Both the position numbers and the translations under genes were made by a program. From positions 2,418,001 through 2,482,000 of the forward strand of contig NZ_JAJJMO010000001.1 in the NCBI RefSeq assembly GCF_020905345.1: a DNA stretch of 64,000 nt. The letters run 5' to 3'. The DNA is from Flavobacterium pisciphilum. Lineage in GTDB: Bacteria; Bacteroidota; Bacteroidia; Flavobacteriales; Flavobacteriaceae. Shown here one piece after another: positions 1 to 64,000 of this stretch. Position 1 is the stretch's first letter. The number at the start of each line of letters is the position of its first letter. Below the pieces are notes generated by a model. That model was given only the letters and a program-made list of their open reading frames with translations. It had not been told where the DNA came from and did not search any database.

Positions 1-687
1 TGCCCAATCAAAAGTACCTGCATCGATTATTGCTCCTCCTAAAGACGTTCCATTTCCTGAAATATATTTAGTCAATGAATGAATTACAATATTTGCTCCA
101 TATTCAATCGGATTAAGTAAATAGGGAGTTGGCACTGTATTATCGACTATAAATGGCACTTTAAATGCTTTGGCTTCTGTCGAAATTGCTTTTAAATCCA
201 GTACATCTAATTTTGGATTCCCTAATGACTCTACAAAAAACACTCTGGTATTTTCCTTTGCCGCTTTGGTAAAATTTTCTGCTTTTGATGGATCTACAAA
301 TGTGGTTGTAATTCCTAATCTTGGCAAAGTAACTTTTAATAAATTATAAGTTCCTCCATATAGACTATTCGAAGCTACGATATGATCTCCTGCTTTTAGT
401 AAGGTTAACAAAGTCGTTGCAATTGCCGATGCTCCTGATGCTGTAACAACAGCTCCAATACCTCCTTCTAATGCTGCCAAACGTTGTTCTAAAACATCAT
501 TTGTTGGGTTGTTTAGTCTTGTGTATATAAAACCTGCTTCGGCAAGACTAAATAAATTGGACGCATGATCTGAGTTATTAAAAACATAAGAAGATGTTTG
601 ATAAATTGGAACAGCTCGTGTACTTCCATTTTTAGTAACGTCATGTCCTGCGTGTAGTGCGTTTGTTGCAAATTTTTGTGTGCTCAT
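1..687 (-). CDS. metY: O-acetylhomoserine aminocarboxypropyltransferase, 3' end outside window
   Basis: PLP-dependent Cys/Met metabolism family enzyme that makes homocysteine (or methionine) from O-acetylhomoserine and sulfide. The 229 visible residues start MSTQKFATNALHAGHD and include the family stretch IYTRLNNPTNDVLEQR, the glycine-rich SASAIATTLL-type cofactor region and SNSLYGGTYNLL. The PLP lysine lies in HSLTKYISGNGTS near residue 207. The frame is open to the window edge, so roughly the C-terminal half is missing. It is the second gene behind a Met/Cys-rich leader and terminator at about 960-1110, which fits feedback control by Met/Cys supply. MetY is preferred over cystathionine gamma-synthase because of the N-terminal motif set; MetZ-like enzymes remain possible. 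Confidence 0.92.
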   Translation of the reverse strand, partial: MSTQKFATNALHAGHDVTKNGSTRAVPIYQTSSYVFNNSDHASNLFSLAEAGFIYTRLNNPTNDVLEQRLAALEGGIGAVVTASGASAIATTLLTLLKAGDHIVASNSLYGGTYNLLKVTLPRLGITTTFVDPSKAENFTKAAKENTRVFFVESLGNPKLDVLDLKAISTEAKAFKVPFIVDNTVPTPYLLNPIEYGANIVIHSLTKYISGNGTSLGGAIIDAGTFDWA

Positions 688-749
688 GATTTTTAATTTT
701 TTTAGTTAATTAATAGGTTGTGTATTTATATTTCGTGATTATGTTTTGT

Positions 750-938
750 TCATATAAAAAGATCTTCGTCTTCGTGAGCATACATTTGAAACAATAATGA
801 ATTTGATTCGCTTGAATATAATTCTCCTTTTATTTCGACTGTACCAACTCCTTTATTTTGTATTATGCTGAAATCTCTTTTGAAATATGTCTTTAATAAT
901 GACTGAATTGTTTTTGAAATTATATGTAGTGTTTTCAT
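750..938 (-). CDS. Small hypothetical protein between attenuator and metY
   Basis: A 62-codon ORF that starts 24 bases past the T-tract of the upstream attenuator terminator and ends 62 bases before metY on the same strand. The product is basic in its first half (KTYFKRDF) and acidic at the end (YAHEDEDLFI). It has no signal peptide, membrane segment or recognised motif. Its position means that any transcript escaping the attenuator must cross it, so it would share metY's regulation. I do not recognise the family. It could be a real small protein of sulfur metabolism or a chance ORF in the leader. The balanced, non-low-complexity composition favours a real gene. Confidence 0.45.
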   Translation of the reverse strand: MKTLHIISKTIQSLLKTYFKRDFSIIQNKGVGTVEIKGELYSSESNSLLFQMYAHEDEDLFI

Positions 939-961
939 GATTATAATTTTAGTTATAGAAT

Positions 962-998
962 AAAAAAAAGCCCTTTCGGATGGCTACCAAAAGGGCTT
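962..998 (-). terminator. Attenuator terminator in front of the metY unit
   Basis: Reading on the minus strand, a 12-bp stem (plus-strand arms 987-998 and 968-979, one G-U pair) closes a 7-base loop and is followed by eight U residues (962-969). It lies 31 bases after the leader ORF stop and before the 62-codon ORF and metY, so it can only act on the transcript entering them. The 5' arm and loop (983-993) can instead pair with the end of the leader ORF (1033-1050), giving an antiterminator. Confidence 0.85.
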
Positions 999-1029
999 AT
1001 AGTTCTAACTATAACAAAGATTTAATCTT

Positions 1030-1107
1030 TCACTTTTGGCAATAGCAAATTGGGATGCACATACGCATCATACAACACATCATCATTTTATTTGCTATTG
1101 TATTCAT
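1030..1107 (-). CDS. Met/Cys-rich leader peptide of the metY attenuator
   Basis: A 25-codon ORF whose product has 7 Met and 5 Cys residues, with the core MMMCCMMRMC at residues 8-17. It starts about 42 bases after a predicted transcription start and ends 31 bases before an intrinsic terminator. Segment 1 (1090-1100) is perfectly complementary over 11 bp to part of segment 2 (1040-1050). Segment 2 (1033-1050) can also pair with segment 3 (983-993): 7 bp, a 3-base bulge, then 4 bp. Segment 3 is also the 5' arm of the terminator. This four-segment layout is that of trp/his-type attenuation. Inference: stalling at Met or Cys codons when these amino acids are short frees segment 2 to block the terminator. 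No homologous leader is known to me by name. Confidence 0.82.
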   Translation of the reverse strand: MNTIANKMMMCCMMRMCIPICYCQK

Positions 1108-1155
1108 TTTATAAATTGTTTTGTTTGTTTTTTTAATTCTACTAATTCTATAGAG

Positions 1156-1187
1156 TAAATGTAATTACTATATTTCTAACTACCAAA
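1156..1187 (-). promoter_or_regulatory. Candidate promoter for the metY leader
   Basis: On the minus strand, TTTG (plus 1184-1187) is followed after 20 bases by TACATTTA (plus 1156-1163), a 7/8 match to the Bacteroidota -7 box TAnnTTTG. Transcription would begin near 1149, about 42 bases before the leader start codon. Confidence 0.6.
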
Positions 1188-1284
1188 TCTAAAGTTACTT
1201 TTTTACAATTATTTTTTTCTAACAGAAGAATCTCTTGTAAATACTGCCTAAACTGGGCTGCTAACTACTGATTTTTTTTTTTAA

Positions 1285-1347
1285 ACCACCAAGTAATGTA
1301 AGTTCGTTAAAGTAAAATCTTAAATACTCTTACATTACTTAGATGGT
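1285..1347. repeat. Imperfect inverted repeat between metY leader and receptor gene
   Basis: The left arm 1285-1302 (ending AAGTAATGTAAG) is repeated inverted at 1329-1347 with a 26-base spacer, near-perfect apart from two differences at the outer end. It lies downstream of the receptor gene's stop (1424) and upstream of the metY leader promoter, so it could be a weak terminator or processing hairpin for the receptor mRNA. There is no strong U-tract on the minus strand. The rest of 1188-1423 shows nothing recognisable. Confidence 0.45.
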
Positions 1348-1423
1348 TACTATCTTTTTTAATAAGATCGCTGAGTGTATTTATATCTCTATTTTTAAAT
1401 TTCAACACTAAACACTCAACAAA

Positions 1424-4270
1424 TTATATTTTAAAACTCAAACGAGCGAAACCAAATCTTCCGTTTAATCCAAATTGCGATACGGCTCTAGAATAAGCAA
1501 ATTGATTTGCATTACTTAAATCTGTACTAGGTGCTGGTGACAATGTTGGTGTTGTATTTGTAAAAGCTGGTGTTGCTGGATTATTTCTATCTGGATAAAC
1601 ATCTCCAATATTATTAACCCCAAGCGTCAGTCTTAAATGTTCGTTTACCTGATATCCGAAAGATAAATCAGTAACTAATTTGCCACTATATTCTGGGTGC
1701 TCATAAACAGAAGAGAAACCATCCAAGTTTACATCTGTTGCTCCTGGATCAGTAACTTTTCCAAAATAACTGTTTCTTAAATAAATATCCAGTTTTTTAA
1801 TACTGAAAGTTGTCATTAAGTTGGCTTTTAATTTAGGAATTGCTTCTTCTAAATAAATTCTGCTTGACTCTGGGAAAAACGAATATTTATATGGATCTCC
1901 ACCTGCATTTATAATTGATTGTGGCACATTTAATTCTCCAACTCTTTTTGTCGTATTATAACTTAAAGCAAAATCATTTCTGATTGTGAAATCTTGGATA
2001 ACATTATATTTCTGAGATATTACTAAATCAATTCCTTTCGTTTCAGAGTTAATTCCGTTTGTCCAGAAAGAAGCTCTCTCTACACCTTTTAAATCAAATG
2101 CTTGTTGAAACAATGTCAATGCATCTTTTTGTTCTGGAGAAGTTGCTCCGTTTATTTGTGCATCTGTAGGTCTTGCGTATTGCCCTGTTAGAACAACTCT
2201 ATCATCAATTCTTGTAAAGTAAGCATCTGTAGCAATTGTAATATTTGCATCTGGAATCTTAAATGTAAATCCTGTACTTATACTTTTTGAAGTTTCTGGT
2301 TTCAAGTTTTCTACACCAATACTTTTTGCAGCTTCTGAGTCATTTGTAAAATAACCTACTTGGTATGGAGAACCATTAATAAATTGTGTTGAACTGCTTT
2401 CAAAATATTTTTGTTGCAATGATGGCGCTCTAAATCCTGTTTGTCCAGAAATTCTCCAATTTATATTATCTGTAAGTTTTAAAAGAGAAGCTAGTTTAAA
2501 AGTAACAGTACTACCAAAATCTGAATAGTTCTCATAACGAGCTGCTCCATTTAAAAGCCAATCTTTAGTTACATTTAACTCTAAATCTATATAAGCGGCA
2601 CCACTTTTTCTATCTTTCTCTTTAGCATCCGAAGGTTGAAATCCTGAGAATCCTTGTGCTCCTGCCCCACGCTTGTTACCAAAAAAGTCAGTCACGATTA
2701 AAGGTGAGTTACTTGGTAAAATTCCCGAAACAACATTTCCGTTTACATCATATAAAGCATAAGACTCTACATCCCCCTGTTTTATTTTATAGTTTTCATA
2801 TCTAAACTCTCCACCAAAAGCAACATTCAATCCCTCTAGTACGTCATATTTTTTACTTAAGTCTAAATTGGTTGTACTTTGCAAGAAAGAAACTTTACCT
2901 GCATAAAAGCTATCTGCTGAGTTTGTCCCTAAAGTAGCATTGATAGTATTGTTCACATCATATTTAAAAGAGTTTGTTCCTAAGTTTGTACTAATATCTG
3001 TATCAAATCCAAATAACTGAGTAGTAACGCCCACTGCCGAAGAAAGGTCTAAAATATCAGATTGTATTTCTGGTAAAAATCCATTTGCATATACTTGTGT
3101 AAATGTTCCTGAACCATTCGGTAATCTATTAAAAGCGTACGATTTTCCGTTTCTATACGAAGCCCCTCCAAAAGAATACAATGATGTAGTTTCAGTTAGA
3201 GGGTATTTAGCATTATAATACAATTGCCCTGAAGCCAATTCTGATTGTCCTACACTCATATTATAATCACTTCTTTCTTGTCCTCTATAGTTGATCTCAT
3301 TATTAGTTACATCAAAGTTTAATGCTGTTTGCATTTGACTAATACTGTTTGCAGAAGAAATTGCTGCTTGTTGTGCTGGTGTAAAATAACCTACTTGTGG
3401 AGCGTATTGTTGCAACGAGCTAATTATCTGAGCTGAATTTGGAGTTGTATTAATGTTACTGAATAATGAATTAACATTCACCCCATTTTGAGCTGCTCTA
3501 TATTCGACAGCATTGTATGCATTAAAGATTCCGTTACTTCTAATACCAGCTCTACTTGTAGCCTGTCTGGTAACAGCACTACCTGTAACATTCAAGAAAC
3601 TTCCTTCTTTACCCAAAGATGTTCCGTAGTTCAAATCTACTTGCAAAGATTGACCATCAGTTCCTCCTTTAAAGTTATTTGACCCTGAAGAAATATTTGC
3701 ACCATACTGCACCTCTCCTGAAAGGAAATTAGCATTCTTTTTCAATACAATATTAATTACTCCTGCTATTGCATCTGAACCATATTGAGCAGCTGCTCCA
3801 TCTCTAAGAACTTCAATTCTTTCTATTGCAAATGATGGTATTGCATTTAAGTCTGTCCCTACTGAACCTCTTCCTGGTGCACCATTGATATTAACCAATG
3901 CACTTGTATGTCTTCTTTTACCATTTACAAGTATTAAAACCTGATCTGGTCCTAGTCCTCTTAATTGTGCTGGATCTATATGGTCAGTTCCATCTGCAGT
4001 TGAAGTGGGATTACTTGTAAACGATGGCGCTACATAATTTAAAATTTGAGTTACGCTAGTTTGTGGAGCTCCTTTTGTTATTTCTGAAATATTAAAAATA
4101 TCGATCGGCACTGGCACATCAGTTTTTACTCTGTTTTTACTTCTAGAACCAATTATCGTTACTTCTGATAATTCATTATTCTGTAAAGTATCTTTCTCCT
4201 TTTTATTTTCTTGAGCATAAATACCCGAAAATGTTAAAAGCCCTAAAACTAATACTACATTCTTTTTCAT
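1424..4270 (-). CDS. TonB-dependent outer-membrane receptor behind a Met-rich leader
   Basis: A 948-residue TonB-dependent receptor for energised uptake of a small nutrient across the outer membrane. It has a signal peptide (residues 1-19, ending GIYAQ), then a plug domain at about 35-180 (EVTIIGSRS, QILNYVAPSF, LRGLGPDQVLILVNGKRRH, ERIEVLRDGAAAQYGSDAIAG). The rest is a beta-barrel ending in FARLSFKI with a terminal hydrophobic residue. There is no CarboxypepD_reg domain and no SusD partner, so it resembles siderophore/cobalamin-type receptors rather than SusC. The substrate cannot be read from sequence. A leader ORF with a Met-Met-Ser-Cys-Met-Met run and a terminator precede it, so its expression is probably tied to methionine supply. 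Inference: a sulfur or methionine source, or cobalamin for methionine synthase, as cargo. Confidence 0.9.
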   Translation of the reverse strand: MKKNVVLVLGLLTFSGIYAQENKKEKDTLQNNELSEVTIIGSRSKNRVKTDVPVPIDIFNISEITKGAPQTSVTQILNYVAPSFTSNPTSTADGTDHIDPAQLRGLGPDQVLILVNGKRRHTSALVNINGAPGRGSVGTDLNAIPSFAIERIEVLRDGAAAQYGSDAIAGVINIVLKKNANFLSGEVQYGANISSGSNNFKGGTDGQSLQVDLNYGTSLGKEGSFLNVTGSAVTRQATSRAGIRSNGIFNAYNAVEYRAAQNGVNVNSLFSNINTTPNSAQIISSLQQYAPQVGYFTPAQQAAISSANSISQMQTALNFDVTNNEINYRGQERSDYNMSVGQSELASGQLYYNAKYPLTETTSLYSFGGASYRNGKSYAFNRLPNGSGTFTQVYANGFLPEIQSDILDLSSAVGVTTQLFGFDTDISTNLGTNSFKYDVNNTINATLGTNSADSFYAGKVSFLQSTTNLDLSKKYDVLEGLNVAFGGEFRYENYKIKQGDVESYALYDVNGNVVSGILPSNSPLIVTDFFGNKRGAGAQGFSGFQPSDAKEKDRKSGAAYIDLELNVTKDWLLNGAARYENYSDFGSTVTFKLASLLKLTDNINWRISGQTGFRAPSLQQKYFESSSTQFINGSPYQVGYFTNDSEAAKSIGVENLKPETSKSISTGFTFKIPDANITIATDAYFTRIDDRVVLTGQYARPTDAQINGATSPEQKDALTLFQQAFDLKGVERASFWTNGINSETKGIDLVISQKYNVIQDFTIRNDFALSYNTTKRVGELNVPQSIINAGGDPYKYSFFPESSRIYLEEAIPKLKANLMTTFSIKKLDIYLRNSYFGKVTDPGATDVNLDGFSSVYEHPEYSGKLVTDLSFGYQVNEHLRLTLGVNNIGDVYPDRNNPATPAFTNTTPTLSPAPSTDLSNANQFAYSRAVSQFGLNGRFGFARLSFKI

Positions 4271-4335
4271 TACTTTTTACTGATTTATTATTATTTGGTT
4301 TTTAAATGATTTTACATTTTTTTTTCTAGCTTAAA

Positions 4336-4365
4336 CAAAAAAGCCCCTGCAATTTGCAGAGGCTC
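4336..4365 (-). terminator. Attenuator terminator in front of the TonB receptor
   Basis: Minus-strand hairpin with 10-bp arms (plus 4355-4364 and 4342-4351, one G-U pair), a 3-base loop and a run of six U residues. It sits between the leader ORF stop (4390) and the receptor start (4270). Plus-strand 4356-4361 and 4365-4371 can instead pair with the leader's end (4402-4407 and 4391-4398), which would break the terminator. Confidence 0.85.
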
Positions 4366-4389
4366 TATGTATATATTTTTGAAAAAAAA

Positions 4390-4458
4390 CTACAATAGTA
4401 TCTCTGCGGAATACTCCGGCATCATACAAGACATCATATTGTTTACTGTAAATTTCAT
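4390..4458 (-). CDS. Met-rich leader peptide of the TonB receptor attenuator
   Basis: A 22-codon ORF whose product carries MMSCMM at residues 8-13, followed by PEYSAEILL. It starts about 15 bases after a predicted transcription start and is followed by an intrinsic terminator. Segment 1 (4437-4442), just before the Met run, is complementary to 4392-4397. The end of the ORF (4391-4398 plus 4402-4407) can pair with 4365-4371 plus 4356-4361, which disrupts the terminator. The arrangement mirrors the metY leader 3.3 kb away. Known principle: ribosome stalling at scarce-amino-acid codons selects the antiterminator. The link to methionine here is inference. Confidence 0.75.
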   Translation of the reverse strand: MKFTVNNMMSCMMPEYSAEILL

Positions 4459-4478
4459 TTTCTTTTGTTTTGTTGGGG

Positions 4479-4510
4479 CAAATTTGCGAACTATTTTTTA
4501 GTCTACCAAA
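4479..4510 (-). promoter_or_regulatory. Candidate promoter for the TonB receptor leader
   Basis: On the minus strand, TTTG (plus 4507-4510) is followed after 20 bases by CAAATTTG (plus 4479-4486), 7/8 to TAnnTTTG. The predicted start near 4473 leaves about 15 bases to the leader ATG at 4458. Confidence 0.55.
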
Positions 4511-4596
4511 CAAAAGTCGATTTATTTTCTAAACTCTATAGGAGAAGTAGAATATGTTAAATTTCTCTTTATTAAATTAAAAAAACAAAAGATTAA

Positions 4597-4626
4597 TTTG
4601 CAATTCAAAATCGTTTTATACCTTTG
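4597..4626 (+). promoter_or_regulatory. Promoter of metK
   Basis: TTTG at 4597-4600, an 18-base spacer, then TACCTTTG at 4619-4626, a full match to TAnnTTTG. Transcription would start near 4632, directly before the first stem of the SAM-II-like element. Confidence 0.75.
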
Positions 4627-4635
4627 CACCCGAAT

Positions 4636-4753
4636 ACAGAGGAAAAATTTGAACTGATTGCAACCTCTTCATAATGAAAAGATTCATTATGGATGCTGAA
4701 AGATTTTCATTTCAGTATTAAAAAATGCTAAAGCAGGAATCCTCCTTTAGCAT
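4636..4753 (+). promoter_or_regulatory. SAM-II-like riboswitch with a switching hairpin upstream of metK
   Basis: Stem P1 is AGAGG (4638-4642) with CCTCT (4664-4668), enclosing ATTTGAACTGATTGCAA, which matches the conserved SAM-II loop (UGAUUUAAC..UAUUGCAA). The conserved 3' strand GCTAAAGCAGG at 4727-4737 can pair back with CTG and GC of the loop, as in the SAM-II pseudoknot. Between them are two extra hairpins (about 4669-4692 and 4695-4717). The same 3' strand is also one arm of a strong hairpin, 4725-4733 with 4745-4753 and inner 4735-4737 with 4741-4743, followed by a T-rich stretch. Binding and hairpin are therefore mutually exclusive. Which state is ON is not clear from sequence. The family is known upstream of Met/SAM genes. 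Confidence 0.8.
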
Positions 4754-4799
4754 TTCTAGCAATTATTTTTTCTCGCTTAATTTTAATTTAATAAATATT

Positions 4800-6050
4800 A
4801 TGGCTTATTTATTTACGTCAGAGTCTGTTAGCGAAGGACACCCAGACAAGGTTGCGGATCAAATCTCGGATGCATTAATTGATAACTTTTTGGCATTTGA
4901 TGCTGATTCTAAAGTAGCTTGTGAAACTTTAGTAACAACTGGACAAGTAATTTTGGCCGGTGAAGTAAAATCAAATACATATTTAGATGTACAGCAAATC
5001 GCTCGTGATGTAATCAGAAAAATTGGTTACACGAAAAGTGAATATATGTTTGAGGCAAACTCTTGCGGTATCCTATCTGCGATTCACGAACAATCTGCTG
5101 ATATCAACCAAGGTGTTGACAGAGCAAACCCTGAAGAACAAGGAGCTGGTGACCAAGGAATGATGTTTGGTTATGCAACTAATGAAACTGAAAATTATAT
5201 GCCTTTGGCACTTGATTTATCTCATAAATTATTACAAGAATTAGCTATTTTAAGACGTGAGAATAAAGAGATCACTTATTTACGTCCTGATGCTAAATCG
5301 CAAGTAACATTAGAGTACAGTGATGACAATAAGCCAACTCGTATTGATGCTATTGTAATCTCAACTCAACATGATGATTTTGATGAGGAAGCTGCAATGC
5401 TTGCTAAAATCAAAAAGGATATTATCGAAATTCTTATTCCAAGAATTATCGCTAAGAATCCAACTCATGCTCATTTATTCAACGATAAAATTCAATATCA
5501 CATTAACCCAACTGGAAAATTCGTAATTGGAGGACCTCATGGAGATACTGGATTAACTGGAAGAAAAATCATTGTAGATACTTACGGTGGTAAAGGTGCT
5601 CACGGTGGTGGTGCTTTCTCTGGAAAAGACCCAAGTAAAGTAGATAGAAGTGCTGCTTATGCTACACGTCATATTGCTAAAAACTTAGTAGCTGCTGGTA
5701 TTGCTGATGAAATCTTAGTACAAGTTTCTTATGCAATTGGAGTTGCAAAACCAATGGGTATTTTTATTGATACTTACGGAACTTCTAAAGTAAACTTAAC
5801 CAATGGTGAGATTGCTAAAAAAGTAGAAGCTATTTTTGATATGCGTCCTTACTTTATTGAGCAACGTTTAAAATTAAGAAATCCTATTTATAGTGAAACT
5901 GCTGCTTACGGACATATGGGTCGTAAACCAGAAACTGTAACTAAAACTTTTTCTGCTCCAGGAGGAAACGAAAAAACGGTTACTGTTGAGTTATTCACAT
6001 GGGAGAAACTTGATTTTGTTGATCAGGTAAAAACTGCATTTGGATTGTAA
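4800..6050 (+). CDS. metK: S-adenosylmethionine synthetase
   Basis: Makes S-adenosylmethionine from methionine and ATP in the cytosol. The 416-residue product starts [25 protein letters not shown] and has the [12 protein letters not shown] and [19 protein letters not shown] signatures of MetK, full length for the family. The open frame extends upstream to 4725, but those codons overlap the riboswitch hairpin and do not resemble MetK, so the start at 4800 is chosen. Expression is probably controlled by its end product through the SAM-II-like element. It is divergent from the TonB receptor unit and monocistronic, with a strong terminator downstream. Confidence 0.97.
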
Positions 6051-6069
6051 TTCAAACAATATATATACC

Positions 6070-6106
6070 AAAAGAGGCTGTCTAAAATTTTAGACAGCCT
6101 CTTTTA
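6070..6106. terminator. Bidirectional terminator between metK and the M28 peptidase gene
   Basis: A near-perfect palindrome, AAGAGGCTGTCTAAAA with its inverted copy, flanked by A and T runs. It serves metK (plus) and the convergent peptidase gene (minus). Confidence 0.9.
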
Positions 6107-6126
6107 TTTTATAGAAACCCAGTTTC

Positions 6127-7593
6127 TTATCTTTCTAATTGTACATTAGGTAATGTTTTTGGGCGATTTGCATCATTTGATAAAATCCAACCTGTACGAT
6201 ACATCCACTCTGTCATTTTACGCAATTTTACGTAATCAATCTTTTCAGATTCATCCATTGGAGTATGATATTCACTGTGCAAAACACTGGTAAAAAACAC
6301 AGCTGGAATTCCTTTACGAGCATATGGCAAATGATCTGAACGAAAGTAAAAATACTCTGGATGCTCTGGTCTATCCCATAATTTATCTAATTCAAATTTT
6401 GGTCCTTCGTCATTGGCTCTTTTAGCAATACTAACCAAATCTGAGGAGTTTTCATGAGGTGAACTAGAACCTAAAAGTGCCGCTTGATTTACATTATTTC
6501 TACCAATCATATCTCCGTTTAATACGGCAACAATATTTTTCTCTGGAACTGTTGGGTTTGACGCATACCATCTTGAACCCAATAACCCTCTCTCTTCTGA
6601 ACCATGAAACACAAATAAAGCAGTTCTTTTTCCTGGTTGCTTTTTATATGCTCTTGCAATAGCTAACATTGCTACACAAGTACTCGCATTATCATCAGCT
6701 CCATTGTAAATAGAATCCTGACCGTATTTTTGTCTTACTCCATCATGATCCTGATGTCCGCTAAAAAGTACATACTCATTTTTTAATTTAGGATCTGTTC
6801 CTTCTACTTTTCCGATAACATTCACTGACGGATATTTATAAGTCTCGGAAATTACTTCTGTAGACAATTTATCTTTTGTACTTTTTAGATATCCTAATTG
6901 ATCATAGTGCACCCAAAACACCGGCATAGTTCCTCCTATCTTATCACGAAACCCTTCAATTCCATAAACCCCTCTTGTCATTTGTGGTTCTACCTGCGAC
7001 CAGCTCTCTTCTGCTAAATCATCTGCAACTATGATAAGAGCTACTGCTCCTTTTTTTACTACAAGATCATAATATTTATTTCTTACTAAACCAGGATAAC
7101 GTCTGTCAAAAAGAGAAATATCATCGGCAATTCCTTGTTTTGAAGCAAGTAATACAACTGCTTTCCCTTTTATATTTGCTTTCTCGATTTCTTCTTTTGT
7201 TGCAGCTCCTAAATACAATAACGATGCATCTACTTTGCTATTTGTGGTTTCCGCTACAAGAACTTCTTTCCACAATTTATATTCTTTTTTCCCTATTTTG
7301 AATTTTGAATTTGGGCTAACCTGATGTCTATACAAATCAAAAAACTGGAAATACGTTCCGTCATCTCCTAATGGTTCCATTCCTGCTTCTTTAGCTTTAT
7401 TTGCTAGCCACATCGATACCTTTAATTCATCTAGAGTACCTGCTTCACGCCCATTAAAATGATCTCCAGCCATCTGATACATATCTGTTCTAAGATCTTT
7501 ATCTGTAATTGCTGAAACTAAAGGTTTTTTAATTGCTTGTGAAAAAGCCACTCCTCCATAAGCAATCAAAACAAGAGTAATTATTTTTTTCAT
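6127..7593 (-). CDS. Secreted M28-family metallopeptidase
   Basis: Zinc aminopeptidase-like protein of 488 residues with a signal peptide (1-19, GVAFSQ). A PA-like insert spans about 110-240. The M28 catalytic domain follows: SGHQDHDGV (about 278-286), GADDNAS (about 298-304), GSEERG (331-336), NGDMIGR (359-365) and SEYHTPMD (440-447) supply the expected His, Asp, Glu, Asp and His zinc ligands. It probably cleaves N-terminal residues from peptides in the periplasm or outside the cell. There is no C-terminal sorting domain for type IX secretion. It is convergent with metK and appears to be a single-gene unit. The exact substrate cannot be told from sequence. Confidence 0.93.
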   Translation of the reverse strand: MKKIITLVLIAYGGVAFSQAIKKPLVSAITDKDLRTDMYQMAGDHFNGREAGTLDELKVSMWLANKAKEAGMEPLGDDGTYFQFFDLYRHQVSPNSKFKIGKKEYKLWKEVLVAETTNSKVDASLLYLGAATKEEIEKANIKGKAVVLLASKQGIADDISLFDRRYPGLVRNKYYDLVVKKGAVALIIVADDLAEESWSQVEPQMTRGVYGIEGFRDKIGGTMPVFWVHYDQLGYLKSTKDKLSTEVISETYKYPSVNVIGKVEGTDPKLKNEYVLFSGHQDHDGVRQKYGQDSIYNGADDNASTCVAMLAIARAYKKQPGKRTALFVFHGSEERGLLGSRWYASNPTVPEKNIVAVLNGDMIGRNNVNQAALLGSSSPHENSSDLVSIAKRANDEGPKFELDKLWDRPEHPEYFYFRSDHLPYARKGIPAVFFTSVLHSEYHTPMDESEKIDYVKLRKMTEWMYRTGWILSNDANRPKTLPNVQLER

Positions 7594-7719
7594 ACGTTTT
7601 AATTTTATAATTCAAACTTAGTCATTTAATAAGAAAAAAGACTCATTAATATTTGAAACGTTTATAAAAATACAAAATCAACAAAACATTAGAGTCCTTT
7701 TTTAATCGCAATTATTTTA

Positions 7720-7751
7720 TTTGGTAATCTCTTACAGCTTGCTTTCCTTTG
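7720..7751 (+). promoter_or_regulatory. Candidate promoter of the DUF4153 gene
   Basis: TTTG at 7720-7723, a 20-base spacer, then TTCCTTTG at 7744-7751 (7/8 to TAnnTTTG). The predicted start is about 15 bases before the ATG at 7772. Confidence 0.5.
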
Positions 7752-7771
7752 TGCATAATAACTGATAAAAG

Positions 7772-9529
7772 ATGAGTAAGTTTCCTTCGTTACAAAATAT
7801 AGCACAAACAATACTAAAAACCATAACTAGATTCCCTCTAGAAACCATAACGTCTATTTTTGGGACTGTCATTGCCATCATACATTCTGAAGAAGATTAT
7901 AATTCGAGAGTTTTCTACGAAAAAATCCTAATGTGCTCTTCTTTGTGCTTAGTATTATTTTTATCTATTAGTTTGTATTTTCTAGCATCTCAAAAAAAGA
8001 ATTGGATTCGGTATCTAACGAGCCTATTATTAGGAGGGTTAGTAACAGGTTTTGTATTTAATTTTTCTCAATCACTAACTGATGTTGAAATCTTACAATT
8101 TTTAGTACTCAATATCGCTTTGCACTTATTAGTTTCTTTTGCTGGTTTTATTCCAAAGACATACGATCAAGGTGAATTTTGGGAATTCAATAAACAGCTT
8201 TTCTTGCGTATTCTTACAGCCGGTCTTTACAGCATAGTGCTTTATACTGGTTTATCATTGGCAATCTTAGCAGTAGATAATTTATTTAATGTAGAATTTA
8301 ATCGAAACATCTATTTATACTTATTTTTTGTTATTGCTGGTATTTTTAATACTCTTTTCTTCTTGGCTGGCGTTCCTGAAACAAACAGTAAAGAAGTTCC
8401 TCTCACACTAAATTATCCAAAAGGGCTTAAGACTTTTACCCAATTTATTTTATTGCCTTTAATAAGTTTGTATCTGGTTATTTTGATTTGCTATGAAGCT
8501 AAAATTCTGGTGACTCTTTCACTTCCTGTGGGCTGGGTTTCTTATCTCGTTTTGGTATTTGCTCTTTTTGGCATTCTCTCTTTTTTATTGGTATTACCTA
8601 TTGCAAAAGAAACAGAAAATCTTTGGATCCGAACTTTTAATCGTTGGTTTTACTATTTGTTAATTCCCTTATTAGGATTATTATTTTGGGCCATTTTATA
8701 CCGAATCAATCTTTATGGTTTTACACACGATCGTTACTACGTACTATTATTGGCTATCTTGTTAAGTGTTATTGTAGGCTATTTTTTAATTCAAAAAAAT
8801 CCCAAGATAAAATTCATTCCTATTAGTATGTGTTTGGCTGCATTATTCTCTTTAGTGGGACCACAAAGTGCTAGTACCATTTCTAAAAACAGCCAACTAT
8901 CAAGATTTGAATTATATGTAGAAAAATCCAAAAAACAAAAACTAACTTTCGAAGAAGAAAAAGACCTCAGCAGCATTGTCGATTTTATAAAAGATAATTA
9001 CAGTGTCAAAGCGTTTTTGCCTTTTATGGGTAACAAACTTAATATTAATATTAAAACGCAGAAAAACATAAGTTCACTCTTCATTATGGAAGCTTTAGGT
9101 TTACAATATCGTTACAAATATGATACTAAGCCTGACACTAAAGATGATTTTTACTATAATCACAACACAAAAAACATACAGAATATTAACGGATATGACA
9201 TCACTTTTGACTTCTACAAGGGACTTGATTTGGATTGTAATGAGTGTATCAAAATAAACAATAACAGTTATTCTATCTCCTCTATTCAAAAAAATTACGG
9301 TATTGATTTGAAAATAAATCAGGATATTATTCCGCTAAGATTATCGGATTTCATAGACACCAATTATCTTCGTTTCAAAAACAGAGACAGCAATGACATC
9401 AGCCAGAAAATTGAGTCACCAAAATATTCAATACTTATAAATTACCTTAGTGCAAACGGTAGTAAAGAAGAGAAAAAACTAACTTTAGATAATTATCAAA
9501 TTAGGATAACTATAAAAATTAAAAACTAA
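7772..9529 (+). CDS. DUF4153 family membrane protein
   Basis: A 585-residue protein. The first two thirds (about 20-370) hold some ten to twelve hydrophobic segments, for example LCLVLFLSISLYFLA and FNTLFFLAGVP. The last 200 residues are hydrophilic and rich in Lys and Asn, ending LDNYQIRITIKIKN. The order of membrane segments and the N-terminus PLETITSIFGTVIAII fit the DUF4153 family of unknown function. The soluble tail is probably a folded domain on one face of the inner membrane. It stands alone between divergent and convergent neighbours and ends in its own terminator. No enzymatic motif is visible. Confidence 0.75.
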   Translation: MSKFPSLQNIAQTILKTITRFPLETITSIFGTVIAIIHSEEDYNSRVFYEKILMCSSLCLVLFLSISLYFLASQKKNWIRYLTSLLLGGLVTGFVFNFSQSLTDVEILQFLVLNIALHLLVSFAGFIPKTYDQGEFWEFNKQLFLRILTAGLYSIVLYTGLSLAILAVDNLFNVEFNRNIYLYLFFVIAGIFNTLFFLAGVPETNSKEVPLTLNYPKGLKTFTQFILLPLISLYLVILICYEAKILVTLSLPVGWVSYLVLVFALFGILSFLLVLPIAKETENLWIRTFNRWFYYLLIPLLGLLFWAILYRINLYGFTHDRYYVLLLAILLSVIVGYFLIQKNPKIKFIPISMCLAALFSLVGPQSASTISKNSQLSRFELYVEKSKKQKLTFEEEKDLSSIVDFIKDNYSVKAFLPFMGNKLNINIKTQKNISSLFIMEALGLQYRYKYDTKPDTKDDFYYNHNTKNIQNINGYDITFDFYKGLDLDCNECIKINNNSYSISSIQKNYGIDLKINQDIIPLRLSDFIDTNYLRFKNRDSNDISQKIESPKYSILINYLSANGSKEEKKLTLDNYQIRITIKIKN

Positions 9530-9532
9530 AAA

Positions 9533-9563
9533 AAAGCCTTTGAAGATTATCTTCAAAGGCTTT
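9533..9563. terminator. Bidirectional terminator
   Basis: AAAGCCTTTGAAGA and its inverted copy, flanked by A and T runs, lie between the DUF4153 gene (plus) and the duplicated secreted-protein gene (minus). Confidence 0.88.
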
Positions 9564-9569
9564 CTTAAT

Positions 9570-11789
9570 TTAATAGGTTCCGTTTTGCATTTTAACTAAC
9601 GTTTCCTTCATATCTTGCTTAGTATCTTGCTCAACATTCTCAAAGAGCGATATAGCTAGCTGTTGCGTCTTAATTGCTTTTTCTTTTTGTCCGTCTTTAT
9701 AATACAGTTGTGCTAATGTATCAAGATAATACGGATCATTCTTTTTAACGACTAAACTATATTCTGACCACTTAATTGCTTTCTTTATAAATTCAGCATC
9801 GTTTGAATGCAATACTGTGTACCAAGCTACATCATTACAAAGATTGCTATGGTATTCTTTAAATTCTCTCCAATCATAATAAGATGCTGAAATATCAATA
9901 GTATTAAACACTTCATCCAATCTTTCAATCGCATTTTCTCCTGCTTTTAAATAAGTATTGAAATAAGTATCAAATTCTTTTAAATAGGTATTATCTGGAT
10001 CTCCATTTGCTGCATTTGCTGCCAAATAATAAAAATAACTTCTATATGATTCAAAATTACCTTTTCCAATAGAAGCTATTTTTTTAAATGTTTCCAATAC
10101 TTTTTTCTCATCTGATTTTTCTACAATATTGCCATCAACATACAAAATTGTACTATTCTGCAAAGCATTTGAAATTTCACTACTTATATCCCCTATAGCA
10201 ACACGAGTACTATCTTGCGCATTATATTGTACTCGTTGTGCATCGATTGTATCATAATGTTTCATCAAATAATCTATTGATTTAAAATCAATAGCATTTA
10301 AAACTTTATCCTTCTCAAAAACCAGTTTACTAAATCCTGGGTTTTTTATTCCTGTCAAAATCGATTCGACTAGCATCATGTTTGGTTTTGCATCTTTTTC
10401 ATGTGTCTTAACAATCTTTTCCCAAACTAACTGAACTTGTTTTTCATTTAAAACGGGCTTAGCAATTACAAAAGCATTTTCACTAGTATCTTCATAATAA
10501 TATTCATATCCTGAGGCACTAGCTAATACTGAGACATCATGAAATGCTTTTATCAACTCAGCATCACTAGCTTTTTTATTAGTGACCACTCGCTCAAATT
10601 TTTTCAAAGCACTAGCTTTTTTAAGCCTATTATTGAGATCATCATAATAAGAAAACTGATATTGTTTATCGTTTAAATTTGATTTTGCAGTAGCCAAAAC
10701 TGTACCGTCTTCATCCAATATAATTATACTTGGCGAATTAGAAATTTTATTTTTTTTCAACCAATCTTTATCTTTTTCGGTTGCTAAATAATAATTGTAC
10801 ACATCAAATTTAGAATCATACCCTTCATAAAAATTATACGCTATGATCTCTTCTTGGCTTTTTATAAATGCATCAAAATCACTCTTTGCCTCTTTATTAT
10901 TGCTATCATAATATACAATCAAAAACTTATTGCCTTTAGCCTTCGTCGCTTTTATAGCTTCTGCTAAAGAACTTTCTACTTTGAGTTTAAAATCTATTTT
11001 AGGAGTAATGTCAGAGGGAGCAACAGCACTATCTGCTGCTTCAACCCAATTCTCAGTGATACTTGCTTCTTTTCCTGGATATGTCCAATTAGCAATTTTT
11101 TTGTTCTCTAAAGGAAGTACTTTTTCTTTTACTGACTGGTTACTAATTATTTTTTCGTTTTGAAATGTCAACGGATTTTTACCCGATAATTCAAAAACGA
11201 CCAATTCCTTTTTATTTTTATCAAAAAAACCTTTTAGTTCTGGATTTTCTGAATAAGGTTGGTACTTAATTATTACTTCTGTTGCTTTGGCTGGTATTTC
11301 GTATTTTACCACTTTACTTGGCTCACTGCTATCATATCCTTCATAAACAAGATATAAAAATTGTGTGTGGTCAATCTCAAAATCCAAAGCCAAATCTCCA
11401 TCATCTACAAACTCTACATCTGACAATTTTTGATAGTGAATCGAGCCTGTACCGTTTTGTGTACCAATATAAAAACTATAATATAATGTTTCTTCAAACT
11501 TTACTTTAAGTTTTCCAGTATTCACAGGTCCATCGTATGTATAATTAACATCAAAAACAGTCCTGTTTTTTTCTTTCCCTTTTAACAATAAAGAATCTTG
11601 TTTTACTTCATAATCTCCTTCCCAAAATACGAGTTCATATTTATTGTTTTCCAATAAATTTAATTTTATTCTTAATCCTTGATTATCATCTTTAGACAAA
11701 TAAGAACCTTTCTCGATAGTTTGGTTTTGTGCAAATGAAATCGCAGTCATGAAAAAAAGCACCAAAGTACTTGTCAAAAAATTTCGCAT
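9570..11789 (-). CDS. Secreted protein with redox-dead thioredoxin-like domain, duplicate copy A
   Basis: A 739-residue protein with a signal peptide (1-20, TAISFAQ). The N-terminal part (about 22-240) is beta-rich and unrecognised. Residues about 270-370 look like a thioredoxin fold: KGNKFLIVYYDSNNKEAKSDF where WCxxC would normally lie, then NSPSIIILDEDGTVLA with the cis-Pro at about 353. No CxxC remains. The C-terminal 100 residues are TPR-like (DVAWYTVLHSNDAEFIKKAI, YYLDTLAQLYYKDGQKEKAI). It is a close paralogue of the neighbouring 12165-14390 gene and last in a minus-strand cluster with a barrel and a GLPGLI gene. Function unknown; an envelope role beside the barrel is inference. Confidence 0.8.
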   Translation of the reverse strand: MRNFLTSTLVLFFMTAISFAQNQTIEKGSYLSKDDNQGLRIKLNLLENNKYELVFWEGDYEVKQDSLLLKGKEKNRTVFDVNYTYDGPVNTGKLKVKFEETLYYSFYIGTQNGTGSIHYQKLSDVEFVDDGDLALDFEIDHTQFLYLVYEGYDSSEPSKVVKYEIPAKATEVIIKYQPYSENPELKGFFDKNKKELVVFELSGKNPLTFQNEKIISNQSVKEKVLPLENKKIANWTYPGKEASITENWVEAADSAVAPSDITPKIDFKLKVESSLAEAIKATKAKGNKFLIVYYDSNNKEAKSDFDAFIKSQEEIIAYNFYEGYDSKFDVYNYYLATEKDKDWLKKNKISNSPSIIILDEDGTVLATAKSNLNDKQYQFSYYDDLNNRLKKASALKKFERVVTNKKASDAELIKAFHDVSVLASASGYEYYYEDTSENAFVIAKPVLNEKQVQLVWEKIVKTHEKDAKPNMMLVESILTGIKNPGFSKLVFEKDKVLNAIDFKSIDYLMKHYDTIDAQRVQYNAQDSTRVAIGDISSEISNALQNSTILYVDGNIVEKSDEKKVLETFKKIASIGKGNFESYRSYFYYLAANAANGDPDNTYLKEFDTYFNTYLKAGENAIERLDEVFNTIDISASYYDWREFKEYHSNLCNDVAWYTVLHSNDAEFIKKAIKWSEYSLVVKKNDPYYLDTLAQLYYKDGQKEKAIKTQQLAISLFENVEQDTKQDMKETLVKMQNGTY

Positions 11790-11865
11790 AATAAAATATA
11801 GTTAGTTAAGCTATACAAATATACCTTCTTATTTTTAGGACGAGAAAGATTAATACACAAAAAAC

Positions 11866-12138
11866 TACAAATTGTATTTCATTGAAAATAGTATGTATCG
11901 AGGCTGAACCGTATACTGTGAAACTCTAGTAGAAAACTGTGAGAAGCTATTATCATTTAAATGTTTTGTATTTAACAAATTGGTTGCAGCTACTTTATAT
12001 TCCCATTTTCTATCCTTTTTTTGATAAACCAAACTGACATTTAAGAAATCATATTCATTATCTATGGATTTGTTTTTATTGTAATAATGATAGAACTCAT
12101 AATCGGCTAAAAAGAAAAACTTTCTAAGAAATAGTAAT
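11866..12138 (-). pseudogene. Duplicated 3' end of the outer-membrane barrel gene
   Basis: This stretch matches 14473-14746, the last roughly 90 codons of the barrel gene, with only a few differences: the encoded ADYEFYHYYNKNKSIDNEY is identical. One base is missing near 12110 (CTAAAAAGA against CTACAAAAGA), so the frame shifts, and homology stops abruptly at 12138. A 97-codon frame (11865-12158) is open across it, but its first 16 residues are out of frame with the parent and it has no signal peptide. It is a fossil of the tandem duplication that made the two 740-residue genes, not a functional protein. Confidence 0.9.
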
Positions 12139-12164
12139 GAGCCAACTTTTTTCAGCACGTTATA

Positions 12165-14390
12165 TTAATAGGTTCCGTTTTGCATTTTGGCTAATGTTTC
12201 TAATGCTTTCTTTATAACACTACCAAACTCATTACTCTTAAAGAGCTCTACAACTCGCTGTTGCATCTTAATCGCTCTTTCTTTTTGTCCGTCTTTATAA
12301 TATAACTCCGCCAATGTATTAAGATAATCTGGATCATTCTTTTTAACAACTAAACTAAATTCCGACCACTTAATGGCTTTCTTTATAAATGTAGCATCGT
12401 TTGAATGTAGTACAGTAAACCAAGCCACATCGTTGCATAGATTGCTATAGTATTCCTTAAACTCTCCCCATTTAAAATGGGGTGTAAAAATACAAACTGT
12501 ATTATACATTGCATCTAAACTTTCAATTGCATTTTCATGAATTGCCAAATTAGTATTAAAGTAAGCATCAAATTCTTTTAAATACAGATTATCAGGATTT
12601 CCATTTACTGCTTTTTTTTTCAAAAAATAAAAATAATTTTTATACGATCCAAAATCACCTTTTCTACTAGAAATTAAATTTTTATATGCCTCAATTATTT
12701 TTTTTAGACTAGATTTTTTCTGGCCCGCAAAATAAACATACCAACCTGTACTCTTTTTCAAAGCATCTGAAATTTCGCCCCTTAAGTCACCTATAACAAC
12801 ACGATTACCACTATTAGCATTATATACCGCACGTTGTGCTTCGATTTCATCATAATGTTTTATCAAATAATCAATAGATTTAAAATCGGTATCATTCAAA
12901 ACCTTGTCTATTAAAAAAACTTGTTTATTAAATCCTCTCTCTTGTATTTCTTCCAAAATCAATTCTACCAGTATCATGTTCGGTTTTACATCTTTTTCAT
13001 GTGTCTTAATAATGTTTTCCCAAACTAACTGAACTTGCTTTTCATCTAACCCCCCTTTAGCAACTGTAATGTAATTTTCACTATCATCTATATAATAATT
13101 AAAATATTTAATTTCTGAAAGATCAGATAATAATACTAAAACATCTTTAAATGCTTTTATTAACTCCGCATCATTTGCATTTTTATTAGTGAGCACTCGC
13201 TCAAATTTTTTCAAAGCACTTGCTTTTTTAAATCTAATATTGAGATCATAAAAAAAAAACTGATATTGTTTATCGTTTAAATTTGATTTTGCAGTAGCCA
13301 AAACTGTACCGTCTTCATCCAATATAATTATACTTGGCGAATTAGAAATTTTATTTTTTTTCAACCAATTTTTATCTTTTCCGGTTGCTAAATAATAATT
13401 GTACATATCAAATTTAGAATCATACCCTTCATAAAAATTATACGCTATGATCCCTTCTTGCCTTTTTATAAATGCATCAAAATCACTCTTTGCCTCTTTA
13501 TTATTGCTATCATAATATACAAACAAAAACTTATTGCCTTTAGCCTTCGTCACTTTTATAGCTTTTGCTAAAGAACTTTCTACTTTGAGTTTAAAATCTA
13601 TTTTAGTAGTAATGTCAGAGGGAGCAACAGCACTATCTGCTGCTTCAACCCAATTCTCAGTGATACTTGCTTCTTTTCCTGGATATGTCCAATTAGTAAT
13701 TTTTTTGTTCTCTAAAGGAAGTACTTTTTCTTTTACTGACTGGTTACTAATTACTTTTTCATTTTTAAATGTAGCTATATGTTTTTCATCCAATAATCCA
13801 GAAATCAAAATCTCCTTATTCTTTTTATCAAAAAAACCTTTTAGTTCTAGATTTTCTGAATAAGGTTGGTGCTTAATTATTACTCCTGTTGCTTGGGCTG
13901 GTATTTCGTATTTTACCACTTTACTTGACTCACTGCTATCATATCCTTCATAAACAAGATATAAAAATTGTGTGTGGTCGATCTTAAAATTATAAACAGA
14001 ATTCTTATCATATATATACTCTATATCTGTCAATCTTTGATACTCAATCGAGCCTGTGCCGTTTTGTGTACCAATATACACCCCTTTATAAAGTGAAGGT
14101 GTAAAAGTTACTTTAAGTTCTCCGCTATTATCAGGTTCATCGTACGTATAATCAACATCAAAAATGAATTCATCACCTTTTAACAATAAAGAATCTTGTT
14201 TTACTTCATAATCTCCTTTCCAATATACAAGTTCATATTTATTGTTTTCCAATAAATTTAATTTTATTGCTGACTCCAAAACATCATCACCTATAAACAA
14301 ATAAGAACCTCTTTCGATAGTATCATTTTGTGCAAATGAAATCGCAGTAATAAAAAAAAGCACTAAAGTAGTTGGTAAAAAATTTCGCAT
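12165..14390 (-). CDS. Secreted protein with redox-dead thioredoxin-like domain, duplicate copy B
   Basis: A 741-residue paralogue of the 9570-11789 product: signal peptide (1-20), unrecognised beta-rich N-terminal part, thioredoxin-like block without CxxC (about 270-370) and TPR-like C-terminus ending KMQNGTY in both copies. The middle, from VISNQSVKEKVLPLENKKI to KKASALKKFERV, is nearly identical to copy A. The segments about residues 60-140 and 400-640 have diverged strongly. It lies 81 bases after the barrel gene on the same strand, and the duplicated barrel remnant follows 26 bases after its stop. As the gene next to the complete barrel, it is probably in the ancestral position. Function unknown. 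Confidence 0.8.
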   Translation of the reverse strand: MRNFLPTTLVLFFITAISFAQNDTIERGSYLFIGDDVLESAIKLNLLENNKYELVYWKGDYEVKQDSLLLKGDEFIFDVDYTYDEPDNSGELKVTFTPSLYKGVYIGTQNGTGSIEYQRLTDIEYIYDKNSVYNFKIDHTQFLYLVYEGYDSSESSKVVKYEIPAQATGVIIKHQPYSENLELKGFFDKKNKEILISGLLDEKHIATFKNEKVISNQSVKEKVLPLENKKITNWTYPGKEASITENWVEAADSAVAPSDITTKIDFKLKVESSLAKAIKVTKAKGNKFLFVYYDSNNKEAKSDFDAFIKRQEGIIAYNFYEGYDSKFDMYNYYLATGKDKNWLKKNKISNSPSIIILDEDGTVLATAKSNLNDKQYQFFFYDLNIRFKKASALKKFERVLTNKNANDAELIKAFKDVLVLLSDLSEIKYFNYYIDDSENYITVAKGGLDEKQVQLVWENIIKTHEKDVKPNMILVELILEEIQERGFNKQVFLIDKVLNDTDFKSIDYLIKHYDEIEAQRAVYNANSGNRVVIGDLRGEISDALKKSTGWYVYFAGQKKSSLKKIIEAYKNLISSRKGDFGSYKNYFYFLKKKAVNGNPDNLYLKEFDAYFNTNLAIHENAIESLDAMYNTVCIFTPHFKWGEFKEYYSNLCNDVAWFTVLHSNDATFIKKAIKWSEFSLVVKKNDPDYLNTLAELYYKDGQKERAIKMQQRVVELFKSNEFGSVIKKALETLAKMQNGTY

Positions 14391-14471
14391 AATAAATTAC
14401 AGTTAATCATTTAAAATGCACAAATATACTTACTTTTTAAAACTTAAAAAAATAAATTAACACATTTAAGA

Positions 14472-17159
14472 CTACAAATTATACTTCATTGAAAATAGTA
14501 TATATCGAGGCTGAACTGTGTACTGTGAAACTCTAGTAGAAAACTGTGAGAAGCTATCATCATTTAAATATTTTGTGTTTAACAAATTGGTTGCTGCTAC
14601 TTTATATTCCCATTTACTATCCTTTTTTTGATAAACCAAACTGACATTTAAGAAATCATATTCATTATCTATGGATTTGTTTTTATTGTAATAATGATAG
14701 AACTCATAATCGGCTACAAAAGAAAAACTTTCTAAGAAATAGTAATCCAACTTAACAAAAGGCTTATCGGTATAGTATGTAGAACCACTATATTTATTCA
14801 GTAAGAAGGTATATCCAAATTCAAGATTAGGTAGGCTCTTATAATTTGTAGCAGCTTTTACTGTATAGTTTTGACTAAAGCTTTCGGTTGTTGAAGGCAA
14901 ATCATTCTGAATATTATTAAACTTAAACCAGTTTACACTAGCACTTAACGAAGCTTTATAGTTCTTTAAAAACGACCGCCCATAACTTCCCATTCCTGAA
15001 AAGGTTTCATCGGCAAGATTAGAATTGTATGGCATCGAAGATTGATTTACACCCGTAAAATCAGAATTTGTTTTTACTGCATCAACTTTTTTAGTGTATG
15101 TTGCATTCGCAAAAATATTTTCAAAATTAAACATATTGTACTTAAAATAGCGCAAAGAATGTACTTGAGAAGTTGCATTCTCTAAAAACCTATTCCCTTG
15201 AAACAAATTACTATAATTGGATAAAACATAACCTGAAGCCAACTGATTGATATCAGTAAAATTATTAGTCAGTGAAAAATTATAGGTCAATGTTTCTGAT
15301 TTTTTTATCTGATACAAAGCATATAAATCAGGCAAAACTCTAAAGAAGTTCTGTAAATAATCTGAACTCAACTGATTATTTTTCATTGCATAAGAATGTA
15401 CGCTCACTCCTGGAGTAAAGGTAAATTTACCTGTCAAGATTTTATAATGCAACCCTAGGAATACATCATTAAAATTATATTTTACTTGATTGTTGTTTTC
15501 AACAGCATCTAAATTATTGGTTGTCCCATCATCCAGAATCTGAAAGATATGAGAATTAAAATTCTGAAATGAATAGGTATTTCCAATCGTTACATTAATA
15601 TTACTCTTTGGTGTTACCATATAATAGTAATCAAATTTAGCATCTAACTTATTTGTTTTCACAAAACGATTCTGATTTAAATCATTCCTATCCTGACCTG
15701 AAATATACCCCGACAAGTCAAATGGCTGACTTTGTAAATTAGCATTGTAAAAAGGATTTTCATCCTGATATAAATACTGTGCCTCAAAAGCAAAAATATT
15801 TTTATCATTTTTTGTATAATACAAACTCAAGTTCTGATTAATCGAGATTGGGTCTTGTTTTTTGTTTGTAAATATATCCTCAGTAGTAGTTGTATTACCA
15901 ACAATAGCCTCTCGCAACAAACTACTGTTCTCTTCTTGTTTAGACAATTTTGTTAAAATATCATAATCAAACTGAAATTTTGCATTTGGCTTGTAACTAG
16001 AACTTAATTTAAAAAGTCCTAAATTATTTTTTTGATGCGTTGACTCATCATTTTTTTGCTGATCTCCAGATTCAAGTATTGTCGTTTGCGATTTGGTTTC
16101 TAGGTCGGTCGTAGCCGAAGAAATAATTCCAAATCCACTTAAATTCCATGATTTGGTAACTGAATAGGTAAAATTTGTTGCTCCGAAATTTGTTTCTATT
16201 TCTTTTGCACGATTGTTACGTAAAAGCGAAATCCCAAGATCATTAGATGAAACATCAAAACTACTCCCTCCCTTTTGCATCATACTTCTAAACCCTCCAG
16301 TAAATTTAAAATAATCCTGAATTGTAAGAGGTAATTCGCCTACATTATTAAAATTCGTAATTACATTAATACTGTATTTAGGGCTGTAATAAAATATTTT
16401 CGGATTAATCACATATCGAGTGTCTAGCTCTCCAACTCCTATTCCAGCAGTCATATCTCCAAACCAAAAATTCTTCTTTCCTTTTTTTAATTTAATATTC
16501 ATTGCAACATTATCCTGATCATTCCCCAATCCTTTTAGTGCTCCAACTTCATTATAATTTCTTAATACCTGTACCTTATCAATAGCATCAGCAGGAATAT
16601 TCTTGACTCCTAATTTTGTATCTCCATCAAAAAAATCTTTTCCTTCTACCATTAACTTAGATACCTTTTTGCCTTCTACTTCTATTTCTCCATCGGCATT
16701 AACCTCAACTCCTGGCAGTTTCTTCAAGACATCTTCTAATTTTTTTTCAGTTCCAGATTTAAATGAATCTGCATTATAAACAATTGTATCTCCTTTAATA
16801 GATACTGGCATTTCACGTACAATCTCAACCCCTTCTAATTCTATTCCAAGATCCTCCATTATAATATTCTCAGAAATATTTTCTGTCTGAGTTGTAATTG
16901 ATACCTCTTTTGATTTCATTCCGAGATAACTAATTTTTATACTATAAGATGAATTTTGTTTTAAGCTTAACTGAAATTTACCCTTATCATTGGTAATTCC
17001 ATAGGAGTCCATTGCTTTAGTTGAATTGTTTATAGCCATAATATTAGCCATTTCTAGTGGCTGCTTTTTCCCATCCTGTATAAAACCATCGTATTTTATA
17101 CTTTGAGAAAATGCCAAAGTTGTAACCAAAAGGGTTAAAAGAAAGAATGTATTTTTCAT
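14472..17159 (-). CDS. CarboxypepD_reg outer-membrane beta-barrel protein
   Basis: An 895-residue TonB-receptor-like barrel: signal peptide (1-18, TLAFSQ), a carboxypeptidase-regulatory-like beta-sandwich at about 20-105 (YDGFIQDGKKQPLEMANIMA), and a plug-like region with GDTIVYNADSF, LEDVLKKLPGVEV and KLMVEGKDFFDGD. The barrel ends in ILFSMKYNL. It belongs to the outer-membrane beta-barrel family commonly found beside GLPGLI genes. No TonB box was identified with confidence. It lies 35 bases after the GLPGLI gene and in front of the secreted-protein gene, so the three probably form an operon. The paralogue at 29641-32289 shares the GDT..Y and KKLPG motifs. Confidence 0.88.
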   Translation of the reverse strand: MKNTFFLLTLLVTTLAFSQSIKYDGFIQDGKKQPLEMANIMAINNSTKAMDSYGITNDKGKFQLSLKQNSSYSIKISYLGMKSKEVSITTQTENISENIIMEDLGIELEGVEIVREMPVSIKGDTIVYNADSFKSGTEKKLEDVLKKLPGVEVNADGEIEVEGKKVSKLMVEGKDFFDGDTKLGVKNIPADAIDKVQVLRNYNEVGALKGLGNDQDNVAMNIKLKKGKKNFWFGDMTAGIGVGELDTRYVINPKIFYYSPKYSINVITNFNNVGELPLTIQDYFKFTGGFRSMMQKGGSSFDVSSNDLGISLLRNNRAKEIETNFGATNFTYSVTKSWNLSGFGIISSATTDLETKSQTTILESGDQQKNDESTHQKNNLGLFKLSSSYKPNAKFQFDYDILTKLSKQEENSSLLREAIVGNTTTTEDIFTNKKQDPISINQNLSLYYTKNDKNIFAFEAQYLYQDENPFYNANLQSQPFDLSGYISGQDRNDLNQNRFVKTNKLDAKFDYYYMVTPKSNINVTIGNTYSFQNFNSHIFQILDDGTTNNLDAVENNNQVKYNFNDVFLGLHYKILTGKFTFTPGVSVHSYAMKNNQLSSDYLQNFFRVLPDLYALYQIKKSETLTYNFSLTNNFTDINQLASGYVLSNYSNLFQGNRFLENATSQVHSLRYFKYNMFNFENIFANATYTKKVDAVKTNSDFTGVNQSSMPYNSNLADETFSGMGSYGRSFLKNYKASLSASVNWFKFNNIQNDLPSTTESFSQNYTVKAATNYKSLPNLEFGYTFLLNKYSGSTYYTDKPFVKLDYYFLESFSFVADYEFYHYYNKNKSIDNEYDFLNVSLVYQKKDSKWEYKVAATNLLNTKYLNDDSFSQFSTRVSQYTVQPRYILFSMKYNL

Positions 17160-17194
17160 TATTATAATAACTGATTAAAAAACAATACCATTGA

Positions 17195-18097
17195 CTAGCG
17201 AACTATTATGGTGGCTCCTCTGCTACCATTAGTGTTATTTCGATTCTGATTCATTTCCCCAAGCTCTTTCATTTTCTTAACAACAATTTCATCGTATGCT
17301 TTCTGAGAAATTATTTTTCCATTTGTCGGTGCTTTTATTGCAACTTTATCTTTAGCATTCATAACAATTTTGGAACACAAAATAACCGTTCTACCATCAT
17401 TGATTTCTAATATTAAACCTGGTAGTCCCCAATAATTCTCAGGGCCTTGATTTATAGGAATCTCTGGCGTGTACCAAGCTGTTACTACTATCTCTTTAGG
17501 AGTTTCAAAACCATCCATAAAATTTGTCATTTTTTCATCCTTGCCTTTAGCCTCCTCTTTTTTAGCATTATCTTTCTTAGTATCTGAGTCTTTTGATCCA
17601 AAATTTCTATTGATCTTTTTAATTGCAGTAGCTTTATAACAAGTATAACCACCTATTAATTTGGTTTCCCCATCAAGCTTCCATTCGATTTTTGGCAACG
17701 AATCCGCTATTAAGAATTCTTTACCCATAAATTCTTTATCTACTGTGTATGATTTGTCTTTTACATTTTTATAAAAGGTTCCTCCTCCATCTCCACTTCC
17801 ACCAATCATCGAAACTGAAATATCTCCTACTTTTCTTGGAGTATCCAGTTTTTTTTCTTCTTCATAAATTGATGCAACCTGATTAAAATTAAGTATGAAG
17901 GTTTTTTCAAGCATTTTTTTCATTTGCTCTTCAAAATTCTTTTGCATTTCGGGTGAAATATTTTTCCCATTTGACATTCCCTCAAATTTTTGAACTTGTG
18001 TTTTTGACTCATAAATTGCCATTCCCTGAAAATCTTTTTGTGCCTGTGCTTGATAAAATCCAAACATCATAATAAGCGTAGAAAATATTTTATTCAT
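17195..18097 (-). CDS. GLPGLI family protein
   Basis: A 300-residue secreted protein with a signal peptide (1-19, YQAQAQ) and the family hallmark NYWGLPGLILEI (GLPGLI at 224-229), preceded by VTAWYTPEIPINQGPE. This matches the GLPGLI family (TIGR01200) of unknown function, found in the Bacteroidota next to CarboxypepD_reg barrels. A Lys/Asp/Glu-rich insert (about 168-190) separates the TCYKAT motif from the hallmark. It is first in the minus-strand cluster and ends 35 bases before the barrel gene. The partnership repeats at 28956-32289, which supports a functional pair, possibly delivery or quality control of a periplasmic substrate (inference). Confidence 0.92.
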   Translation of the reverse strand: MNKIFSTLIMMFGFYQAQAQKDFQGMAIYESKTQVQKFEGMSNGKNISPEMQKNFEEQMKKMLEKTFILNFNQVASIYEEEKKLDTPRKVGDISVSMIGGSGDGGGTFYKNVKDKSYTVDKEFMGKEFLIADSLPKIEWKLDGETKLIGGYTCYKATAIKKINRNFGSKDSDTKKDNAKKEEAKGKDEKMTNFMDGFETPKEIVVTAWYTPEIPINQGPENYWGLPGLILEINDGRTVILCSKIVMNAKDKVAIKAPTNGKIISQKAYDEIVVKKMKELGEMNQNRNNTNGSRGATIIVR

Positions 18098-18341
18098 AAT
18101 GATCTTATTTTAAATTGATTATATCTTATTTTTAAATTATTTAATTCAAATGTATCATCAATTTAAAAGTCAAAAAAAACTAATATATCAATTGCCTTAA
18201 TTGATAGACCAATGCACTTTTAAATAAGATAATTACAAAAAATGCGTTCTATAAATTAGTTCAACCTACAAAGTAAATAGCAATTGAGATTTTTTGTAAT
18301 TTGGTCTATTCAAAATTTGAGCTATTAAAACCAAAACAACA

Positions 18342-19145
18342 ATGTATAAAAACTTGATACTTCTAATTCTTATTAGCTCATTTTCAGTAGCTTTTTCTCA
18401 GGATAAGAAAATCCAGATTTCTACAATAAACAACATCACCTTTGATGCTGATCAATTTTTAGGAATTGATTCTTTTGGTTTTGCCTATATAATAAAAGAC
18501 AATCTTTTTGTAAAGACTAACGGCAAAGATGCATACGAGTATAAAAACATCTCTTTAGGAAAGATTACTAAAGTCGATTTAGAAAACCCACTTAAGGTTG
18601 TTTTATTTTATGAAGATTTCAATACTGTAATTTTGCTTGACAATCAATTTAATGAAACAAACAGGATTAATTTTTCTAAAAATATATCTCCAATTTTAGC
18701 TTCTGGAATTGGAATTGCTTCTCAAAACCAACTCTGGGTTTACAACACATTAAATCAACAAATTGGTCTCTATAATTATTTAAAAGATGAATACAAAACT
18801 GTTTCGACACCCCTTTCAGATAACATAAAATACTACCAAACAAATTTCAATGTCTTTTATTGGATTGACGAAAAAAACAATTTGTTTTCTTGTGATATCT
18901 TTGGGAAAATAGTTGCTTTAGGAAAAATCCCTAATTTTGATGACGTAACTATTCTTAACAATCATCAGTATCTTTTTAAGAAAGATAATTTGTTGTTTTT
19001 TAAAGATATCAACATGCCCGAAATGGACAATCTGATGCAAATCGAAATTTCAGAAAAAACGTTTGGGAATTTCTACTACAAAGACCAAATTTTATCTATT
19101 TTTACATTTAGAGGAATTACAAATTATAAAATCATAATACCGTAA
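18342..19145 (+). CDS. Hypothetical secreted protein, possibly propeller-like
   Basis: A 267-residue protein with a signal peptide (1-19, SSFSVAFSQ). The mature part is made of short beta-rich repeats (GFAYIIKDNLFVKTNG, NQLWVYNTLNQQIGLYNY, KNNLFSCDIFGKIVALGKI), suggesting a small beta-propeller, although no repeat is close enough to prove it. The stop codon overlaps the ATG of the deoxynucleoside kinase gene by one base, so the two are translationally coupled. No function is known to me. Physical coupling of an exported protein with a cytosolic kinase may reflect only operon structure. Confidence 0.75.
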   Translation: MYKNLILLILISSFSVAFSQDKKIQISTINNITFDADQFLGIDSFGFAYIIKDNLFVKTNGKDAYEYKNISLGKITKVDLENPLKVVLFYEDFNTVILLDNQFNETNRINFSKNISPILASGIGIASQNQLWVYNTLNQQIGLYNYLKDEYKTVSTPLSDNIKYYQTNFNVFYWIDEKNNLFSCDIFGKIVALGKIPNFDDVTILNNHQYLFKKDNLLFFKDINMPEMDNLMQIEISEKTFGNFYYKDQILSIFTFRGITNYKIIIP

Positions 19146-19759
19146 TGCACATAGCAATAGCAGGAAACATAGGCGCAGGAAAAACAACTCTAACCAAATT
19201 ACTCGCTAAACATTTCAAGTGGGAACCCCATTTTGAAGATGTTGTTGACAATCCATATCTTGATGATTTTTACCATCAAATGGAACGTTGGTCATTTAAT
19301 TTACAGATTTATTTCTTAAACAGCAGGTTCCGTCAAGTGCAACAAATTCGTGAAAGTGGTAAAAAAATTATTCAGGATAGAACCATTTACGAAGATGCTT
19401 ATATTTTTGCTCCCAATTTGTACTCCATGGGATTAATGACAAGTCGTGATTTCCAAAATTATACATCGTTGTTTGAACTAATGGAATCATTAGTAAAACC
19501 ACCTGATTTATTAATTTATCTAAGGAGTTCTATTCCTAATTTGGTAGGGCAAATACACAAACGTGGCCGTGAATACGAAAACTCGATTTCTATTGATTAT
19601 TTAAGCCGCTTAAACGAACGTTATGAAGCTTGGGTACAGACTTACACTAAAGGGAAACTTTTAATAATTGATGTTGACAATATAAACTTTGTAGATAATC
19701 CAGAAGATTTAGGAGACATTATCAACAGAATTGATGCCGAATTAAACGGATTATTTTAG
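19145..19759 (+). CDS. Deoxynucleoside kinase
   Basis: A 204-residue kinase of the dNK/dCK-dGK family, which phosphorylates deoxynucleosides for the dNTP salvage pathway. It shows the P-loop GNIGAGKTT at residues 7-15, the substrate-binding FEDVVDNPYLDDFY, the DRTIYEDAYIF motif corresponding to the family's ERS/DRS site, and the lid-like RGREYENSI. Length is typical. It starts inside the stop codon of the preceding secreted-protein gene and is followed by a terminator. The preferred base cannot be told from sequence. Confidence 0.92.
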   Translation: MHIAIAGNIGAGKTTLTKLLAKHFKWEPHFEDVVDNPYLDDFYHQMERWSFNLQIYFLNSRFRQVQQIRESGKKIIQDRTIYEDAYIFAPNLYSMGLMTSRDFQNYTSLFELMESLVKPPDLLIYLRSSIPNLVGQIHKRGREYENSISIDYLSRLNERYEAWVQTYTKGKLLIIDVDNINFVDNPEDLGDIINRIDAELNGLF

Positions 19760-19788
19760 AATACACCTTATACCTATTATAAAAACTT

Positions 19789-19825
19789 AAACAGTAGTAA
19801 AACATTTTTGCTACTGTTTTTTTTT
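19789..19825 (+). terminator. Intrinsic terminator after the deoxynucleoside kinase gene
   Basis: AAACAGTAG (19789-19797) pairs with CTACTGTTT (19811-19819) and is followed by a run of nine T residues. Confidence 0.85.
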
Positions 19826-19944
19826 ATTCATATAATACGATATCTCTGCAAAAATCTAATAAATAGGTATCTTTCAGAAATCATCCGATATACATTACCA
19901 CATGACCCTTAGATAAATACACTTTCAAAAAAAGACATTTTTTG

Positions 19945-19973
19945 TTGGAGTGATAAAAAACTTGTTAACTTTA
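19945..19973 (+). promoter_or_regulatory. Candidate promoter of the START-like gene
   Basis: TTG at 19945-19947, an 18-base spacer, then TAACTTTA at 19966-19973 (7/8 to TAnnTTTG). The predicted start is about 20 bases before the ATG at 20002. Confidence 0.5.
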
Positions 19974-20001
19974 TATTTATAAAATATAACCTATTTTGAA
20001 A

Positions 20002-20430
20002 ATGGAAAAAATCGAGCATATTAATTACATCAAAGCTCCCATTGCAGATGTTTACAAAGTACTAACAACACAAGCAGGACTCGGTGCCGTTTGGACTGAG
20101 GAACTAACTGTTAAGCCTGAATTGGGTTTTGTCAATGAGTTTGGTTTTGGAGATAATGATATCACAAAAATGAAAGTGATGGAATTATCACCTAACAAAA
20201 GAATACTCTGGGAATGTATAGAATCAGATCCTGAATGGGTAAAAACAGGGATTTCATTCGACTTAAGCGAGAAAAACGGAGTAACATCTGTTGTTCTCAA
20301 ACATTTTGATTGGCGTGAATTAACTGAATTTTACCAATGGTGCAATTACAATTGGGCTATGTTCTTATTAAGTCTGAAGAGTTACTGCGAAGATGGTCAA
20401 GGAACTCCTTATCAAAAACGAAAATTCTAG
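20002..20430 (+). CDS. START-like (SRPBCC) domain protein
   Basis: A 142-residue cytosolic protein forming a single START-like/AHSA1-type ligand-binding domain: the N-terminal EKIEHINYIKAPIADVYKVLT, the central strand MKVMELSPNKRILWECI, and the C-terminal helix WAMFLLSLKSYCEDGQGTP. The frame can be extended to a TTG at 19996, but the ATG at 20002 fits the family. It is flanked by a promoter and a bidirectional terminator as a single-gene unit. The ligand is unknown; polyketide-cyclase-like folds of this size bind lipids or small hydrophobic molecules. Confidence 0.85.
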   Translation: MEKIEHINYIKAPIADVYKVLTTQAGLGAVWTEELTVKPELGFVNEFGFGDNDITKMKVMELSPNKRILWECIESDPEWVKTGISFDLSEKNGVTSVVLKHFDWRELTEFYQWCNYNWAMFLLSLKSYCEDGQGTPYQKRKF

Positions 20431-20471
20431 TACTTACATTCAAATGGATTGTATACTTAACTCTTATCATA

Positions 20472-20503
20472 AAAAAATGCCTCTAGATTAAGAGGCATTT
20501 TTT
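20472..20503. terminator. Bidirectional terminator
   Basis: AAATGCCTCT and its inverted copy, with A and T flanks, lie between the START-like gene (plus) and the pyrophosphatase gene hppA (minus). Confidence 0.9.
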
Positions 20504-20547
20504 GTTTTTAAATGTTTTTCAAAGTCTAGACCTTTGGGAATATTGTT

Positions 20548-23103
20548 TTATTTCAAAGCGTCAATTTGAGCATTTACTTCTGCTTCTGTACCTTTAAATA
20601 CCTTTCTATCAACTTTTCCACTTACAGTAGTTATAACTGTCCCGACAACCTGACCATTTATGTTTACAATTTCAACACGAACTCCATCTGTTTTGGTATA
20701 TTTTGTTGTATCAAAACAATCGGTTCTTTTATGAAGGTATTTCCCGTTTGCATCATAATTAGCTAAACATTTTGCTGTCTCTTCTGGGCTACATCCTTTT
20801 TCCTTACACATTTGTGCACATTCTTCTCTTGTCATAGTCGCCATTTTTGAACTATCACATTTTGAGTGTCCTCCATGCATTTCTGTTTTTGCACAGCAAG
20901 AACCTCCTTCATTCATTCCTGAAGCAGCATGCCCATCTCCTAATATTGGGGCAATTACCAATCCTATCAAACAAGTTAGTTTTATCAAAATATTCATTGA
21001 TGGTCCCGATGTATCTTTAAACGGATCTCCAACTGTATCTCCCGTTACCGCCGCTTTGTGTGCATCCGAGCCTTTATAGGTCATTTCTCCATTAATAAGC
21101 ACTCCTGCCTCAAAAGATTTTTTGGCATTATCCCAAGCTCCTCCAGCATTATTTTGGAAAACTGCCCAAAGAACTCCCGAAACGGTAACTCCTGCCATAT
21201 AACCTCCCAGCATTTCGGCGATTAGTTGATTGTTACTTCCGTAAACCAATTTCCCTAAAAGTACAATTGCAATAGGAAAGCCTATTGTTAAGATTCCAGG
21301 TAACATCATTTCACGTAAAGCTGCTTTAGTAGAAATATCTACACATTTTGCATATTCTGGTTTTCCTGTTCCTTCCATTATTCCAGGAATTTCTCTAAAC
21401 TGGCGACGTACTTCATAAACCATATCCATTGCTGCTTTTCCTACTGAATTCATAGCTAAAGCTGAGAAAACTACAGGAATCATTCCTCCCACAAAAAGCA
21501 TTGCCAAAACTGGTGCTTTAAAAATATTAATTCCATCAATTCCAGTAAAAGTTACATAGGCTGCAAACAACGCTAATGAGGTTAATGCTGCCGAAGCAAT
21601 TGCAAATCCTTTTCCTGTAGCAGCAGTAGTATTTCCTACTGAATCTAATATATCTGTTCTAGTACGTACTTCTTTTGGTAATTCGCTCATTTCAGCGATT
21701 CCTCCTGCATTATCCGATATTGGTCCAAAAGCATCAATTGCCAATTGCATTGCTGTTGTTGCCATCATTGCCGATGCTGCTAATGCTACTCCATAAAATC
21801 CTGCCAACGCATAAGATGCCCAAATTGCAGCAGCAAATAAAAGCACAGTAGGAAATGTAGAAATCATTCCTGTTGCCAATCCTGCAATTACATTTGTTCC
21901 AGCACCTGTACTTGATTTTTGTACAATTGCTAATACTGGTTTTGTTCCCAATCCTGTATAATATTCTGTAACCGAAGAAATTGCTCCTCCTACAATTAAC
22001 CCAACAATCGTAGCATAAAATACTCTTATTGAAGAGATATCTCTAGAACCTTCTCCAAAGAAACTCATCGTCATAGTCTCTGGAAGCATATATTTTACTA
22101 AGAAGTAACAAGCTATTGCTGTTAAAACAATCGAAACCCAGTTTCCTATATTCAATGCTTTTTGCACTTGTGCTTCCTTTGCATTATCATCAGATATCTT
22201 CACCAATGTTGTTCCTATAATAGAGAATAAAATCCCGAAACCTGCAATTGCCATTGGCAACAAAATTGGACCTATACCTCCAAAAGCATCCTGAATGTTT
22301 CCACCCATATCTTTTATCACATAATTACCAAGAACCATTGCGGCCAAAACTGTTGCCACATACGATCCGAATAAATCGGCTCCCATTCCTGCAACGTCTC
22401 CAACATTGTCTCCAACATTATCTGCAATTGTAGCTGGATTACGCGGGTCATCTTCTGGAATTCCAGCTTCTACTTTACCAACTAAATCGGCACCTACATC
22501 GGCAGCTTTGGTATAAATACCTCCTCCAACTCTTGCAAACAGTGCTATTGATTCAGCTCCTAAAGAAAACCCTGCTAATGTTTCAAGAACCTTAGTCATA
22601 TCTTCAGATGAAGTCCAAACTCCATTCATGAATACTTGAAAAAATACTATAAAAAAACCGGTTAACCCTAAAACAGCTAATCCGGCAACTCCTAATCCCA
22701 TAACGGTTCCACCGCCGAAAGATACTTTTAATGCTTGTGGCAAACTAGTTCTTGCGGCTTGTGTAGTTCTAACATTTGTTTTGGTTGCTATTTTCATCCC
22801 CATATTTCCAGCTAATGCTGAAAAAAATGCTCCAAAAATAAAAGCTACAACAATTAATATATGTGTGGTGGGTACTATAAATGAAATTCCCGCTAAAGCA
22901 ATACTTGCTCCTATTACAAAAAATGTGAGCAATCGATATTCAGCTTTCAAGAAAGCCAATGCTCCTTCATAAATGTGGTCTGAAATGGCCTTCATCTTGC
23001 CATCACCAGCGTCTTGTTTTAACACCCAAGTCCTTTTTATTGCCATGAAAAGTAATCCTATAATTGCCATAACAATTGGCAAGTAAATCATAAATGCATT
23101 CAT
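20548..23103 (-). CDS. hppA: Membrane-bound ion-pumping pyrophosphatase with Cys-rich tail
   Basis: Hydrolyses pyrophosphate and pumps Na+ and/or H+ across the inner membrane. The core (about 1-722) has the multi-pass architecture and the signatures GGGIYTKAADVGADLVGKVE, DDPRNPATIADNVGDNVGD and GNTTAATGKGFAI. The Ala in GNTTA marks the K+-dependent class. A tail of about 128 residues follows the usual end of the family (IAPILGDG). It is unusual, with eight Cys, several His and the motifs SCCAKTEMHGGHSKC and REECAQMCKEKGC, ending in a beta-rich piece (GVRVEIVNINGQVVGTVITT). The soluble pyrophosphatase gene lies directly upstream but has its own terminator. Confidence 0.95.
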   Translation of the reverse strand: MNAFMIYLPIVMAIIGLLFMAIKRTWVLKQDAGDGKMKAISDHIYEGALAFLKAEYRLLTFFVIGASIALAGISFIVPTTHILIVVAFIFGAFFSALAGNMGMKIATKTNVRTTQAARTSLPQALKVSFGGGTVMGLGVAGLAVLGLTGFFIVFFQVFMNGVWTSSEDMTKVLETLAGFSLGAESIALFARVGGGIYTKAADVGADLVGKVEAGIPEDDPRNPATIADNVGDNVGDVAGMGADLFGSYVATVLAAMVLGNYVIKDMGGNIQDAFGGIGPILLPMAIAGFGILFSIIGTTLVKISDDNAKEAQVQKALNIGNWVSIVLTAIACYFLVKYMLPETMTMSFFGEGSRDISSIRVFYATIVGLIVGGAISSVTEYYTGLGTKPVLAIVQKSSTGAGTNVIAGLATGMISTFPTVLLFAAAIWASYALAGFYGVALAASAMMATTAMQLAIDAFGPISDNAGGIAEMSELPKEVRTRTDILDSVGNTTAATGKGFAIASAALTSLALFAAYVTFTGIDGINIFKAPVLAMLFVGGMIPVVFSALAMNSVGKAAMDMVYEVRRQFREIPGIMEGTGKPEYAKCVDISTKAALREMMLPGILTIGFPIAIVLLGKLVYGSNNQLIAEMLGGYMAGVTVSGVLWAVFQNNAGGAWDNAKKSFEAGVLINGEMTYKGSDAHKAAVTGDTVGDPFKDTSGPSMNILIKLTCLIGLVIAPILGDGHAASGMNEGGSCCAKTEMHGGHSKCDSSKMATMTREECAQMCKEKGCSPEETAKCLANYDANGKYLHKRTDCFDTTKYTKTDGVRVEIVNINGQVVGTVITTVSGKVDRKVFKGTEAEVNAQIDALK

Positions 23104-23157
23104 AATTTTTAATGGTATTTTGGTTAATATTAATACTGTAACAAAACGAATTTAAAC

Positions 23158-23194
23158 AAAAAAGCAATACTCTTAACAGAGTATTGCTTTTTTT
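23158..23194 (-). terminator. Terminator between ppa and hppA
   Basis: AAAGCAATACTC and GAGTATTGCTTT form a stem flanked by A and T runs. It lies just after ppa on the minus strand, so hppA must have its own promoter. Confidence 0.85.
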
Positions 23195-23214
23195 ATAAAA
23201 TATATAGGGTTAAA

Positions 23215-23745
23215 TTATTTAATACTAAATAATCCCTCTGGTTTGTTTTCGATATCGTCAAAACGTTTTGTGCATTCTGCAATAATAGCAAACGCTTCTG
23301 TTACGTCTCCCCATCCACCAACATCTACTTTCTTGTTTTCCAAATCTTTATAAACTTGGAAGAAATGCTCAATTTCTTTAAGTAAGTGGGCATTAATATC
23401 AGAAAGGTCTTCTAATGAATTCCAAATTGGATCAGAAACTGGTACACAAATAATTTTCTCATCTGGTCCTTTGTCATCTGCCATATGGAAAACACCAATT
23501 GGTTTTACTTCCATAACACATCCAGGAAAAGTTGGCTCATTTACCAAAACCAATACATCTAATGGATCACCATCAAGAGCTAAAGTTTCAGGAATAAATC
23601 CGTAATCGGCTGGGTACATCATTGAAGAGAATAACATTCTATCGAAACGCATTCTTTTAATATCAAAATCGTACTCGTATTTATTTCTGCTTCCTCTTGG
23701 TATTTCGATTAAAACATCGAAAGTTGTTAGTTTGTCTGCGGTCAT
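23215..23745 (-). CDS. ppa: Inorganic pyrophosphatase, family I
   Basis: A 176-residue soluble enzyme that splits pyrophosphate to phosphate with Mg2+. It carries EIPRGSRNKYEYD, YPADYGFIPET and the family I signature LDGDPLDVLVLV with its metal-binding Asp residues. Length is typical. It is adjacent to the ion-pumping pyrophosphatase on the same strand but separated by a terminator, so the cell has both a dissipative and an energy-conserving pyrophosphatase side by side. Confidence 0.96.
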   Translation of the reverse strand: MTADKLTTFDVLIEIPRGSRNKYEYDFDIKRMRFDRMLFSSMMYPADYGFIPETLALDGDPLDVLVLVNEPTFPGCVMEVKPIGVFHMADDKGPDEKIICVPVSDPIWNSLEDLSDINAHLLKEIEHFFQVYKDLENKKVDVGGWGDVTEAFAIIAECTKRFDDIENKPEGLFSIK

Positions 23746-23855
23746 TTTTATTGTTTATTATTTTTCTTAATTTCGATTGCAAAAGTAGTTAAAGTATCCC
23801 TTTTTACAATAAAAAAATACTGTTATATCATCATTAAGTTTTAATAAACAAGCAA

Positions 23856-24455
23856 TTAATAGGTAATTGTTCTTTTTCGTTTCTTTAAATAATAATGCCA
23901 AAGCAAATATGTAGCATAAGAACGATATGGACTCCATTGTGAGGTATGAATTTCCATCTCTTCTTTGTCATGAATATCAAGTAATTCTTTGATTGTATTT
24001 ACTACTGCAATATCCCCAAGTGGAATTAAATCGGGCTCTTGAAGACAAAACATTAGATAAATATCGATAGTCCAATTTCCGATTCCTTTTAGTTTTATGA
24101 GTTCCTCCCGAACTTCTTTGGCTGATTTTGTTGCCAAGCTCTCAATATTAATTTCATTATTTAATATTGCTGAAGCCAATACTTTAATGTAAGCTGTTTT
24201 TTGTCGGCTTACGCCCAATGCACGAAACTCTTCATCTGACAAATTTGCCAATGTAGCGGGTACACAAATTGTATGTGCTTTGATTTTTAAAAATGTAGCT
24301 TTGGCTGAATCTATAGATACTTGCTGTTCCAGAATAAGCAACACCAATGTTTCAAAACCTTGTGGTCGTTTTGGGATTGGAGGCAATCCATATTCTTGGA
24401 TGATTGCCTGAAAAATTGGACTCTTCTTTGAAAGATAATCGATTGCTTCTTGCAT
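23856..24455 (-). CDS. DNA-3-methyladenine glycosylase, AlkA-like
   Basis: A 199-residue HhH-GPD superfamily base-excision repair protein. The helix-hairpin-helix LIKLKGIGNWTIDIYLMFCL (about 121-140) is followed by LIPLGDIAV with the catalytic Asp. PRPQGFETLVLLILEQQVSI is the usual start of the AlkA core. It lacks the N-terminal domain of E. coli AlkA, like many short relatives, and would remove alkylated purines from DNA. It is in no evident operon. Confidence 0.88.
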   Translation of the reverse strand: MQEAIDYLSKKSPIFQAIIQEYGLPPIPKRPQGFETLVLLILEQQVSIDSAKATFLKIKAHTICVPATLANLSDEEFRALGVSRQKTAYIKVLASAILNNEINIESLATKSAKEVREELIKLKGIGNWTIDIYLMFCLQEPDLIPLGDIAVVNTIKELLDIHDKEEMEIHTSQWSPYRSYATYLLWHYYLKKRKRTITY

Positions 24456-24599
24456 AATCTGAATTTAGCCCTGATAGAAGTGGCATCCTTTATGTTTCTT
24501 TTTAACATAAAGATATAACGGATAGCAGGATTGGCTCCTAAAAATAAACAAATTTATTGATTTATCGAAATAACAAATACTGTGTTTTTATTTCAGGCA

Positions 24600-24639
24600 A
24601 AAGACGCCAAGTTGCTAAATTAAGCGACTTGGCGTCTTT
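24600..24639. terminator. Bidirectional terminator downstream of the DUF5686 gene
   Basis: AAAGACGCCAAGT (24600-24612) and ACTTGGCGTCTTT (24627-24639) form a 13-bp stem. It serves the minus-strand gene ending at 24668. Confidence 0.8.
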
Positions 24640-24667
24640 GTATATTCTATTATCTTTAATTTATTTA

Positions 24668-27169
24668 CTAGAAGTAGAATCCGAAAGATCCTTTTACTGC
24701 AAATTTGCTAGCATCGGGTGCGTTTAAATAACTACCTCTCCAAGAGAAATCAATACGGAATACTTTAAAGATATTTCCAATTCCTGCACTGTACTCCCAA
24801 TATATGTTTTCGGGTGCAACATATTCTAATCCCGAAGCATTAATGGCTCTATTGGCATCAGATATGGTTCCGTAAACTGCCTTAGCTCCAATAATTTCTC
24901 TCCAATTGAGTTTTCGCATAAATGGGATTCGGGCAAAAAGTCGTCCTCCAAAATTATGATCCCATTGTAGAGTTGTATATTGATCGGTTACAAACTCATA
25001 GAAATTTAAATTACTAAATGTATTTTCGATTGTAAAATAAGTTTGATTTCCAGGAATCACACTCATTAACCCTAACGGTATTGTTCCGAATGTTTTTCCT
25101 GTTTCTAAAATAAGATTCGTGCGTCCAAGAGGCCCAATAATTATAGGTTGCTTATAATACAACTGAACTTTTTCGTATTTGAAATCACTGCCCAATACTC
25201 CTTTAAATCCATGACTATAATTAATAAAGAATCTACTAAACGGACTATCTACATTATTTCTTTCGACACCAAAACCGATTGTTTTACGATTTGGAGTGTA
25301 TTCTATCTGGATATTTGCTTCTGATTGTTTTACTCCATTTGCTATAACTCCCCCAGGATTTGTTACTGAAGGCATAGTTGTATAATAATCTAAACTAAAC
25401 GTATTCGAAGCAGATTCTAACGTACGGTATGATAATCCTACTTGAAATGTTAGGTTCTTGATTGGTTCTATTTCGGCAGCGACATTGGTTAAATTAATAT
25501 TCGTTAATTTCCCATTACTTCCTGTTGTAAATAAAGCCGATGAAGCAAAGCTTCGCCCTAAGACATCATTGGTTGTTGTTAAACTAGCTCCTATTTGTTC
25601 CACATCTCTCCTATTTCCTCCCGAGATAATAAGACGATTCTTTTTATCGACCATCCATTTCCCTGAAAGTCCGTATTTAAATTTATTATCATCAAAACCA
25701 TAAGCGGTGTAGGCTTGTAAACGCCATGGATCATTTGGACCAAAATACGTTCTTCCTCCAACTCGCACACGAAGGCCTTCGACTTCATTATATCCAAATG
25801 TTGAGAATATAGGTCCGTAGTCAAATTTCGGAAACTCTATATAACCACTACCCAGTATTGAAACCAAACTATAGAGTTGTTTAAATCTCTTGACTGTTTG
25901 CAAGGTATCAAGCATTTTATAAACTCCTTGTTCGTCTTTGGTCAGTTTTTCGAAACGATTCTCTTCCCAGTATTCATCCGGTCTATTATATACTTCGTTA
26001 TCTATATAGTTAACTTCTTCTTTATAAAAAGCAGTTGGTTTTGGTATATTAAACTTATGATCTCTGTAAGATGAAGTTCTCTTTCCATACACTCCTTTAG
26101 AGTTTTCTTTTTTGTTTAAAGCAAAATCCGACATCATATAATCCCTCGTAAGAAGGAAAATAGAATCACTTACAACGTCAAATTCTTGCTCAATATAAAT
26201 ATCTTTTACCCAGTTAATATTAGCACTTTTTGTAACTGCCATATTAATTTTCTTGATCGCAAATGTGGTATCATTTACCCAAAAATCTCCTTTAAAAGTC
26301 AATTCGTTTTTACGTCTCGGATAAAAGACAATATTATAACACCATTTATTATCTATAAATGTACTGTCTTTTAGAACATAGTTATACACATCAATCCCCG
26401 TTGTAGACAATGGACTTGTAAAACTTTTATCGAAAAAGGTAAGGTGATTATCATAAATATTATAATCGGAATACAGATCTTTTACAAAAGCTAATATTTG
26501 CTGATTATTATTAAATCCAGAGGTTTTACTTCCTTTTATAATCTCTTTTACTTTCTTTATATTATTATCTCCATATACATCATACAAAGATTCATTTATA
26601 AAAATAGGCAAATATGTTTTTCCTGTAACCCTAGAAGTATCTACTTGCTTAAAGATGAACTCCATTCCTTTAAAAATTTTGTTCTTCATAAAAGCACTAT
26701 CAATGGTATTCATATCGAATTCCACTTTTTCGTACTTCTCCATCTGGTATTGTTTAAACTGGTACAATCCATTTTTACGTTTTCTTTCCCAGATTTTTCT
26801 AAGAATATCCAACGCTGGATTATTTTTTTTCGAAGTCTTACCAGTATAAATTACTACCTCGTTTAAACTTTCGGCTTCGTTCAAAACAACTTTAAAATTG
26901 TAGTTAACTGCTTTTTCTAGTGTAATTTCTTTTTCCGAAAAGCCTGCCGAAGCAACAACGATAGTAGTATAAGTATTTGGCGATTCTAAATAAAAACGCC
27001 CGTCCTCATTGGAAACGATTCCAATATTGGTTCCTTTAAAAACTACGTTTGCAAACGGAATTGGCTGATTGGATTTATCTAAGACGATTCCACTCACTTT
27101 TGTTTGTGCAAAAATGCCATTCACAAATGCGAATATAAAAAACAGGCTGAGTATAATTATTCTTTTCAT
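24668..27169 (-). CDS. DUF5686 / carboxypeptidase-like regulatory domain protein
   Basis: An 833-residue outer-membrane protein: signal peptide (1-21, FVNGIFAQ), a carboxypeptidase-regulatory-like domain at about 22-110 (KVSGIVLDKSNQPIPFANVV, SNEDGRFYLESP), a long DUF5686 region and a C-terminal barrel-like part ending FAVKGSFGFYF. The family is widespread in the Bacteroidota and of unknown function. The C-terminal aromatic residue and alternating pattern fit an outer-membrane barrel. The pdhB terminator lies directly upstream, so it is transcribed separately from pdhB despite the same orientation. Confidence 0.88.
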   Translation of the reverse strand: MKRIIILSLFFIFAFVNGIFAQTKVSGIVLDKSNQPIPFANVVFKGTNIGIVSNEDGRFYLESPNTYTTIVVASAGFSEKEITLEKAVNYNFKVVLNEAESLNEVVIYTGKTSKKNNPALDILRKIWERKRKNGLYQFKQYQMEKYEKVEFDMNTIDSAFMKNKIFKGMEFIFKQVDTSRVTGKTYLPIFINESLYDVYGDNNIKKVKEIIKGSKTSGFNNNQQILAFVKDLYSDYNIYDNHLTFFDKSFTSPLSTTGIDVYNYVLKDSTFIDNKWCYNIVFYPRRKNELTFKGDFWVNDTTFAIKKINMAVTKSANINWVKDIYIEQEFDVVSDSIFLLTRDYMMSDFALNKKENSKGVYGKRTSSYRDHKFNIPKPTAFYKEEVNYIDNEVYNRPDEYWEENRFEKLTKDEQGVYKMLDTLQTVKRFKQLYSLVSILGSGYIEFPKFDYGPIFSTFGYNEVEGLRVRVGGRTYFGPNDPWRLQAYTAYGFDDNKFKYGLSGKWMVDKKNRLIISGGNRRDVEQIGASLTTTNDVLGRSFASSALFTTGSNGKLTNINLTNVAAEIEPIKNLTFQVGLSYRTLESASNTFSLDYYTTMPSVTNPGGVIANGVKQSEANIQIEYTPNRKTIGFGVERNNVDSPFSRFFINYSHGFKGVLGSDFKYEKVQLYYKQPIIIGPLGRTNLILETGKTFGTIPLGLMSVIPGNQTYFTIENTFSNLNFYEFVTDQYTTLQWDHNFGGRLFARIPFMRKLNWREIIGAKAVYGTISDANRAINASGLEYVAPENIYWEYSAGIGNIFKVFRIDFSWRGSYLNAPDASKFAVKGSFGFYF

Positions 27170-27174
27170 AATCC

Positions 27175-27213
27175 AAAAAAAAACTTCATCAATTAAGAAA
27201 ATGATGAAGTTTT
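27175..27213 (-). terminator. Intrinsic terminator of pdhB
   Basis: An 11-bp stem (27202-27212 with 27181-27191) is followed on the minus strand by a run of about nine T residues. It separates pdhB from the DUF5686 gene. Confidence 0.85.
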
Positions 27214-27232
27214 ATTAGTATTGTTAATTTTC

Positions 27233-28213
27233 TTACTTTTTATACATTACTTTCTTTACTGCTTTTATGACATCACCAGCATTTGGCAACCAGTCTTTAA
27301 GCAATACCGGAGAGTAAGGTGCAGGTGTATCTGCAGTTGTGATACGCTGTATTGGCGCATCAAGGAAATCGAACGCTTGTTCTTGTACGATATATGTAAT
27401 CTCTGAAGATATACTTGCAAATGGCCAAGCCTCTTCAAGAACTACTAAACGATTTGTTTTCTTAACTGAAGCTAAGATAGCATCTTTGTCCATTGGACGA
27501 ACTGTTCTTAAATCGATAATCTCACAAGAGATACCTTCTTTAGCCAATTCATCAGCTGCTATAAATGCTTCTTTTATAATTTTTCCAAAAGACACAATTG
27601 TTACATCAGTTCCTTCACGTTTAACATCAGCAACTCCTAGAGGAATTGTATATTCTCCGTCTGGCACTTCACCTTTATCACCATACATTTGCTCTGACTC
27701 CATAAAGATTACAGGGTCATTATCACGAATAGCTGATTTCAAAAGTCCTTTTGCGTCATAAGGTGTAGATGGTACTACAACTTTAAGACCTGGTGTGTTT
27801 GCAAACCAGTTTTCTAAAGCTTGAGAGTGTGTTGCTCCTAATTGACCTGCTGAAGCAGTTGGTCCACGAAAAACGATAGGCACATTAAATTGTCCTCCTG
27901 TCATCTGACGCATTTTGGCAGCATTATTTATAATTTGATCAATACCAACTAAACAGAAGTTGAAAGTCATATATTCTACAATTGGACGACAACCATTCAT
28001 TGCAGATCCAACTGCAATTCCTGTAAAACCAAGTTCTGCAATTGGTGTATCAATTACTCTTTTTTCACCAAACTCAGCAAGCATACCTTTTGATGCTTTG
28101 TATGCACCATTATATTCTGCAACTTCTTCGCCCATTAAATATATGGATTCATCGTGACGCATTTCTTCGCTCATCGCTTCACAAATGGCCTCTCTAAATT
28201 GTATTGTTCTCAT
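27233..28213 (-). CDS. pdhB: Pyruvate dehydrogenase E1 component, beta subunit
   Basis: A 326-residue transketolase-like beta subunit of the 2-oxo acid dehydrogenase E1 enzyme, using thiamine diphosphate to decarboxylate pyruvate. Visible family features are MRTIQFREAICEAMSEEMRHD, MGEEVAEYNGAYKASKGM with the cofactor Glu, RGPTASAGQLGATHSQALE and the C-terminal ITTADTPAPYSPVLLKDWLP. The alpha subunit is not in the window. The branched-chain 2-oxo acid enzyme is a possible alternative, but the sequence fits the pyruvate type better. Confidence 0.92.
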   Translation of the reverse strand: MRTIQFREAICEAMSEEMRHDESIYLMGEEVAEYNGAYKASKGMLAEFGEKRVIDTPIAELGFTGIAVGSAMNGCRPIVEYMTFNFCLVGIDQIINNAAKMRQMTGGQFNVPIVFRGPTASAGQLGATHSQALENWFANTPGLKVVVPSTPYDAKGLLKSAIRDNDPVIFMESEQMYGDKGEVPDGEYTIPLGVADVKREGTDVTIVSFGKIIKEAFIAADELAKEGISCEIIDLRTVRPMDKDAILASVKKTNRLVVLEEAWPFASISSEITYIVQEQAFDFLDAPIQRITTADTPAPYSPVLLKDWLPNAGDVIKAVKKVMYKK

Positions 28214-28588
28214 ATTTTTTATTGTTGTTGTAATTTTCTGAAAAGCAAAAATAATTATTTTAAATTACTTAAGAGCATAAATTTAGTTTAAAAAACAAGA
28301 AGTCTCGTATCTACCTGTGTTTTGCTAGCATATTAACTTTTATCCTTTAAAACATACAACTTACGAAATCGATGTAAATAAAAAATCAACTCACAAAAAA
28401 GATAATTTTTTCCTCCCCCTTGATTTAAAAAAATGCATTTTAATTCTAAAAACTAACAACCATGGCTATTTAGATTTCAAAAATAAATTATTTTCTTATA
28501 ATTCTCACTACTAAATGTAAAATATTTCTTGCTTTTATTATTTCAGTTATTTACCTTGGCAGACATTAAACAAAAAACTTAAACCATA
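28214..28588. other. Intergenic region of 375 bases between pdhB and the small secreted peptide gene
   Basis: A divergent AT-rich gap. It contains a TATTTTTG box for pdhB at 28246-28253 (minus) and the promoter of the peptide gene near its right end. I see no ORF, strong hairpin or repeat in the rest. Confidence 0.6.
28528..28559 (+). promoter_or_regulatory. Candidate promoter of the peptide-GLPGLI-barrel unit
   Basis: TTG at 28529-28531, a 20-base spacer, then TACCTTGG at 28552-28559 (7/8 to TAnnTTTG). The start near 28566 is followed by AACAAAAAACTTAAA and the ATG at 28589. Confidence 0.55.
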
Positions 28589-28828
28589 ATGGAAAAAAGA
28601 TTTTTAACCTCAGCAGTAATCCTAACTTTCTCAGGATTAGCAATGGCAAACAATCAAAATTCAAAGCTAATTGTTTTAAACAAAAAAGAATTAATATCTA
28701 CTGATAAAACAACATCAAGTAAAGAAGACGAAATTTGGTTTTGTTATTTAGCATCTACCGAAACAAGTGATCCTGATATGGCAGGAAATACAACCACCAC
28801 TGAAATTCATCATTGCACTTGGTATTAA
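28589..28828 (+). CDS. Small secreted two-cysteine peptide
   Basis: A 79-residue product with a signal peptide (1-20, FSGLAMA). The mature part of about 59 residues is polar, has Cys at 52 and 76 and ends EIHHCTWY. The two Cys could form one disulfide around a Thr-rich stretch (AGNTTTTEI). A promoter-like sequence precedes it, and the GLPGLI and barrel genes follow on the same strand after a 127-base gap. I recognise no family. It may be an exported peptide handled by the GLPGLI/barrel pair, a peptide-maturation substrate or a small envelope protein; this is inference from position. Confidence 0.7.
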   Translation: MEKRFLTSAVILTFSGLAMANNQNSKLIVLNKKELISTDKTTSSKEDEIWFCYLASTETSDPDMAGNTTTTEIHHCTWY

Positions 28829-28955
28829 TAACATCCAAACATTTCTTTTAATCTCTGCAACTCTAAAAAATGTTGCATAGATTTACCATCTTTCAAATAA
28901 ATTCAAGCAAACTATTTTAACAAAAAACTTAACCTAAATTAGAACCTTTATTTTT

Positions 28956-29636
28956 ATGAAAGCAAGCATCATTTTACTCATTTTTTTATTTTCTAGTCAA
29001 ATACACTCACAAAGTCTGAAAGGCATATACACTAGACAACAACTAAATGGTCGAGGAGACAATACCACTTTACCTGATAAAGCAAAAAAAATAGAAACTT
29101 TTAGCTACGTTTATTCTCAAAAAAAATCAATTCAAAAACTTATCAGCAATCAAAAAACATCAACTGACACCACTTACATAGAGAAAAATGGCGATAAAAT
29201 ACCAACAGTATCAACTGTTCGTTTTTCTTCTGCTGTAGTTAACTACAAAGATTTTGATTTAAAAACATATAAAGTCCTAATAACAAGTAATGGAGTAGAT
29301 TCTAACGTAAAAATAAATCTTCCAGTCCACAACTGGAAATTATCTAATGAAACTAAAGTTATAAATGGTTTCACTTGCAAAAAGGCAACAACAAAAAACA
29401 CAGAATTCAATGCTAACCAAAACATTACAGCTTGGTATACTGAAGAAATCCCTGTAAATGACGGACCAATGTTTTACAACGGTCTCCCTGGATTTATTAT
29501 TCAATTAGAATTAGACGATAAATCTATTTTGATTTTTCAAAAACTAGCCTTTAGCGAAGAAAACACAACAATTGAGCTACCAAATAACACAGCCAAAGAA
29601 ATGAGTTTTGAAGAATACCTCGCACAAAGAAGATAA
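28956..29636 (+). CDS. GLPGLI family protein, second locus
   Basis: A 226-residue secreted protein with a signal peptide (1-18, SSQIHSQ). It has the motif order of the family: NGFTCKKAT (about 138-146), ITAWYTEEIPVNDGP, then the hallmark variant YNGLPGFIIQLEL at 176-181 (Phe for Leu at the fifth position). It is shorter than the 300-residue paralogue because the acidic-basic insert is absent. The downstream barrel gene starts five bases after its stop, so the pair is clearly an operon. Function unknown. Confidence 0.9.
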   Translation: MKASIILLIFLFSSQIHSQSLKGIYTRQQLNGRGDNTTLPDKAKKIETFSYVYSQKKSIQKLISNQKTSTDTTYIEKNGDKIPTVSTVRFSSAVVNYKDFDLKTYKVLITSNGVDSNVKINLPVHNWKLSNETKVINGFTCKKATTKNTEFNANQNITAWYTEEIPVNDGPMFYNGLPGFIIQLELDDKSILIFQKLAFSEENTTIELPNNTAKEMSFEEYLAQRR

Positions 29637-29640
29637 GTAT

Positions 29641-32289
29641 ATGATACATAAATGTTATCAAAATGAATTTTATTTAAAAAAAGCAATTTATCTACTTTTT
29701 TTTCTACTTACAATAAAACTACATTCACAAAATACCATTACTGGAAAAATTATTAATTCTAAAAATATTCCTGTTGACCAAGCGACAGTACAAATAAAAA
29801 ATATTACAACAGACCACACTATCGCTTTTATTCAAACTGATAAATATGGTTTTTACAAATTAGAAATAAAAGAAAAAGCAAGTTATAACATTAAAATAAC
29901 AGCATTTGGTTACGCTACGCTTATCAAAAGAATTGAAATAGATAAAAAAAATTTAAATCTAGAAGATATCTTCCTTGAAGAAAATCGAATTGAATTAAAA
30001 AATGTCATTATAAAAAATGAGAATAAGGGCATTACGGAGATTGGAGATACTTTGCGGTATAAAGTAGAAAAATTCATGAATGGAACTGAAGAAACATTGA
30101 AAGATGTAATCAAAAAACTTCCTGGACTTGATATTGACCAACAAGGAAAAATCAAAGCAAATGGCAAAAGCATCGATAAGCTATTAATTGATGGAGAAGA
30201 ATTTTTTATAAATCAACAAAAAATTGCTACTGAAAATATTAGTTCAGAAATGATAAAAAACATCGAACTAATAAAAAACTATACTGAATTCAAGAACCTT
30301 AAGACAAATGAAAAATCAGACATTACTGCAATAAATATAAATATAAAAGAAAAATTCAAAAACAAGATAACAGGAAATATTGAAACAGGCCTTGGAAATG
30401 ACTCTAAATACAAACTACATTCTACTTTATTTAGCTTTAGGAAAAAACTATTAGCGAGTTTAATAAGTGATTCAAATAATACTGGGCAATTATCTATTTC
30501 TATTGATGACTATCTAAATTTTGTGAATCAAAAAGAAGAAAACACAAATGGAGAAACTACTTTCACAAGAAATGATGAACTCCCTCGTTTTTTAACTATC
30601 GGAAATAATGTTCAAAAAAGATCTTCATACTTCACTGGATTAAACCTAAAATATTCTCCCATAAAAAAAATTCAAATAAATTTTTACTCTATTATTAATA
30701 ATACTGATCAAATAGAACAACAATCAATCACACAACAATACTTTACTGAACCTAACCCTATTGTAAATAGAGAAATTAAGAGTATAAGTGAAAAATCTAA
30801 GATAAATATTTCACATTTAGATATTGCAGCAAAACTTAATGACAAATCATTATTAAATTACAAAGCTTCTTTTTCTGGATTAGATAATAATAATAAATCA
30901 GAAATTGAGAACAATTCAAATCTTATATCTAATCAAATAGAATTCTCAAATTTTGACTTAACCCACCAATTCAACTTTAATACTATTTTCAAAAAAGACA
31001 ATGGACTAAGTTTAAATTTAAAACAGAATATTCTGGAATCAAAAAATGACTTAAACATAAACTCAAACAACGAATTTTTAAACCTAATTTTTAAGGATTC
31101 GAACTATGAAATAATCCAAAAGACTAAAACACATAAAAATGAAATCGCATTAAAAGCAAACTATTTTTTTAAATTAAAATTTGTGAATTTTAATTTATTC
31201 TTTGAGTCAGATACAAAAAAAGAGTTCTTTCAAAATAATGAAATTCAATTTTCACAATTTGACAACAGAATAGATTTAAACAAAAAGAGCAACAATGCAG
31301 GTTTTGACACAAAATTTAAACTATTCAAGAAAACTACTTTTACATCATCATTATCCTACTCTAAAATCAACTACATATTTAATGATGAAACAAGTTCTAA
31401 AACATTTTTTGCACCAAAATTCACTCTAAAAAAAGAATTCGACTCTAATCACTATCTTAAACTAAGTTACAGTAAAAACAATAATCTAGTCAAAGTAGAC
31501 AACCTAATACAGAATGAAATAATCGGTAACTATCGGACTATATTCACAAACCAAGACATAAAGTTTGATATGTTATTTCCTAATCAATACATCGCAGCAG
31601 ATTATTATTATTCAAAAAATAGATTTTCTTTAATTGCAAATACTTCATATTTAAAATCAAAAAACATCATTTCAAGCAATTCAATCTCTACTTCAACTCT
31701 TACTACTTTTTCATATAAATTAGCACCACTTGAGAACAGATTTAATTCTTTATTGTTTTTAGAGAAAACATTTTCTAAAATCCCTTTTTCAGTTAGAGGT
31801 AGCGCATCCTATTCTGAAAGTAACAAAGATTTCTTTTATAATAATCAAAATCAAAGCTTGAATTCTAAATCCATCTCTGGTTATTTTTCTATACTTTCAA
31901 GATTTAAAGAAACAAGTTTTCAAATAGAGGCAGGCTATTTGTACGTAAAAGATAACTACAGAGATGAATTGTCTTCAAATTATTTATCTGTACTAAATCC
32001 CTACACAGAACTTAGCTATAAATTTTCTGAAGAATTCTCCTTTGTAACCAAGTTTTCATACAAAAAATTCATGTCTAGGATTTCTTCTAATGACATATAT
32101 GAATTAAACCCAAAATTTAGATATGTTTTCCCTAAATCAAAAGTCGAAATCAGTATAATTGGTTATGATATTTTAAATATTAAAAATAATCAACAAATTT
32201 CACTATCTCGATTCGATAATTATACAGAAGAGAACATTTACAAGACTTTATCTGGCTATTTCATGTTAAATCTTAAATTAAAATTGTAA
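29641..32289 (+). CDS. CarboxypepD_reg outer-membrane beta-barrel protein, second locus
   Basis: An 882-residue outer-membrane barrel protein. Signal sequence about 10-31 (LFFLLTIKLHSQ), a carboxypeptidase-regulatory-like domain about 32-115 (ITGKIINSKNIPVDQATV), then GDTLRYKVEKFMNGTE, KDVIKKLPGLDID and KLLIDGEEFF, all shared with the barrel at 14472-17159. The barrel ends YFMLNLKLKL. The open frame can be extended to a TTG at 29608 inside the GLPGLI gene, but the ATG at 29641 gives a proper signal peptide. Base composition is especially A-rich, more so than the neighbouring core genes. It is last in the peptide-GLPGLI-barrel unit. Confidence 0.87.
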   Translation: MIHKCYQNEFYLKKAIYLLFFLLTIKLHSQNTITGKIINSKNIPVDQATVQIKNITTDHTIAFIQTDKYGFYKLEIKEKASYNIKITAFGYATLIKRIEIDKKNLNLEDIFLEENRIELKNVIIKNENKGITEIGDTLRYKVEKFMNGTEETLKDVIKKLPGLDIDQQGKIKANGKSIDKLLIDGEEFFINQQKIATENISSEMIKNIELIKNYTEFKNLKTNEKSDITAININIKEKFKNKITGNIETGLGNDSKYKLHSTLFSFRKKLLASLISDSNNTGQLSISIDDYLNFVNQKEENTNGETTFTRNDELPRFLTIGNNVQKRSSYFTGLNLKYSPIKKIQINFYSIINNTDQIEQQSITQQYFTEPNPIVNREIKSISEKSKINISHLDIAAKLNDKSLLNYKASFSGLDNNNKSEIENNSNLISNQIEFSNFDLTHQFNFNTIFKKDNGLSLNLKQNILESKNDLNINSNNEFLNLIFKDSNYEIIQKTKTHKNEIALKANYFFKLKFVNFNLFFESDTKKEFFQNNEIQFSQFDNRIDLNKKSNNAGFDTKFKLFKKTTFTSSLSYSKINYIFNDETSSKTFFAPKFTLKKEFDSNHYLKLSYSKNNNLVKVDNLIQNEIIGNYRTIFTNQDIKFDMLFPNQYIAADYYYSKNRFSLIANTSYLKSKNIISSNSISTSTLTTFSYKLAPLENRFNSLLFLEKTFSKIPFSVRGSASYSESNKDFFYNNQNQSLNSKSISGYFSILSRFKETSFQIEAGYLYVKDNYRDELSSNYLSVLNPYTELSYKFSEEFSFVTKFSYKKFMSRISSNDIYELNPKFRYVFPKSKVEISIIGYDILNIKNNQQISLSRFDNYTEENIYKTLSGYFMLNLKLKL

Positions 32290-32356
32290 ATCTGCGAAAT
32301 CGTAATAGTTTTCAAAATTATTATGCATGCATAGTAAATTATTCGGATTATATTTC

Positions 32357-32364
32357 TAAATTTG
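32357..32364 (+). promoter_or_regulatory. Candidate -7 box of etfB
   Basis: TAAATTTG is a full match to TAnnTTTG. Transcription from about 32370 would exclude upstream start codons and supports the etfB start at 32400. No clear -33 TTTG is seen. Confidence 0.45.
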
Positions 32365-32399
32365 TGGAAACGTATTTAGAAATATTAAAATATATACTT

Positions 32400-33146
32400 A
32401 TGAAAATATTAGTTTGCATCAGTCATGTACCTGATACTACTTCAAAAATTAACTTTACCAATGGTGATTCAGAATTTGATACTAATGGCGTACAATATGT
32501 AATTAATCCTAACGACGAATTTGGCTTAACACGTGCAATTTGGTTTCAGGAACAACAAGGTGCTACAGTTACTGTAGTAAATGTTGGAGGACCTGATACT
32601 GAACCAACTTTACGTAAAGCTTTAGCAATCGGTGCAAACGAAGCAATTCGTGTAAATGCTAATCCAACTGATGGTTTTTTCGTAGCAAAACAACTTGCTG
32701 AAGTTATCAAAAACGGTGGCTATGATTTAGTTATTGCAGGAAAAGAATCATTAGATTATAATGGTGGAATGGTTCCTGGTATGATTTCAGGAATTTTAGG
32801 ATACAACTTTTTAAACTCATGCACAAACATAACTGTAGACGGTACTAACGTAAAAGCTGTTCGTGAAATTGACGGTGGTAAAGAAACTGTAAGTACTAGT
32901 TTGCCATTAATTATTGGTGGTCAAAAAGGATTGGTTGAAGAAAAAGATTTACGTATTCCAAACATGAGAGGAATCATGACTGCAAGAACAAAAGCTTTGG
33001 CAATTGTAGAACCAGTTGATGCTCCTGTTAACACTAAAGCGGTAAAATTTGAAAAACCAGCTCCAAAATCTGCAGTGAAATTAGTTTCAGCTGACAATTT
33101 AGATGAGTTAGTCAATTTATTACACAACGAAGCAAAAGTAATCTAG
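32400..33146 (+). CDS. etfB: Electron transfer flavoprotein, beta subunit
   Basis: A 248-residue subunit of the FAD/AMP-containing heterodimer that passes electrons from acyl-CoA dehydrogenases to the respiratory chain. It starts MKILVCISHVPDTTSKI and carries GGPDTEPTLRKALAIGANEA, AGKESLDYNGGMVPGM and the C-terminal recognition loop region RIPNMRGIMTARTKAL. The frame runs 12 codons further upstream to a GTG, but the -7 box overlaps those codons. It is followed by etfA 66 bases downstream. Confidence 0.95.
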   Translation: MKILVCISHVPDTTSKINFTNGDSEFDTNGVQYVINPNDEFGLTRAIWFQEQQGATVTVVNVGGPDTEPTLRKALAIGANEAIRVNANPTDGFFVAKQLAEVIKNGGYDLVIAGKESLDYNGGMVPGMISGILGYNFLNSCTNITVDGTNVKAVREIDGGKETVSTSLPLIIGGQKGLVEEKDLRIPNMRGIMTARTKALAIVEPVDAPVNTKAVKFEKPAPKSAVKLVSADNLDELVNLLHNEAKVI

Positions 33147-33162
33147 TAATCAGTATTTAGCC

Positions 33163-33185
33163 TCAGGTTTAAATCATAAACCTGA
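33163..33185 (+). repeat. Short hairpin between etfB and etfA
   Basis: TCAGGTTT (33163-33170) and AAACCTGA (33178-33185) form an 8-bp stem with a 7-base loop. There is no U-tract, so it may act as an mRNA stability element rather than a terminator. Confidence 0.5.
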
Positions 33186-33212
33186 ACTTTAAACTTTTAA
33201 ACAAAAAATAGT

Positions 33213-34181
33213 ATGTCAATATTAATATATGCAGAATCTGCAGAAGGAAAATTTAAAAAGGTAGCTTTTGAGTTGGCTTCATACGCTAAAAAAATTGCCG
33301 AAACACTAGGAACAACTGTTACCGCATTAACAATAAATACAAACGACGTAAGCGAATTATCTAAATACGGAGTTGATAAAGTTCTTAAAGTAACTAATGA
33401 TAAATTAGCTGGCTTTACAGCTAAAGCTTACGCAGATGTTATCAAACAAGCAGCAGAAAAAGAAGGAACTAAAGTAGTTTTACTATCTTCTAGTACCGAC
33501 AGTATTTACCTTTCATCATTAGTTGCAGTAGCCTTAGAAGCTGGATTTGCATCAAATGTTGTAGGATTGCCTGTAAGCACATCACCATTTCAAGTAAAAA
33601 GAAATGCTTTTTCAAACAAAGCTTTCAATATCACAGAAATCAATACTGATGTAAAAGTACTAGCTCTAGCTAAAAACTCATACGGTATTTATGAAAGTGC
33701 TGGTTCTGCAACTGAAGAAGATTTTAACCCAACAATTGGAGACAATGATTTTGGAGTAAAATTAGAATCTGTAGAAAAAGTTACTGGAAAAGTATCTATC
33801 GCTGATGCTGATATAGTAGTATCTGGTGGTCGTGGATTAAAAGGGCCTGAAAACTGGGGATTAGTAGAAGATTTAGCTGCTGTACTAGGAGCTGCAACTG
33901 CATGTTCTAAACCAGTATCAGATTTAGGATGGAGACCTCACAGTGAACACGTAGGACAAACAGGAAAGCCAGTTGCAACAAATTTATACATTGCAATAGG
34001 TATTTCGGGTGCTATACAACACATTGCAGGTATTAACTCGTCAAAAGTAAAATTAGTTATCAATAACGACCCTGAAGCTCCTTTCTTTAAAGTAGCAGAT
34101 TATGGTGTTGTTGGGGATGCTTTTGAGATTGTACCTAAATTAATTGAAAAATTAAAAGCTTTTAAAGCACAACATTCATAG
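33213..34181 (+). CDS. etfA: Electron transfer flavoprotein, alpha subunit
   Basis: A 322-residue partner of EtfB that carries the FAD. The N-terminal ETF fold (MSILIYAESAEGKFKKVAFE) is followed by the C-terminal FAD domain with VVSGGRGLKGPENWGLVEDL, RPHSEHVGQTGKPVATNLYI and GISGAIQHIAGINSSKVKLV, the family signature. Full length. It is co-transcribed with etfB, and a strong terminator follows. Confidence 0.96.
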   Translation: MSILIYAESAEGKFKKVAFELASYAKKIAETLGTTVTALTINTNDVSELSKYGVDKVLKVTNDKLAGFTAKAYADVIKQAAEKEGTKVVLLSSSTDSIYLSSLVAVALEAGFASNVVGLPVSTSPFQVKRNAFSNKAFNITEINTDVKVLALAKNSYGIYESAGSATEEDFNPTIGDNDFGVKLESVEKVTGKVSIADADIVVSGGRGLKGPENWGLVEDLAAVLGAATACSKPVSDLGWRPHSEHVGQTGKPVATNLYIAIGISGAIQHIAGINSSKVKLVINNDPEAPFFKVADYGVVGDAFEIVPKLIEKLKAFKAQHS

Positions 34182-34208
34182 ATTTAAAAAATTCTATACA
34201 AAAATAAT

Positions 34209-34256
34209 GCTACCTAAAAATAAGATAATCGTATCTTTGCTTTAGGTAGCTTTTTT
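34209..34256 (+). terminator. Intrinsic terminator after etfA
   Basis: GCTACCTAAA and TTTAGGTAGC (34209-34218 and 34241-34250) form the outer stem, with an inner AGATA/TATCT stem, followed by six T residues. Confidence 0.88.
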
Positions 34257-34346
34257 GTTCCATATTTTTTGATTAAAATTGCACTTTTATTTTTTACATA
34301 AAATTCTAATTAAAAGAGGTAGTAATACCCTATACGTCTGCAACTT

Positions 34347-34976
34347 ATGAGCTTAGTTAAATTATCGATAAAAGGAATTTCATACAGTCAAACTCAAAAT
34401 GGCGCTTATGCTTTGATTTTGAATGAAGTTGATGGCGAACGAAAGTTACCAATTGTAATTGGAGCTTTTGAAGCACAATCAATTGCTATTGCTTTGGAAA
34501 AAGAGATAAAACCGCCTCGCCCATTAACACATGATTTATTCAAAAACTTTGCAGAACGATTTGACATTGTAGTAAAGCAAGTTATTATCCACAAATTAGT
34601 CGATGGAGTATTCTACTCAAGCTTAATTTGCGAAAGAGATAAAATTGAAGAAATAATCGACGCAAGAACCTCTGATGCCATAGCATTAGCATTGCGTTTT
34701 AATGCTCCGATATTTACTTATAAAAATATTTTGGATAAGGCAGGAATTTATTTAAAATCAAATTCTATGGAAAGCGATAAGGACTCACAAGAAATTGATG
34801 ACGTTCTTTCTAATCCAGAAACATTTGGTCGCGAAGAAGAAAGTAATCAATCTGGCGAAACCTATTCAAAACACACAACTCAGGAGCTTAACGAATTATT
34901 AGAACAAGCTGTGCTTCAAGAAGACTATGAAAAAGCAGCTAAAATTCGTGATGAAATTTCGAAAAGAGAAGCATAA
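34347..34976 (+). CDS. Bifunctional nuclease family protein with UVR domain
   Basis: A 209-residue protein. The N-terminal domain (about 1-135) is the DUF151/bifunctional nuclease fold: GAYALILNEVDGERKLPIVI, GAFEAQSIAIALE and ARTSDAIALALRFNAPIF. A Ser/Glu-rich linker leads to a C-terminal UVR motif (about 175-207, LNELLEQAVLQEDYEKAAKI) like that of UvrB/UvrC. The combination is usual in Bacteroidota members of this family. Reported nuclease activity in plant homologues may not apply here. It sits 12 bases before thyA and is probably co-transcribed with it. Confidence 0.9.
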   Translation: MSLVKLSIKGISYSQTQNGAYALILNEVDGERKLPIVIGAFEAQSIAIALEKEIKPPRPLTHDLFKNFAERFDIVVKQVIIHKLVDGVFYSSLICERDKIEEIIDARTSDAIALALRFNAPIFTYKNILDKAGIYLKSNSMESDKDSQEIDDVLSNPETFGREEESNQSGETYSKHTTQELNELLEQAVLQEDYEKAAKIRDEISKREA

Positions 34977-34988
34977 AGAATAACCAAA

Positions 34989-35840
34989 ATGAAACAATAC
35001 TTAGACTTAGTACAACATGTTCTTGAGAATGGTTGTCAAAAGGGAGATAGAACCGGAACTGGAACAAAAAGTGTTTTTGGATACCAAATGCGTTTTGATT
35101 TAAGTGAAGGTTTCCCAATGGTTACTACAAAAAAATTACATTTAAAATCAATCATATACGAATTACTTTGGTTTCTAAAAGGAGATACAAATATTAAGTA
35201 TCTTCAAGAAAATGGAGTTAAAATTTGGGATGCTTGGGCAGACAGTAACGGTGATTTGGGTCCCATTTATGGTCACCAATGGCGTAATTGGAACAGTGAA
35301 GAAATCGATCAGATTTCGGAATTAATTACGGAACTAAAAACAAATCCCAACAGCCGCCGAATGCTAGTTTCTGCATGGAATCCATCGGTATTACCAGATA
35401 CAAAAAAATCATTTGAAGAAAATGTAGCCAACAACAAAGCGGCATTACCTCCTTGTCATGCTTTTTTTCAATTTTACGTATCTAGTCCTGACCTTGAAAA
35501 AGGAGAAACAAAAGGAAAATTATCTTGTCAGTTATACCAACGAAGTGCCGATATCTTTTTGGGAGTTCCATTTAACATCGCATCATACGCATTATTAACA
35601 ATGATGATTGCACAAGTTTGCGATCTAGAAGCGGGAGAATTCATCCACACTTTTGGAGATGCGCATATCTATAACAATCATTTCGAACAACTAGAACTAC
35701 AATTAAAACGAGAACCAAAACCATTACCTAAAATGGTTTTAAATCCCGATATAAAAAACATATTCGATTTTGATTACAATGACTTCACCCTTTTAGATTA
35801 CGAACCTCATGCAGGAATCAAAGGAAATGTTGCTGTATAA
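34989..35840 (+). CDS. thyA: Thymidylate synthase
   Basis: A 283-residue enzyme that methylates dUMP to dTMP with methylene-tetrahydrofolate. It shows [23 protein letters not shown], the nucleophile Cys156 in [12 protein letters not shown], and [20 protein letters not shown]. An insert before the active-site Cys (about 137-150) and another after QFYV make it longer than the 264-residue E. coli enzyme. The folA gene that regenerates its cofactor lies 520 bases downstream beyond a terminator. Confidence 0.97.
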
Positions 35841-35855
35841 AACATCTCAAAACAC

Positions 35856-35887
35856 AAAAATCCGCCTATAAAAAGCGGATTTTTTTT
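35856..35887 (+). terminator. Intrinsic terminator after thyA
   Basis: AAATCCGC and GCGGATTT form a stem with a 9-base loop and a long T run. Confidence 0.85.
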
Positions 35888-36009
35888 GTTTTAAAAACAA
35901 TCATAAACCTCAGATTTAAAGAGAGAAACCCTCCTCAAAATAAATATTCAACATCCAAAATAGTCGTATTTCAAAAATAATTTTATCTTTATAATCTAAT
36001 ATTTATCTC

Positions 36010-36348
36010 ATGGAAAAGGAATTACACGAGCAGTATGAATACGCAAGAAGAAGAATAAGACAAAAAAAAACTCTTTATTTCCATTTCGTTTTATTTCTCT
36101 TAGGAAGTTTATTTTTATTTATTGCCGATAGATTTTTAAACATTTCATATGGACAAAACTGGTATATATGGATAATTACTGTGTGGTTTTTTATTTTTAT
36201 TTTACATTTTATAAAAGTATACATCACGGATCGCTTTATGAATAAAAATTGGGAAAGAGAACAAATAGACCGACTTGTTGCATTACAACAAAAAAGAATA
36301 GCTCAGTTGGAGTCTACTGTAAATGACAATACCGAAAACAAACTTTAG
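36010..36348 (+). CDS. 2TM domain-containing protein
   Basis: A 112-residue inner-membrane protein with two hydrophobic helices (about 25-43, FHFVLFLLGSLFLFIA, and 54-72, YIWIITVWFFIFILHFI). They are flanked by the basic N-terminal YARRRIRQKKTLYFHF and a C-terminal coiled-coil-like QIDRLVALQQKRIAQLE. This matches the 2TM domain seen in Bacteroidota small proteins and fused to some LytTR regulators. It ends 11 bases before folA, suggesting co-transcription. Function unknown. Confidence 0.85.
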   Translation: MEKELHEQYEYARRRIRQKKTLYFHFVLFLLGSLFLFIADRFLNISYGQNWYIWIITVWFFIFILHFIKVYITDRFMNKNWEREQIDRLVALQQKRIAQLESTVNDNTENKL

Positions 36349-36359
36349 TTCGAAACAAA

Positions 36360-36842
36360 ATGATAATAATGATTGCGGCTGTCGCCGAGAACAATGCGCT
36401 TGGAAAAAACAATGAAATGATTTGGCACCTATCAAATGATTTCAAAAGATTTAAAGCCCTTACAACTGGACATCATATTATAATGGGGCGAAAAACTTTT
36501 GAAAGTTTTCCTAAACCATTACCAAACAGAACTCACGTTGTAATAACGCGTCAAAAAAACTACCAACCAGAAGGATGCATAGTAGTAAAAAGTATAGAGG
36601 AAGCAATTGCAAAATGCCCTAAAGATGATGATTCATTTATTATTGGGGGTGGAGAAATTTACAACTTAGGAATGTCTTATGCTGATATTCTAGAAATCAC
36701 AAGAGTGCATCACAGCTTTGAAGCTGATGCATTTTTTCCAGAGATTAACAAAAAAGAATGGCAACTAGTAGAAGCGGAACCTAACAAAAGAGACGAAAAA
36801 CATCTTTACGATTACACTTACGAAACATACGTTAGATCATAA
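36360..36842 (+). CDS. folA: Dihydrofolate reductase
   Basis: A 160-residue enzyme reducing dihydrofolate to tetrahydrofolate with NADPH. It carries IAAVAENNALGKNNEMIWHL (substrate and Met20-loop region), GRKTFESFPKPLPNR, VVITR and FIIGGGEIYN (cofactor site). The first ATG (36360) gives MIIMIAAV; the ATG at 36369 would serve equally well. It works with thyA just upstream in the dTMP/folate cycle, but the terminator at 35856-35887 separates their transcripts. Confidence 0.96.
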   Translation: MIIMIAAVAENNALGKNNEMIWHLSNDFKRFKALTTGHHIIMGRKTFESFPKPLPNRTHVVITRQKNYQPEGCIVVKSIEEAIAKCPKDDDSFIIGGGEIYNLGMSYADILEITRVHHSFEADAFFPEINKKEWQLVEAEPNKRDEKHLYDYTYETYVRS

Positions 36843-36843
36843 C

Positions 36844-36879
36844 AAAAAAAAGACCCTCAATAATGAGGGTCTTTTTTTT
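36844..36879. terminator. Bidirectional terminator after folA
   Basis: AAAAGACCCTCA and TGAGGGTCTTTT with long A and T runs lie between folA (plus) and the small membrane protein gene (minus). Confidence 0.9.
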
Positions 36880-36905
36880 GGCAAACCAATGATTAGAGAA
36901 ATGAC

Positions 36906-37223
36906 CTACTCTAGAAAGAGTATTTGATAACATAAAATAAAAATTACAAATATTAAAAATACACCAGAAAAGAATATTATAATATTTGATATTTTTTGAG
37001 AGTACATCTCAAAAAAGCCTTTAATACCAAATACCACGAAGGTACTAAAGACAAAGAAAATTAAAATTTCCAAAAACAAATTTAATCCTAAGAACGTATT
37101 TTGCGCTTTAAAAACAATACTGCTCTCAAAAACAGTACTTTCAAAACAACTTACTAGAACAAACGAGATGATAAGCGCAAGTAGCACCCATTTGATTTGG
37201 GTCATTAATTCTCTATTAATCAT
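36906..37223 (-). CDS. Small hypothetical membrane protein
   Basis: A 105-residue hydrophobic protein with three predicted membrane segments: about 11-27 (WVLLALIISFVLVSCF), 48-69 (LFLEILIFFVFSTFVVFGIKG) and 79-102 (NIIIFFSGVFLIFVIFILCY). The first includes VLVSC, which could be read as a lipobox, but the following hydrophobic segments argue for an integral protein. No family recognised. It is convergent with folA. Confidence 0.6.
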   Translation of the reverse strand: MINRELMTQIKWVLLALIISFVLVSCFESTVFESSIVFKAQNTFLGLNLFLEILIFFVFSTFVVFGIKGFFEMYSQKISNIIIFFSGVFLIFVIFILCYQILFLE

Positions 37224-37397
37224 TGAAAAAATATAATCATTTTTACAAAGTAAATTTCTACAATTAATAACTCCCCCACAATACCCACTTTTAGTGATTT
37301 TTGCAAATCATTAAAACTGGGTATACAAGGTGGTAAAACCAAAAATAATTTCATCTCGTAATTAAAGAAACAGAATAACAGTTAATACAGATTGTAT

Positions 37398-37405
37398 TAT
37401 ATTTG
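37398..37405 (+). promoter_or_regulatory. Candidate -7 box of menG
   Basis: TATATTTG, a full match to TAnnTTTG, lies 15 bases before the ATG at 37420. No clear -33 element was found. Confidence 0.45.
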
Positions 37406-37419
37406 TACAAATAAAAAAA

Positions 37420-38151
37420 ATGTCAGAGAAAATAACACCTTATAAAAATTCAGCCTTAGGGAAGAAAGAGCAAGTTGAACAAATGTTCGATACAATATCT
37501 GGAAACTACGATAATTTAAATCGTGTAATTTCATTTGGTATTGATATCAAATGGCGTAAAAAAGTTTTAAAAATAGTTTCAGATAAGAAACCAAAGATAA
37601 TCCTTGATATTGCAACAGGAACTGGTGACTTAGCCATCCTAATGACGCAAACAAATGCCGAAAAAATTATTGGTTTAGATATATCTTCAGGAATGCTTGA
37701 AGTGGGGAAAAAGAAAATTGCGGCAAAGAATCTTAGTCAGACCATTGAAATGGTTTTAGGAGATTCAGAGAACATGCCTTTTGAAGACAATCACTTTGAT
37801 GCAATCACTGTCGCTTTTGGTGTTAGAAATTTCGAGAATCTAGAAAAAGGTTTGTCTGAAATTTTAAGAGTTTTAAAACCAAATGGAGTTTTTGTTATTC
37901 TTGAAACGTCAGTTCCAGACAAAACACCTTACAAACAAGGGTATGGTTTTTACACTAAAAATATACTTCCACTAATAGGTAAAATATTTTCTAAAGATGA
38001 TGCAGCTTATGGATATCTATCAGAATCTGCGGCTAATTTCCCTTATGGAGAAAACCTAAACAATATTTTACGAAAAATCGGGTTTATAGATGTGAAAGCC
38101 ATGCCACAAACATTTGGAGTAGCAACTATTTATTCAGCTTCTAAAAAATAG
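37420..38151 (+). CDS. menG: Demethylmenaquinone methyltransferase
   Basis: A 243-residue UbiE/MenG-type SAM-dependent C-methyltransferase for the last step of menaquinone synthesis. Motifs: [20 protein letters not shown], the SAM site [30 protein letters not shown], and [20 protein letters not shown], which is diagnostic of UbiE/MenG. Bacteroidota use menaquinone, so menG is preferred over ubiE. The porT gene follows one base after its stop and is probably co-transcribed. Confidence 0.94.
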
Positions 38152-38152
38152 T

Positions 38153-38863
38153 ATGAAAAAAACTGTAATCTTAATTTTATTTATCTTTACCACAAAGGGA
38201 TATACTCAATTTACTAAAAGTATGTTTAGTAAAGACCCTATTATCAATCTTGAAACTTGGCAAAAACAACGCCTTTATTTTGGGTATTATTTAGGTTTCA
38301 ATAGTTATAACTTTAAGATAGACTACAAAACCGTTGGACCAGATATTCAGATAAAAAAAACAACAGGATTTAACGTTGGAGTTGTAGCTGATTTAAGATT
38401 ACAAGAATACATTAACCTTCGATTTGAGCCAGGATTGTATTATACCAAAAGGGATTTATACTATCCAAATCCTGAACTGACTTCGAAGACTGATTATTTG
38501 AGGGAAGTAAATAGTACTTATATCAATTTTCCTTTACTCTTAAAGTTCTCTGCGTTAAGAACAGGAAACGTGCGTCCTTATCTAGTTGGAGGAATGTCTA
38601 CTACATTAAATTTATCTAGTAATGCAAAATCTATAGATGACAATTTAGAACAACGTTTTAGAGTAAAGGCTTGGACAATGAATTATGAATTAGGTTTTGG
38701 AATCGATTTTTTCTCAGAATATTTCATTTTCTCTCCTTCTATCAGAGGATCATTTGGGCTAAGCGACGAATTAATTCGTGACAAAGACCCAAATAGCCCT
38801 TGGACAGGAAATATAGAATCTATGAAATCTAGAGCAATTTTAATTAACTTTACTTTTCATTAA
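38153..38863 (+). CDS. porT: PorT-family outer-membrane barrel, type IX secretion
   Basis: A 236-residue protein with a signal peptide (1-19, FTTKGYTQ) and a small beta-barrel with alternating strands (RLYFGYYLGFNSYNFKI, INLRFEPGLYYTKRDLYY, NFPLLLKFSALRTGNVRPYL), ending ILINFTFH. Size and the start of the mature region fit PorT, which is needed for the type IX protein secretion and gliding machinery. It sits directly behind menG, an arrangement I recall from other flavobacteria. A generic PorT-family barrel is the alternative. Confidence 0.85.
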   Translation: MKKTVILILFIFTTKGYTQFTKSMFSKDPIINLETWQKQRLYFGYYLGFNSYNFKIDYKTVGPDIQIKKTTGFNVGVVADLRLQEYINLRFEPGLYYTKRDLYYPNPELTSKTDYLREVNSTYINFPLLLKFSALRTGNVRPYLVGGMSTTLNLSSNAKSIDDNLEQRFRVKAWTMNYELGFGIDFFSEYFIFSPSIRGSFGLSDELIRDKDPNSPWTGNIESMKSRAILINFTFH

Positions 38864-38870
38864 TACATAA

Positions 38871-39599
38871 CTAACTATTACGTTTAAACTCACTAAGTAT
38901 AATTGCGGTTGCAGTAGCCACATTTAAACTTTCAGTTTTTTGAAGATCCCCAAATCTAGGAATAGTAAGTCTGTTTTGAACCGTTTTTTCGATTTCATCA
39001 GAAATACCATTGGCTTCATTGCCCATTATAATAATCCCTTCTTGTGGTAAAACTGTTTGGTAAATATTAGAACCATCCATAAAAGTACCAAAAACTGGAA
39101 GTGATGTTTGAGCAAGAAAAGCCTTTAGATCAATATAATTTACATTAACCCTAGCAATTGAACCCATAGTAGCCTGAACCACTTTTGGATTATAAATATC
39201 GACAGATTCTTTAGAACAAAGCAATTGCTTAATTCCAAACCAATCACAAAGTCGTAAAATAGTCCCTAAATTTCCAGGGTCACGAATATCATCAAGAGCA
39301 AGGATTAATCCAGATTCTATTATTTTTTTATCGGCAGGAATTTTAAAAACTGCCAAACAAGTATTCGGAGTTGATAACGCACTTATTTTTTTTAATTCTT
39401 GCGCATTAATTATCGTTTTCTTGGAGACTAAAACGGTCTCAAAATCGTTTTGAGTAGTATATAGGTGCTCTAATTCAAAATTGGATTCTAACAATTCTTG
39501 AATTACTTTTACTCCTTCAGCAAAAAACAACCCATTAGCAAAACGTTGTTTTTTTTGAAGTAAACCTGATATAAGCTTTATTTGGTTTTTACTAACCAT
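38871..39599 (-). CDS. TrmH-family RNA methyltransferase
   Basis: A 242-residue SpoU/TrmH-type 2'-O-methyltransferase with an N-terminal substrate-binding domain (KNQIKLISGLLQKKQR, FFAEGVKVIQELLE) and a knotted SAM domain. Motif 1 is DDIRDPGNLGTILRLCDWFG, motif 2 IIIMGNEANGISDEI, motif 3 TIPRFGDLQKTESLNVATATA. The RNA target (rRNA or tRNA) cannot be fixed from sequence. It is divergent from tamL; their 5' regions nearly touch. Confidence 0.92.
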   Translation of the reverse strand: MVSKNQIKLISGLLQKKQRFANGLFFAEGVKVIQELLESNFELEHLYTTQNDFETVLVSKKTIINAQELKKISALSTPNTCLAVFKIPADKKIIESGLILALDDIRDPGNLGTILRLCDWFGIKQLLCSKESVDIYNPKVVQATMGSIARVNVNYIDLKAFLAQTSLPVFGTFMDGSNIYQTVLPQEGIIIMGNEANGISDEIEKTVQNRLTIPRFGDLQKTESLNVATATAIILSEFKRNS

Positions 39600-39615
39600 A
39601 AAAAATGTACTTTTG
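39581..39615 (+). promoter_or_regulatory. Candidate promoter of tamL
   Basis: TTTG at 39581-39584 and TACTTTTG at 39608-39615 (full TAnnTTTG match) with a long 23-base spacer. The start near 39621 places the first usable codon at the TTG 39636. Confidence 0.5.
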
Positions 39616-39635
39616 AATTAAATATTTTAGAACAC

Positions 39636-42191
39636 TTGAGAAAGATTTCCACAAAAATAGTAGCATTTATTCTAATAGCAATATTTATTTCAGCTTGTAA
39701 TTCTGTAAAAAGAGTTCCTAACGGCAAAAAACTCCTTACTAAGAACGAAATTATAGTAAATGACAAGCATATTAAGGATGAAAATATATTTAACCAATTA
39801 TATCAAAAACCCAATAGCACACTTATTGGCGGGTACAAACTACGCTTAAGCTTATACAACTTAGCCAATCCAAATCCAGATTCTACTTTTCAGGCTAAAT
39901 ATGTAAACAATACCAAAAGATATGAAAGATTATCTAAATTGCTATCTGCAAAACAAGTGGATCGTCTTGGACAATCTTTTTTATATAAAGGAATAAATGA
40001 TTTTTTTAAAACTACTGGTGAGCCACCTGTAATCATTGATACCAGTAAGACAAAAAAATCCTCAATGCGCTTAAAATACCATTACTTCCATAATGGGTAC
40101 TTTAACACAAAAACTGCATTTACAATTGATAGTGTAGGTGTTAAAAAAGCAAAAATACGCTACACTGTAACAACTGGACAACCTTTTCTTTTGGATACCA
40201 TTACAACCAGTATATCATCACCAGATGTAGACTCGTTATATAATAAAAGTATTGAAAATACAGTGTTGAAATCTGGAAATCAATACAAAACAAGTGACTT
40301 GGAAGACGAAAAAAACCGTATAACAACTTACTTTAGAAATCACGGTGTATATTATTTCCAATCTAACAATGTAACTTATAACATTGATACTATAAACAAA
40401 AAAAATAAGGCTAATATAGATTTAATCATTAAGGATTACAGTTATCAGGATAAGGACTCTAGTAGAACTATGCCTTTTAAAATCTATAAAATTAGTGATG
40501 TCAACATATACACTGATTATTCTGCAGCAAATGCTAAATCAGAAATCAGCGACAGTACCACCTATAAAAACTTTAATTTATACAGTTATAAAAAATTAAA
40601 ATACAGACCATACGCTATAACCGATGCAATTTTCATCACCAAAGGAAGTGTATTCGCTGATTACAAAACAACTCTAACAACCCGATATCTAAACAATTTA
40701 AAGATCTTCAACTATCCTTCAATTCATTACGAAGTTGACAAAAGAGATTCTACAGCACAATCTTTAATAGCTAAAATATACCTAACTCCTAGAAAAAAAT
40801 ATAGCTTCGGAACTACATTAGATGTTACCCATTCAAATATTCAGGATTTCGGAATTGGTTTTAGTCTTTCACAAACAATCCGTAATGTATTTAACAGGGC
40901 GGAAACCCTAGAGATCGCAGGACGTGTTAACATTGGTTCTTCTCAAGATTTAGCAAACCCAAACGGAACTTTCTTTAATGCATCCGAATATGGTATTGAT
41001 ATAAAACTAAACGTCCCTAGAATTTTAATGCCTTTTGGAACCGAGAAAATCATCCCTAAGAGTATGATTCCGTCAACAATAATGACAGCCGGTTTTGCAA
41101 AACAAAGAAATATCGGTTTGGATAAAGAAAATTTCACAGGCGCATTTACCTATAATTGGACTCCAAAAAGAAACAATACTGCCCGTATTGACCTTTTGAA
41201 CGTACAATACGTGCGAAATTTGAATCCACAAAATTATTTCAAAGTATATAGATCCTCTTATAATGCCTTGAATGACCTTGCCAAAACATACAATACAGAT
41301 GATAAATATATTGATCCAGAAACAGGCAACTTAATAATAGAAGAAGGTACGAATGGATTCACCAATGATGTACTGAATAAGGTGATCCCAGTACCTCAAA
41401 ATGATTACCAATCAATAGAAAGTATTGAAGAAAGAAGAGTAAGACTTACAGAGAATGATTTCATTTTGGCATCAAACTACACGTTTACCAAAACAACTAA
41501 AAAAGATTTACTAGACAATACTTTTTATCTCTTTAAAGCAAAGATAGAAACAGCCGGATCATTACTGTCATTAATTTCCAAAGCTGCCAATTTGCAGAAA
41601 AACACAAATGGGAATTATCAAATTTTTAATTTAGAATACTCTGAATACTTAAAAACTGAATTTGAATATATCAAACACTGGGATTTATCAAAAGAAAAAG
41701 TAGTAGCAGTACGAACATTTTTTGGTATTGCTGTTCCATTTGGTAACTCAGATTACATCCCTTTTTCTAGAAGTTACTATTCTGGAGGATCAAATGACAA
41801 TAGAGCTTGGCAACCCTATTCATTAGGACCAGGAAGTACTGGAGCGGTAAACGATTTTAATGAAGCTAATATGAAAATTGCAATTAGCGGTGAGTTTAGA
41901 TATAAGATTTTAGGTAAATTAAAAGGAGCTATCTTTGCTGATGCAGGAAACATCTGGAATGTACTAGATAACGTAACTGATGAAAAAGCAACTTTCAAGA
42001 ATTTTAGTGACCTTAAGGACATTGCACTAGGGACAGGATTTGGGTTTCGCTATGATTTAAGTTTTTTCGTAATACGTTTTGACTTAGGATTTAAAACCTA
42101 CAATCCTGCATATGATGCAAGCAATCGTTGGTTCAGAGATTACAACTTCGGACACTCCGTTTTAAATTTTGGAATAAATTATCCTTTCTAA
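39636..42191 (+). CDS. tamL: TamL, BamA/TamA-like outer-membrane lipoprotein
   Basis: About 851 residues of the Omp85 superfamily, the Bacteroidota lipoprotein version of TamA that helps assemble outer-membrane proteins. Lipoprotein signal IAIFISACNSVKR, then POTRA-like repeats over about 35-370 (for example KAKIRYTVTTGQPFLLDTI, LKYRPYAITDAIFITKGSVF), then a surface-antigen barrel with FFGIAVPFGNSDYIPFSRSYY and ending FGINYPF. There is no ATG before the signal peptide. The TTG at 39636 is chosen because it gives a proper signal peptide and lies after the predicted transcription start; a TTG at 39582 would precede it. tamB is not adjacent. Confidence 0.86.
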   Translation: MRKISTKIVAFILIAIFISACNSVKRVPNGKKLLTKNEIIVNDKHIKDENIFNQLYQKPNSTLIGGYKLRLSLYNLANPNPDSTFQAKYVNNTKRYERLSKLLSAKQVDRLGQSFLYKGINDFFKTTGEPPVIIDTSKTKKSSMRLKYHYFHNGYFNTKTAFTIDSVGVKKAKIRYTVTTGQPFLLDTITTSISSPDVDSLYNKSIENTVLKSGNQYKTSDLEDEKNRITTYFRNHGVYYFQSNNVTYNIDTINKKNKANIDLIIKDYSYQDKDSSRTMPFKIYKISDVNIYTDYSAANAKSEISDSTTYKNFNLYSYKKLKYRPYAITDAIFITKGSVFADYKTTLTTRYLNNLKIFNYPSIHYEVDKRDSTAQSLIAKIYLTPRKKYSFGTTLDVTHSNIQDFGIGFSLSQTIRNVFNRAETLEIAGRVNIGSSQDLANPNGTFFNASEYGIDIKLNVPRILMPFGTEKIIPKSMIPSTIMTAGFAKQRNIGLDKENFTGAFTYNWTPKRNNTARIDLLNVQYVRNLNPQNYFKVYRSSYNALNDLAKTYNTDDKYIDPETGNLIIEEGTNGFTNDVLNKVIPVPQNDYQSIESIEERRVRLTENDFILASNYTFTKTTKKDLLDNTFYLFKAKIETAGSLLSLISKAANLQKNTNGNYQIFNLEYSEYLKTEFEYIKHWDLSKEKVVAVRTFFGIAVPFGNSDYIPFSRSYYSGGSNDNRAWQPYSLGPGSTGAVNDFNEANMKIAISGEFRYKILGKLKGAIFADAGNIWNVLDNVTDEKATFKNFSDLKDIALGTGFGFRYDLSFFVIRFDLGFKTYNPAYDASNRWFRDYNFGHSVLNFGINYPF

Positions 42192-42205
42192 TGCTAATTA
42201 ATTCT

Positions 42206-42213
42206 TATTTTTG
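42206..42213 (+). promoter_or_regulatory. -7 box of fbaA
   Basis: TATTTTTG (full TAnnTTTG match) lies 15 bases after the tamL stop. Transcription from about 42219 supports the fbaA start at 42251. Confidence 0.5.
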
Positions 42214-42250
42214 CAAACTAAAAACTAAAAAACAACTAAAAAAAATTACA

Positions 42251-43318
42251 ATGGCACACAATATTAAACCAGGAGTAGCTACAGGAGACCAAGTTCAAGA
42301 GATTTTTAATTATGCAAAAGAAAAAGGATTTGCACTTCCTGCAGTAAACGTTACTGGATCAAGTACAATCAATGGAGTTCTTGAAACTGCAGCAAAACTG
42401 AATGCGCCAGTTATTATTCAATTTTCTAACGGAGGAGCACAATTTAACGCTGGAAAAGGATTATCTAATGCTAACGAAAAATCAGCAATTGCTGGTGGAA
42501 TCGCTGGAGCAAAACACATACATACTTTAGCTGAAGCTTACGGTGCAACAGTGATTTTACATACTGACCACTGTGCAAAAAAATTATTACCATGGATTGA
42601 TGGTTTATTAGACGCTTCTGAAAAACATTTTGCAGAAACAGGAAAACCATTATACAGTTCACATATGATCGATTTATCTGAAGAGCCAATCGAAGAAAAC
42701 ATCGAAATCTGTAAAGGTTATTTAGCTAGAATGAGCAAAATGGGAATGACTCTTGAAATCGAACTTGGAATTACAGGTGGTGAAGAAGATGGTGTTGACA
42801 ACTCTGATGTAGATAGCTCAAAATTATATACTCAACCAGAAGAAGTAGCTTATGCTTACGAAGAATTATCTAAAATAAGCCCTAAATTTACAATTGCTGC
42901 TGCATTTGGTAACGTTCATGGTGTTTACAAACCAGGAAACGTAAAATTAACTCCAAAAATCTTAAAAAATTCTCAAGATTTCGTTCAAAACAAATTTAAA
43001 ACTGGACACAACCCAGTAGATTTCGTTTTCCACGGAGGTTCAGGTTCTACACTTGAAGAAATTAGAGAAGCAATTGGATACGGAGTTATCAAAATGAATA
43101 TCGATACTGATTTACAATTTGCATACACTGAAGGAATTCGTGATTATATGGTTAAAAACATTGACTATTTAAAAACTCAAATCGGTAACCCAGAAGGTGC
43201 TGATGTTCCTAATAAAAAATACTACGACCCAAGAAAATGGGTACGTGAAAGTGAAGTAACATTCAACGCAAGACTTGAACAAGCTTTTGCTGACTTGAAT
43301 AACGTAAATACTCTATAA
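42251..43318 (+). CDS. fbaA: Class II fructose-bisphosphate aldolase
   Basis: A 355-residue zinc aldolase of glycolysis and gluconeogenesis, interconverting fructose 1,6-bisphosphate and two triose phosphates. Motifs: VILHTDHCAKKLLPW (zinc His and catalytic Asp), ELGITGGEEDGVDN, AAFGNVHGVYKPGNVKL and FVFHGGSGST (zinc His). Starts MAHNIKPGVATGDQVQEIF. The open frame extends 41 codons upstream into tamL but without family similarity and across the -7 box. Confidence 0.97.
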   Translation: MAHNIKPGVATGDQVQEIFNYAKEKGFALPAVNVTGSSTINGVLETAAKLNAPVIIQFSNGGAQFNAGKGLSNANEKSAIAGGIAGAKHIHTLAEAYGATVILHTDHCAKKLLPWIDGLLDASEKHFAETGKPLYSSHMIDLSEEPIEENIEICKGYLARMSKMGMTLEIELGITGGEEDGVDNSDVDSSKLYTQPEEVAYAYEELSKISPKFTIAAAFGNVHGVYKPGNVKLTPKILKNSQDFVQNKFKTGHNPVDFVFHGGSGSTLEEIREAIGYGVIKMNIDTDLQFAYTEGIRDYMVKNIDYLKTQIGNPEGADVPNKKYYDPRKWVRESEVTFNARLEQAFADLNNVNTL

Positions 43319-43322
43319 AAAA

Positions 43323-43430
43323 TATTCAGTCTTTAGTTTCAAGTATTCAGTTAAAAAACTTACTGAACATTTGAAACTAAATTATTAAAAAGCTGAATAC
43401 TGAAATTTGATTACTGAACACTGAATACTA
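43323..43430. repeat. Cluster of CTGAATA-type repeats with a long inverted repeat
   Basis: TATTCAGT and its complement ACTGAA(T/C)A recur at least six times in 108 bases. Arms 43332-43351 and 43362-43381 are inverted copies (18 of 20 positions) and could form a long hairpin between fbaA and accD. The right part (43394-43430) is a run of near-identical 7-8 base units. Similar short-repeat spacers occur in flavobacterial intergenic regions; their function is unknown. Confidence 0.7.
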
Positions 43431-43435
43431 AACAA

Positions 43436-44290
43436 ATGGCTTGGTTTAAAAGACACGAAAAAGGGATTACAACTGCTACCGAAGACAAAATGGATGTCCC
43501 AAAAGGACTTTGGTACAAATCTCCAACAGGAAAAATTATTGATGCTGATGAGTTGGCTCGTAACTTATTTGTAAGCCCTGAAGATGATTTCCATGTTAGA
43601 ATTGGAAGCGCAATCTATTTTGAAATTTTATTTGACAACAATGAATTTGTTGAATTAGATAAAAACCTTACTTCTAAAGATCCACTGCATTTTGTTGATA
43701 CAAAAAGATATGCAGACAGATTAAAAGATGTTATGGAAAAAACCCAACTTAAAGACGCTGTGCGTACTGGAGTTGGAAAATCAAAAGGAAAAGATGTAGT
43801 TATCTGCTGTATGGACTTTGCCTTCATTGGTGGTTCTATGGGAGCTGTTGTGGGTGAAAAAATCGCAAGAGGAATCAACCACGCAATCAAAAACAAAATG
43901 CCTTTTGTTATGATTTCAAAATCAGGTGGAGCACGTATGATGGAAGCAGCTTACTCTTTAATGCAGCTAGCTAAAACATCTGTAAAATTAGCTCAACTTG
44001 CTGAAGCTGGATTACCTTACATCTCTTTATGTACTGATCCAACAACTGGAGGAACAACTGCATCTTATGCTATGTTAGGAGATATTAATATTTCTGAACC
44101 AGGCGCTTTAATTGGATTTGCAGGACCAAGAGTTGTTAGAGATACTACAGGAAAAGATTTACCTGAAGGTTTCCAAACTGCAGAATTCCTTTTAGAACAT
44201 GGCTTTTTAGACTTTATTACGCCAAGAAAAGAATTAAAAGACAAGATCAACTTGTATATTGATTTGATTCAAAACAATACAATTAGATAG
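43436..44290 (+). CDS. accD: Acetyl-CoA carboxylase carboxyltransferase, beta subunit
   Basis: A 284-residue subunit that with AccA moves CO2 from biotin to acetyl-CoA in the first step of fatty-acid synthesis. Core motifs: [72 protein letters not shown] and [14 protein letters not shown]. The N-terminal region, which usually carries a four-Cys zinc ribbon, reads [20 protein letters not shown] and has no Cys at all. The rest is full length, so the enzyme should be active. It is followed by a strong terminator. Confidence 0.95.
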
Positions 44291-44311
44291 GTTTATTCAA
44301 CCGCTAATTAC

Positions 44312-44346
44312 AAAAAATCCCAAGAAATATTTCTTGGGATTTTTTT
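44312..44346 (+). terminator. Intrinsic terminator after accD
   Basis: AAATCCCAAGAAA and TTTCTTGGGATTT form a nearly continuous palindrome with flanking A and T runs. Confidence 0.9.
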
Positions 44347-44484
44347 ATACAATAGATTCTTGTAAAGTATGAAATTAAAAACATTTCAAAGAAATTTCAC
44401 AAAAAGTAAAACCTCATTTTAAAACTTTAGAATAAGACAAAGAATTTAACGAAAAACCCAGAGCCTTAGAACCTCTAAAAAAAA

Positions 44485-45735
44485 CTACATTCCAGTTCTA
44501 ATAGCTTCAACAGGATCTAACTTAGAAGCTGAAATCGCAGGAAGAATCCCCGCTATCAAACCAATTAGTGCAGCAAGCCCAGTACCAAGAAGAATATTTC
44601 CCATACCAAGAACAAACTCAAAGTCGAGTGCCTTGGTAAGAATCACAGAAATTATCCAAACCAAAATCAATCCGATTACTCCCCCAATTACTGAAAGAAT
44701 TATTGCTTCAAATAAAAACTGAAACAAGATAAATTTATTTTTAGCTCCCAGAGACTTTTGAATTCCAATAAGATTTGTTCGTTCTTTTACCGAAACAAAC
44801 ATAATATTCGCAATTCCAAAACCTCCTACAAGGAGAGAAAATCCGCTTATCACCCACCCCATCAAATTCATTTGTCCTATGATACCGTCTATAAAATCAG
44901 TAAAGCCCGAAAATACATTAACAAAAAAATTATCAATCTGCCCTGCTTTCAATCCGCGGAAGGCTCTTAATTTTTGAGACACTTCTGCTCTATACGCATC
45001 CATATCGATTCCTTTTTCTGGTTTCAAAACAATTACAGGAGTCATTCCGTCATTGTTATCTCCATACATTCTGCGTAAAAAATTGGCTGGAAAAAACACC
45101 GATGTATCATCACTATCTCCAAACATACCTGCCCCTTGTTTTTTTACTACACCGATAACAGTGAAACGTTGCCCATACAAACGAATATTCTTTCCGATAG
45201 GCTCTGAATCACCAAATAATCCTTCAGCAACATCATGCCCTAAAACTATAACGGGTGTCCCAGAATTTGATTCAGATTCGTTATAGAAACGACCTTTTTC
45301 AAAATCCAAACCTTCAATTTCCATAAACTCATGAGAAACTGGAACTATATTTACATCACTTACCGTTTTTGAATCGTATTTCAAACTCTCTCTTTTAACA
45401 AAAAGTTGATACCCAACTTGATTTGTATTGGTAAGTGAATTTTTAAGATACGTGTATTCGTCATATTTAACATTGGGAAACTGCTCTCTTTTCCATTGAG
45501 GAATATCCGACGGTCCAAAAGGAAATTTCATTAAATAAATGGTGTTTTTATCTAAACTACTTAAATCCTTAGTGATTTTTCTATTCAATGAATCTACAGC
45601 TGCAAGCACGGCAATAATAGAAAAAATACCAATTGTAACTCCTAATAACGACAACAACGTTCTTAGCTTATTACTTCGCAAAGCATTCATCGCAAAACCA
45701 AAACTTTCTTTTAATAATCGAAAATAAAGCAGCAT
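44485..45735 (-). CDS. ABC transporter permease, MacB type
   Basis: A 416-residue inner-membrane permease with one N-terminal helix (LLSLLGVTIGIFSIIAVLAA), a large periplasmic MacB-PCD domain (about 50-280) and three C-terminal helices in the FtsX region (GWVISGFSLLVGGFGIANIM, ERTNLIGIQKSLGAK, SVIGGVIGLILVWIISVIL). It ends in LDPVEAIRTGM, the usual C-terminus of this family. Members act as mechanotransmission exporters of lipoproteins, peptides or toxic compounds. The ATPase and adaptor genes are not adjacent in this window, so the substrate is open. Confidence 0.9.
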   Translation of the reverse strand: MLLYFRLLKESFGFAMNALRSNKLRTLLSLLGVTIGIFSIIAVLAAVDSLNRKITKDLSSLDKNTIYLMKFPFGPSDIPQWKREQFPNVKYDEYTYLKNSLTNTNQVGYQLFVKRESLKYDSKTVSDVNIVPVSHEFMEIEGLDFEKGRFYNESESNSGTPVIVLGHDVAEGLFGDSEPIGKNIRLYGQRFTVIGVVKKQGAGMFGDSDDTSVFFPANFLRRMYGDNNDGMTPVIVLKPEKGIDMDAYRAEVSQKLRAFRGLKAGQIDNFFVNVFSGFTDFIDGIIGQMNLMGWVISGFSLLVGGFGIANIMFVSVKERTNLIGIQKSLGAKNKFILFQFLFEAIILSVIGGVIGLILVWIISVILTKALDFEFVLGMGNILLGTGLAALIGLIAGILPAISASKLDPVEAIRTGM

Positions 45736-45868
45736 AGATTTTAAATTTACATTAAAGTAAAATTCAATAAATTTTAGTCAAAAACCTAATAAAAATTCAC
45801 TTACTCATAGGTAGTTATTTTTAAGATAATGTTACATAAAATGATGATTTTTATAATCAAAAAAAAAC

Positions 45869-45876
45869 TATTTTTG
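45869..45876 (+). promoter_or_regulatory. -7 box of purH
   Basis: TATTTTTG (full TAnnTTTG match). Transcription from about 45882 supports the start at 45901 rather than the in-frame codon at 45829. Confidence 0.5.
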
Positions 45877-45900
45877 CACTTTGATAATTATAACTACACA

Positions 45901-47427
45901 ATGAGCACAACAAAAACTATTCAATCTGCATTAATTTCAGTCTTTTCGAAGGAAGGTCTTGAACCAATTGTAAGAAAACTACACGAACAAAAAGTAACTC
46001 TTTACTCTACTGGAGGGACTGAAGATTTCATTAAAAACTTAGGAATTCCTGTAGTTCCTGTTGAAGACATCACTTCATTTCCTGAAATTCTTGGTGGAAG
46101 AGTAAAAACGTTACACCCGAAAATTTTTGGTGGAATTTTAAACCGTCAAGACAATGAAAGTGATGTACAACAAATGAAGGAATTTGACATTCCTCAAATT
46201 GATTTAGTGATTGTTGACTTATACCCATTTGAAAAAACTGTTGCATCTGGAGCTAGCGAAACTGATATTATCGAAAAAATCGATATTGGTGGAATTTCTT
46301 TGATCCGTGCTGCTGCAAAAAACTTTAAAGACACAGTTATTGTGGCTTCAGTAAATGAGTACAGCCTATTATTAGATTTAATTACAGAGCAAAACGGAGC
46401 AACAACTCTTGAAAACAGAAGACTGCTTGCTACAAAAGCTTTTCATGTTTCATCTCATTACGATACTGCAATTTTTAATTATTTCAATACTGATGATACT
46501 ATCTACAAAGAAAGCATTGCTGATGGTCAAGTATTGCGATATGGAGAAAACCCACATCAAAAAGGTTTCTTCTTTGGAGATTTTGATGCTATGTTCCAAA
46601 AATTACACGGTAAAGAATTATCTTACAACAACTTACTTGATGTAGATGCTGCTGTGAACTTAATTGCAGAATTTAAAACTGACGGACCTACATTTGCAAT
46701 ATTAAAACACAATAATGCATGTGGTTTAGCAACAAGAAAAACAATCAGTGAGGCTTATTTAGCAGCTTTAGCTTGCGATCCTACATCAGCATTTGGTGGT
46801 GTTTTAATTTCAAATGCAAAAATTGATTTAGCTACAGCTCAAGAAATAAATAAATTATTTTGTGAGGTAGTAATCGCTCCAAGCTATGATAATGAAGCAA
46901 TTACTGTTCTACAAGAAAAGAAGAACAGAATTATTCTAGTTCAAAACGATGTTAAATTACCTACAAGACAAGTTAGGACTTGTTTGAACGGGCTTTTAGT
47001 TCAAGATAAAAATAATATCACTGACAATAAAGAGCATTTAAAAACCGTTACAATTACAGCACCTACAGAACAAGAAGTAGAAGATTTACTATTCGCTTCA
47101 AAAATTTGTAAGAACACAAAATCGAATACAATCGTATTTGCAAAAAACGGAACTTTAATTTCATCTGGAACGGGACAAACCTCTCGAGTAGACGCTTTAG
47201 TTCAAGCAATTGACAAAGCTAAAGCATTTGGATTTGATTTAAATGGAGCTTCGATGGCAAGTGATGCATTTTTCCCTTTTCCGGATTGTGTAGAATTAGC
47301 TAAAAAAGCAGGAATTACAGCTGTAATTCAGCCAGGTGGATCAATAAAAGACGAATTAAGCATTAATTATTGCAATGAAAATAAAGTTGCAATGGTATTT
47401 ACAGGAACGCGTCATTTTAAACATTAA
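45901..47427 (+). CDS. purH: Bifunctional AICAR transformylase / IMP cyclohydrolase
   Basis: A 508-residue enzyme for the last two steps of IMP synthesis. The N-terminal MGS-like cyclohydrolase domain (about 1-195) has SALISVFSKEGLEPIVRKL, STGGTEDFIKNLGIPV, GGRVKTLHPKIFGGIL and DIGGISLIRAAAKN. The C-terminal transformylase has LRYGENPHQKGFFFG, LKHNNACGLAT, SAFGGVLISN and MASDAFFPFPDCVE. It is full length, ending GTRHFKH. The longer frame to 45829 overlaps the -7 box. Confidence 0.97.
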   Translation: MSTTKTIQSALISVFSKEGLEPIVRKLHEQKVTLYSTGGTEDFIKNLGIPVVPVEDITSFPEILGGRVKTLHPKIFGGILNRQDNESDVQQMKEFDIPQIDLVIVDLYPFEKTVASGASETDIIEKIDIGGISLIRAAAKNFKDTVIVASVNEYSLLLDLITEQNGATTLENRRLLATKAFHVSSHYDTAIFNYFNTDDTIYKESIADGQVLRYGENPHQKGFFFGDFDAMFQKLHGKELSYNNLLDVDAAVNLIAEFKTDGPTFAILKHNNACGLATRKTISEAYLAALACDPTSAFGGVLISNAKIDLATAQEINKLFCEVVIAPSYDNEAITVLQEKKNRIILVQNDVKLPTRQVRTCLNGLLVQDKNNITDNKEHLKTVTITAPTEQEVEDLLFASKICKNTKSNTIVFAKNGTLISSGTGQTSRVDALVQAIDKAKAFGFDLNGASMASDAFFPFPDCVELAKKAGITAVIQPGGSIKDELSINYCNENKVAMVFTGTRHFKH

Positions 47428-47433
47428 TTTGTT

Positions 47434-47441
47434 TAACTTTG
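47434..47441 (+). promoter_or_regulatory. Candidate -7 box of the mre operon
   Basis: TAACTTTG (full TAnnTTTG match) just after the purH stop, 40 bases before mreB. No clear -33 element. Confidence 0.45.
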
Positions 47442-47481
47442 TACGTTACTAATTTATAACTTTTAAACCCCTAAAAAACTT

Positions 47482-48510
47482 ATGGGATTTTTTGATTTCA
47501 TGACCGAGGATATTGCGATAGACCTTGGTACCGCAAACACTTTAATCATACATAATGATAAAGTAGTTATTGACAGTCCTTCAATCGTGGCACGTGATAG
47601 AATATCAGGCAAAATAATTGCTGTTGGTAAGGAAGCCAATATGATGCAAGGAAAAACCCATGAAAACATTAAGACCATAAGGCCACTTAAAGACGGTGTT
47701 ATTGCTGACTTTGATGCTTCGGAAAAAATGATCAATATGTTCATCAAAAGTATTCCTGCATTAAAGAAGAGAATGTTTACTCCTGCATTGCGTATGGTAG
47801 TATGTATTCCTTCTGGAATTACCGAAGTTGAGATGCGTGCTGTAAAAGAATCGTGTGAGAGAGTAAACGGTAAAGAAGTTTATTTGATTCACGAACCAAT
47901 GGCTGCGGCAATTGGTATTGGTATTGACATTATGCAGCCAAAAGGAAACATGATTGTTGATATCGGTGGTGGAACAACTGAAATTGCAGTAATTGCATTG
48001 GGTGGAATTGTATGTGACAAATCAGTAAAAATTGCTGGTGACGTATTTACAAATGATATTGTTTATTATATGCGTACTCAACACAACTTATTTGTTGGAG
48101 AAAGTACTGCAGAAAAAATAAAAATTCAAATTGGAGCTGCTATCGAAGATTTAGATGGACCTCCAGAAGACATGTCAGTTCAGGGTAGAGATTTACTTAC
48201 TGGGAAACCAAAACAAGTAGATGTATCTTACCGTGAGATTGCCAAAGCATTAGACAAATCGATACAACGAATTGAAGATGCTGTAATGGAAACATTATCT
48301 CAAACACCTCCTGAATTAGCAGCTGATATATACAATACAGGTATCTATCTTGCAGGTGGAGGATCTATGTTAAGAGGTCTTGATAAAAGAATTTCGCTAA
48401 AAACAGATTTACCTGTTTACATTGCTGAAGATCCATTAAGAGCAGTAGTTCGTGGTACTGGAATGGCACTAAAAAACATTACAAAATTCAAAAGTATCTT
48501 AATCAAATAA
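47482..48510 (+). CDS. mreB: Rod-shape-determining protein MreB
   Basis: A 342-residue actin-like ATPase that forms membrane-bound filaments guiding lateral wall synthesis. Actin-fold motifs: IAIDLGTANTLI (phosphate 1), IVDIGGGTTEIAVIALGGIV (phosphate 2) and IYLAGGGSMLRGLDKRI (adenosine). The N-terminal GFFDFMTED is a short membrane-proximal segment. It is the first gene of the mreBCD-mrdA-rodA operon; a hairpin lies between mreB and mreC. Confidence 0.97.
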   Translation: MGFFDFMTEDIAIDLGTANTLIIHNDKVVIDSPSIVARDRISGKIIAVGKEANMMQGKTHENIKTIRPLKDGVIADFDASEKMINMFIKSIPALKKRMFTPALRMVVCIPSGITEVEMRAVKESCERVNGKEVYLIHEPMAAAIGIGIDIMQPKGNMIVDIGGGTTEIAVIALGGIVCDKSVKIAGDVFTNDIVYYMRTQHNLFVGESTAEKIKIQIGAAIEDLDGPPEDMSVQGRDLLTGKPKQVDVSYREIAKALDKSIQRIEDAVMETLSQTPPELAADIYNTGIYLAGGGSMLRGLDKRISLKTDLPVYIAEDPLRAVVRGTGMALKNITKFKSILIK

Positions 48511-48533
48511 GATAATTTAATTATATACATTTC

Positions 48534-48567
48534 TTCAGAACTAAAATTTTCATAACTTAGTTCTGAA
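48534..48567 (+). repeat. Perfect 11-bp hairpin between mreB and mreC
   Basis: TTCAGAACTAA (48534-48544) and TTAGTTCTGAA (48557-48567) are perfect inverted copies with a 12-base loop and no following T run. It is more likely a processing or stability element that sets MreB above the other operon products than a terminator. Confidence 0.6.
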
Positions 48568-48617
48568 GGGATTTTGAAACTTAAAGCATATCCTGAAACA
48601 AAATAACCAAGCAAGAA

Positions 48618-49442
48618 ATGCAGCAAATATTTAATTTTATTATAAAAAACAGTAATCGGTTGCTGTTTTTGCTGCTTTTAGGTATTTCGTTGGGTCTCTC
48701 CATTCAATCTCACTCTTTTCACAAAAGCAGAGTAATTAGTTCAGCCAATTTCTTGAGCGGTGGTGTTTATGAAAAAATAAGCAACATAAATGAATATTTG
48801 AATCTAAGAAAAGAAAACGACGAATTGGTACTTGAAAACGCAAGACTAAAAAGTCTTTTATTCAATGCTGAAGACACCACAAAATTACCTCTTCCAGACA
48901 GTATCAAAGGTGTTAAACCTGCCGACATTATTGTTTCGAAAGTGATACATAACTCTTACAATGTACATGAAAACTACATTACAATAAACTCTGGTTCTAA
49001 TGATGGGGTTAAACCTGATATGGGAGTAATTAACAGCTTAGGAATTATTGGTATTGTAGACAAAACATCACCAAGATACGCAACTGTGGTTAGTATTCTT
49101 AACATCAAATCTCAGATTAATGCCAAAATAAAGAAATCAAATCATTTTGGTTCCTTAATTTGGAATGGAAAAAGTACTGGTTTTGTTCAATTAATAGATG
49201 TCCCTAGATTGGCTTCTGTTCGTAAAGGAGACACAATTGTAACTGGTGGTCAGTCAGTAATTTTCCCTGAGAATATTGGAATTGGTACAGTTGATAAAAT
49301 TTTCACTTCTAAAGAAACAAATTATTACACCATCAATGTCAAATTATTTAATGACATGACGAATTTAGGACATGTATATGTTATCAAGAGTAGAGACCGA
49401 GAAGAGCTTATTAAACTAGAAAAAAGAGAAAAAGATGAATAG
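48618..49442 (+). CDS. mreC: Rod-shape-determining protein MreC
   Basis: A 274-residue bitopic membrane protein: N-terminal helix (about 13-30, LFLLLLGISLGLSI), a coiled coil (about 58-82, NLRKENDELVLENARLKSLL), and a periplasmic beta-barrel domain with VITINSGSNDGVKPDMGVIN and GDTIVTGGQSVIFPENI-type repeats. It links MreB to the wall-synthesis complex. The last eight bases overlap mreD. Confidence 0.94.
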   Translation: MQQIFNFIIKNSNRLLFLLLLGISLGLSIQSHSFHKSRVISSANFLSGGVYEKISNINEYLNLRKENDELVLENARLKSLLFNAEDTTKLPLPDSIKGVKPADIIVSKVIHNSYNVHENYITINSGSNDGVKPDMGVINSLGIIGIVDKTSPRYATVVSILNIKSQINAKIKKSNHFGSLIWNGKSTGFVQLIDVPRLASVRKGDTIVTGGQSVIFPENIGIGTVDKIFTSKETNYYTINVKLFNDMTNLGHVYVIKSRDREELIKLEKREKDE

Positions 49443-49941
49443 CGCTTTGTTAATCAATATTTCTCGATTTATCTTGCTACTGGCAACTCAGATTATTATT
49501 TTTAATAATATGAATTTCCTTGGCTATATAAGTCCGTTTCCTTATATCCTGTTTATAATCTTATACCCAGTAAACGGAAACAAATCTGGGCTTTTAGCAT
49601 CCAGTTTTTTACTTGGTCTTATTATGGACATGTTTTGTAATTCAGGAGGAATACACGCCACGGCCTGTTTGGTTCTTGCCTATTACAGACCATATATATT
49701 TAAATTCTCATTTGGTTTGAGTTATGAATATCAAACTATCAAACTAAATGATTCTTTAACTCCTGAACGATTTTCATTTATATTAGTATCTGTATTAATT
49801 CATCACATAATACTATTTACTCTTGAAGCTTTCCAGTTTAACTTCATTTTAGATGTTTTACTACGAACCTTGTTCAGTACAATATTTACCATTATAACTT
49901 GTATCATAATAATATATCTTATTAAGCCCAACAGAAGATGA
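49435..49941 (+). CDS. mreD: Rod-shape-determining protein MreD
   Basis: A 168-residue polytopic membrane protein with five to six hydrophobic segments (FILLLATQIIIFNNM, YILFIILYPVNG, LLASSFLLGLIMDMF, FTLEAFQFNFILDVLL). Sequence conservation of MreD is low; the call rests on hydropathy, size and position between mreC and mrdA. It overlaps mreC by eight bases and mrdA by four (ATGA). Confidence 0.88.
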   Translation: MNSALLINISRFILLLATQIIIFNNMNFLGYISPFPYILFIILYPVNGNKSGLLASSFLLGLIMDMFCNSGGIHATACLVLAYYRPYIFKFSFGLSYEYQTIKLNDSLTPERFSFILVSVLIHHIILFTLEAFQFNFILDVLLRTLFSTIFTIITCIIIIYLIKPNRR

Positions 49942-51884
49942 GAAAAGTTCTGCTGCCCTCTTTAATTATCATTGCAGCATCTTTGCTAGTAATTCGCATA
50001 TTCTATTTACAAATTATAGACGATTCTTTTAAACTAAAATCTGAGAACAACGCTATAAAGATAAAATACGACTATCCCGAAAGAGGCTATATATATGACA
50101 GATACGGTAAATTATTGGTTGCCAATCAGGCTTCTTATGATATCATGGTTATTCCAAGAGAGATAAAGAACATCGATACTTTAGAGTTTTGTCAACTCTT
50201 AAATGTTACCAAAGAAGATTTTATTAAAAAAATTGAGAAAGCTAAAGTATATAGCCCTCGGTTACCATCTGTATTTTTAGCTCAGTTAAACAAAAGTGAA
50301 TTTGCTGCTTTTCAAGAAAAGATCAGAAAATTTGAAGGTTTCTATTTCCAAAAAAGATCGCTACGTGACTACGAAGTAGATTACGGTGCCAATATTTTTG
50401 GTTTTATCACTCAGGTAAACGAAAAATTAGTTGCTAAAAACCCATATTACAATAGCGGTGATTTAATTGGTAAACAAGGTGTTGAAGAAAGCTATGAAGA
50501 TATTTTACGCGGAATTAAAGGTGTAAAATACATTCAAAAAGACAAATACAATAGAGAAATAGGTTCATACAAAGACGGAAAGTATGATACAATTGCCGTA
50601 CAAGGAGAAGACATAAACCTAACAATTGATGCTGAACTTCAGAAATATGGTGAAGAATTAATGATCAACAAAAGAGGTGGAATTGTTGCATTGGAACCAA
50701 AAACTGGTGAAATTTTAGCATTGGTAACTGCTCCATCTTATGACCCAGGAATATTAGTTGGAAGACAACGTTCTAAAAACTACACTTTATTGTATCATGA
50801 TTCAATCGCAAAACCCTTGTATGACCGTGGATTGCTTGCTGAATACCCTCCAGGTTCCCCTTTCAAAATTTTGACAGGATTAATTGGTTTGCAGGAACAA
50901 GTAATAAACGAAAACACTACATTTTTTTGTCATCATGGATTTAGTTATGGTAGAGGTCGTTTTATGAAATGTCACAATCACCCACCAGCACAACAATTAC
51001 ATAACGGGATTTACAATTCGTGTAATACTTATTTCGCCCAAACTTATATGCTTACTATAAACAAATACAACAATCCTGCTTATGCAGTTGATGTATGGAG
51101 TAACCACGTAAAAAGCTTTGGTCTTGGTCAGTTTATGGGATATGATCTACCAACTGGTAAAAGAGGAAATATACCAACTTCTAAAACATATAAGAGAATC
51201 TATCCTAACGGAGGTTGGAGAAGTACAACAATTGTATCCAACTCAATAGGACAAGGTGAAGTTTTGATGACACCAATTCAGTTAGCAAATATGATGGCTA
51301 CAATAGCCAATCAAGGATATTATTTCACTCCTCATATCATTAAAAAAATTGAGGGAGAAAAAATCGATCCTAAATTCAAGGTTAAACATGAAACAACCAT
51401 AGACAAAAAGTATTTCCCCCCTATAATCAGCGGATTATTTGATGTTTATAACAAAGGAACAGCTAGCAGACTACGTGTTGAAGGTATTGATATTTGTGGA
51501 AAAACAGGTACGGCAGAGAATTTTGCTAAAATTAATGGTAAGAGAACACAACTTAAAGACCACTCTATATTTGTAGCATTTGCGCCTAAGGATAATCCGA
51601 AGATTGCTATAGCGGTAATGATAGAAAATGGTGGTTTTGGAGCAACAATTGCGGGTCCTATCGCCAGTTTAATGATTGAAAAATATCTTCGTAAAAAAAT
51701 CACACGAAACGATTTAGAAATTCGTATTCTAAACACAAGCTTAAGAGATCAATACGCAAAATTAGGCGGAATGACTGAAGCTAGTTTAATCGAAACTACT
51801 CCTAAAGATTCTATCATGAGAGCGAAGATGATAAAACCTAAAGAGGTTAAAATAATAAAAGTAGACACAACTCAAAAAAATTAA
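49938..51884 (+). CDS. mrdA: Penicillin-binding protein 2, cell elongation transpeptidase
   Basis: A 648-residue class B PBP that cross-links peptidoglycan in the elongasome. N-terminal membrane helix (about 5-24), dimerisation domain with YPERGYIYDRYGKLLVAN, then the transpeptidase: SxxK at Ser307 in PPGSPFKI, SCN at 361-363 in YNSCNTYF, and KTG in CGKTGTAEN. It overlaps mreD and is followed by rodA after 18 bases. The extended C-terminus is Lys-rich. Confidence 0.95.
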   Translation: MRKVLLPSLIIIAASLLVIRIFYLQIIDDSFKLKSENNAIKIKYDYPERGYIYDRYGKLLVANQASYDIMVIPREIKNIDTLEFCQLLNVTKEDFIKKIEKAKVYSPRLPSVFLAQLNKSEFAAFQEKIRKFEGFYFQKRSLRDYEVDYGANIFGFITQVNEKLVAKNPYYNSGDLIGKQGVEESYEDILRGIKGVKYIQKDKYNREIGSYKDGKYDTIAVQGEDINLTIDAELQKYGEELMINKRGGIVALEPKTGEILALVTAPSYDPGILVGRQRSKNYTLLYHDSIAKPLYDRGLLAEYPPGSPFKILTGLIGLQEQVINENTTFFCHHGFSYGRGRFMKCHNHPPAQQLHNGIYNSCNTYFAQTYMLTINKYNNPAYAVDVWSNHVKSFGLGQFMGYDLPTGKRGNIPTSKTYKRIYPNGGWRSTTIVSNSIGQGEVLMTPIQLANMMATIANQGYYFTPHIIKKIEGEKIDPKFKVKHETTIDKKYFPPIISGLFDVYNKGTASRLRVEGIDICGKTGTAENFAKINGKRTQLKDHSIFVAFAPKDNPKIAIAVMIENGGFGATIAGPIASLMIEKYLRKKITRNDLEIRILNTSLRDQYAKLGGMTEASLIETTPKDSIMRAKMIKPKEVKIIKVDTTQKN

Positions 51885-51902
51885 TAAAGAGATTCATTTC
51901 AA

Positions 51903-53138
51903 ATGAAAAACCAAAGTGTAAAAAGCAATATTGACTGGATAAGTGTAATCATCTATATCACATTAGTGCTAATGGGATGGTTAAACATATACTCTTCTTC
52001 ACTATCCTCTACAGATGGTACTTATGAGAAACAGTTAATTTTTATTTTACTAACGATACCTTTAATTTTCATAGTACTATTTGTTGATGGTAAATTCTAT
52101 GAAAAATACGCAAGTATCATTTTCGGTGTTGCCCTATTGTCATTAGTAGGGTTGTTTTTCTTTGGAAAAACTATTGCAGGACAACGCTGTTGGTATGCAA
52201 TAGGAAGTTTCACATTACAACCATCTGAGTTCACTAAAGCTGCTACTGCCCTTGCATTGGCAAAATACTTAAGTGACACACAAGTAAACCTAAAAGATGT
52301 TAATAGACAAGTACAAGCACTTGCAATTGTATTTTTACCCGTAATATTAATTCTGCCACAACCTGACCCTGGAAGTGCCTTAATATACAGTATCTTTTTA
52401 CTCGTTTTATATCGTGAAGGACTTCCTTCTTGGTACATCTGGACTGGTTTTATAGCAATAGTTTTATTTGTCTTGACCTTAGTTTTAGAACCCGAATACG
52501 TAATACTTATAGCATTATTAGTACTTATAATAATGCATTTTAAAGGTAGGGCCGTAGATCGGAATATAATTCTTAGTGCTATCCTATTAGCACTAATATC
52601 TGGATTTGTACTATCTGTAGATTACGTTTTTGACAATGTATTTAAACAACATCACCGAGATCGTTTTAATATCTTACTTGGGAAAACAGTCGATATGAAA
52701 GGGATCGGATACAACACCAATCAATCTGAAATTGCTATTGGATCTGGTGGATGGATAGGAAAAGGCTTTTTAGAAGGTACTCAAACCAAAGGTGGTTTTG
52801 TACCTGAACAACATACCGATTATATCTTTACTACTGTAGGTGAAGAATGGGGATTTGCGGGCTCAATTGTAGTTATCGCATTATTTGTTGGGCTATTCTT
52901 AAGAGTCATATATTTAGCCGAAAGACAAAAAACAAAATTCAGCAGGGTATATGGATATTGCGTCGCCGGTATTTTGTTTATCCACTTTTTTGTAAATATT
53001 GCAATGGTAATTGGTATTTTCCCTACTATTGGAGTTCCTCTTCCTTTCTTCTCATATGGAGGTTCCGGACTATGGGGATTCACTATTTTGCTTTTTATTT
53101 TCCTAAAAATGGATGCTAACAAAGTTAATGAATGGTAA
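51903..53138 (+). CDS. rodA: Rod-shape-determining glycosyltransferase RodA
   Basis: A 411-residue SEDS-family polymerase that makes glycan strands together with MrdA. About ten membrane segments; signatures GQRCWYAIGSFTLQPSEFTK, PQPDPGSALIYSIFL, QSEIAIGSGGWIGKGFLEGT, PEQHTDYIFTTVGEEWGFAG and GVPLPFFSYGGSGLWGF. An insert-like hydrophobic hairpin (about 170-225) is longer than in E. coli RodA. It is last in the operon and convergent with the nuclease gene 15 bases away, with no clear terminator. Confidence 0.95.
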   Translation: MKNQSVKSNIDWISVIIYITLVLMGWLNIYSSSLSSTDGTYEKQLIFILLTIPLIFIVLFVDGKFYEKYASIIFGVALLSLVGLFFFGKTIAGQRCWYAIGSFTLQPSEFTKAATALALAKYLSDTQVNLKDVNRQVQALAIVFLPVILILPQPDPGSALIYSIFLLVLYREGLPSWYIWTGFIAIVLFVLTLVLEPEYVILIALLVLIIMHFKGRAVDRNIILSAILLALISGFVLSVDYVFDNVFKQHHRDRFNILLGKTVDMKGIGYNTNQSEIAIGSGGWIGKGFLEGTQTKGGFVPEQHTDYIFTTVGEEWGFAGSIVVIALFVGLFLRVIYLAERQKTKFSRVYGYCVAGILFIHFFVNIAMVIGIFPTIGVPLPFFSYGGSGLWGFTILLFIFLKMDANKVNEW

Positions 53139-53153
53139 TTCCCATTCGTTAAT

Positions 53154-53981
53154 CTAAAAAATCCAAGACTTATAATCTGTATTTTTCTCTAAAGCATCCT
53201 CAATTTTATCATCCAAATGAGGAAAGAAATCTATGCCTGTTAATTTTTCGATACTATCTACCGAAACAACAAAGTCATACAAAGGTCTTTCACTTTTTTC
53301 ATTTGGAACTAAAAAAGCTATCATTTTATATTTCCCATTAGATTCATCTAATAGTATTTTATAGAAGTATTTAGGCACTAGTACTTTTTCTTTTCCAATT
53401 GTTGTATTGGAATCATTAAGGACTCCTCCTGTAACCACATAAATATCATCATATTTTACTGCCCAATAACGCACCTTTTGTTCTAGTCTATTCCACACAC
53501 CATCGTTAAATGCATGCACTTGTGGGGATATATTTGAAGTTAAAAAAGTATCTTCATATGCCTTTTTATTAAACTCCATATCTCCAGCTGGACAAAGATG
53601 CCCCTTATCATAACCCGATTGTTTGTAATTACGCCAATCAGCAGAACCAGTAGTTACCTTATCATCTTCAATAAAATAAGGTCTTTTAAAATCATTATTC
53701 TTAATATAACTTTTCTTTAGTTCGTAAGCAACCCATTCTGCCTGTTCGAATTTCTCGTTATACGATAACGTATAATAATCATGTTTTACGATTTGATTTG
53801 TTGTTGAAGTGGGTAAGTAATCAAAGTCAAGGTTATCTTCGTTATATAGCACTGTTTTAGCCGTTAAACTATCTTTTAACTCTAAACTTGAACCAACAGT
53901 ACTATTTTCTATATCTTTTTTACAAGAAAAAAGAAACACAACAATTAAAACAACCAACAATTCTTTCTTTACAATCATCAT
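53154..53981 (-). CDS. DNA/RNA non-specific endonuclease lipoprotein
   Basis: A 275-residue secreted nuclease of the beta-beta-alpha-metal (NucA) family. Lipoprotein signal VVFLFSCKKD with the lipid Cys at about 20. The catalytic motif is YDKGHLCPAGDMEFN, with the general-base His in GHL and Cys where DRGHLAP has Ala. The metal-site Asn region is NDGVWNRLEQKVRYWA. It probably degrades extracellular nucleic acid from the outer membrane or periplasm. Two start codons (53981 and 53978) give almost the same protein. Confidence 0.93.
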   Translation of the reverse strand: MMIVKKELLVVLIVVFLFSCKKDIENSTVGSSLELKDSLTAKTVLYNEDNLDFDYLPTSTTNQIVKHDYYTLSYNEKFEQAEWVAYELKKSYIKNNDFKRPYFIEDDKVTTGSADWRNYKQSGYDKGHLCPAGDMEFNKKAYEDTFLTSNISPQVHAFNDGVWNRLEQKVRYWAVKYDDIYVVTGGVLNDSNTTIGKEKVLVPKYFYKILLDESNGKYKMIAFLVPNEKSERPLYDFVVSVDSIEKLTGIDFFPHLDDKIEDALEKNTDYKSWIF

Positions 53982-54069
53982 ATAACATTATTTAAAATCT
54001 TAAATATATTTTTTGTATTCAAATTTTAATTAAAACACAAATTCAAAGTTAACTAAATGCTTTCAATAA

Positions 54070-54104
54070 AAAATGCTCCAATCATCGTGATGATTGGAGC
54101 ATTT
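54070..54104 (-). terminator. Terminator after the tail-specific protease gene
   Basis: AAATGCTCCAATCATC and its inverted copy form a long stem with A/T flanks; it separates the protease gene from the nuclease gene on the minus strand. Confidence 0.88.
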
Positions 54105-54143
54105 AATTATTATTTAAAAAGCTTTATGCTTTCATTTAATCTC

Positions 54144-56336
54144 TTACAATTTAGAAGCTAACTTGTCTTTCTTTGATCTAGCAGGAACCGAATTTTGTCT
54201 AGAAATTCCTTGTGACTGTAAATCATCTAAAACATTTATAGCCTCTTCAACATAAACATCTTTTGCTAATGCTTGATGCCAACTTTCTCTTTTTTCCTTA
54301 AGAGTAGGATCTTTTGCCATCTCTGCAATTTCATACGGCAAAGAAGTAAACTGCAAACTGTTTTTATAATCAGTAATTGGTTTATACTTTTTAGCCTCTG
54401 TTTCTACCTCTGTTTGAGCCTTTTTAAAATCTGCAATATTCAAACTATAACTATTCTCTTTACTCTTAGTATCAATCCATTTTGCATTTTCCTCTATTAA
54501 TTTAAACTGAGGATTTAAAGCAATACGCGCTTTACTATTTGCAATAGCTTGATTAAAATTTGAATTGTTATTCCAAGTAGTATATTCTGCTGGATCTATT
54601 TTATCCCATGGCATTGCGTTATCAATATCACGCTCTCCCATTTTTAAATATGCATAACGATCTGGCGCAACAATATCACTACGCACACCTTCTAATTGTG
54701 TAGACCCCCCATTAATTCTATAAAACTTTTGAGTTGTAATTTTCAAAGCTCCTAAGTCTCCAAAATCACTACTACGAACAAACTGATTCAAATCAATAAC
54801 ATTTTGAACTGTCCCTTTTCCATAAGTTTGTTTACTTCCTATGATGACACCTCTCTTATAATCCTGAATTGCAGCAGCAAGTATTTCTGAAGCCGAAGCT
54901 GAGAAACCATTTACCATGATTACTAAAGGACCATCCCACTCGATTTTTTTATCACGGTCATAAAGAACTTCTTTTTTTCTACCGGCAGATTTAATCTGCA
55001 CAATTGGACCTTGCTCAATAAACAATCCAGCAATATCAACAACTGTAGATAAAGAACCTCCTCCATCATCACGAACATCTAAGATAATACCGTTTACATT
55101 TTCTTTTTTAAGTCTTTCTACTTCAAGAGCAATATCTTTTCCTGCATCTCTACCGTCTTTATTTTCAAAATCGATATAGAATTTAGGCAAATATATCACA
55201 CCATACTTTAGTCCGTTTTTGTCAACAATACTAGACTTAGCGTAAGTCTCTTCTATCTCAACAATATCTCTAATAATAGAAATTACTTTAATCGTACCAT
55301 CTACTTTTTTAACTGTAAGACGAACTTCAGTTCCTTTATGTCCTTTAATTTTCTTAACAACATCGTCAAGACGCATACCAACAACATCTACAGGCTCATC
55401 ACTTCCTTGTCCTACTTTTATAATTAAATCCCCTGCTTCTAATTCTTTACCTCTCCAAGCTGGTCCACCTGAAATAAGTTCTGAAATTTCAGTAAAGTCA
55501 TTTTTCTTTTGCAAACGAGCACCAATTCCTTCAAGTTTACCGCTGATGTTTACATCAAAACGTTCTTTTTCTTCTGGTGCAAAATAACTTGTATGTGGAT
55601 CAAAACGAGCCATGATTGAGTTTACATAAACTGAAAACCAATCACTTCTTTCCAAATCTTTAATAAAACCAAAATATTCATCTAATGATTTCAATGAATT
55701 CTCTCTAGTCTCTTTCTCTAAAACTTCAAAAGATTTTTCTTTATAAGCTGCATCTTTTACTTTCTTTTCAGCTTCAATATTCTCTTTAGTCACTAAAGAA
55801 GATAATGTAGATAACTTAATTTGTTTTCTCCATTTTTCAACCATTTCAGCTGGAGTTTTCGCATAAGGCGAATTCTCATAATCTGTACTGAAAGTTTCAT
55901 CTACTTTATAATTAAATGGATGCGCTAAAATGAGTTTATATCTCTTTTTACCTTCTTCCATTCTTTTCATCAAACGAGCATAAGTAAGATTAAAAAAAGT
56001 TAAATCTTTATTTACAAATTGATCATCTAATTGCAATTCATATTTTGAAAACTCATCGATATCTGATTGCAAGAAAAATCTCTTGGATGGATCCAAAGCT
56101 TCTATATAATCTTTATAAACTCCTTTAGAGAACTCATCATTCATTGCCGGAGGGTTATAATGTCCTTTCTCGATTACAAAAGCAAGTAATTCCAAAAGCA
56201 TCTTATCTTTATTCGGGTCTGGGTCAATTCCTCTATCGCTATTAATTTTAAATGCAAACAGTGTAGCAGATAAGCAAATAACGGCTAGGATAATTTTATA
56301 ATTTCGTTTCATAAATTTAATAATAGCATTCATCAA
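54144..56336 (-). CDS. prc: Carboxy-terminal processing (tail-specific) protease
   Basis: A 730-residue periplasmic S41 peptidase with an N-terminal membrane/signal segment (about 11-30, YKIILAVICLSATLFAFKI), a helical N-terminal domain, a PDZ domain (about 250-345, ISGKLEGIGARLQKKNDF, KELEAGDLIIKVGQGSD) and the protease core. The nucleophile Ser is in VNGFSASASEILAAAIQDY and the Lys in GSKQTYGKGTVQ. The C-terminal helical DUF3340-like region ends in a basic tail. It clears proteins with non-polar C-termini and processes envelope proteins. The start could also be the Met at residue 9. Confidence 0.94.
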   Translation of the reverse strand: MMNAIIKFMKRNYKIILAVICLSATLFAFKINSDRGIDPDPNKDKMLLELLAFVIEKGHYNPPAMNDEFSKGVYKDYIEALDPSKRFFLQSDIDEFSKYELQLDDQFVNKDLTFFNLTYARLMKRMEEGKKRYKLILAHPFNYKVDETFSTDYENSPYAKTPAEMVEKWRKQIKLSTLSSLVTKENIEAEKKVKDAAYKEKSFEVLEKETRENSLKSLDEYFGFIKDLERSDWFSVYVNSIMARFDPHTSYFAPEEKERFDVNISGKLEGIGARLQKKNDFTEISELISGGPAWRGKELEAGDLIIKVGQGSDEPVDVVGMRLDDVVKKIKGHKGTEVRLTVKKVDGTIKVISIIRDIVEIEETYAKSSIVDKNGLKYGVIYLPKFYIDFENKDGRDAGKDIALEVERLKKENVNGIILDVRDDGGGSLSTVVDIAGLFIEQGPIVQIKSAGRKKEVLYDRDKKIEWDGPLVIMVNGFSASASEILAAAIQDYKRGVIIGSKQTYGKGTVQNVIDLNQFVRSSDFGDLGALKITTQKFYRINGGSTQLEGVRSDIVAPDRYAYLKMGERDIDNAMPWDKIDPAEYTTWNNNSNFNQAIANSKARIALNPQFKLIEENAKWIDTKSKENSYSLNIADFKKAQTEVETEAKKYKPITDYKNSLQFTSLPYEIAEMAKDPTLKEKRESWHQALAKDVYVEEAINVLDDLQSQGISRQNSVPARSKKDKLASKL

Positions 56337-56546
56337 TTTTTTAATCTAATTTACGGTAAAAACTATGCCAACAAAATATGGGCCGCATAATTTTTTGTTA
56401 AAGATATAAATATAGTTTTTCTTTCAATTGATTAAAAGTCCTAAGTTCGCAAATTTAAGACTTTTTGTTACTTATTTAAGAAATTCAGTTACTACATTTG
56501 CTAATAAAAACCCTACATACCTATTTTTCCATTATATTTTTAAAAA

Positions 56547-57326
56547 ATGAATTCAAAAAAACCTTTGATCTTAGTAACCAATGACGACGGCGTTTCGGCA
56601 CCTGGAATTAGAGCTTTAATTAGTGTAATGTCTGAAATTGGTGAAGTAGTTGTTGTCGCACCAGACAAACCTCAAAGTGCAATGGGGCACGCTATAACTA
56701 TAAACAGTACTTTATACCTTAATAAATTATCTAAAGCTGGTGATTCGATAACTGAGTATAGTTGTTCTGGAACTCCTGTTGATTGTGTAAAACTTGCTGT
56801 AAATGAGATCCTAAAACGTAAACCTGACTTATGTGTTTCGGGAGTAAACCATGGATCTAACTCGTCTATAAACGTAATCTACTCTGGAACTATGAGTGCT
56901 GCAGTTGAAGCTGGTATTGAAGGAATCCCTGCAATAGGTTTCTCTTTATTAGACTACGATTGGAATGCAGATTTTGAAAGTATTAAATCTTTCATCAAGA
57001 AGATAACACTTGAAACACTAGAAAACAAACTACCTGAAGGAGTTGTTTTAAACGTGAACTTTCCAAAACTAAAAGAAAACGAGATAAAAGGGATAAAAAT
57101 TTGTCGTCAAGCGAAAGCACAATGGGTAGAGAAATTTGACAAAAGAAAAACACCTTCTGGAAAAGATTACTACTGGCTTTCGGGCGAGTTTGTAAACCAA
57201 GACAAAGGAGAAGATACAGATGAATGGGCGCTTGAGAACGGATATGTATCAGTAGTACCTGTACAATTTGATCTAACTGCACACCACACTATGCAACAAC
57301 TTAATAACTGGAAGTGGAATGAATAA
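56547..57326 (+). CDS. surE: 5'/3'-nucleotidase SurE
   Basis: A 259-residue metal-dependent nucleoside-monophosphate phosphatase used in stress survival. Motifs: LVTNDDGVSAPGIRAL (metal Asp residues), VAPDKPQSAMGHAIT, CSGTPVDCVKLAV, and CVSGVNHGSNSSINVIYSGT with the metal Asn. Full length. Its end overlaps the next small gene by eight bases, so the two are translationally coupled. Confidence 0.96.
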   Translation: MNSKKPLILVTNDDGVSAPGIRALISVMSEIGEVVVVAPDKPQSAMGHAITINSTLYLNKLSKAGDSITEYSCSGTPVDCVKLAVNEILKRKPDLCVSGVNHGSNSSINVIYSGTMSAAVEAGIEGIPAIGFSLLDYDWNADFESIKSFIKKITLETLENKLPEGVVLNVNFPKLKENEIKGIKICRQAKAQWVEKFDKRKTPSGKDYYWLSGEFVNQDKGEDTDEWALENGYVSVVPVQFDLTAHHTMQQLNNWKWNE

Positions 57327-57612
57327 TACAAGAAACAGAAAAGATTTACTCATAGGTTTTATCATAGGATTAATGGCTTCGATATTAGGAAGCTTTCTCT
57401 TCCTAACTTTACTGACCGATTTTGATGTATCAAACGGAATGGAGAGTATTAAAATCATAAAAAACTATGGCTATCTAGGTAAAATAATTACCCTTGGATC
57501 CATTTTAGACCTGATTGCTTTTGGTGTGTTTTTAAAACAAAACAAAGAATTTAGAGCAAGAGGTGTTGTCTTGGCAGTAATAACTTTAGCACTACTCACT
57601 TTATTTATTTAA
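57319..57612 (+). CDS. Small hypothetical membrane protein coupled to surE
   Basis: A 97-residue protein with three hydrophobic segments: about 10-32 (LLIGFIIGLMASILGSFLFL), 55-72 (IITLGSILDLIAFGVFL) and 81-96 (GVVLAVITLALLTLFI). No family recognised. It starts inside surE with an eight-base overlap, which argues that it is a real gene. A -7 box for lpxB lies directly after it. Confidence 0.7.
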   Translation: MNNTRNRKDLLIGFIIGLMASILGSFLFLTLLTDFDVSNGMESIKIIKNYGYLGKIITLGSILDLIAFGVFLKQNKEFRARGVVLAVITLALLTLFI

Positions 57613-57614
57613 TT

Positions 57615-57622
57615 TATCTTTG
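57615..57622 (+). promoter_or_regulatory. Candidate -7 box of lpxB
   Basis: TATCTTTG (full TAnnTTTG match) with an approximately 65-base leader to lpxB at 57693. Confidence 0.45.
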
Positions 57623-57692
57623 CAATTGTAAAGAAGTTGTCATTCCTATTTTAGTAACAACTTAAATAACTCCCATTCTCAAAAACAAAAAC

Positions 57693-58805
57693 ATGAAATA
57701 CTACATTATTGCTGGAGAAGCCTCAGGCGATTTACATGGTTCAAATTTGATGAAAGCCTTATACAAAGAAGATCCTAATGCCGAAATTCGCTTTTGGGGA
57801 GGAGATTTAATGCAAAAAACAGGTGGAACATTAGTAAAACACTACCGTGAGCTGGCTTTCATGGGATTTATAGAAGTTATCTTTAATTTAAAGACTATTC
57901 TGAGCAATATCTCTTTCTGCAAAAAAGATATCTCTCAGTTTAAACCTGATGTTCTAATCTTTATTGATTATCCAGGTTTTAATATGCGTATTGCAAAATG
58001 GGCAAAAACATTAAATTATAAAACTCACTACTATATCTCACCACAAATTTGGGCTTGGAAAGAAAACCGCATTACTGATATTAAACATGATATCGATAAA
58101 ATGTTTGTGATTTTGCCTTTTGAAAAAAGTTTCTATGAAGACAAACATCATTTTCCTGTAGAATTTGTTGGGCATCCGTTAATCGATGCTATTCACAACC
58201 AGCCCCCATTTGATGAAATAACATTCAGAAAAGAAAACAATTTAAGCGAAAAACCTATTATTGCCATTTTACCGGGAAGTCGTAAACAGGAAATAACAAA
58301 AATGCTTTCGGTAATGCTGAGTGTTGTAAATGATTTTAAAGAGTATCAATTTGTTATTGCTGGTGCACCTAGCCAAGATTATTCTTTTTATCAACATTTC
58401 GTGACCAATGAGAATATAAAGTTTGTATCAAACAAAACGTATGCTTTACTACAATCTTCAACAGCTGCATTGGTAACTTCTGGAACTGCAACACTAGAAA
58501 CTGCTCTTTTCAAAGTTCCTGAGGTAGTTTGCTACAAAGGAAGTTGGGCTTCATACCAAATAGCAAAACGTATTATTACGCTTAAATACATTTCGTTGGT
58601 AAATTTAATCATGGACAAAGAAGTGGTTACGGAACTTATCCAAGACGATTGCTCACCAAAACGAATTAAAGAGGAATTAACTAAATTATTAGAACCTAAT
58701 TATCGCAAAGCTCTTTTACATAACTATGATTTATTAGAAGAAAAACTTGGTGGAATTGGTGCTAGTGAAAAAACAGCAAAATTAATCGTAGCCGATTTAC
58801 AATAA
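57693..58805 (+). CDS. lpxB: Lipid-A-disaccharide synthase
   Basis: A 370-residue GT19 glycosyltransferase that joins UDP-diacylglucosamine and lipid X into the lipid A disaccharide at the inner membrane. Motifs: YIIAGEASGDLHGSNLM, FWGGDLMQKTGG, YISPQIWAWKENRI, VGHPLIDAI, AILPGSRKQEITKML and TSGTATLETALFKVPEVVCY. Full length. Probably co-transcribed with the lipoprotein gene 29 bases downstream. Confidence 0.96.
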   Translation: MKYYIIAGEASGDLHGSNLMKALYKEDPNAEIRFWGGDLMQKTGGTLVKHYRELAFMGFIEVIFNLKTILSNISFCKKDISQFKPDVLIFIDYPGFNMRIAKWAKTLNYKTHYYISPQIWAWKENRITDIKHDIDKMFVILPFEKSFYEDKHHFPVEFVGHPLIDAIHNQPPFDEITFRKENNLSEKPIIAILPGSRKQEITKMLSVMLSVVNDFKEYQFVIAGAPSQDYSFYQHFVTNENIKFVSNKTYALLQSSTAALVTSGTATLETALFKVPEVVCYKGSWASYQIAKRIITLKYISLVNLIMDKEVVTELIQDDCSPKRIKEELTKLLEPNYRKALLHNYDLLEEKLGGIGASEKTAKLIVADLQ

Positions 58806-58834
58806 ATTCTTTATCGCTTTAAAAAAATATTGCT

Positions 58835-59317
58835 TTGAAAAACTTACTATCCATATTTGCTTTATTACTATTATTTGCTTCTTGTAAATCGACATCTTCG
58901 GTTACAAGCAATAAGAAAGAAGACAATACCAAAACAATCGTAAAAGATTTGATTTATACTGCATCTGAAAATATTGGTGTACGCTATAAAGCTGGTGGAA
59001 CGACAAATAAAGGTTATGATTGTTCTGGGTTGGTGTTTACCACATTCAGTTCTGAAAACATTAAATTACCTAGAACTTCATTAGAGCAATCAAAAATTGG
59101 AGAGGTTATCAATCGGAATAAAGCAAAAAAGGGCGATTTGATATTTTTTAAAACCAACAGAAGTTCTCAAATAAACCATGTTGGATTAATTGTAGAGATA
59201 ATCAGTGAAGAAATTAAATTCATACATTCCTCTACTTCAAAAGGAGTAATAATCTCTTCTACTAAAGAACCTTATTATCGAGACTCCTATGCACAGATTA
59301 ACCGCATAATCGAATAG
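58835..59317 (+). CDS. NlpC/P60 (C40) peptidase lipoprotein
   Basis: A 160-residue lipoprotein cell-wall hydrolase that cleaves stem peptides. It starts with TTG at 58835 (no ATG is available), giving the signal KNLLSIFALLLLFASCKST with the lipid Cys at about 17. The catalytic domain has GTTNKGYDCSGLVFTTF (nucleophile Cys), NHVGLIVEI (His) and HSSTSKGVII (third residue His). Downstream of lpxB on the same strand. Confidence 0.93.
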   Translation: MKNLLSIFALLLLFASCKSTSSVTSNKKEDNTKTIVKDLIYTASENIGVRYKAGGTTNKGYDCSGLVFTTFSSENIKLPRTSLEQSKIGEVINRNKAKKGDLIFFKTNRSSQINHVGLIVEIISEEIKFIHSSTSKGVIISSTKEPYYRDSYAQINRIIE

Positions 59318-59344
59318 TACAATTCATCCTTATTAAAAAAATAT

Positions 59345-59375
59345 AGAGCCGACAAGTTTAAAACCTGTCGGCTCT
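59345..59375 (+). terminator. Hairpin after the NlpC/P60 gene
   Basis: AGAGCCGACA and TGTCGGCTCT form a 10-bp stem with an 11-base loop. It lacks a clean T run, so it may be a weak terminator or a stabilising hairpin. Confidence 0.6.
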
Positions 59376-59425
59376 ACTCATTAAAAACAAGGTTATTTCT
59401 TACAAAATTATCGTATTTTAGCTAC

Positions 59426-61462
59426 ATGAAAGTACTAGAATTTCCCTTGACAAGAATAACACTTGGTTTTGCAACAGGCATTTTACTTGCCAATTACCTT
59501 AGCCTTTCTATTTCTTTTACATTTATATCACTTACTGTTTCAATACTTCTATTTTGTGGTAGCCTTTATTACACTACAAACAATCCTAAAAAAGTAACTT
59601 TGTTTGGAATTGCAACTTATTTATTAGCATGTTCTGTCGGTATCACAACCCAGTCTCTTCATACGGAATCATTTCAAAAAAGCAACTATACAAATTACCA
59701 AGACATCTACAATAAACCTCATTTAATAGATTTTATAATTAGCGAAAAATTAAAAGGCAATAATTACAGTGATAGATATATAGCAACCATAAATCAGATT
59801 GACCAGAAACCTAGTTCTGGCAAAATAGTCCTTAACATAAAAAAAGACAGTACAAAATTAAATCTAGAAATAGGAAATTGCCTTCGTGTTAGAAGTCAAT
59901 TATCAAAAAACGCTGCTCCAAAGAATCCCAATCAGTTTGATTACAGCAAGTATTTAAACAACAAACATATCTACGCCCAATTACACATTCAAAAACATGA
60001 AATAACAATTAGCCCTAAGTTTGAGAAAAGCATTTGGCACTATGCTGCCCGAATTCGAACAAAAATTATTCGCAATTTAGAAATGAACGGTTTTAATAAA
60101 ACGGAAATGAATGTCGCGCTTGCATTAATTCTAGGTCAACAACAAGACATATCACCCGAAATAATCAAAGATTACCAATATGCAGGTGTAACCCATATTT
60201 TATCTGTTTCAGGCCTCCATGTGGGCTATATTTTGATTTTTATAACTTACACCCTAAAACCTATCCCTAATACAAAAAAGGGGGCTTTAATAAAACTCAT
60301 CCTGATAATAGTATCATTATTTACTTTTGCAGTAATTTCAGGATTTTCTCCTTCAGTATTACGATCAGTCGTAATGTTTTCGTTTGTAGCGATAGGAATT
60401 CATTTAAGAAGAAGTGTAAATATTTACCATACATTGTTGGTCTCTATATTCTTTTTACTCCTTTTTAAGCCTGCTTTCATATTTGATGTAGGATTTCAAT
60501 TAAGCTACTTAGCCTTATTTTTTATCATTTGGTTTCAACCAATATTAAAAAAATTATGGTCTCCAAAACGCAAGTTTGCTACTGCAATATGGAATGTGCT
60601 GACAGTATCTTTTGCTGCACAAATAGGTACTCTACCGATATGTTTATATTACTTTCATCAATTTCCTAGTTTATTTTTTATTGCCAATATTATAATCATA
60701 CCTTTCTTAAGTGTCATTATGATTTTAGGAATAGTAGTAATGATTTTAGCAGCTTTTAGCAGCGCACCATTACTTCTTGTACAGCTACTAGAAAAAAGTA
60801 TTTTCTATTTGAACAAAATAATAAATACCATTGCTTCATTCGAAAGTTTCATCATACAAGACATTTCTTTTAACACCTATTTATTAATCTGCTCTTATCT
60901 ATTAATTATATCCGGAATTATTTGGTTTAAGAAGCCCACTTTTACCAAGCTAGCATTCACCCTTAGCTCAATAATTCTATTACAAATTACATTTATCCTA
61001 AATCGGAAAGATACTGAAACTAAAAAAGAATGGATTGTTTACAATGCAACGAAGAACTCACAGATTACCGAAAGAACGGGTAAGTCTGTTACATTATTTA
61101 CAAGAGATACTACTTCAAATAATAGTAGCGAAAATTACTCATTGACTTCCTATTTAGTAGGCAACTTTGGAAAACTAAAGAATAAGGAAAAACTACAAAA
61201 TCTCGCCTATTTTAATGGCAATAAAATCTTAATTATAGATAGTACTGGAATATATTCTAAAAAGACAAAGCCTGATATTTTAATGCTCACTCAGTCGCCT
61301 AAAATAAATTTTGAAAGATTACTAAAAACGATACAACCCAAAATGGTCATTGCCGACGGTACAAATTACAAGTCGATACTGCAGCAGTGGCAAAAAACAT
61401 GTATAAAAGAAAAAATCCCTTTTCATTCTACCAATGAAAAGGGATTCTATAAATTGAATTAA
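59426..61462 (+). CDS. comEC: ComEC/Rec2-type DNA-uptake membrane protein
   Basis: A 678-residue polytopic protein forming the inner-membrane channel for single-stranded DNA in natural transformation. The N-terminal hydrophobic cluster and soluble OB-like region (about 90-195, VLNIKKDSTKLNLEIGNCLR) precede the competence core: LILGQQQDISPEIIKDYQYA, GVTHILSVSGLHVGYIL, SGFSPSVLRSVVMFSFVAIG and FDVGFQLSYLALFFI. The C-terminal soluble part (about 530-678) lacks the HxHxDH zinc motif of the metallo-beta-lactamase domain. The last codons contain a terminator for the opposite-strand gene. Confidence 0.88.
   Translation: MKVLEFPLTRITLGFATGILLANYLSLSISFTFISLTVSILLFCGSLYYTTNNPKKVTLFGIATYLLACSVGITTQSLHTESFQKSNYTNYQDIYNKPHLIDFIISEKLKGNNYSDRYIATINQIDQKPSSGKIVLNIKKDSTKLNLEIGNCLRVRSQLSKNAAPKNPNQFDYSKYLNNKHIYAQLHIQKHEITISPKFEKSIWHYAARIRTKIIRNLEMNGFNKTEMNVALALILGQQQDISPEIIKDYQYAGVTHILSVSGLHVGYILIFITYTLKPIPNTKKGALIKLILIIVSLFTFAVISGFSPSVLRSVVMFSFVAIGIHLRRSVNIYHTLLVSIFFLLLFKPAFIFDVGFQLSYLALFFIIWFQPILKKLWSPKRKFATAIWNVLTVSFAAQIGTLPICLYYFHQFPSLFFIANIIIIPFLSVIMILGIVVMILAAFSSAPLLLVQLLEKSIFYLNKIINTIASFESFIIQDISFNTYLLICSYLLIISGIIWFKKPTFTKLAFTLSSIILLQITFILNRKDTETKKEWIVYNATKNSQITERTGKSVTLFTRDTTSNNSSENYSLTSYLVGNFGKLKNKEKLQNLAYFNGNKILIIDSTGIYSKKTKPDILMLTQSPKINFERLLKTIQPKMVIADGTNYKSILQQWQKTCIKEKIPFHSTNEKGFYKLN
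61410..61445 (-). terminator. Minus-strand terminator inside the end of comEC
   Basis: A perfect 13-bp stem (61433-61445 with 61415-61427) with a five-base loop is followed on the minus strand by TTTTTTC. It is oriented to stop transcription from the thioredoxin-like gene ending at 61560, yet it lies inside codons of comEC. Confidence 0.8.
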
Positions 61463-61559
61463 TTAAGTAACGTAGTTATAATTGAAAATGGCATTACTGA
61501 CTTTATATAAAACTAAGAAAGTTTTTGTAGCAAAATCACTCAGATCCAAATTACAAAAC

Positions 61560-62015
61560 TTAAAAGTCGCTTGGATGCAAAAGCGAGTTAGACTCAATAA
61601 TCCAAGCCTTTACCCCTCCTGATTTATAAGCCATTTTACCTAATGCCTGAAATGTTGTTTTACTTTTTCTTACTACAGCATTTGCATAACACACTTCTGG
61701 TAAATCTTGAACTCCAAAGGCATTCTTAAGCTTGATATTTTGCTCTTTATCACTATCTGAAGCTTGACTATCGGATAAATCTAATTTTACCAAAACAACA
61801 TTATCTCTTGACCAAAGTGCAAATTCTAAAGTTTTCATTATTTCGTTTTGCAAATTATCAGATAAGTTATTTGCCGTAAACAAAATTAACATTGGTTTCT
61901 TTAATTTATTACTAGCCTCAATACCATCAGTAATATTAGTTTTCCAAACTAAATTTTGCGATTGCACAGTAAAAAATCCTAAAAAAAACAGGGATACAAG
62001 TAGTTTTTTCATCAT
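61560..62015 (-). CDS. Thioredoxin-like protein lacking the CxxC motif
   Basis: A 151-residue secreted protein with a signal peptide (1-19, FFTVQSQ). It is a paralogue of the next gene: ASNKLKKPMLILFTANN aligns with VSNKEKKPMLLFFTGSD, and LEFALWSRDNVVLVKLDLS with AEFNKWAKDNVVLVELDFP. Where the neighbour has WCGWC, this protein reads NNLSDN and is three residues shorter, so it has no redox Cys. The cis-Pro region is retained as VQDLPEVCYAN. It could be a redox-inactive chaperone or binding partner. It is separated from its paralogue by a terminator. Confidence 0.85.
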   Translation of the reverse strand: MMKKLLVSLFFLGFFTVQSQNLVWKTNITDGIEASNKLKKPMLILFTANNLSDNLQNEIMKTLEFALWSRDNVVLVKLDLSDSQASDSDKEQNIKLKNAFGVQDLPEVCYANAVVRKSKTTFQALGKMAYKSGGVKAWIIESNSLLHPSDF

Positions 62016-62181
62016 AATAAATTTGGGTTTGGTTAATTAAAACAAACGAAATTAACATTTAATTCTAATTATCCAAATTATTTTATAACTAAAAGTAAAT
62101 TTTACGTTTAATTACAAACAATACCCTATTGATACTACAAAAAAAACAAGATTTTAAAGACAAAATCCCCCTAATAAACGA

Positions 62182-62216
62182 CAAAAAGCTCTTTCCATCT
62201 AAGACGAAAAGAGCTT
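62182..62216 (-). terminator. Terminator after the thioredoxin gene
   Basis: AAGCTCTTT (62186-62194) and AAAGAGCTT (62208-62216) pair, with a T run on the minus strand. Confidence 0.75.
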
Positions 62217-62260
62217 CTTTTATTTATTAATAGTTGCGTAAACTATCTATAATAATGTAA

Positions 62261-62728
62261 TTACTTTTTAACCGGATTAATTATCTCGTTTGCAACTGCA
62301 AGCCAAGCAGATGGCCCTCCAGCAACGTAACCTGTAGTCCCAAGTCCTTGAAAATTAACTTTCCCATCCTTGTTCTCTGCATTAGTAAAATAAACAGTTG
62401 GAAAACCTTGAATTCCAAAAACCTGTTGCAATTCATTATTCTGAGCTTTTACCTGTGGCGTTTGTGGCGTTCTTCTAGGAAAATCTAGCTCTACCAAAAC
62501 AACATTATCTTTTGCCCATTTGTTAAACTCAGCAGTTTTTAAAACTTCGCTTTGCAAACGAATACACCATCCACACCAATCGCTTCCAGTGAAAAACAAT
62601 AACATAGGTTTTTTCTCCTTATTACTTACAGCTATAGCTTCTTTTACATCTGTATACCATTTAAGTTCTTGCGCTTGAACAGCAAAAGACCCCAATACTA
62701 GTAACAATGCAATAAATATCTTTTTCAT
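62261..62728 (-). CDS. Secreted thioredoxin-family protein
   Basis: A 155-residue periplasmic thioredoxin-fold protein with a signal peptide (1-20, SFAVQAQ). The redox site is GSDWCGWCIRLQSEV (Cys52 and Cys55), followed by IQGFPTVYFTN with the cis-Pro. Similar to DsbD-gamma/DUF255-like thioredoxins that reduce periplasmic disulfides. The ATG at 62728 is chosen over one ten codons upstream, because it gives a clean signal peptide. Confidence 0.92.
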   Translation of the reverse strand: MKKIFIALLLVLGSFAVQAQELKWYTDVKEAIAVSNKEKKPMLLFFTGSDWCGWCIRLQSEVLKTAEFNKWAKDNVVLVELDFPRRTPQTPQVKAQNNELQQVFGIQGFPTVYFTNAENKDGKVNFQGLGTTGYVAGGPSAWLAVANEIINPVKK

Positions 62729-62780
62729 CTTGTTTTTATTTTTTTCAAATTTAAGCAAAAAATGAATTCTAAAATGTCTT

Positions 62781-64000
62781 CTACTTTACTTCTTGCATTA
62801 ATTTCTTAATCAAAGGAGTACTCACGATTAAAACAATACCAGCTATAAGCGAATAAATTGCCAAATGATAATAACCATCTGTGTAAGCAATCAACTTAGA
62901 CATTAATGTTGTACCTGTATTTGCATCTGACATTTCTGACCCTAATTTTCCAGCAGCAAATTGTCCAAATGCACTAGATAAAAACCACAATCCCATCATC
63001 ATTCCAAAAAGTCTCTTTGGAGACAATTTAGTAATAACCGACATTCCGATTGGACCAATACATAATTCTCCAAGTGTATATACCAAATATCCTAAGGCAA
63101 AAACATTAAGAGAACTTAATCCATTTACATCAACAAAAAAACGAGCGCTATAAAATATAAAGAATCCTGCCGCAAGAAGTATGAATGAGAATCCAAATTT
63201 AACAACCGTATTCGGTTCAATTTTTCTTTTATAAAGAAAGATCCACAACAATCCAATTAAAGGGCTAAAAATAATTACGTATAAAGAGTTTATACTATTA
63301 TTTACCACGTTTGGATCTATATTAAAGAACAACAATTTATTCGTTAAGTTATCTTTTGCAAACAATGATAATGATCCACCAGATTGCTCTGAGATAGCCA
63401 TAAACATAAAATACCCAAAAATAAATATAAAAGCTGCAAGTAATTTGTATTGTTGGTTACGATCCTTAATTCTCAATAATTCATACAAGAAATACAAAAT
63501 AGCAATTGCACCAATTGTATACATGAAATACTCAGTAAAACTAGAGTTTATAACCATTATATAAACAAACGGAATCACAACTATAGAACCTGCATAAACA
63601 GCAATTTCATATAAATTACGTTTTTTTGGTGAATGTTTTTCTAACGGAGAATTACCAATAGGTGCTAAATGCTTCTTTGTTAAAAGAAAAGTAATTACAC
63701 CAATAATCATAACTATAGCAGCAGAAAGGAAACATAAGCTCCAAGAGTAATTCTTCCCTAAATAAATAGGAATTGCACCTCCTAGCATTCCTCCAATATT
63801 GATACCAGCATAGAACATACCATATCCAGCATCTCTACGTCCATCGTTTTCGTGATATAACTCACCTACCATAGAAGAAACGTTTGGTTTAAAAAAACCA
63901 GTTCCAATAATCGACAGTGTAATACCGTAATAGAAAAAATCATGTGGTGAGGCTGCAATAAGCAAATTCCCCAGAATCATAACGATTCCTCCGAAAAGCA
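62781..64000 (-). CDS. POT-family proton-coupled peptide transporter, 5' end outside window
   Basis: About 406 residues of an MFS peptide transporter that imports di- and tripeptides with protons. The frame is open to the window edge; the ATG at 63980 is internal, because LFGGIV precedes it in frame. Motifs: GTGFFKPNVSSMVGELY (family signature), RRDAGYGMFYAGINIGGMLG and, near the end, ELCIGPIGMSVITKLSPKR. Some ten membrane segments are visible. The missing N-terminus would hold the first helices with the ExxERF motif. Confidence 0.93.
   Translation of the reverse strand, partial: LFGGIVMILGNLLIAASPHDFFYYGITLSIIGTGFFKPNVSSMVGELYHENDGRRDAGYGMFYAGINIGGMLGGAIPIYLGKNYSWSLCFLSAAIVMIIGVITFLLTKKHLAPIGNSPLEKHSPKKRNLYEIAVYAGSIVVIPFVYIMVINSSFTEYFMYTIGAIAILYFLYELLRIKDRNQQYKLLAAFIFIFGYFMFMAISEQSGGSLSLFAKDNLTNKLLFFNIDPNVVNNSINSLYVIIFSPLIGLLWIFLYKRKIEPNTVVKFGFSFILLAAGFFIFYSARFFVDVNGLSSLNVFALGYLVYTLGELCIGPIGMSVITKLSPKRLFGMMMGLWFLSSAFGQFAAGKLGSEMSDANTGTTLMSKLIAYTDGYYHLAIYSLIAGIVLIVSTPLIKKLMQEVK

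Follow-up and report, generated by a model that had tools for sequence, protein, structure and literature searches.

The classical controls of methionine genes are SAM riboswitches, T-boxes and repressors. Attenuators of the trp, his and thr type combine a leader open reading frame (ORF) carrying codons for the pathway product with alternative hairpins and an intrinsic terminator, and are placed before a biosynthetic gene. The principle of ribosome-mediated attenuation also appears in PMC1183508. In Rhodobacterales, the text of PMC8632094 describes the uORFC-8-2 motif before cysS, whose leader ORF has two Cys codons at positions 14-15. Actinobacterial cys operons are presented in the text of PMC1262725 as having Cys-codon leader peptides without obvious terminators, and methionine operons as having no conserved RNA structure. 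A 2021 report on F. psychrophilum speaks, in general terms, of 'strong clues' for attenuation by leader peptides ahead of amino-acid operons (PMC9723704), the text of a B. thetaiotaomicron study contains leader-like short ORFs with no Met or Cys detail (PMC7366714), and a term search of the text of the F. johnsoniae ribosome-profiling paper gave no matches (PMC6847099). A literature search that covered few subscription journals and no supplementary files found no methionine leader-peptide attenuator.

Here we describe two leaders, A and B, in a 64,000 nucleotide stretch of Flavobacterium pisciphilum DNA (contig NZ_JAJJMO010000001.1, 2,418,001 to 2,482,000; hereafter the window). From the sequence comparisons given below, both are probably transcription attenuators in which a translating ribosome reports the supply of charged tRNA-Met and tRNA-Cys. 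The features of leader A and its surroundings are as follows:

1184 to 1191, minus strand: possible -7 promoter box TAGATTTG of leader A, a match to the TAnnTTTG consensus only
1030 to 1107, minus strand: leader A ORF MNTIANKMMMCCMMRMCIPICYCQK, 25 codons with 7 Met and 5 Cys, of the type that the leader detector described below finds at 57 of 80 MetY loci
1090 to 1100, minus strand: segment 1 (CAATAGCAAAT), 11-bp duplex with 1040-1050, covariation
1040 to 1050, minus strand: segment 2a, partner of segment 1, predicted duplex and covariation
1033 to 1039, minus strand: antiterminator core CCAAAAG (segment 2b), partner of CUUUUGG in the terminator arm, nearly invariant and without covariation
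983 to 993, minus strand: segment 3, within the 5' arm and loop of the terminator, predicted pairing
968 to 998, minus strand: terminator hairpin (3:4) of 12 pairs with a U run at 962-969, covariation
750 to 938, minus strand: 62-aa ORF between attenuator A and metY, from ORF translation
1 to 687, minus strand: 5' part of metY, 229 of 430 codons, extending beyond the window start; the full gene scores above the TIGR01326 cut-off

The first-pass annotation of this DNA had reported the ORF, a perfect 11-bp pairing of segments 1 and 2, and a 12-bp terminator with eight U, and all three are present. Segment 1 and 1040-1050 form an unbroken 11-bp duplex with a predicted energy of -13.4 kcal/mol. 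The terminator, read from 998 to 968, has 12 pairs, six of them G-C, and is followed by eight U (969-962), two of which lie inside the stem. A pairing of segments 2 and 3 in blocks of 7 and 4 bp had also been claimed; 11 pairs in two blocks are indeed predicted between segment 2 (1033-1050) and the terminator arm and loop, but with a split of 8 and 3. The minus strand from 1140 to 955 folds at -46.3 kcal/mol, compared with -27.5 (sd 3.6) for shuffled sequences (z = -5.2). The combined Met and Cys share of leader A is equalled by only five of 2536 ORFs (18-35 codons, both strands, best 80 of 570 MetY loci), a background that includes true leaders. The observation itself is thus confirmed, and its earlier interpretation partly supported.

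The 62-aa ORF at 750-938 had no match in Pfam or NCBIfam. It has a C-terminal pattern (NSLLFQMYAHEDEDLFI) in common with that (NSLLFLMYSTENETLFI) of a 67-aa ORF located behind a second B-A pair in the window's genome (L161, G000:C1, from about 2415512 downwards), and the two may be paralogous small proteins expressed behind attenuators.

Leader B, the tandem layout of B and A and the exchange with SAM-I described below were absent from the first-pass annotation and were added by this follow-up. The features of leader B and its neighbourhood are as follows:

4390 to 4458, minus strand: leader B ORF MKFTVNNMMSCMMPEYSAEILL, from ORF translation, alignment and model matches
4437 to 4441, minus strand: segment 1 (CAAUA), 5 bp with 4393-4397, weak here, with covariation in the family
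4402 to 4409, minus strand: segment 2 core (CCGCAGAG), partner of CUCUGC at 4356-4361, covariation
4393 to 4397, minus strand: inner segment 2 (UAUUG), contested by segment 1 and the start of segment 3
4340 to 4366, minus strand: terminator hairpin of 12 pairs, then U, terminator prediction and covariation
1424 to 4270, minus strand: TonB-dependent receptor gene behind leader B, ORF and domain search
4633 to 4741, plus strand: SAM-II riboswitch of the divergent metK (ORF 4725-6050), from the Rfam scan; the metK start used by relatives would be at about 4800, against 4725 for the window ORF

The motif ATGATGNNNTGYATGATG, with up to one mismatch, has two matches in the window, which are leaders A and B, a result seen in none of 100 shuffles. 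As a search pattern it proved too strict and gave unrelated coding matches (27 of 150 genus genomes matched); one of its three matches in the window's genome (L001) has an internal stop and is no leader. Rfam scans, at gathering score and also at E values up to 1, placed no SAM riboswitch, T-box or other family over either leader, the strongest scores there being Phe_leader (E 0.49) and Ysr49 (E 0.97), both far under gathering. Elsewhere in the window the scan identified a Flavo-1 RNA (RF01705; 24463-24536, plus strand, 70.6 bits). A small hairpin of GGAA..UUCC type (4393-4425, minus strand; columns ~94-105 of alignment A1, defined below) lies between the Met/Cys codons and segment 2 of leader B; it looks conserved from folds and by eye, and may contribute to the switch.

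Conservation was assessed upstream of metY at the best 80 of 570 loci encoding a MetY relative, taken from named genomes, all 80 of which were scanned with Rfam. Leaders were identified with a detector that requires a Met/Cys-rich ORF (12-45 codons) plus a terminator. Among these best 80 of 570 loci, leaders are found in 64 and a SAM-I riboswitch in 16, at a distance of no more than about 410 bases; no locus has both and none has neither. The detector picked up type A at 57 and type B at 34 of the 80 loci, overlooking a leader A with a broken U run at L082. It gave no match on the opposite strand of the same upstream stretches (0/80) and 10 candidate matches in 461,788 strand-bases of downstream background. 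In a phylogeny of the 80 MetY proteins, the leader and SAM-I states need two changes, one of them forced by well-supported branches, so that the 64:16 split is a clear pattern but amounts to far fewer than 80 independent events.

A tandem of B and then A precedes metY at 27 of the best 80 of 570 loci; in 20 of the 27, the B terminator and the start of A are 80 bases or fewer apart. No TAnnTTTG box, which we take to be the Bacteroidota -7 promoter element, lies between B and A at any of these 27 loci, and a box is present within 120 bases upstream of B in 15 of the 34 B leaders. A single transcript thus probably runs through both leaders. In the window's clade the receptor gene lies between B and A, and A has its own TAGATTTG at 1191-1184. 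Four loci (L046, L055, L068 and L069) are without leader A and have another short Cys/Arg-rich ORF (PRRCCRMC) after leader B, behind which no terminator was detected.

To assess the pairings in the two families we used an alignment of leader B (A1, 36 rows: 33 of the 34 detector loci, L039 having been dropped, plus the window, L091 and L107, the last a partial row that ends before the terminator) and one of leader A (A2, 46 rows: 13 of the 57 detector loci dropped, mostly near-copies, and L082 and the window added). The shuffles leave the relatedness of the rows in place. For B, none of 500 shuffles reaches the covariation score of 1:2, of 2:3 or of 3:4 (36 rows), and 36 of 500 reach that of 1:2 on a weaker measure, pairs with changes on both sides. 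At columns 109, 166 and 183 the terminator arm of B changes with both of its partners, from A-U / U-A in most rows to C-G / G-C in four rows. For A, 1:2 and 3:4 covary (0/500 shuffles each, 46 rows). The 7-bp core of 2:3 is nearly invariant and shows no covariation (217 of 500 shuffles reach its score), because it hardly varies. The first-pass annotation had named covariation of 1:2 and 2:3 as a check on its claim; in leader A this is found for 1:2 but not for the 2:3 core. When segments were exchanged among A leaders, own segments paired better than swapped ones, with 0 of 2000 permutations reaching the observed value for 1:2 and 0 of 2000 for 2:3 (53 distinct rows). The 1:2 pairing is weak in 18 of the 53. 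Some lineages have a longer 2:3 pairing of GCUAUUGCCA with UGGUAAUAGC (e.g., L057 and L081). L078 has no segment-2 anchor and was left out of the duplex, permutation and frame counts, and for L015 and L021 the start codon was shifted to an inner ATG for the permutation, fold and frame counts. Competition of an antiterminator with the terminator is thus indicated in B by the covariation of 2:3, and in A by the advantage of own over swapped pairs, with a core that does not covary.

The fold predictions, in which the ribosome footprint is an assumed value, separate the two families. Segment 2 of leader A is divided between its partners: 1040-1050 goes to 1:2 and 1033-1039 to the antiterminator core, which lets both pairings form side by side in the predictions; 1:2 and 2:3 overlap by only ~3-4 bp. 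With no ribosome, 42 of 58 A leaders are predicted to form 1:2 and the antiterminator core at once, and 55 of 58 to form 2:3. In these counts 1:2 means any pairing of the first 30 bases with bases past codon 12, a looser definition than the 11-bp helix. Among B leaders without a ribosome, both pairings occur together in 3 of 35, with 1:2 in 21 and 2:3 in 17; the window's own B has a weak 1:2 of 5 bp, and 2:3 prevails. For leader A RNA that ends at the terminator loop, placing a ribosome at codons 8-14, 16 or 17 leaves the antiterminator as the predicted fold, and placing it at the stop codon leaves the terminator alone. With the terminator complete, it is the equilibrium fold throughout, even with a stalled ribosome, so the switch must depend on timing. 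According to these models, the B family fits trp logic, in which 1:2 and 2:3 are mutually exclusive. For leader A, an attenuator without trp-type exclusion is the better reading, one predicted to terminate only once the leader has been read to its end. Of the interpretation in the first-pass annotation, a conserved Met/Cys leader with a terminator and alternative pairings before metY is thus supported; its trp-type logic is supported only in part, as the A pairings are predicted to coexist in most leaders.

Two patterns favour translation of the leader ORFs. In leader A the ATG lies 41 to 98 bases from segment 2, with 12 different spacings, and 56 of 57 leaders keep one frame. In leader B, variation at the three codon positions is 0.257, 0.337 and 0.445 (31 rows), highest at the third. 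The Met/Cys codons sit directly behind segment 1 and cluster at codons 8-18 of A, and at codons 6 and 8-12 of B. The comparison of relatives supports the ORFs, their frame, the pairings, their conservation and the exchange with SAM-I.

From these patterns we infer translation in the cell, stalling, a response to Met and Cys, and read-through. A ribosome would translate the leader and, with Met and Cys plentiful, arrive at the stop codon and cover segment 2, upon which the 3:4 terminator would form and metY (behind A) or the receptor gene (behind B) would remain untranscribed. With Met or Cys in short supply, the ribosome would stall on the Met/Cys codons, segment 2 would be free to pair with the 5' arm of the terminator, and RNA polymerase would read through. 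In leader A, 1:2 could act as a pause hairpin.

We searched for further targets using covariance models of B (R1) and A (R2). R1 gave matches in 41 of the 51 Flavobacterium genomes, in 18 of 199 genomes of the family (17 of 198 genera), in 27 of 119 from the order, many of them weakly, and in 15 of 247 from the phylum, 13 of which are Flavobacterium; R2 matched 8 of 149 family genomes. The 65 R1 matches in the 51 Flavobacterium genomes were all read and lie before metY (24), metX (15), OsmC-like or ABC genes (7), receptor genes (5), cysH (2) and a metB-like gene (1), or are at a contig end (1) or plain terminators (10). Most of these matches have a Met/Cys gene behind the B leader. The ten plain terminators (L183-L185 and L190-L196), along with L215, L222 and L223, look like terminators at gene ends and were not counted as leaders. 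B-type leaders also stand before metX-thrA, cysH, cysE-cysK-like and metB-like genes. Similar leaders before cys and receptor genes, which the first-pass annotation had suggested looking for, are thus present (cysH, cysE-cysK-like, TonB receptor). At L216, the best NCBIfam models for the cysE-cysK-like genes are cysE and cysK, under their cut-offs, and the second ORF is cut; L221 is a leader before cysH in another family of the order. No leaders were found before cysH relatives at 19 loci (L239-L257; L239 is the window's genome), many of them distant (31-36% identity), which leaves four loci (L162, L163, L216 and L221) as the basis for the cys targets.

Other leaders have a different codon content. 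The second B-A pair in the window's genome is Met-poor and lies before the 67-aa ORF, SAM-I, metX and thrA. Eight B-type leaders with few Met/Cys codons and with Tyr/Phe/His/Trp codons (L124, L126, L132, L134, L172, L176, L181 and L219) lie before OsmC-like genes, some of which are followed by homoserine dehydrogenase-like or ABC transporter genes. Pfam identified OsmC in three of the four OsmC-like proteins tested, L172 being without a match. The signal sensed by these Met-poor OsmC-type leaders may differ. Six weak R2 matches in the window's genome were inspected (L143 and L145-L149), of which only L146 is a leader (G000:C1:1025773-1025918, minus strand): a Met/Cys-rich ORF MRLYSINTNIMMQCCHMKIPPCCRSCYCLYDTI and a terminator, with a Glu/Leu/Phe/Val dehydrogenase gene behind them. 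Short ORFs rich in Met and Cys, in some cases as a pair, also precede all five close orthologs seen for this dehydrogenase (86-100% identity; eight of ten matches inspected, L278 and L279 being the other two).

The leaders could instead report general translation trouble, such as a shortage of any amino acid or slow ribosomes, their Met/Cys richness being incidental or serving RNA pairing. Met-poor leaders with the same RNA frame before SAM-I-metX and OsmC-like genes, and Met/Cys leaders before a glutamate dehydrogenase gene, speak for this explanation. We nevertheless consider it unlikely. Most Met/Cys codons lie outside the paired segments, and codon content follows the target gene, Cys-rich forms preceding cys genes and Met-rich forms met genes, in small samples: Cys makes up 0.56 of the sensor codons in leaders of cys genes (n = 4), 0.30 in those of metY (n = 39) and 0.15 in those of metX/metB (n = 6), with Mann-Whitney p values of 0.004-0.017 that are uncorrected for relatedness. 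The rows for the Cys share and for the codon positions were hand-picked from the leader lists, with near-copies left out. Furthermore, SAM-I stands behind 11 of 11 scanned Met-poor metX leaders vs one of five Met-rich ones (L198), the metX leaders L133 and L220 lying outside that scan.

Met and Cys are typical copper ligands, and copper-responsive leader peptides stall ribosomes elsewhere. A Met/Cys-rich nascent peptide might accordingly bind a metal such as copper and stall the ribosome, with the receptor importing the metal or its carrier, and the position of B before a TonB receptor in the window's clade is compatible with this. We regard it as very unlikely, given that the other genes behind the leaders are sulfur amino-acid genes, that SAM-I occupies the same place at metY, and that Met and Cys vary freely in order and ratio. 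An untranslated structured RNA, e.g., an unknown riboswitch with a terminator and an accidental ORF, would account for the strong structure and covariation, and translation is itself inferred, but it is the least probable of the three, given length differences in multiples of three in 56 of 57 A leaders, the third-position variation of B, the lack of any Rfam family over the leaders even at E 0.1, and alignments with no conserved core besides the competing arms.

Several results weigh against ribosome-mediated attenuation as we propose it: the dependence of the switch on timing, the A 2:3 core without covariation, the weak 1:2 in 18 of 53 A leaders, the antiterminator predicted without a ribosome in 55 of 58 A leaders and in the window's B, the weaker measure for B 1:2, the two-change tree, and Met-poor leaders of the same family before metX (then SAM-I) and OsmC-like genes. 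With rather less than even confidence, we suggest a broader picture for Flavobacteriaceae, in which a two-lock Met/Cys circuit replaces SAM-I. B, with trp logic, and A, which would close only on a finished leader and stay open if translation fails to start, would act in series, and the same RNA frame would be reused before cys, met, receptor and other genes with fitted sensor codons. Closing only on a finished leader may be useful for methionine sensing: if true, the logic of A would resolve the paradox of attenuating on methionine, which is also the start of every leader, as severe starvation would open A. The mechanism becomes testable in Flavobacterium johnsoniae, which is tractable in the laboratory, and R1 and R2 provide two covariance models for a sulfur regulon that Rfam 15 does not recognise in this window. 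Related genera that swap a metabolite-sensing riboswitch for codon-reading leaders at metY offer a natural experiment on sensing charged tRNA versus SAM.

Compared with known systems, leaders A and B share with trp, his and thr attenuators a leader ORF with product codons, alternative hairpins, an intrinsic terminator and a place before a biosynthetic gene. They differ in that Met and Cys would be sensed, 1:2 and 2:3 of A hardly compete, two attenuators stand in series (27 loci), and the host is a member of Bacteroidota. The uORFC-8-2 motif, as described in its text, likewise has Cys codons in a leader ORF and a terminator, but its target is a tRNA synthetase, it has no Met codons and it belongs to another phylum. 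The actinobacterial leaders, on the published text, resemble those of Flavobacterium in a run of Cys codons upstream of sulfur genes; unlike them, the Flavobacterium leaders have intrinsic terminators. SAM-I (RF00162) is found at the same position upstream of metY in 16 of the best 80 of 570 loci, but is a ligand-binding aptamer without a leader ORF and is absent before metY in the 64 leader loci. The F. psychrophilum report concerns the same genus, although its text names no Met or Cys leader, and it is possible that its attenuator set (Table S7, PMC9723704) overlaps the metY leaders. Leader-peptide attenuation is thus already known; what would be new here is the sensing of Met and Cys, its occurrence in Bacteroidota, two different attenuators in series, and the exchange with a SAM riboswitch.
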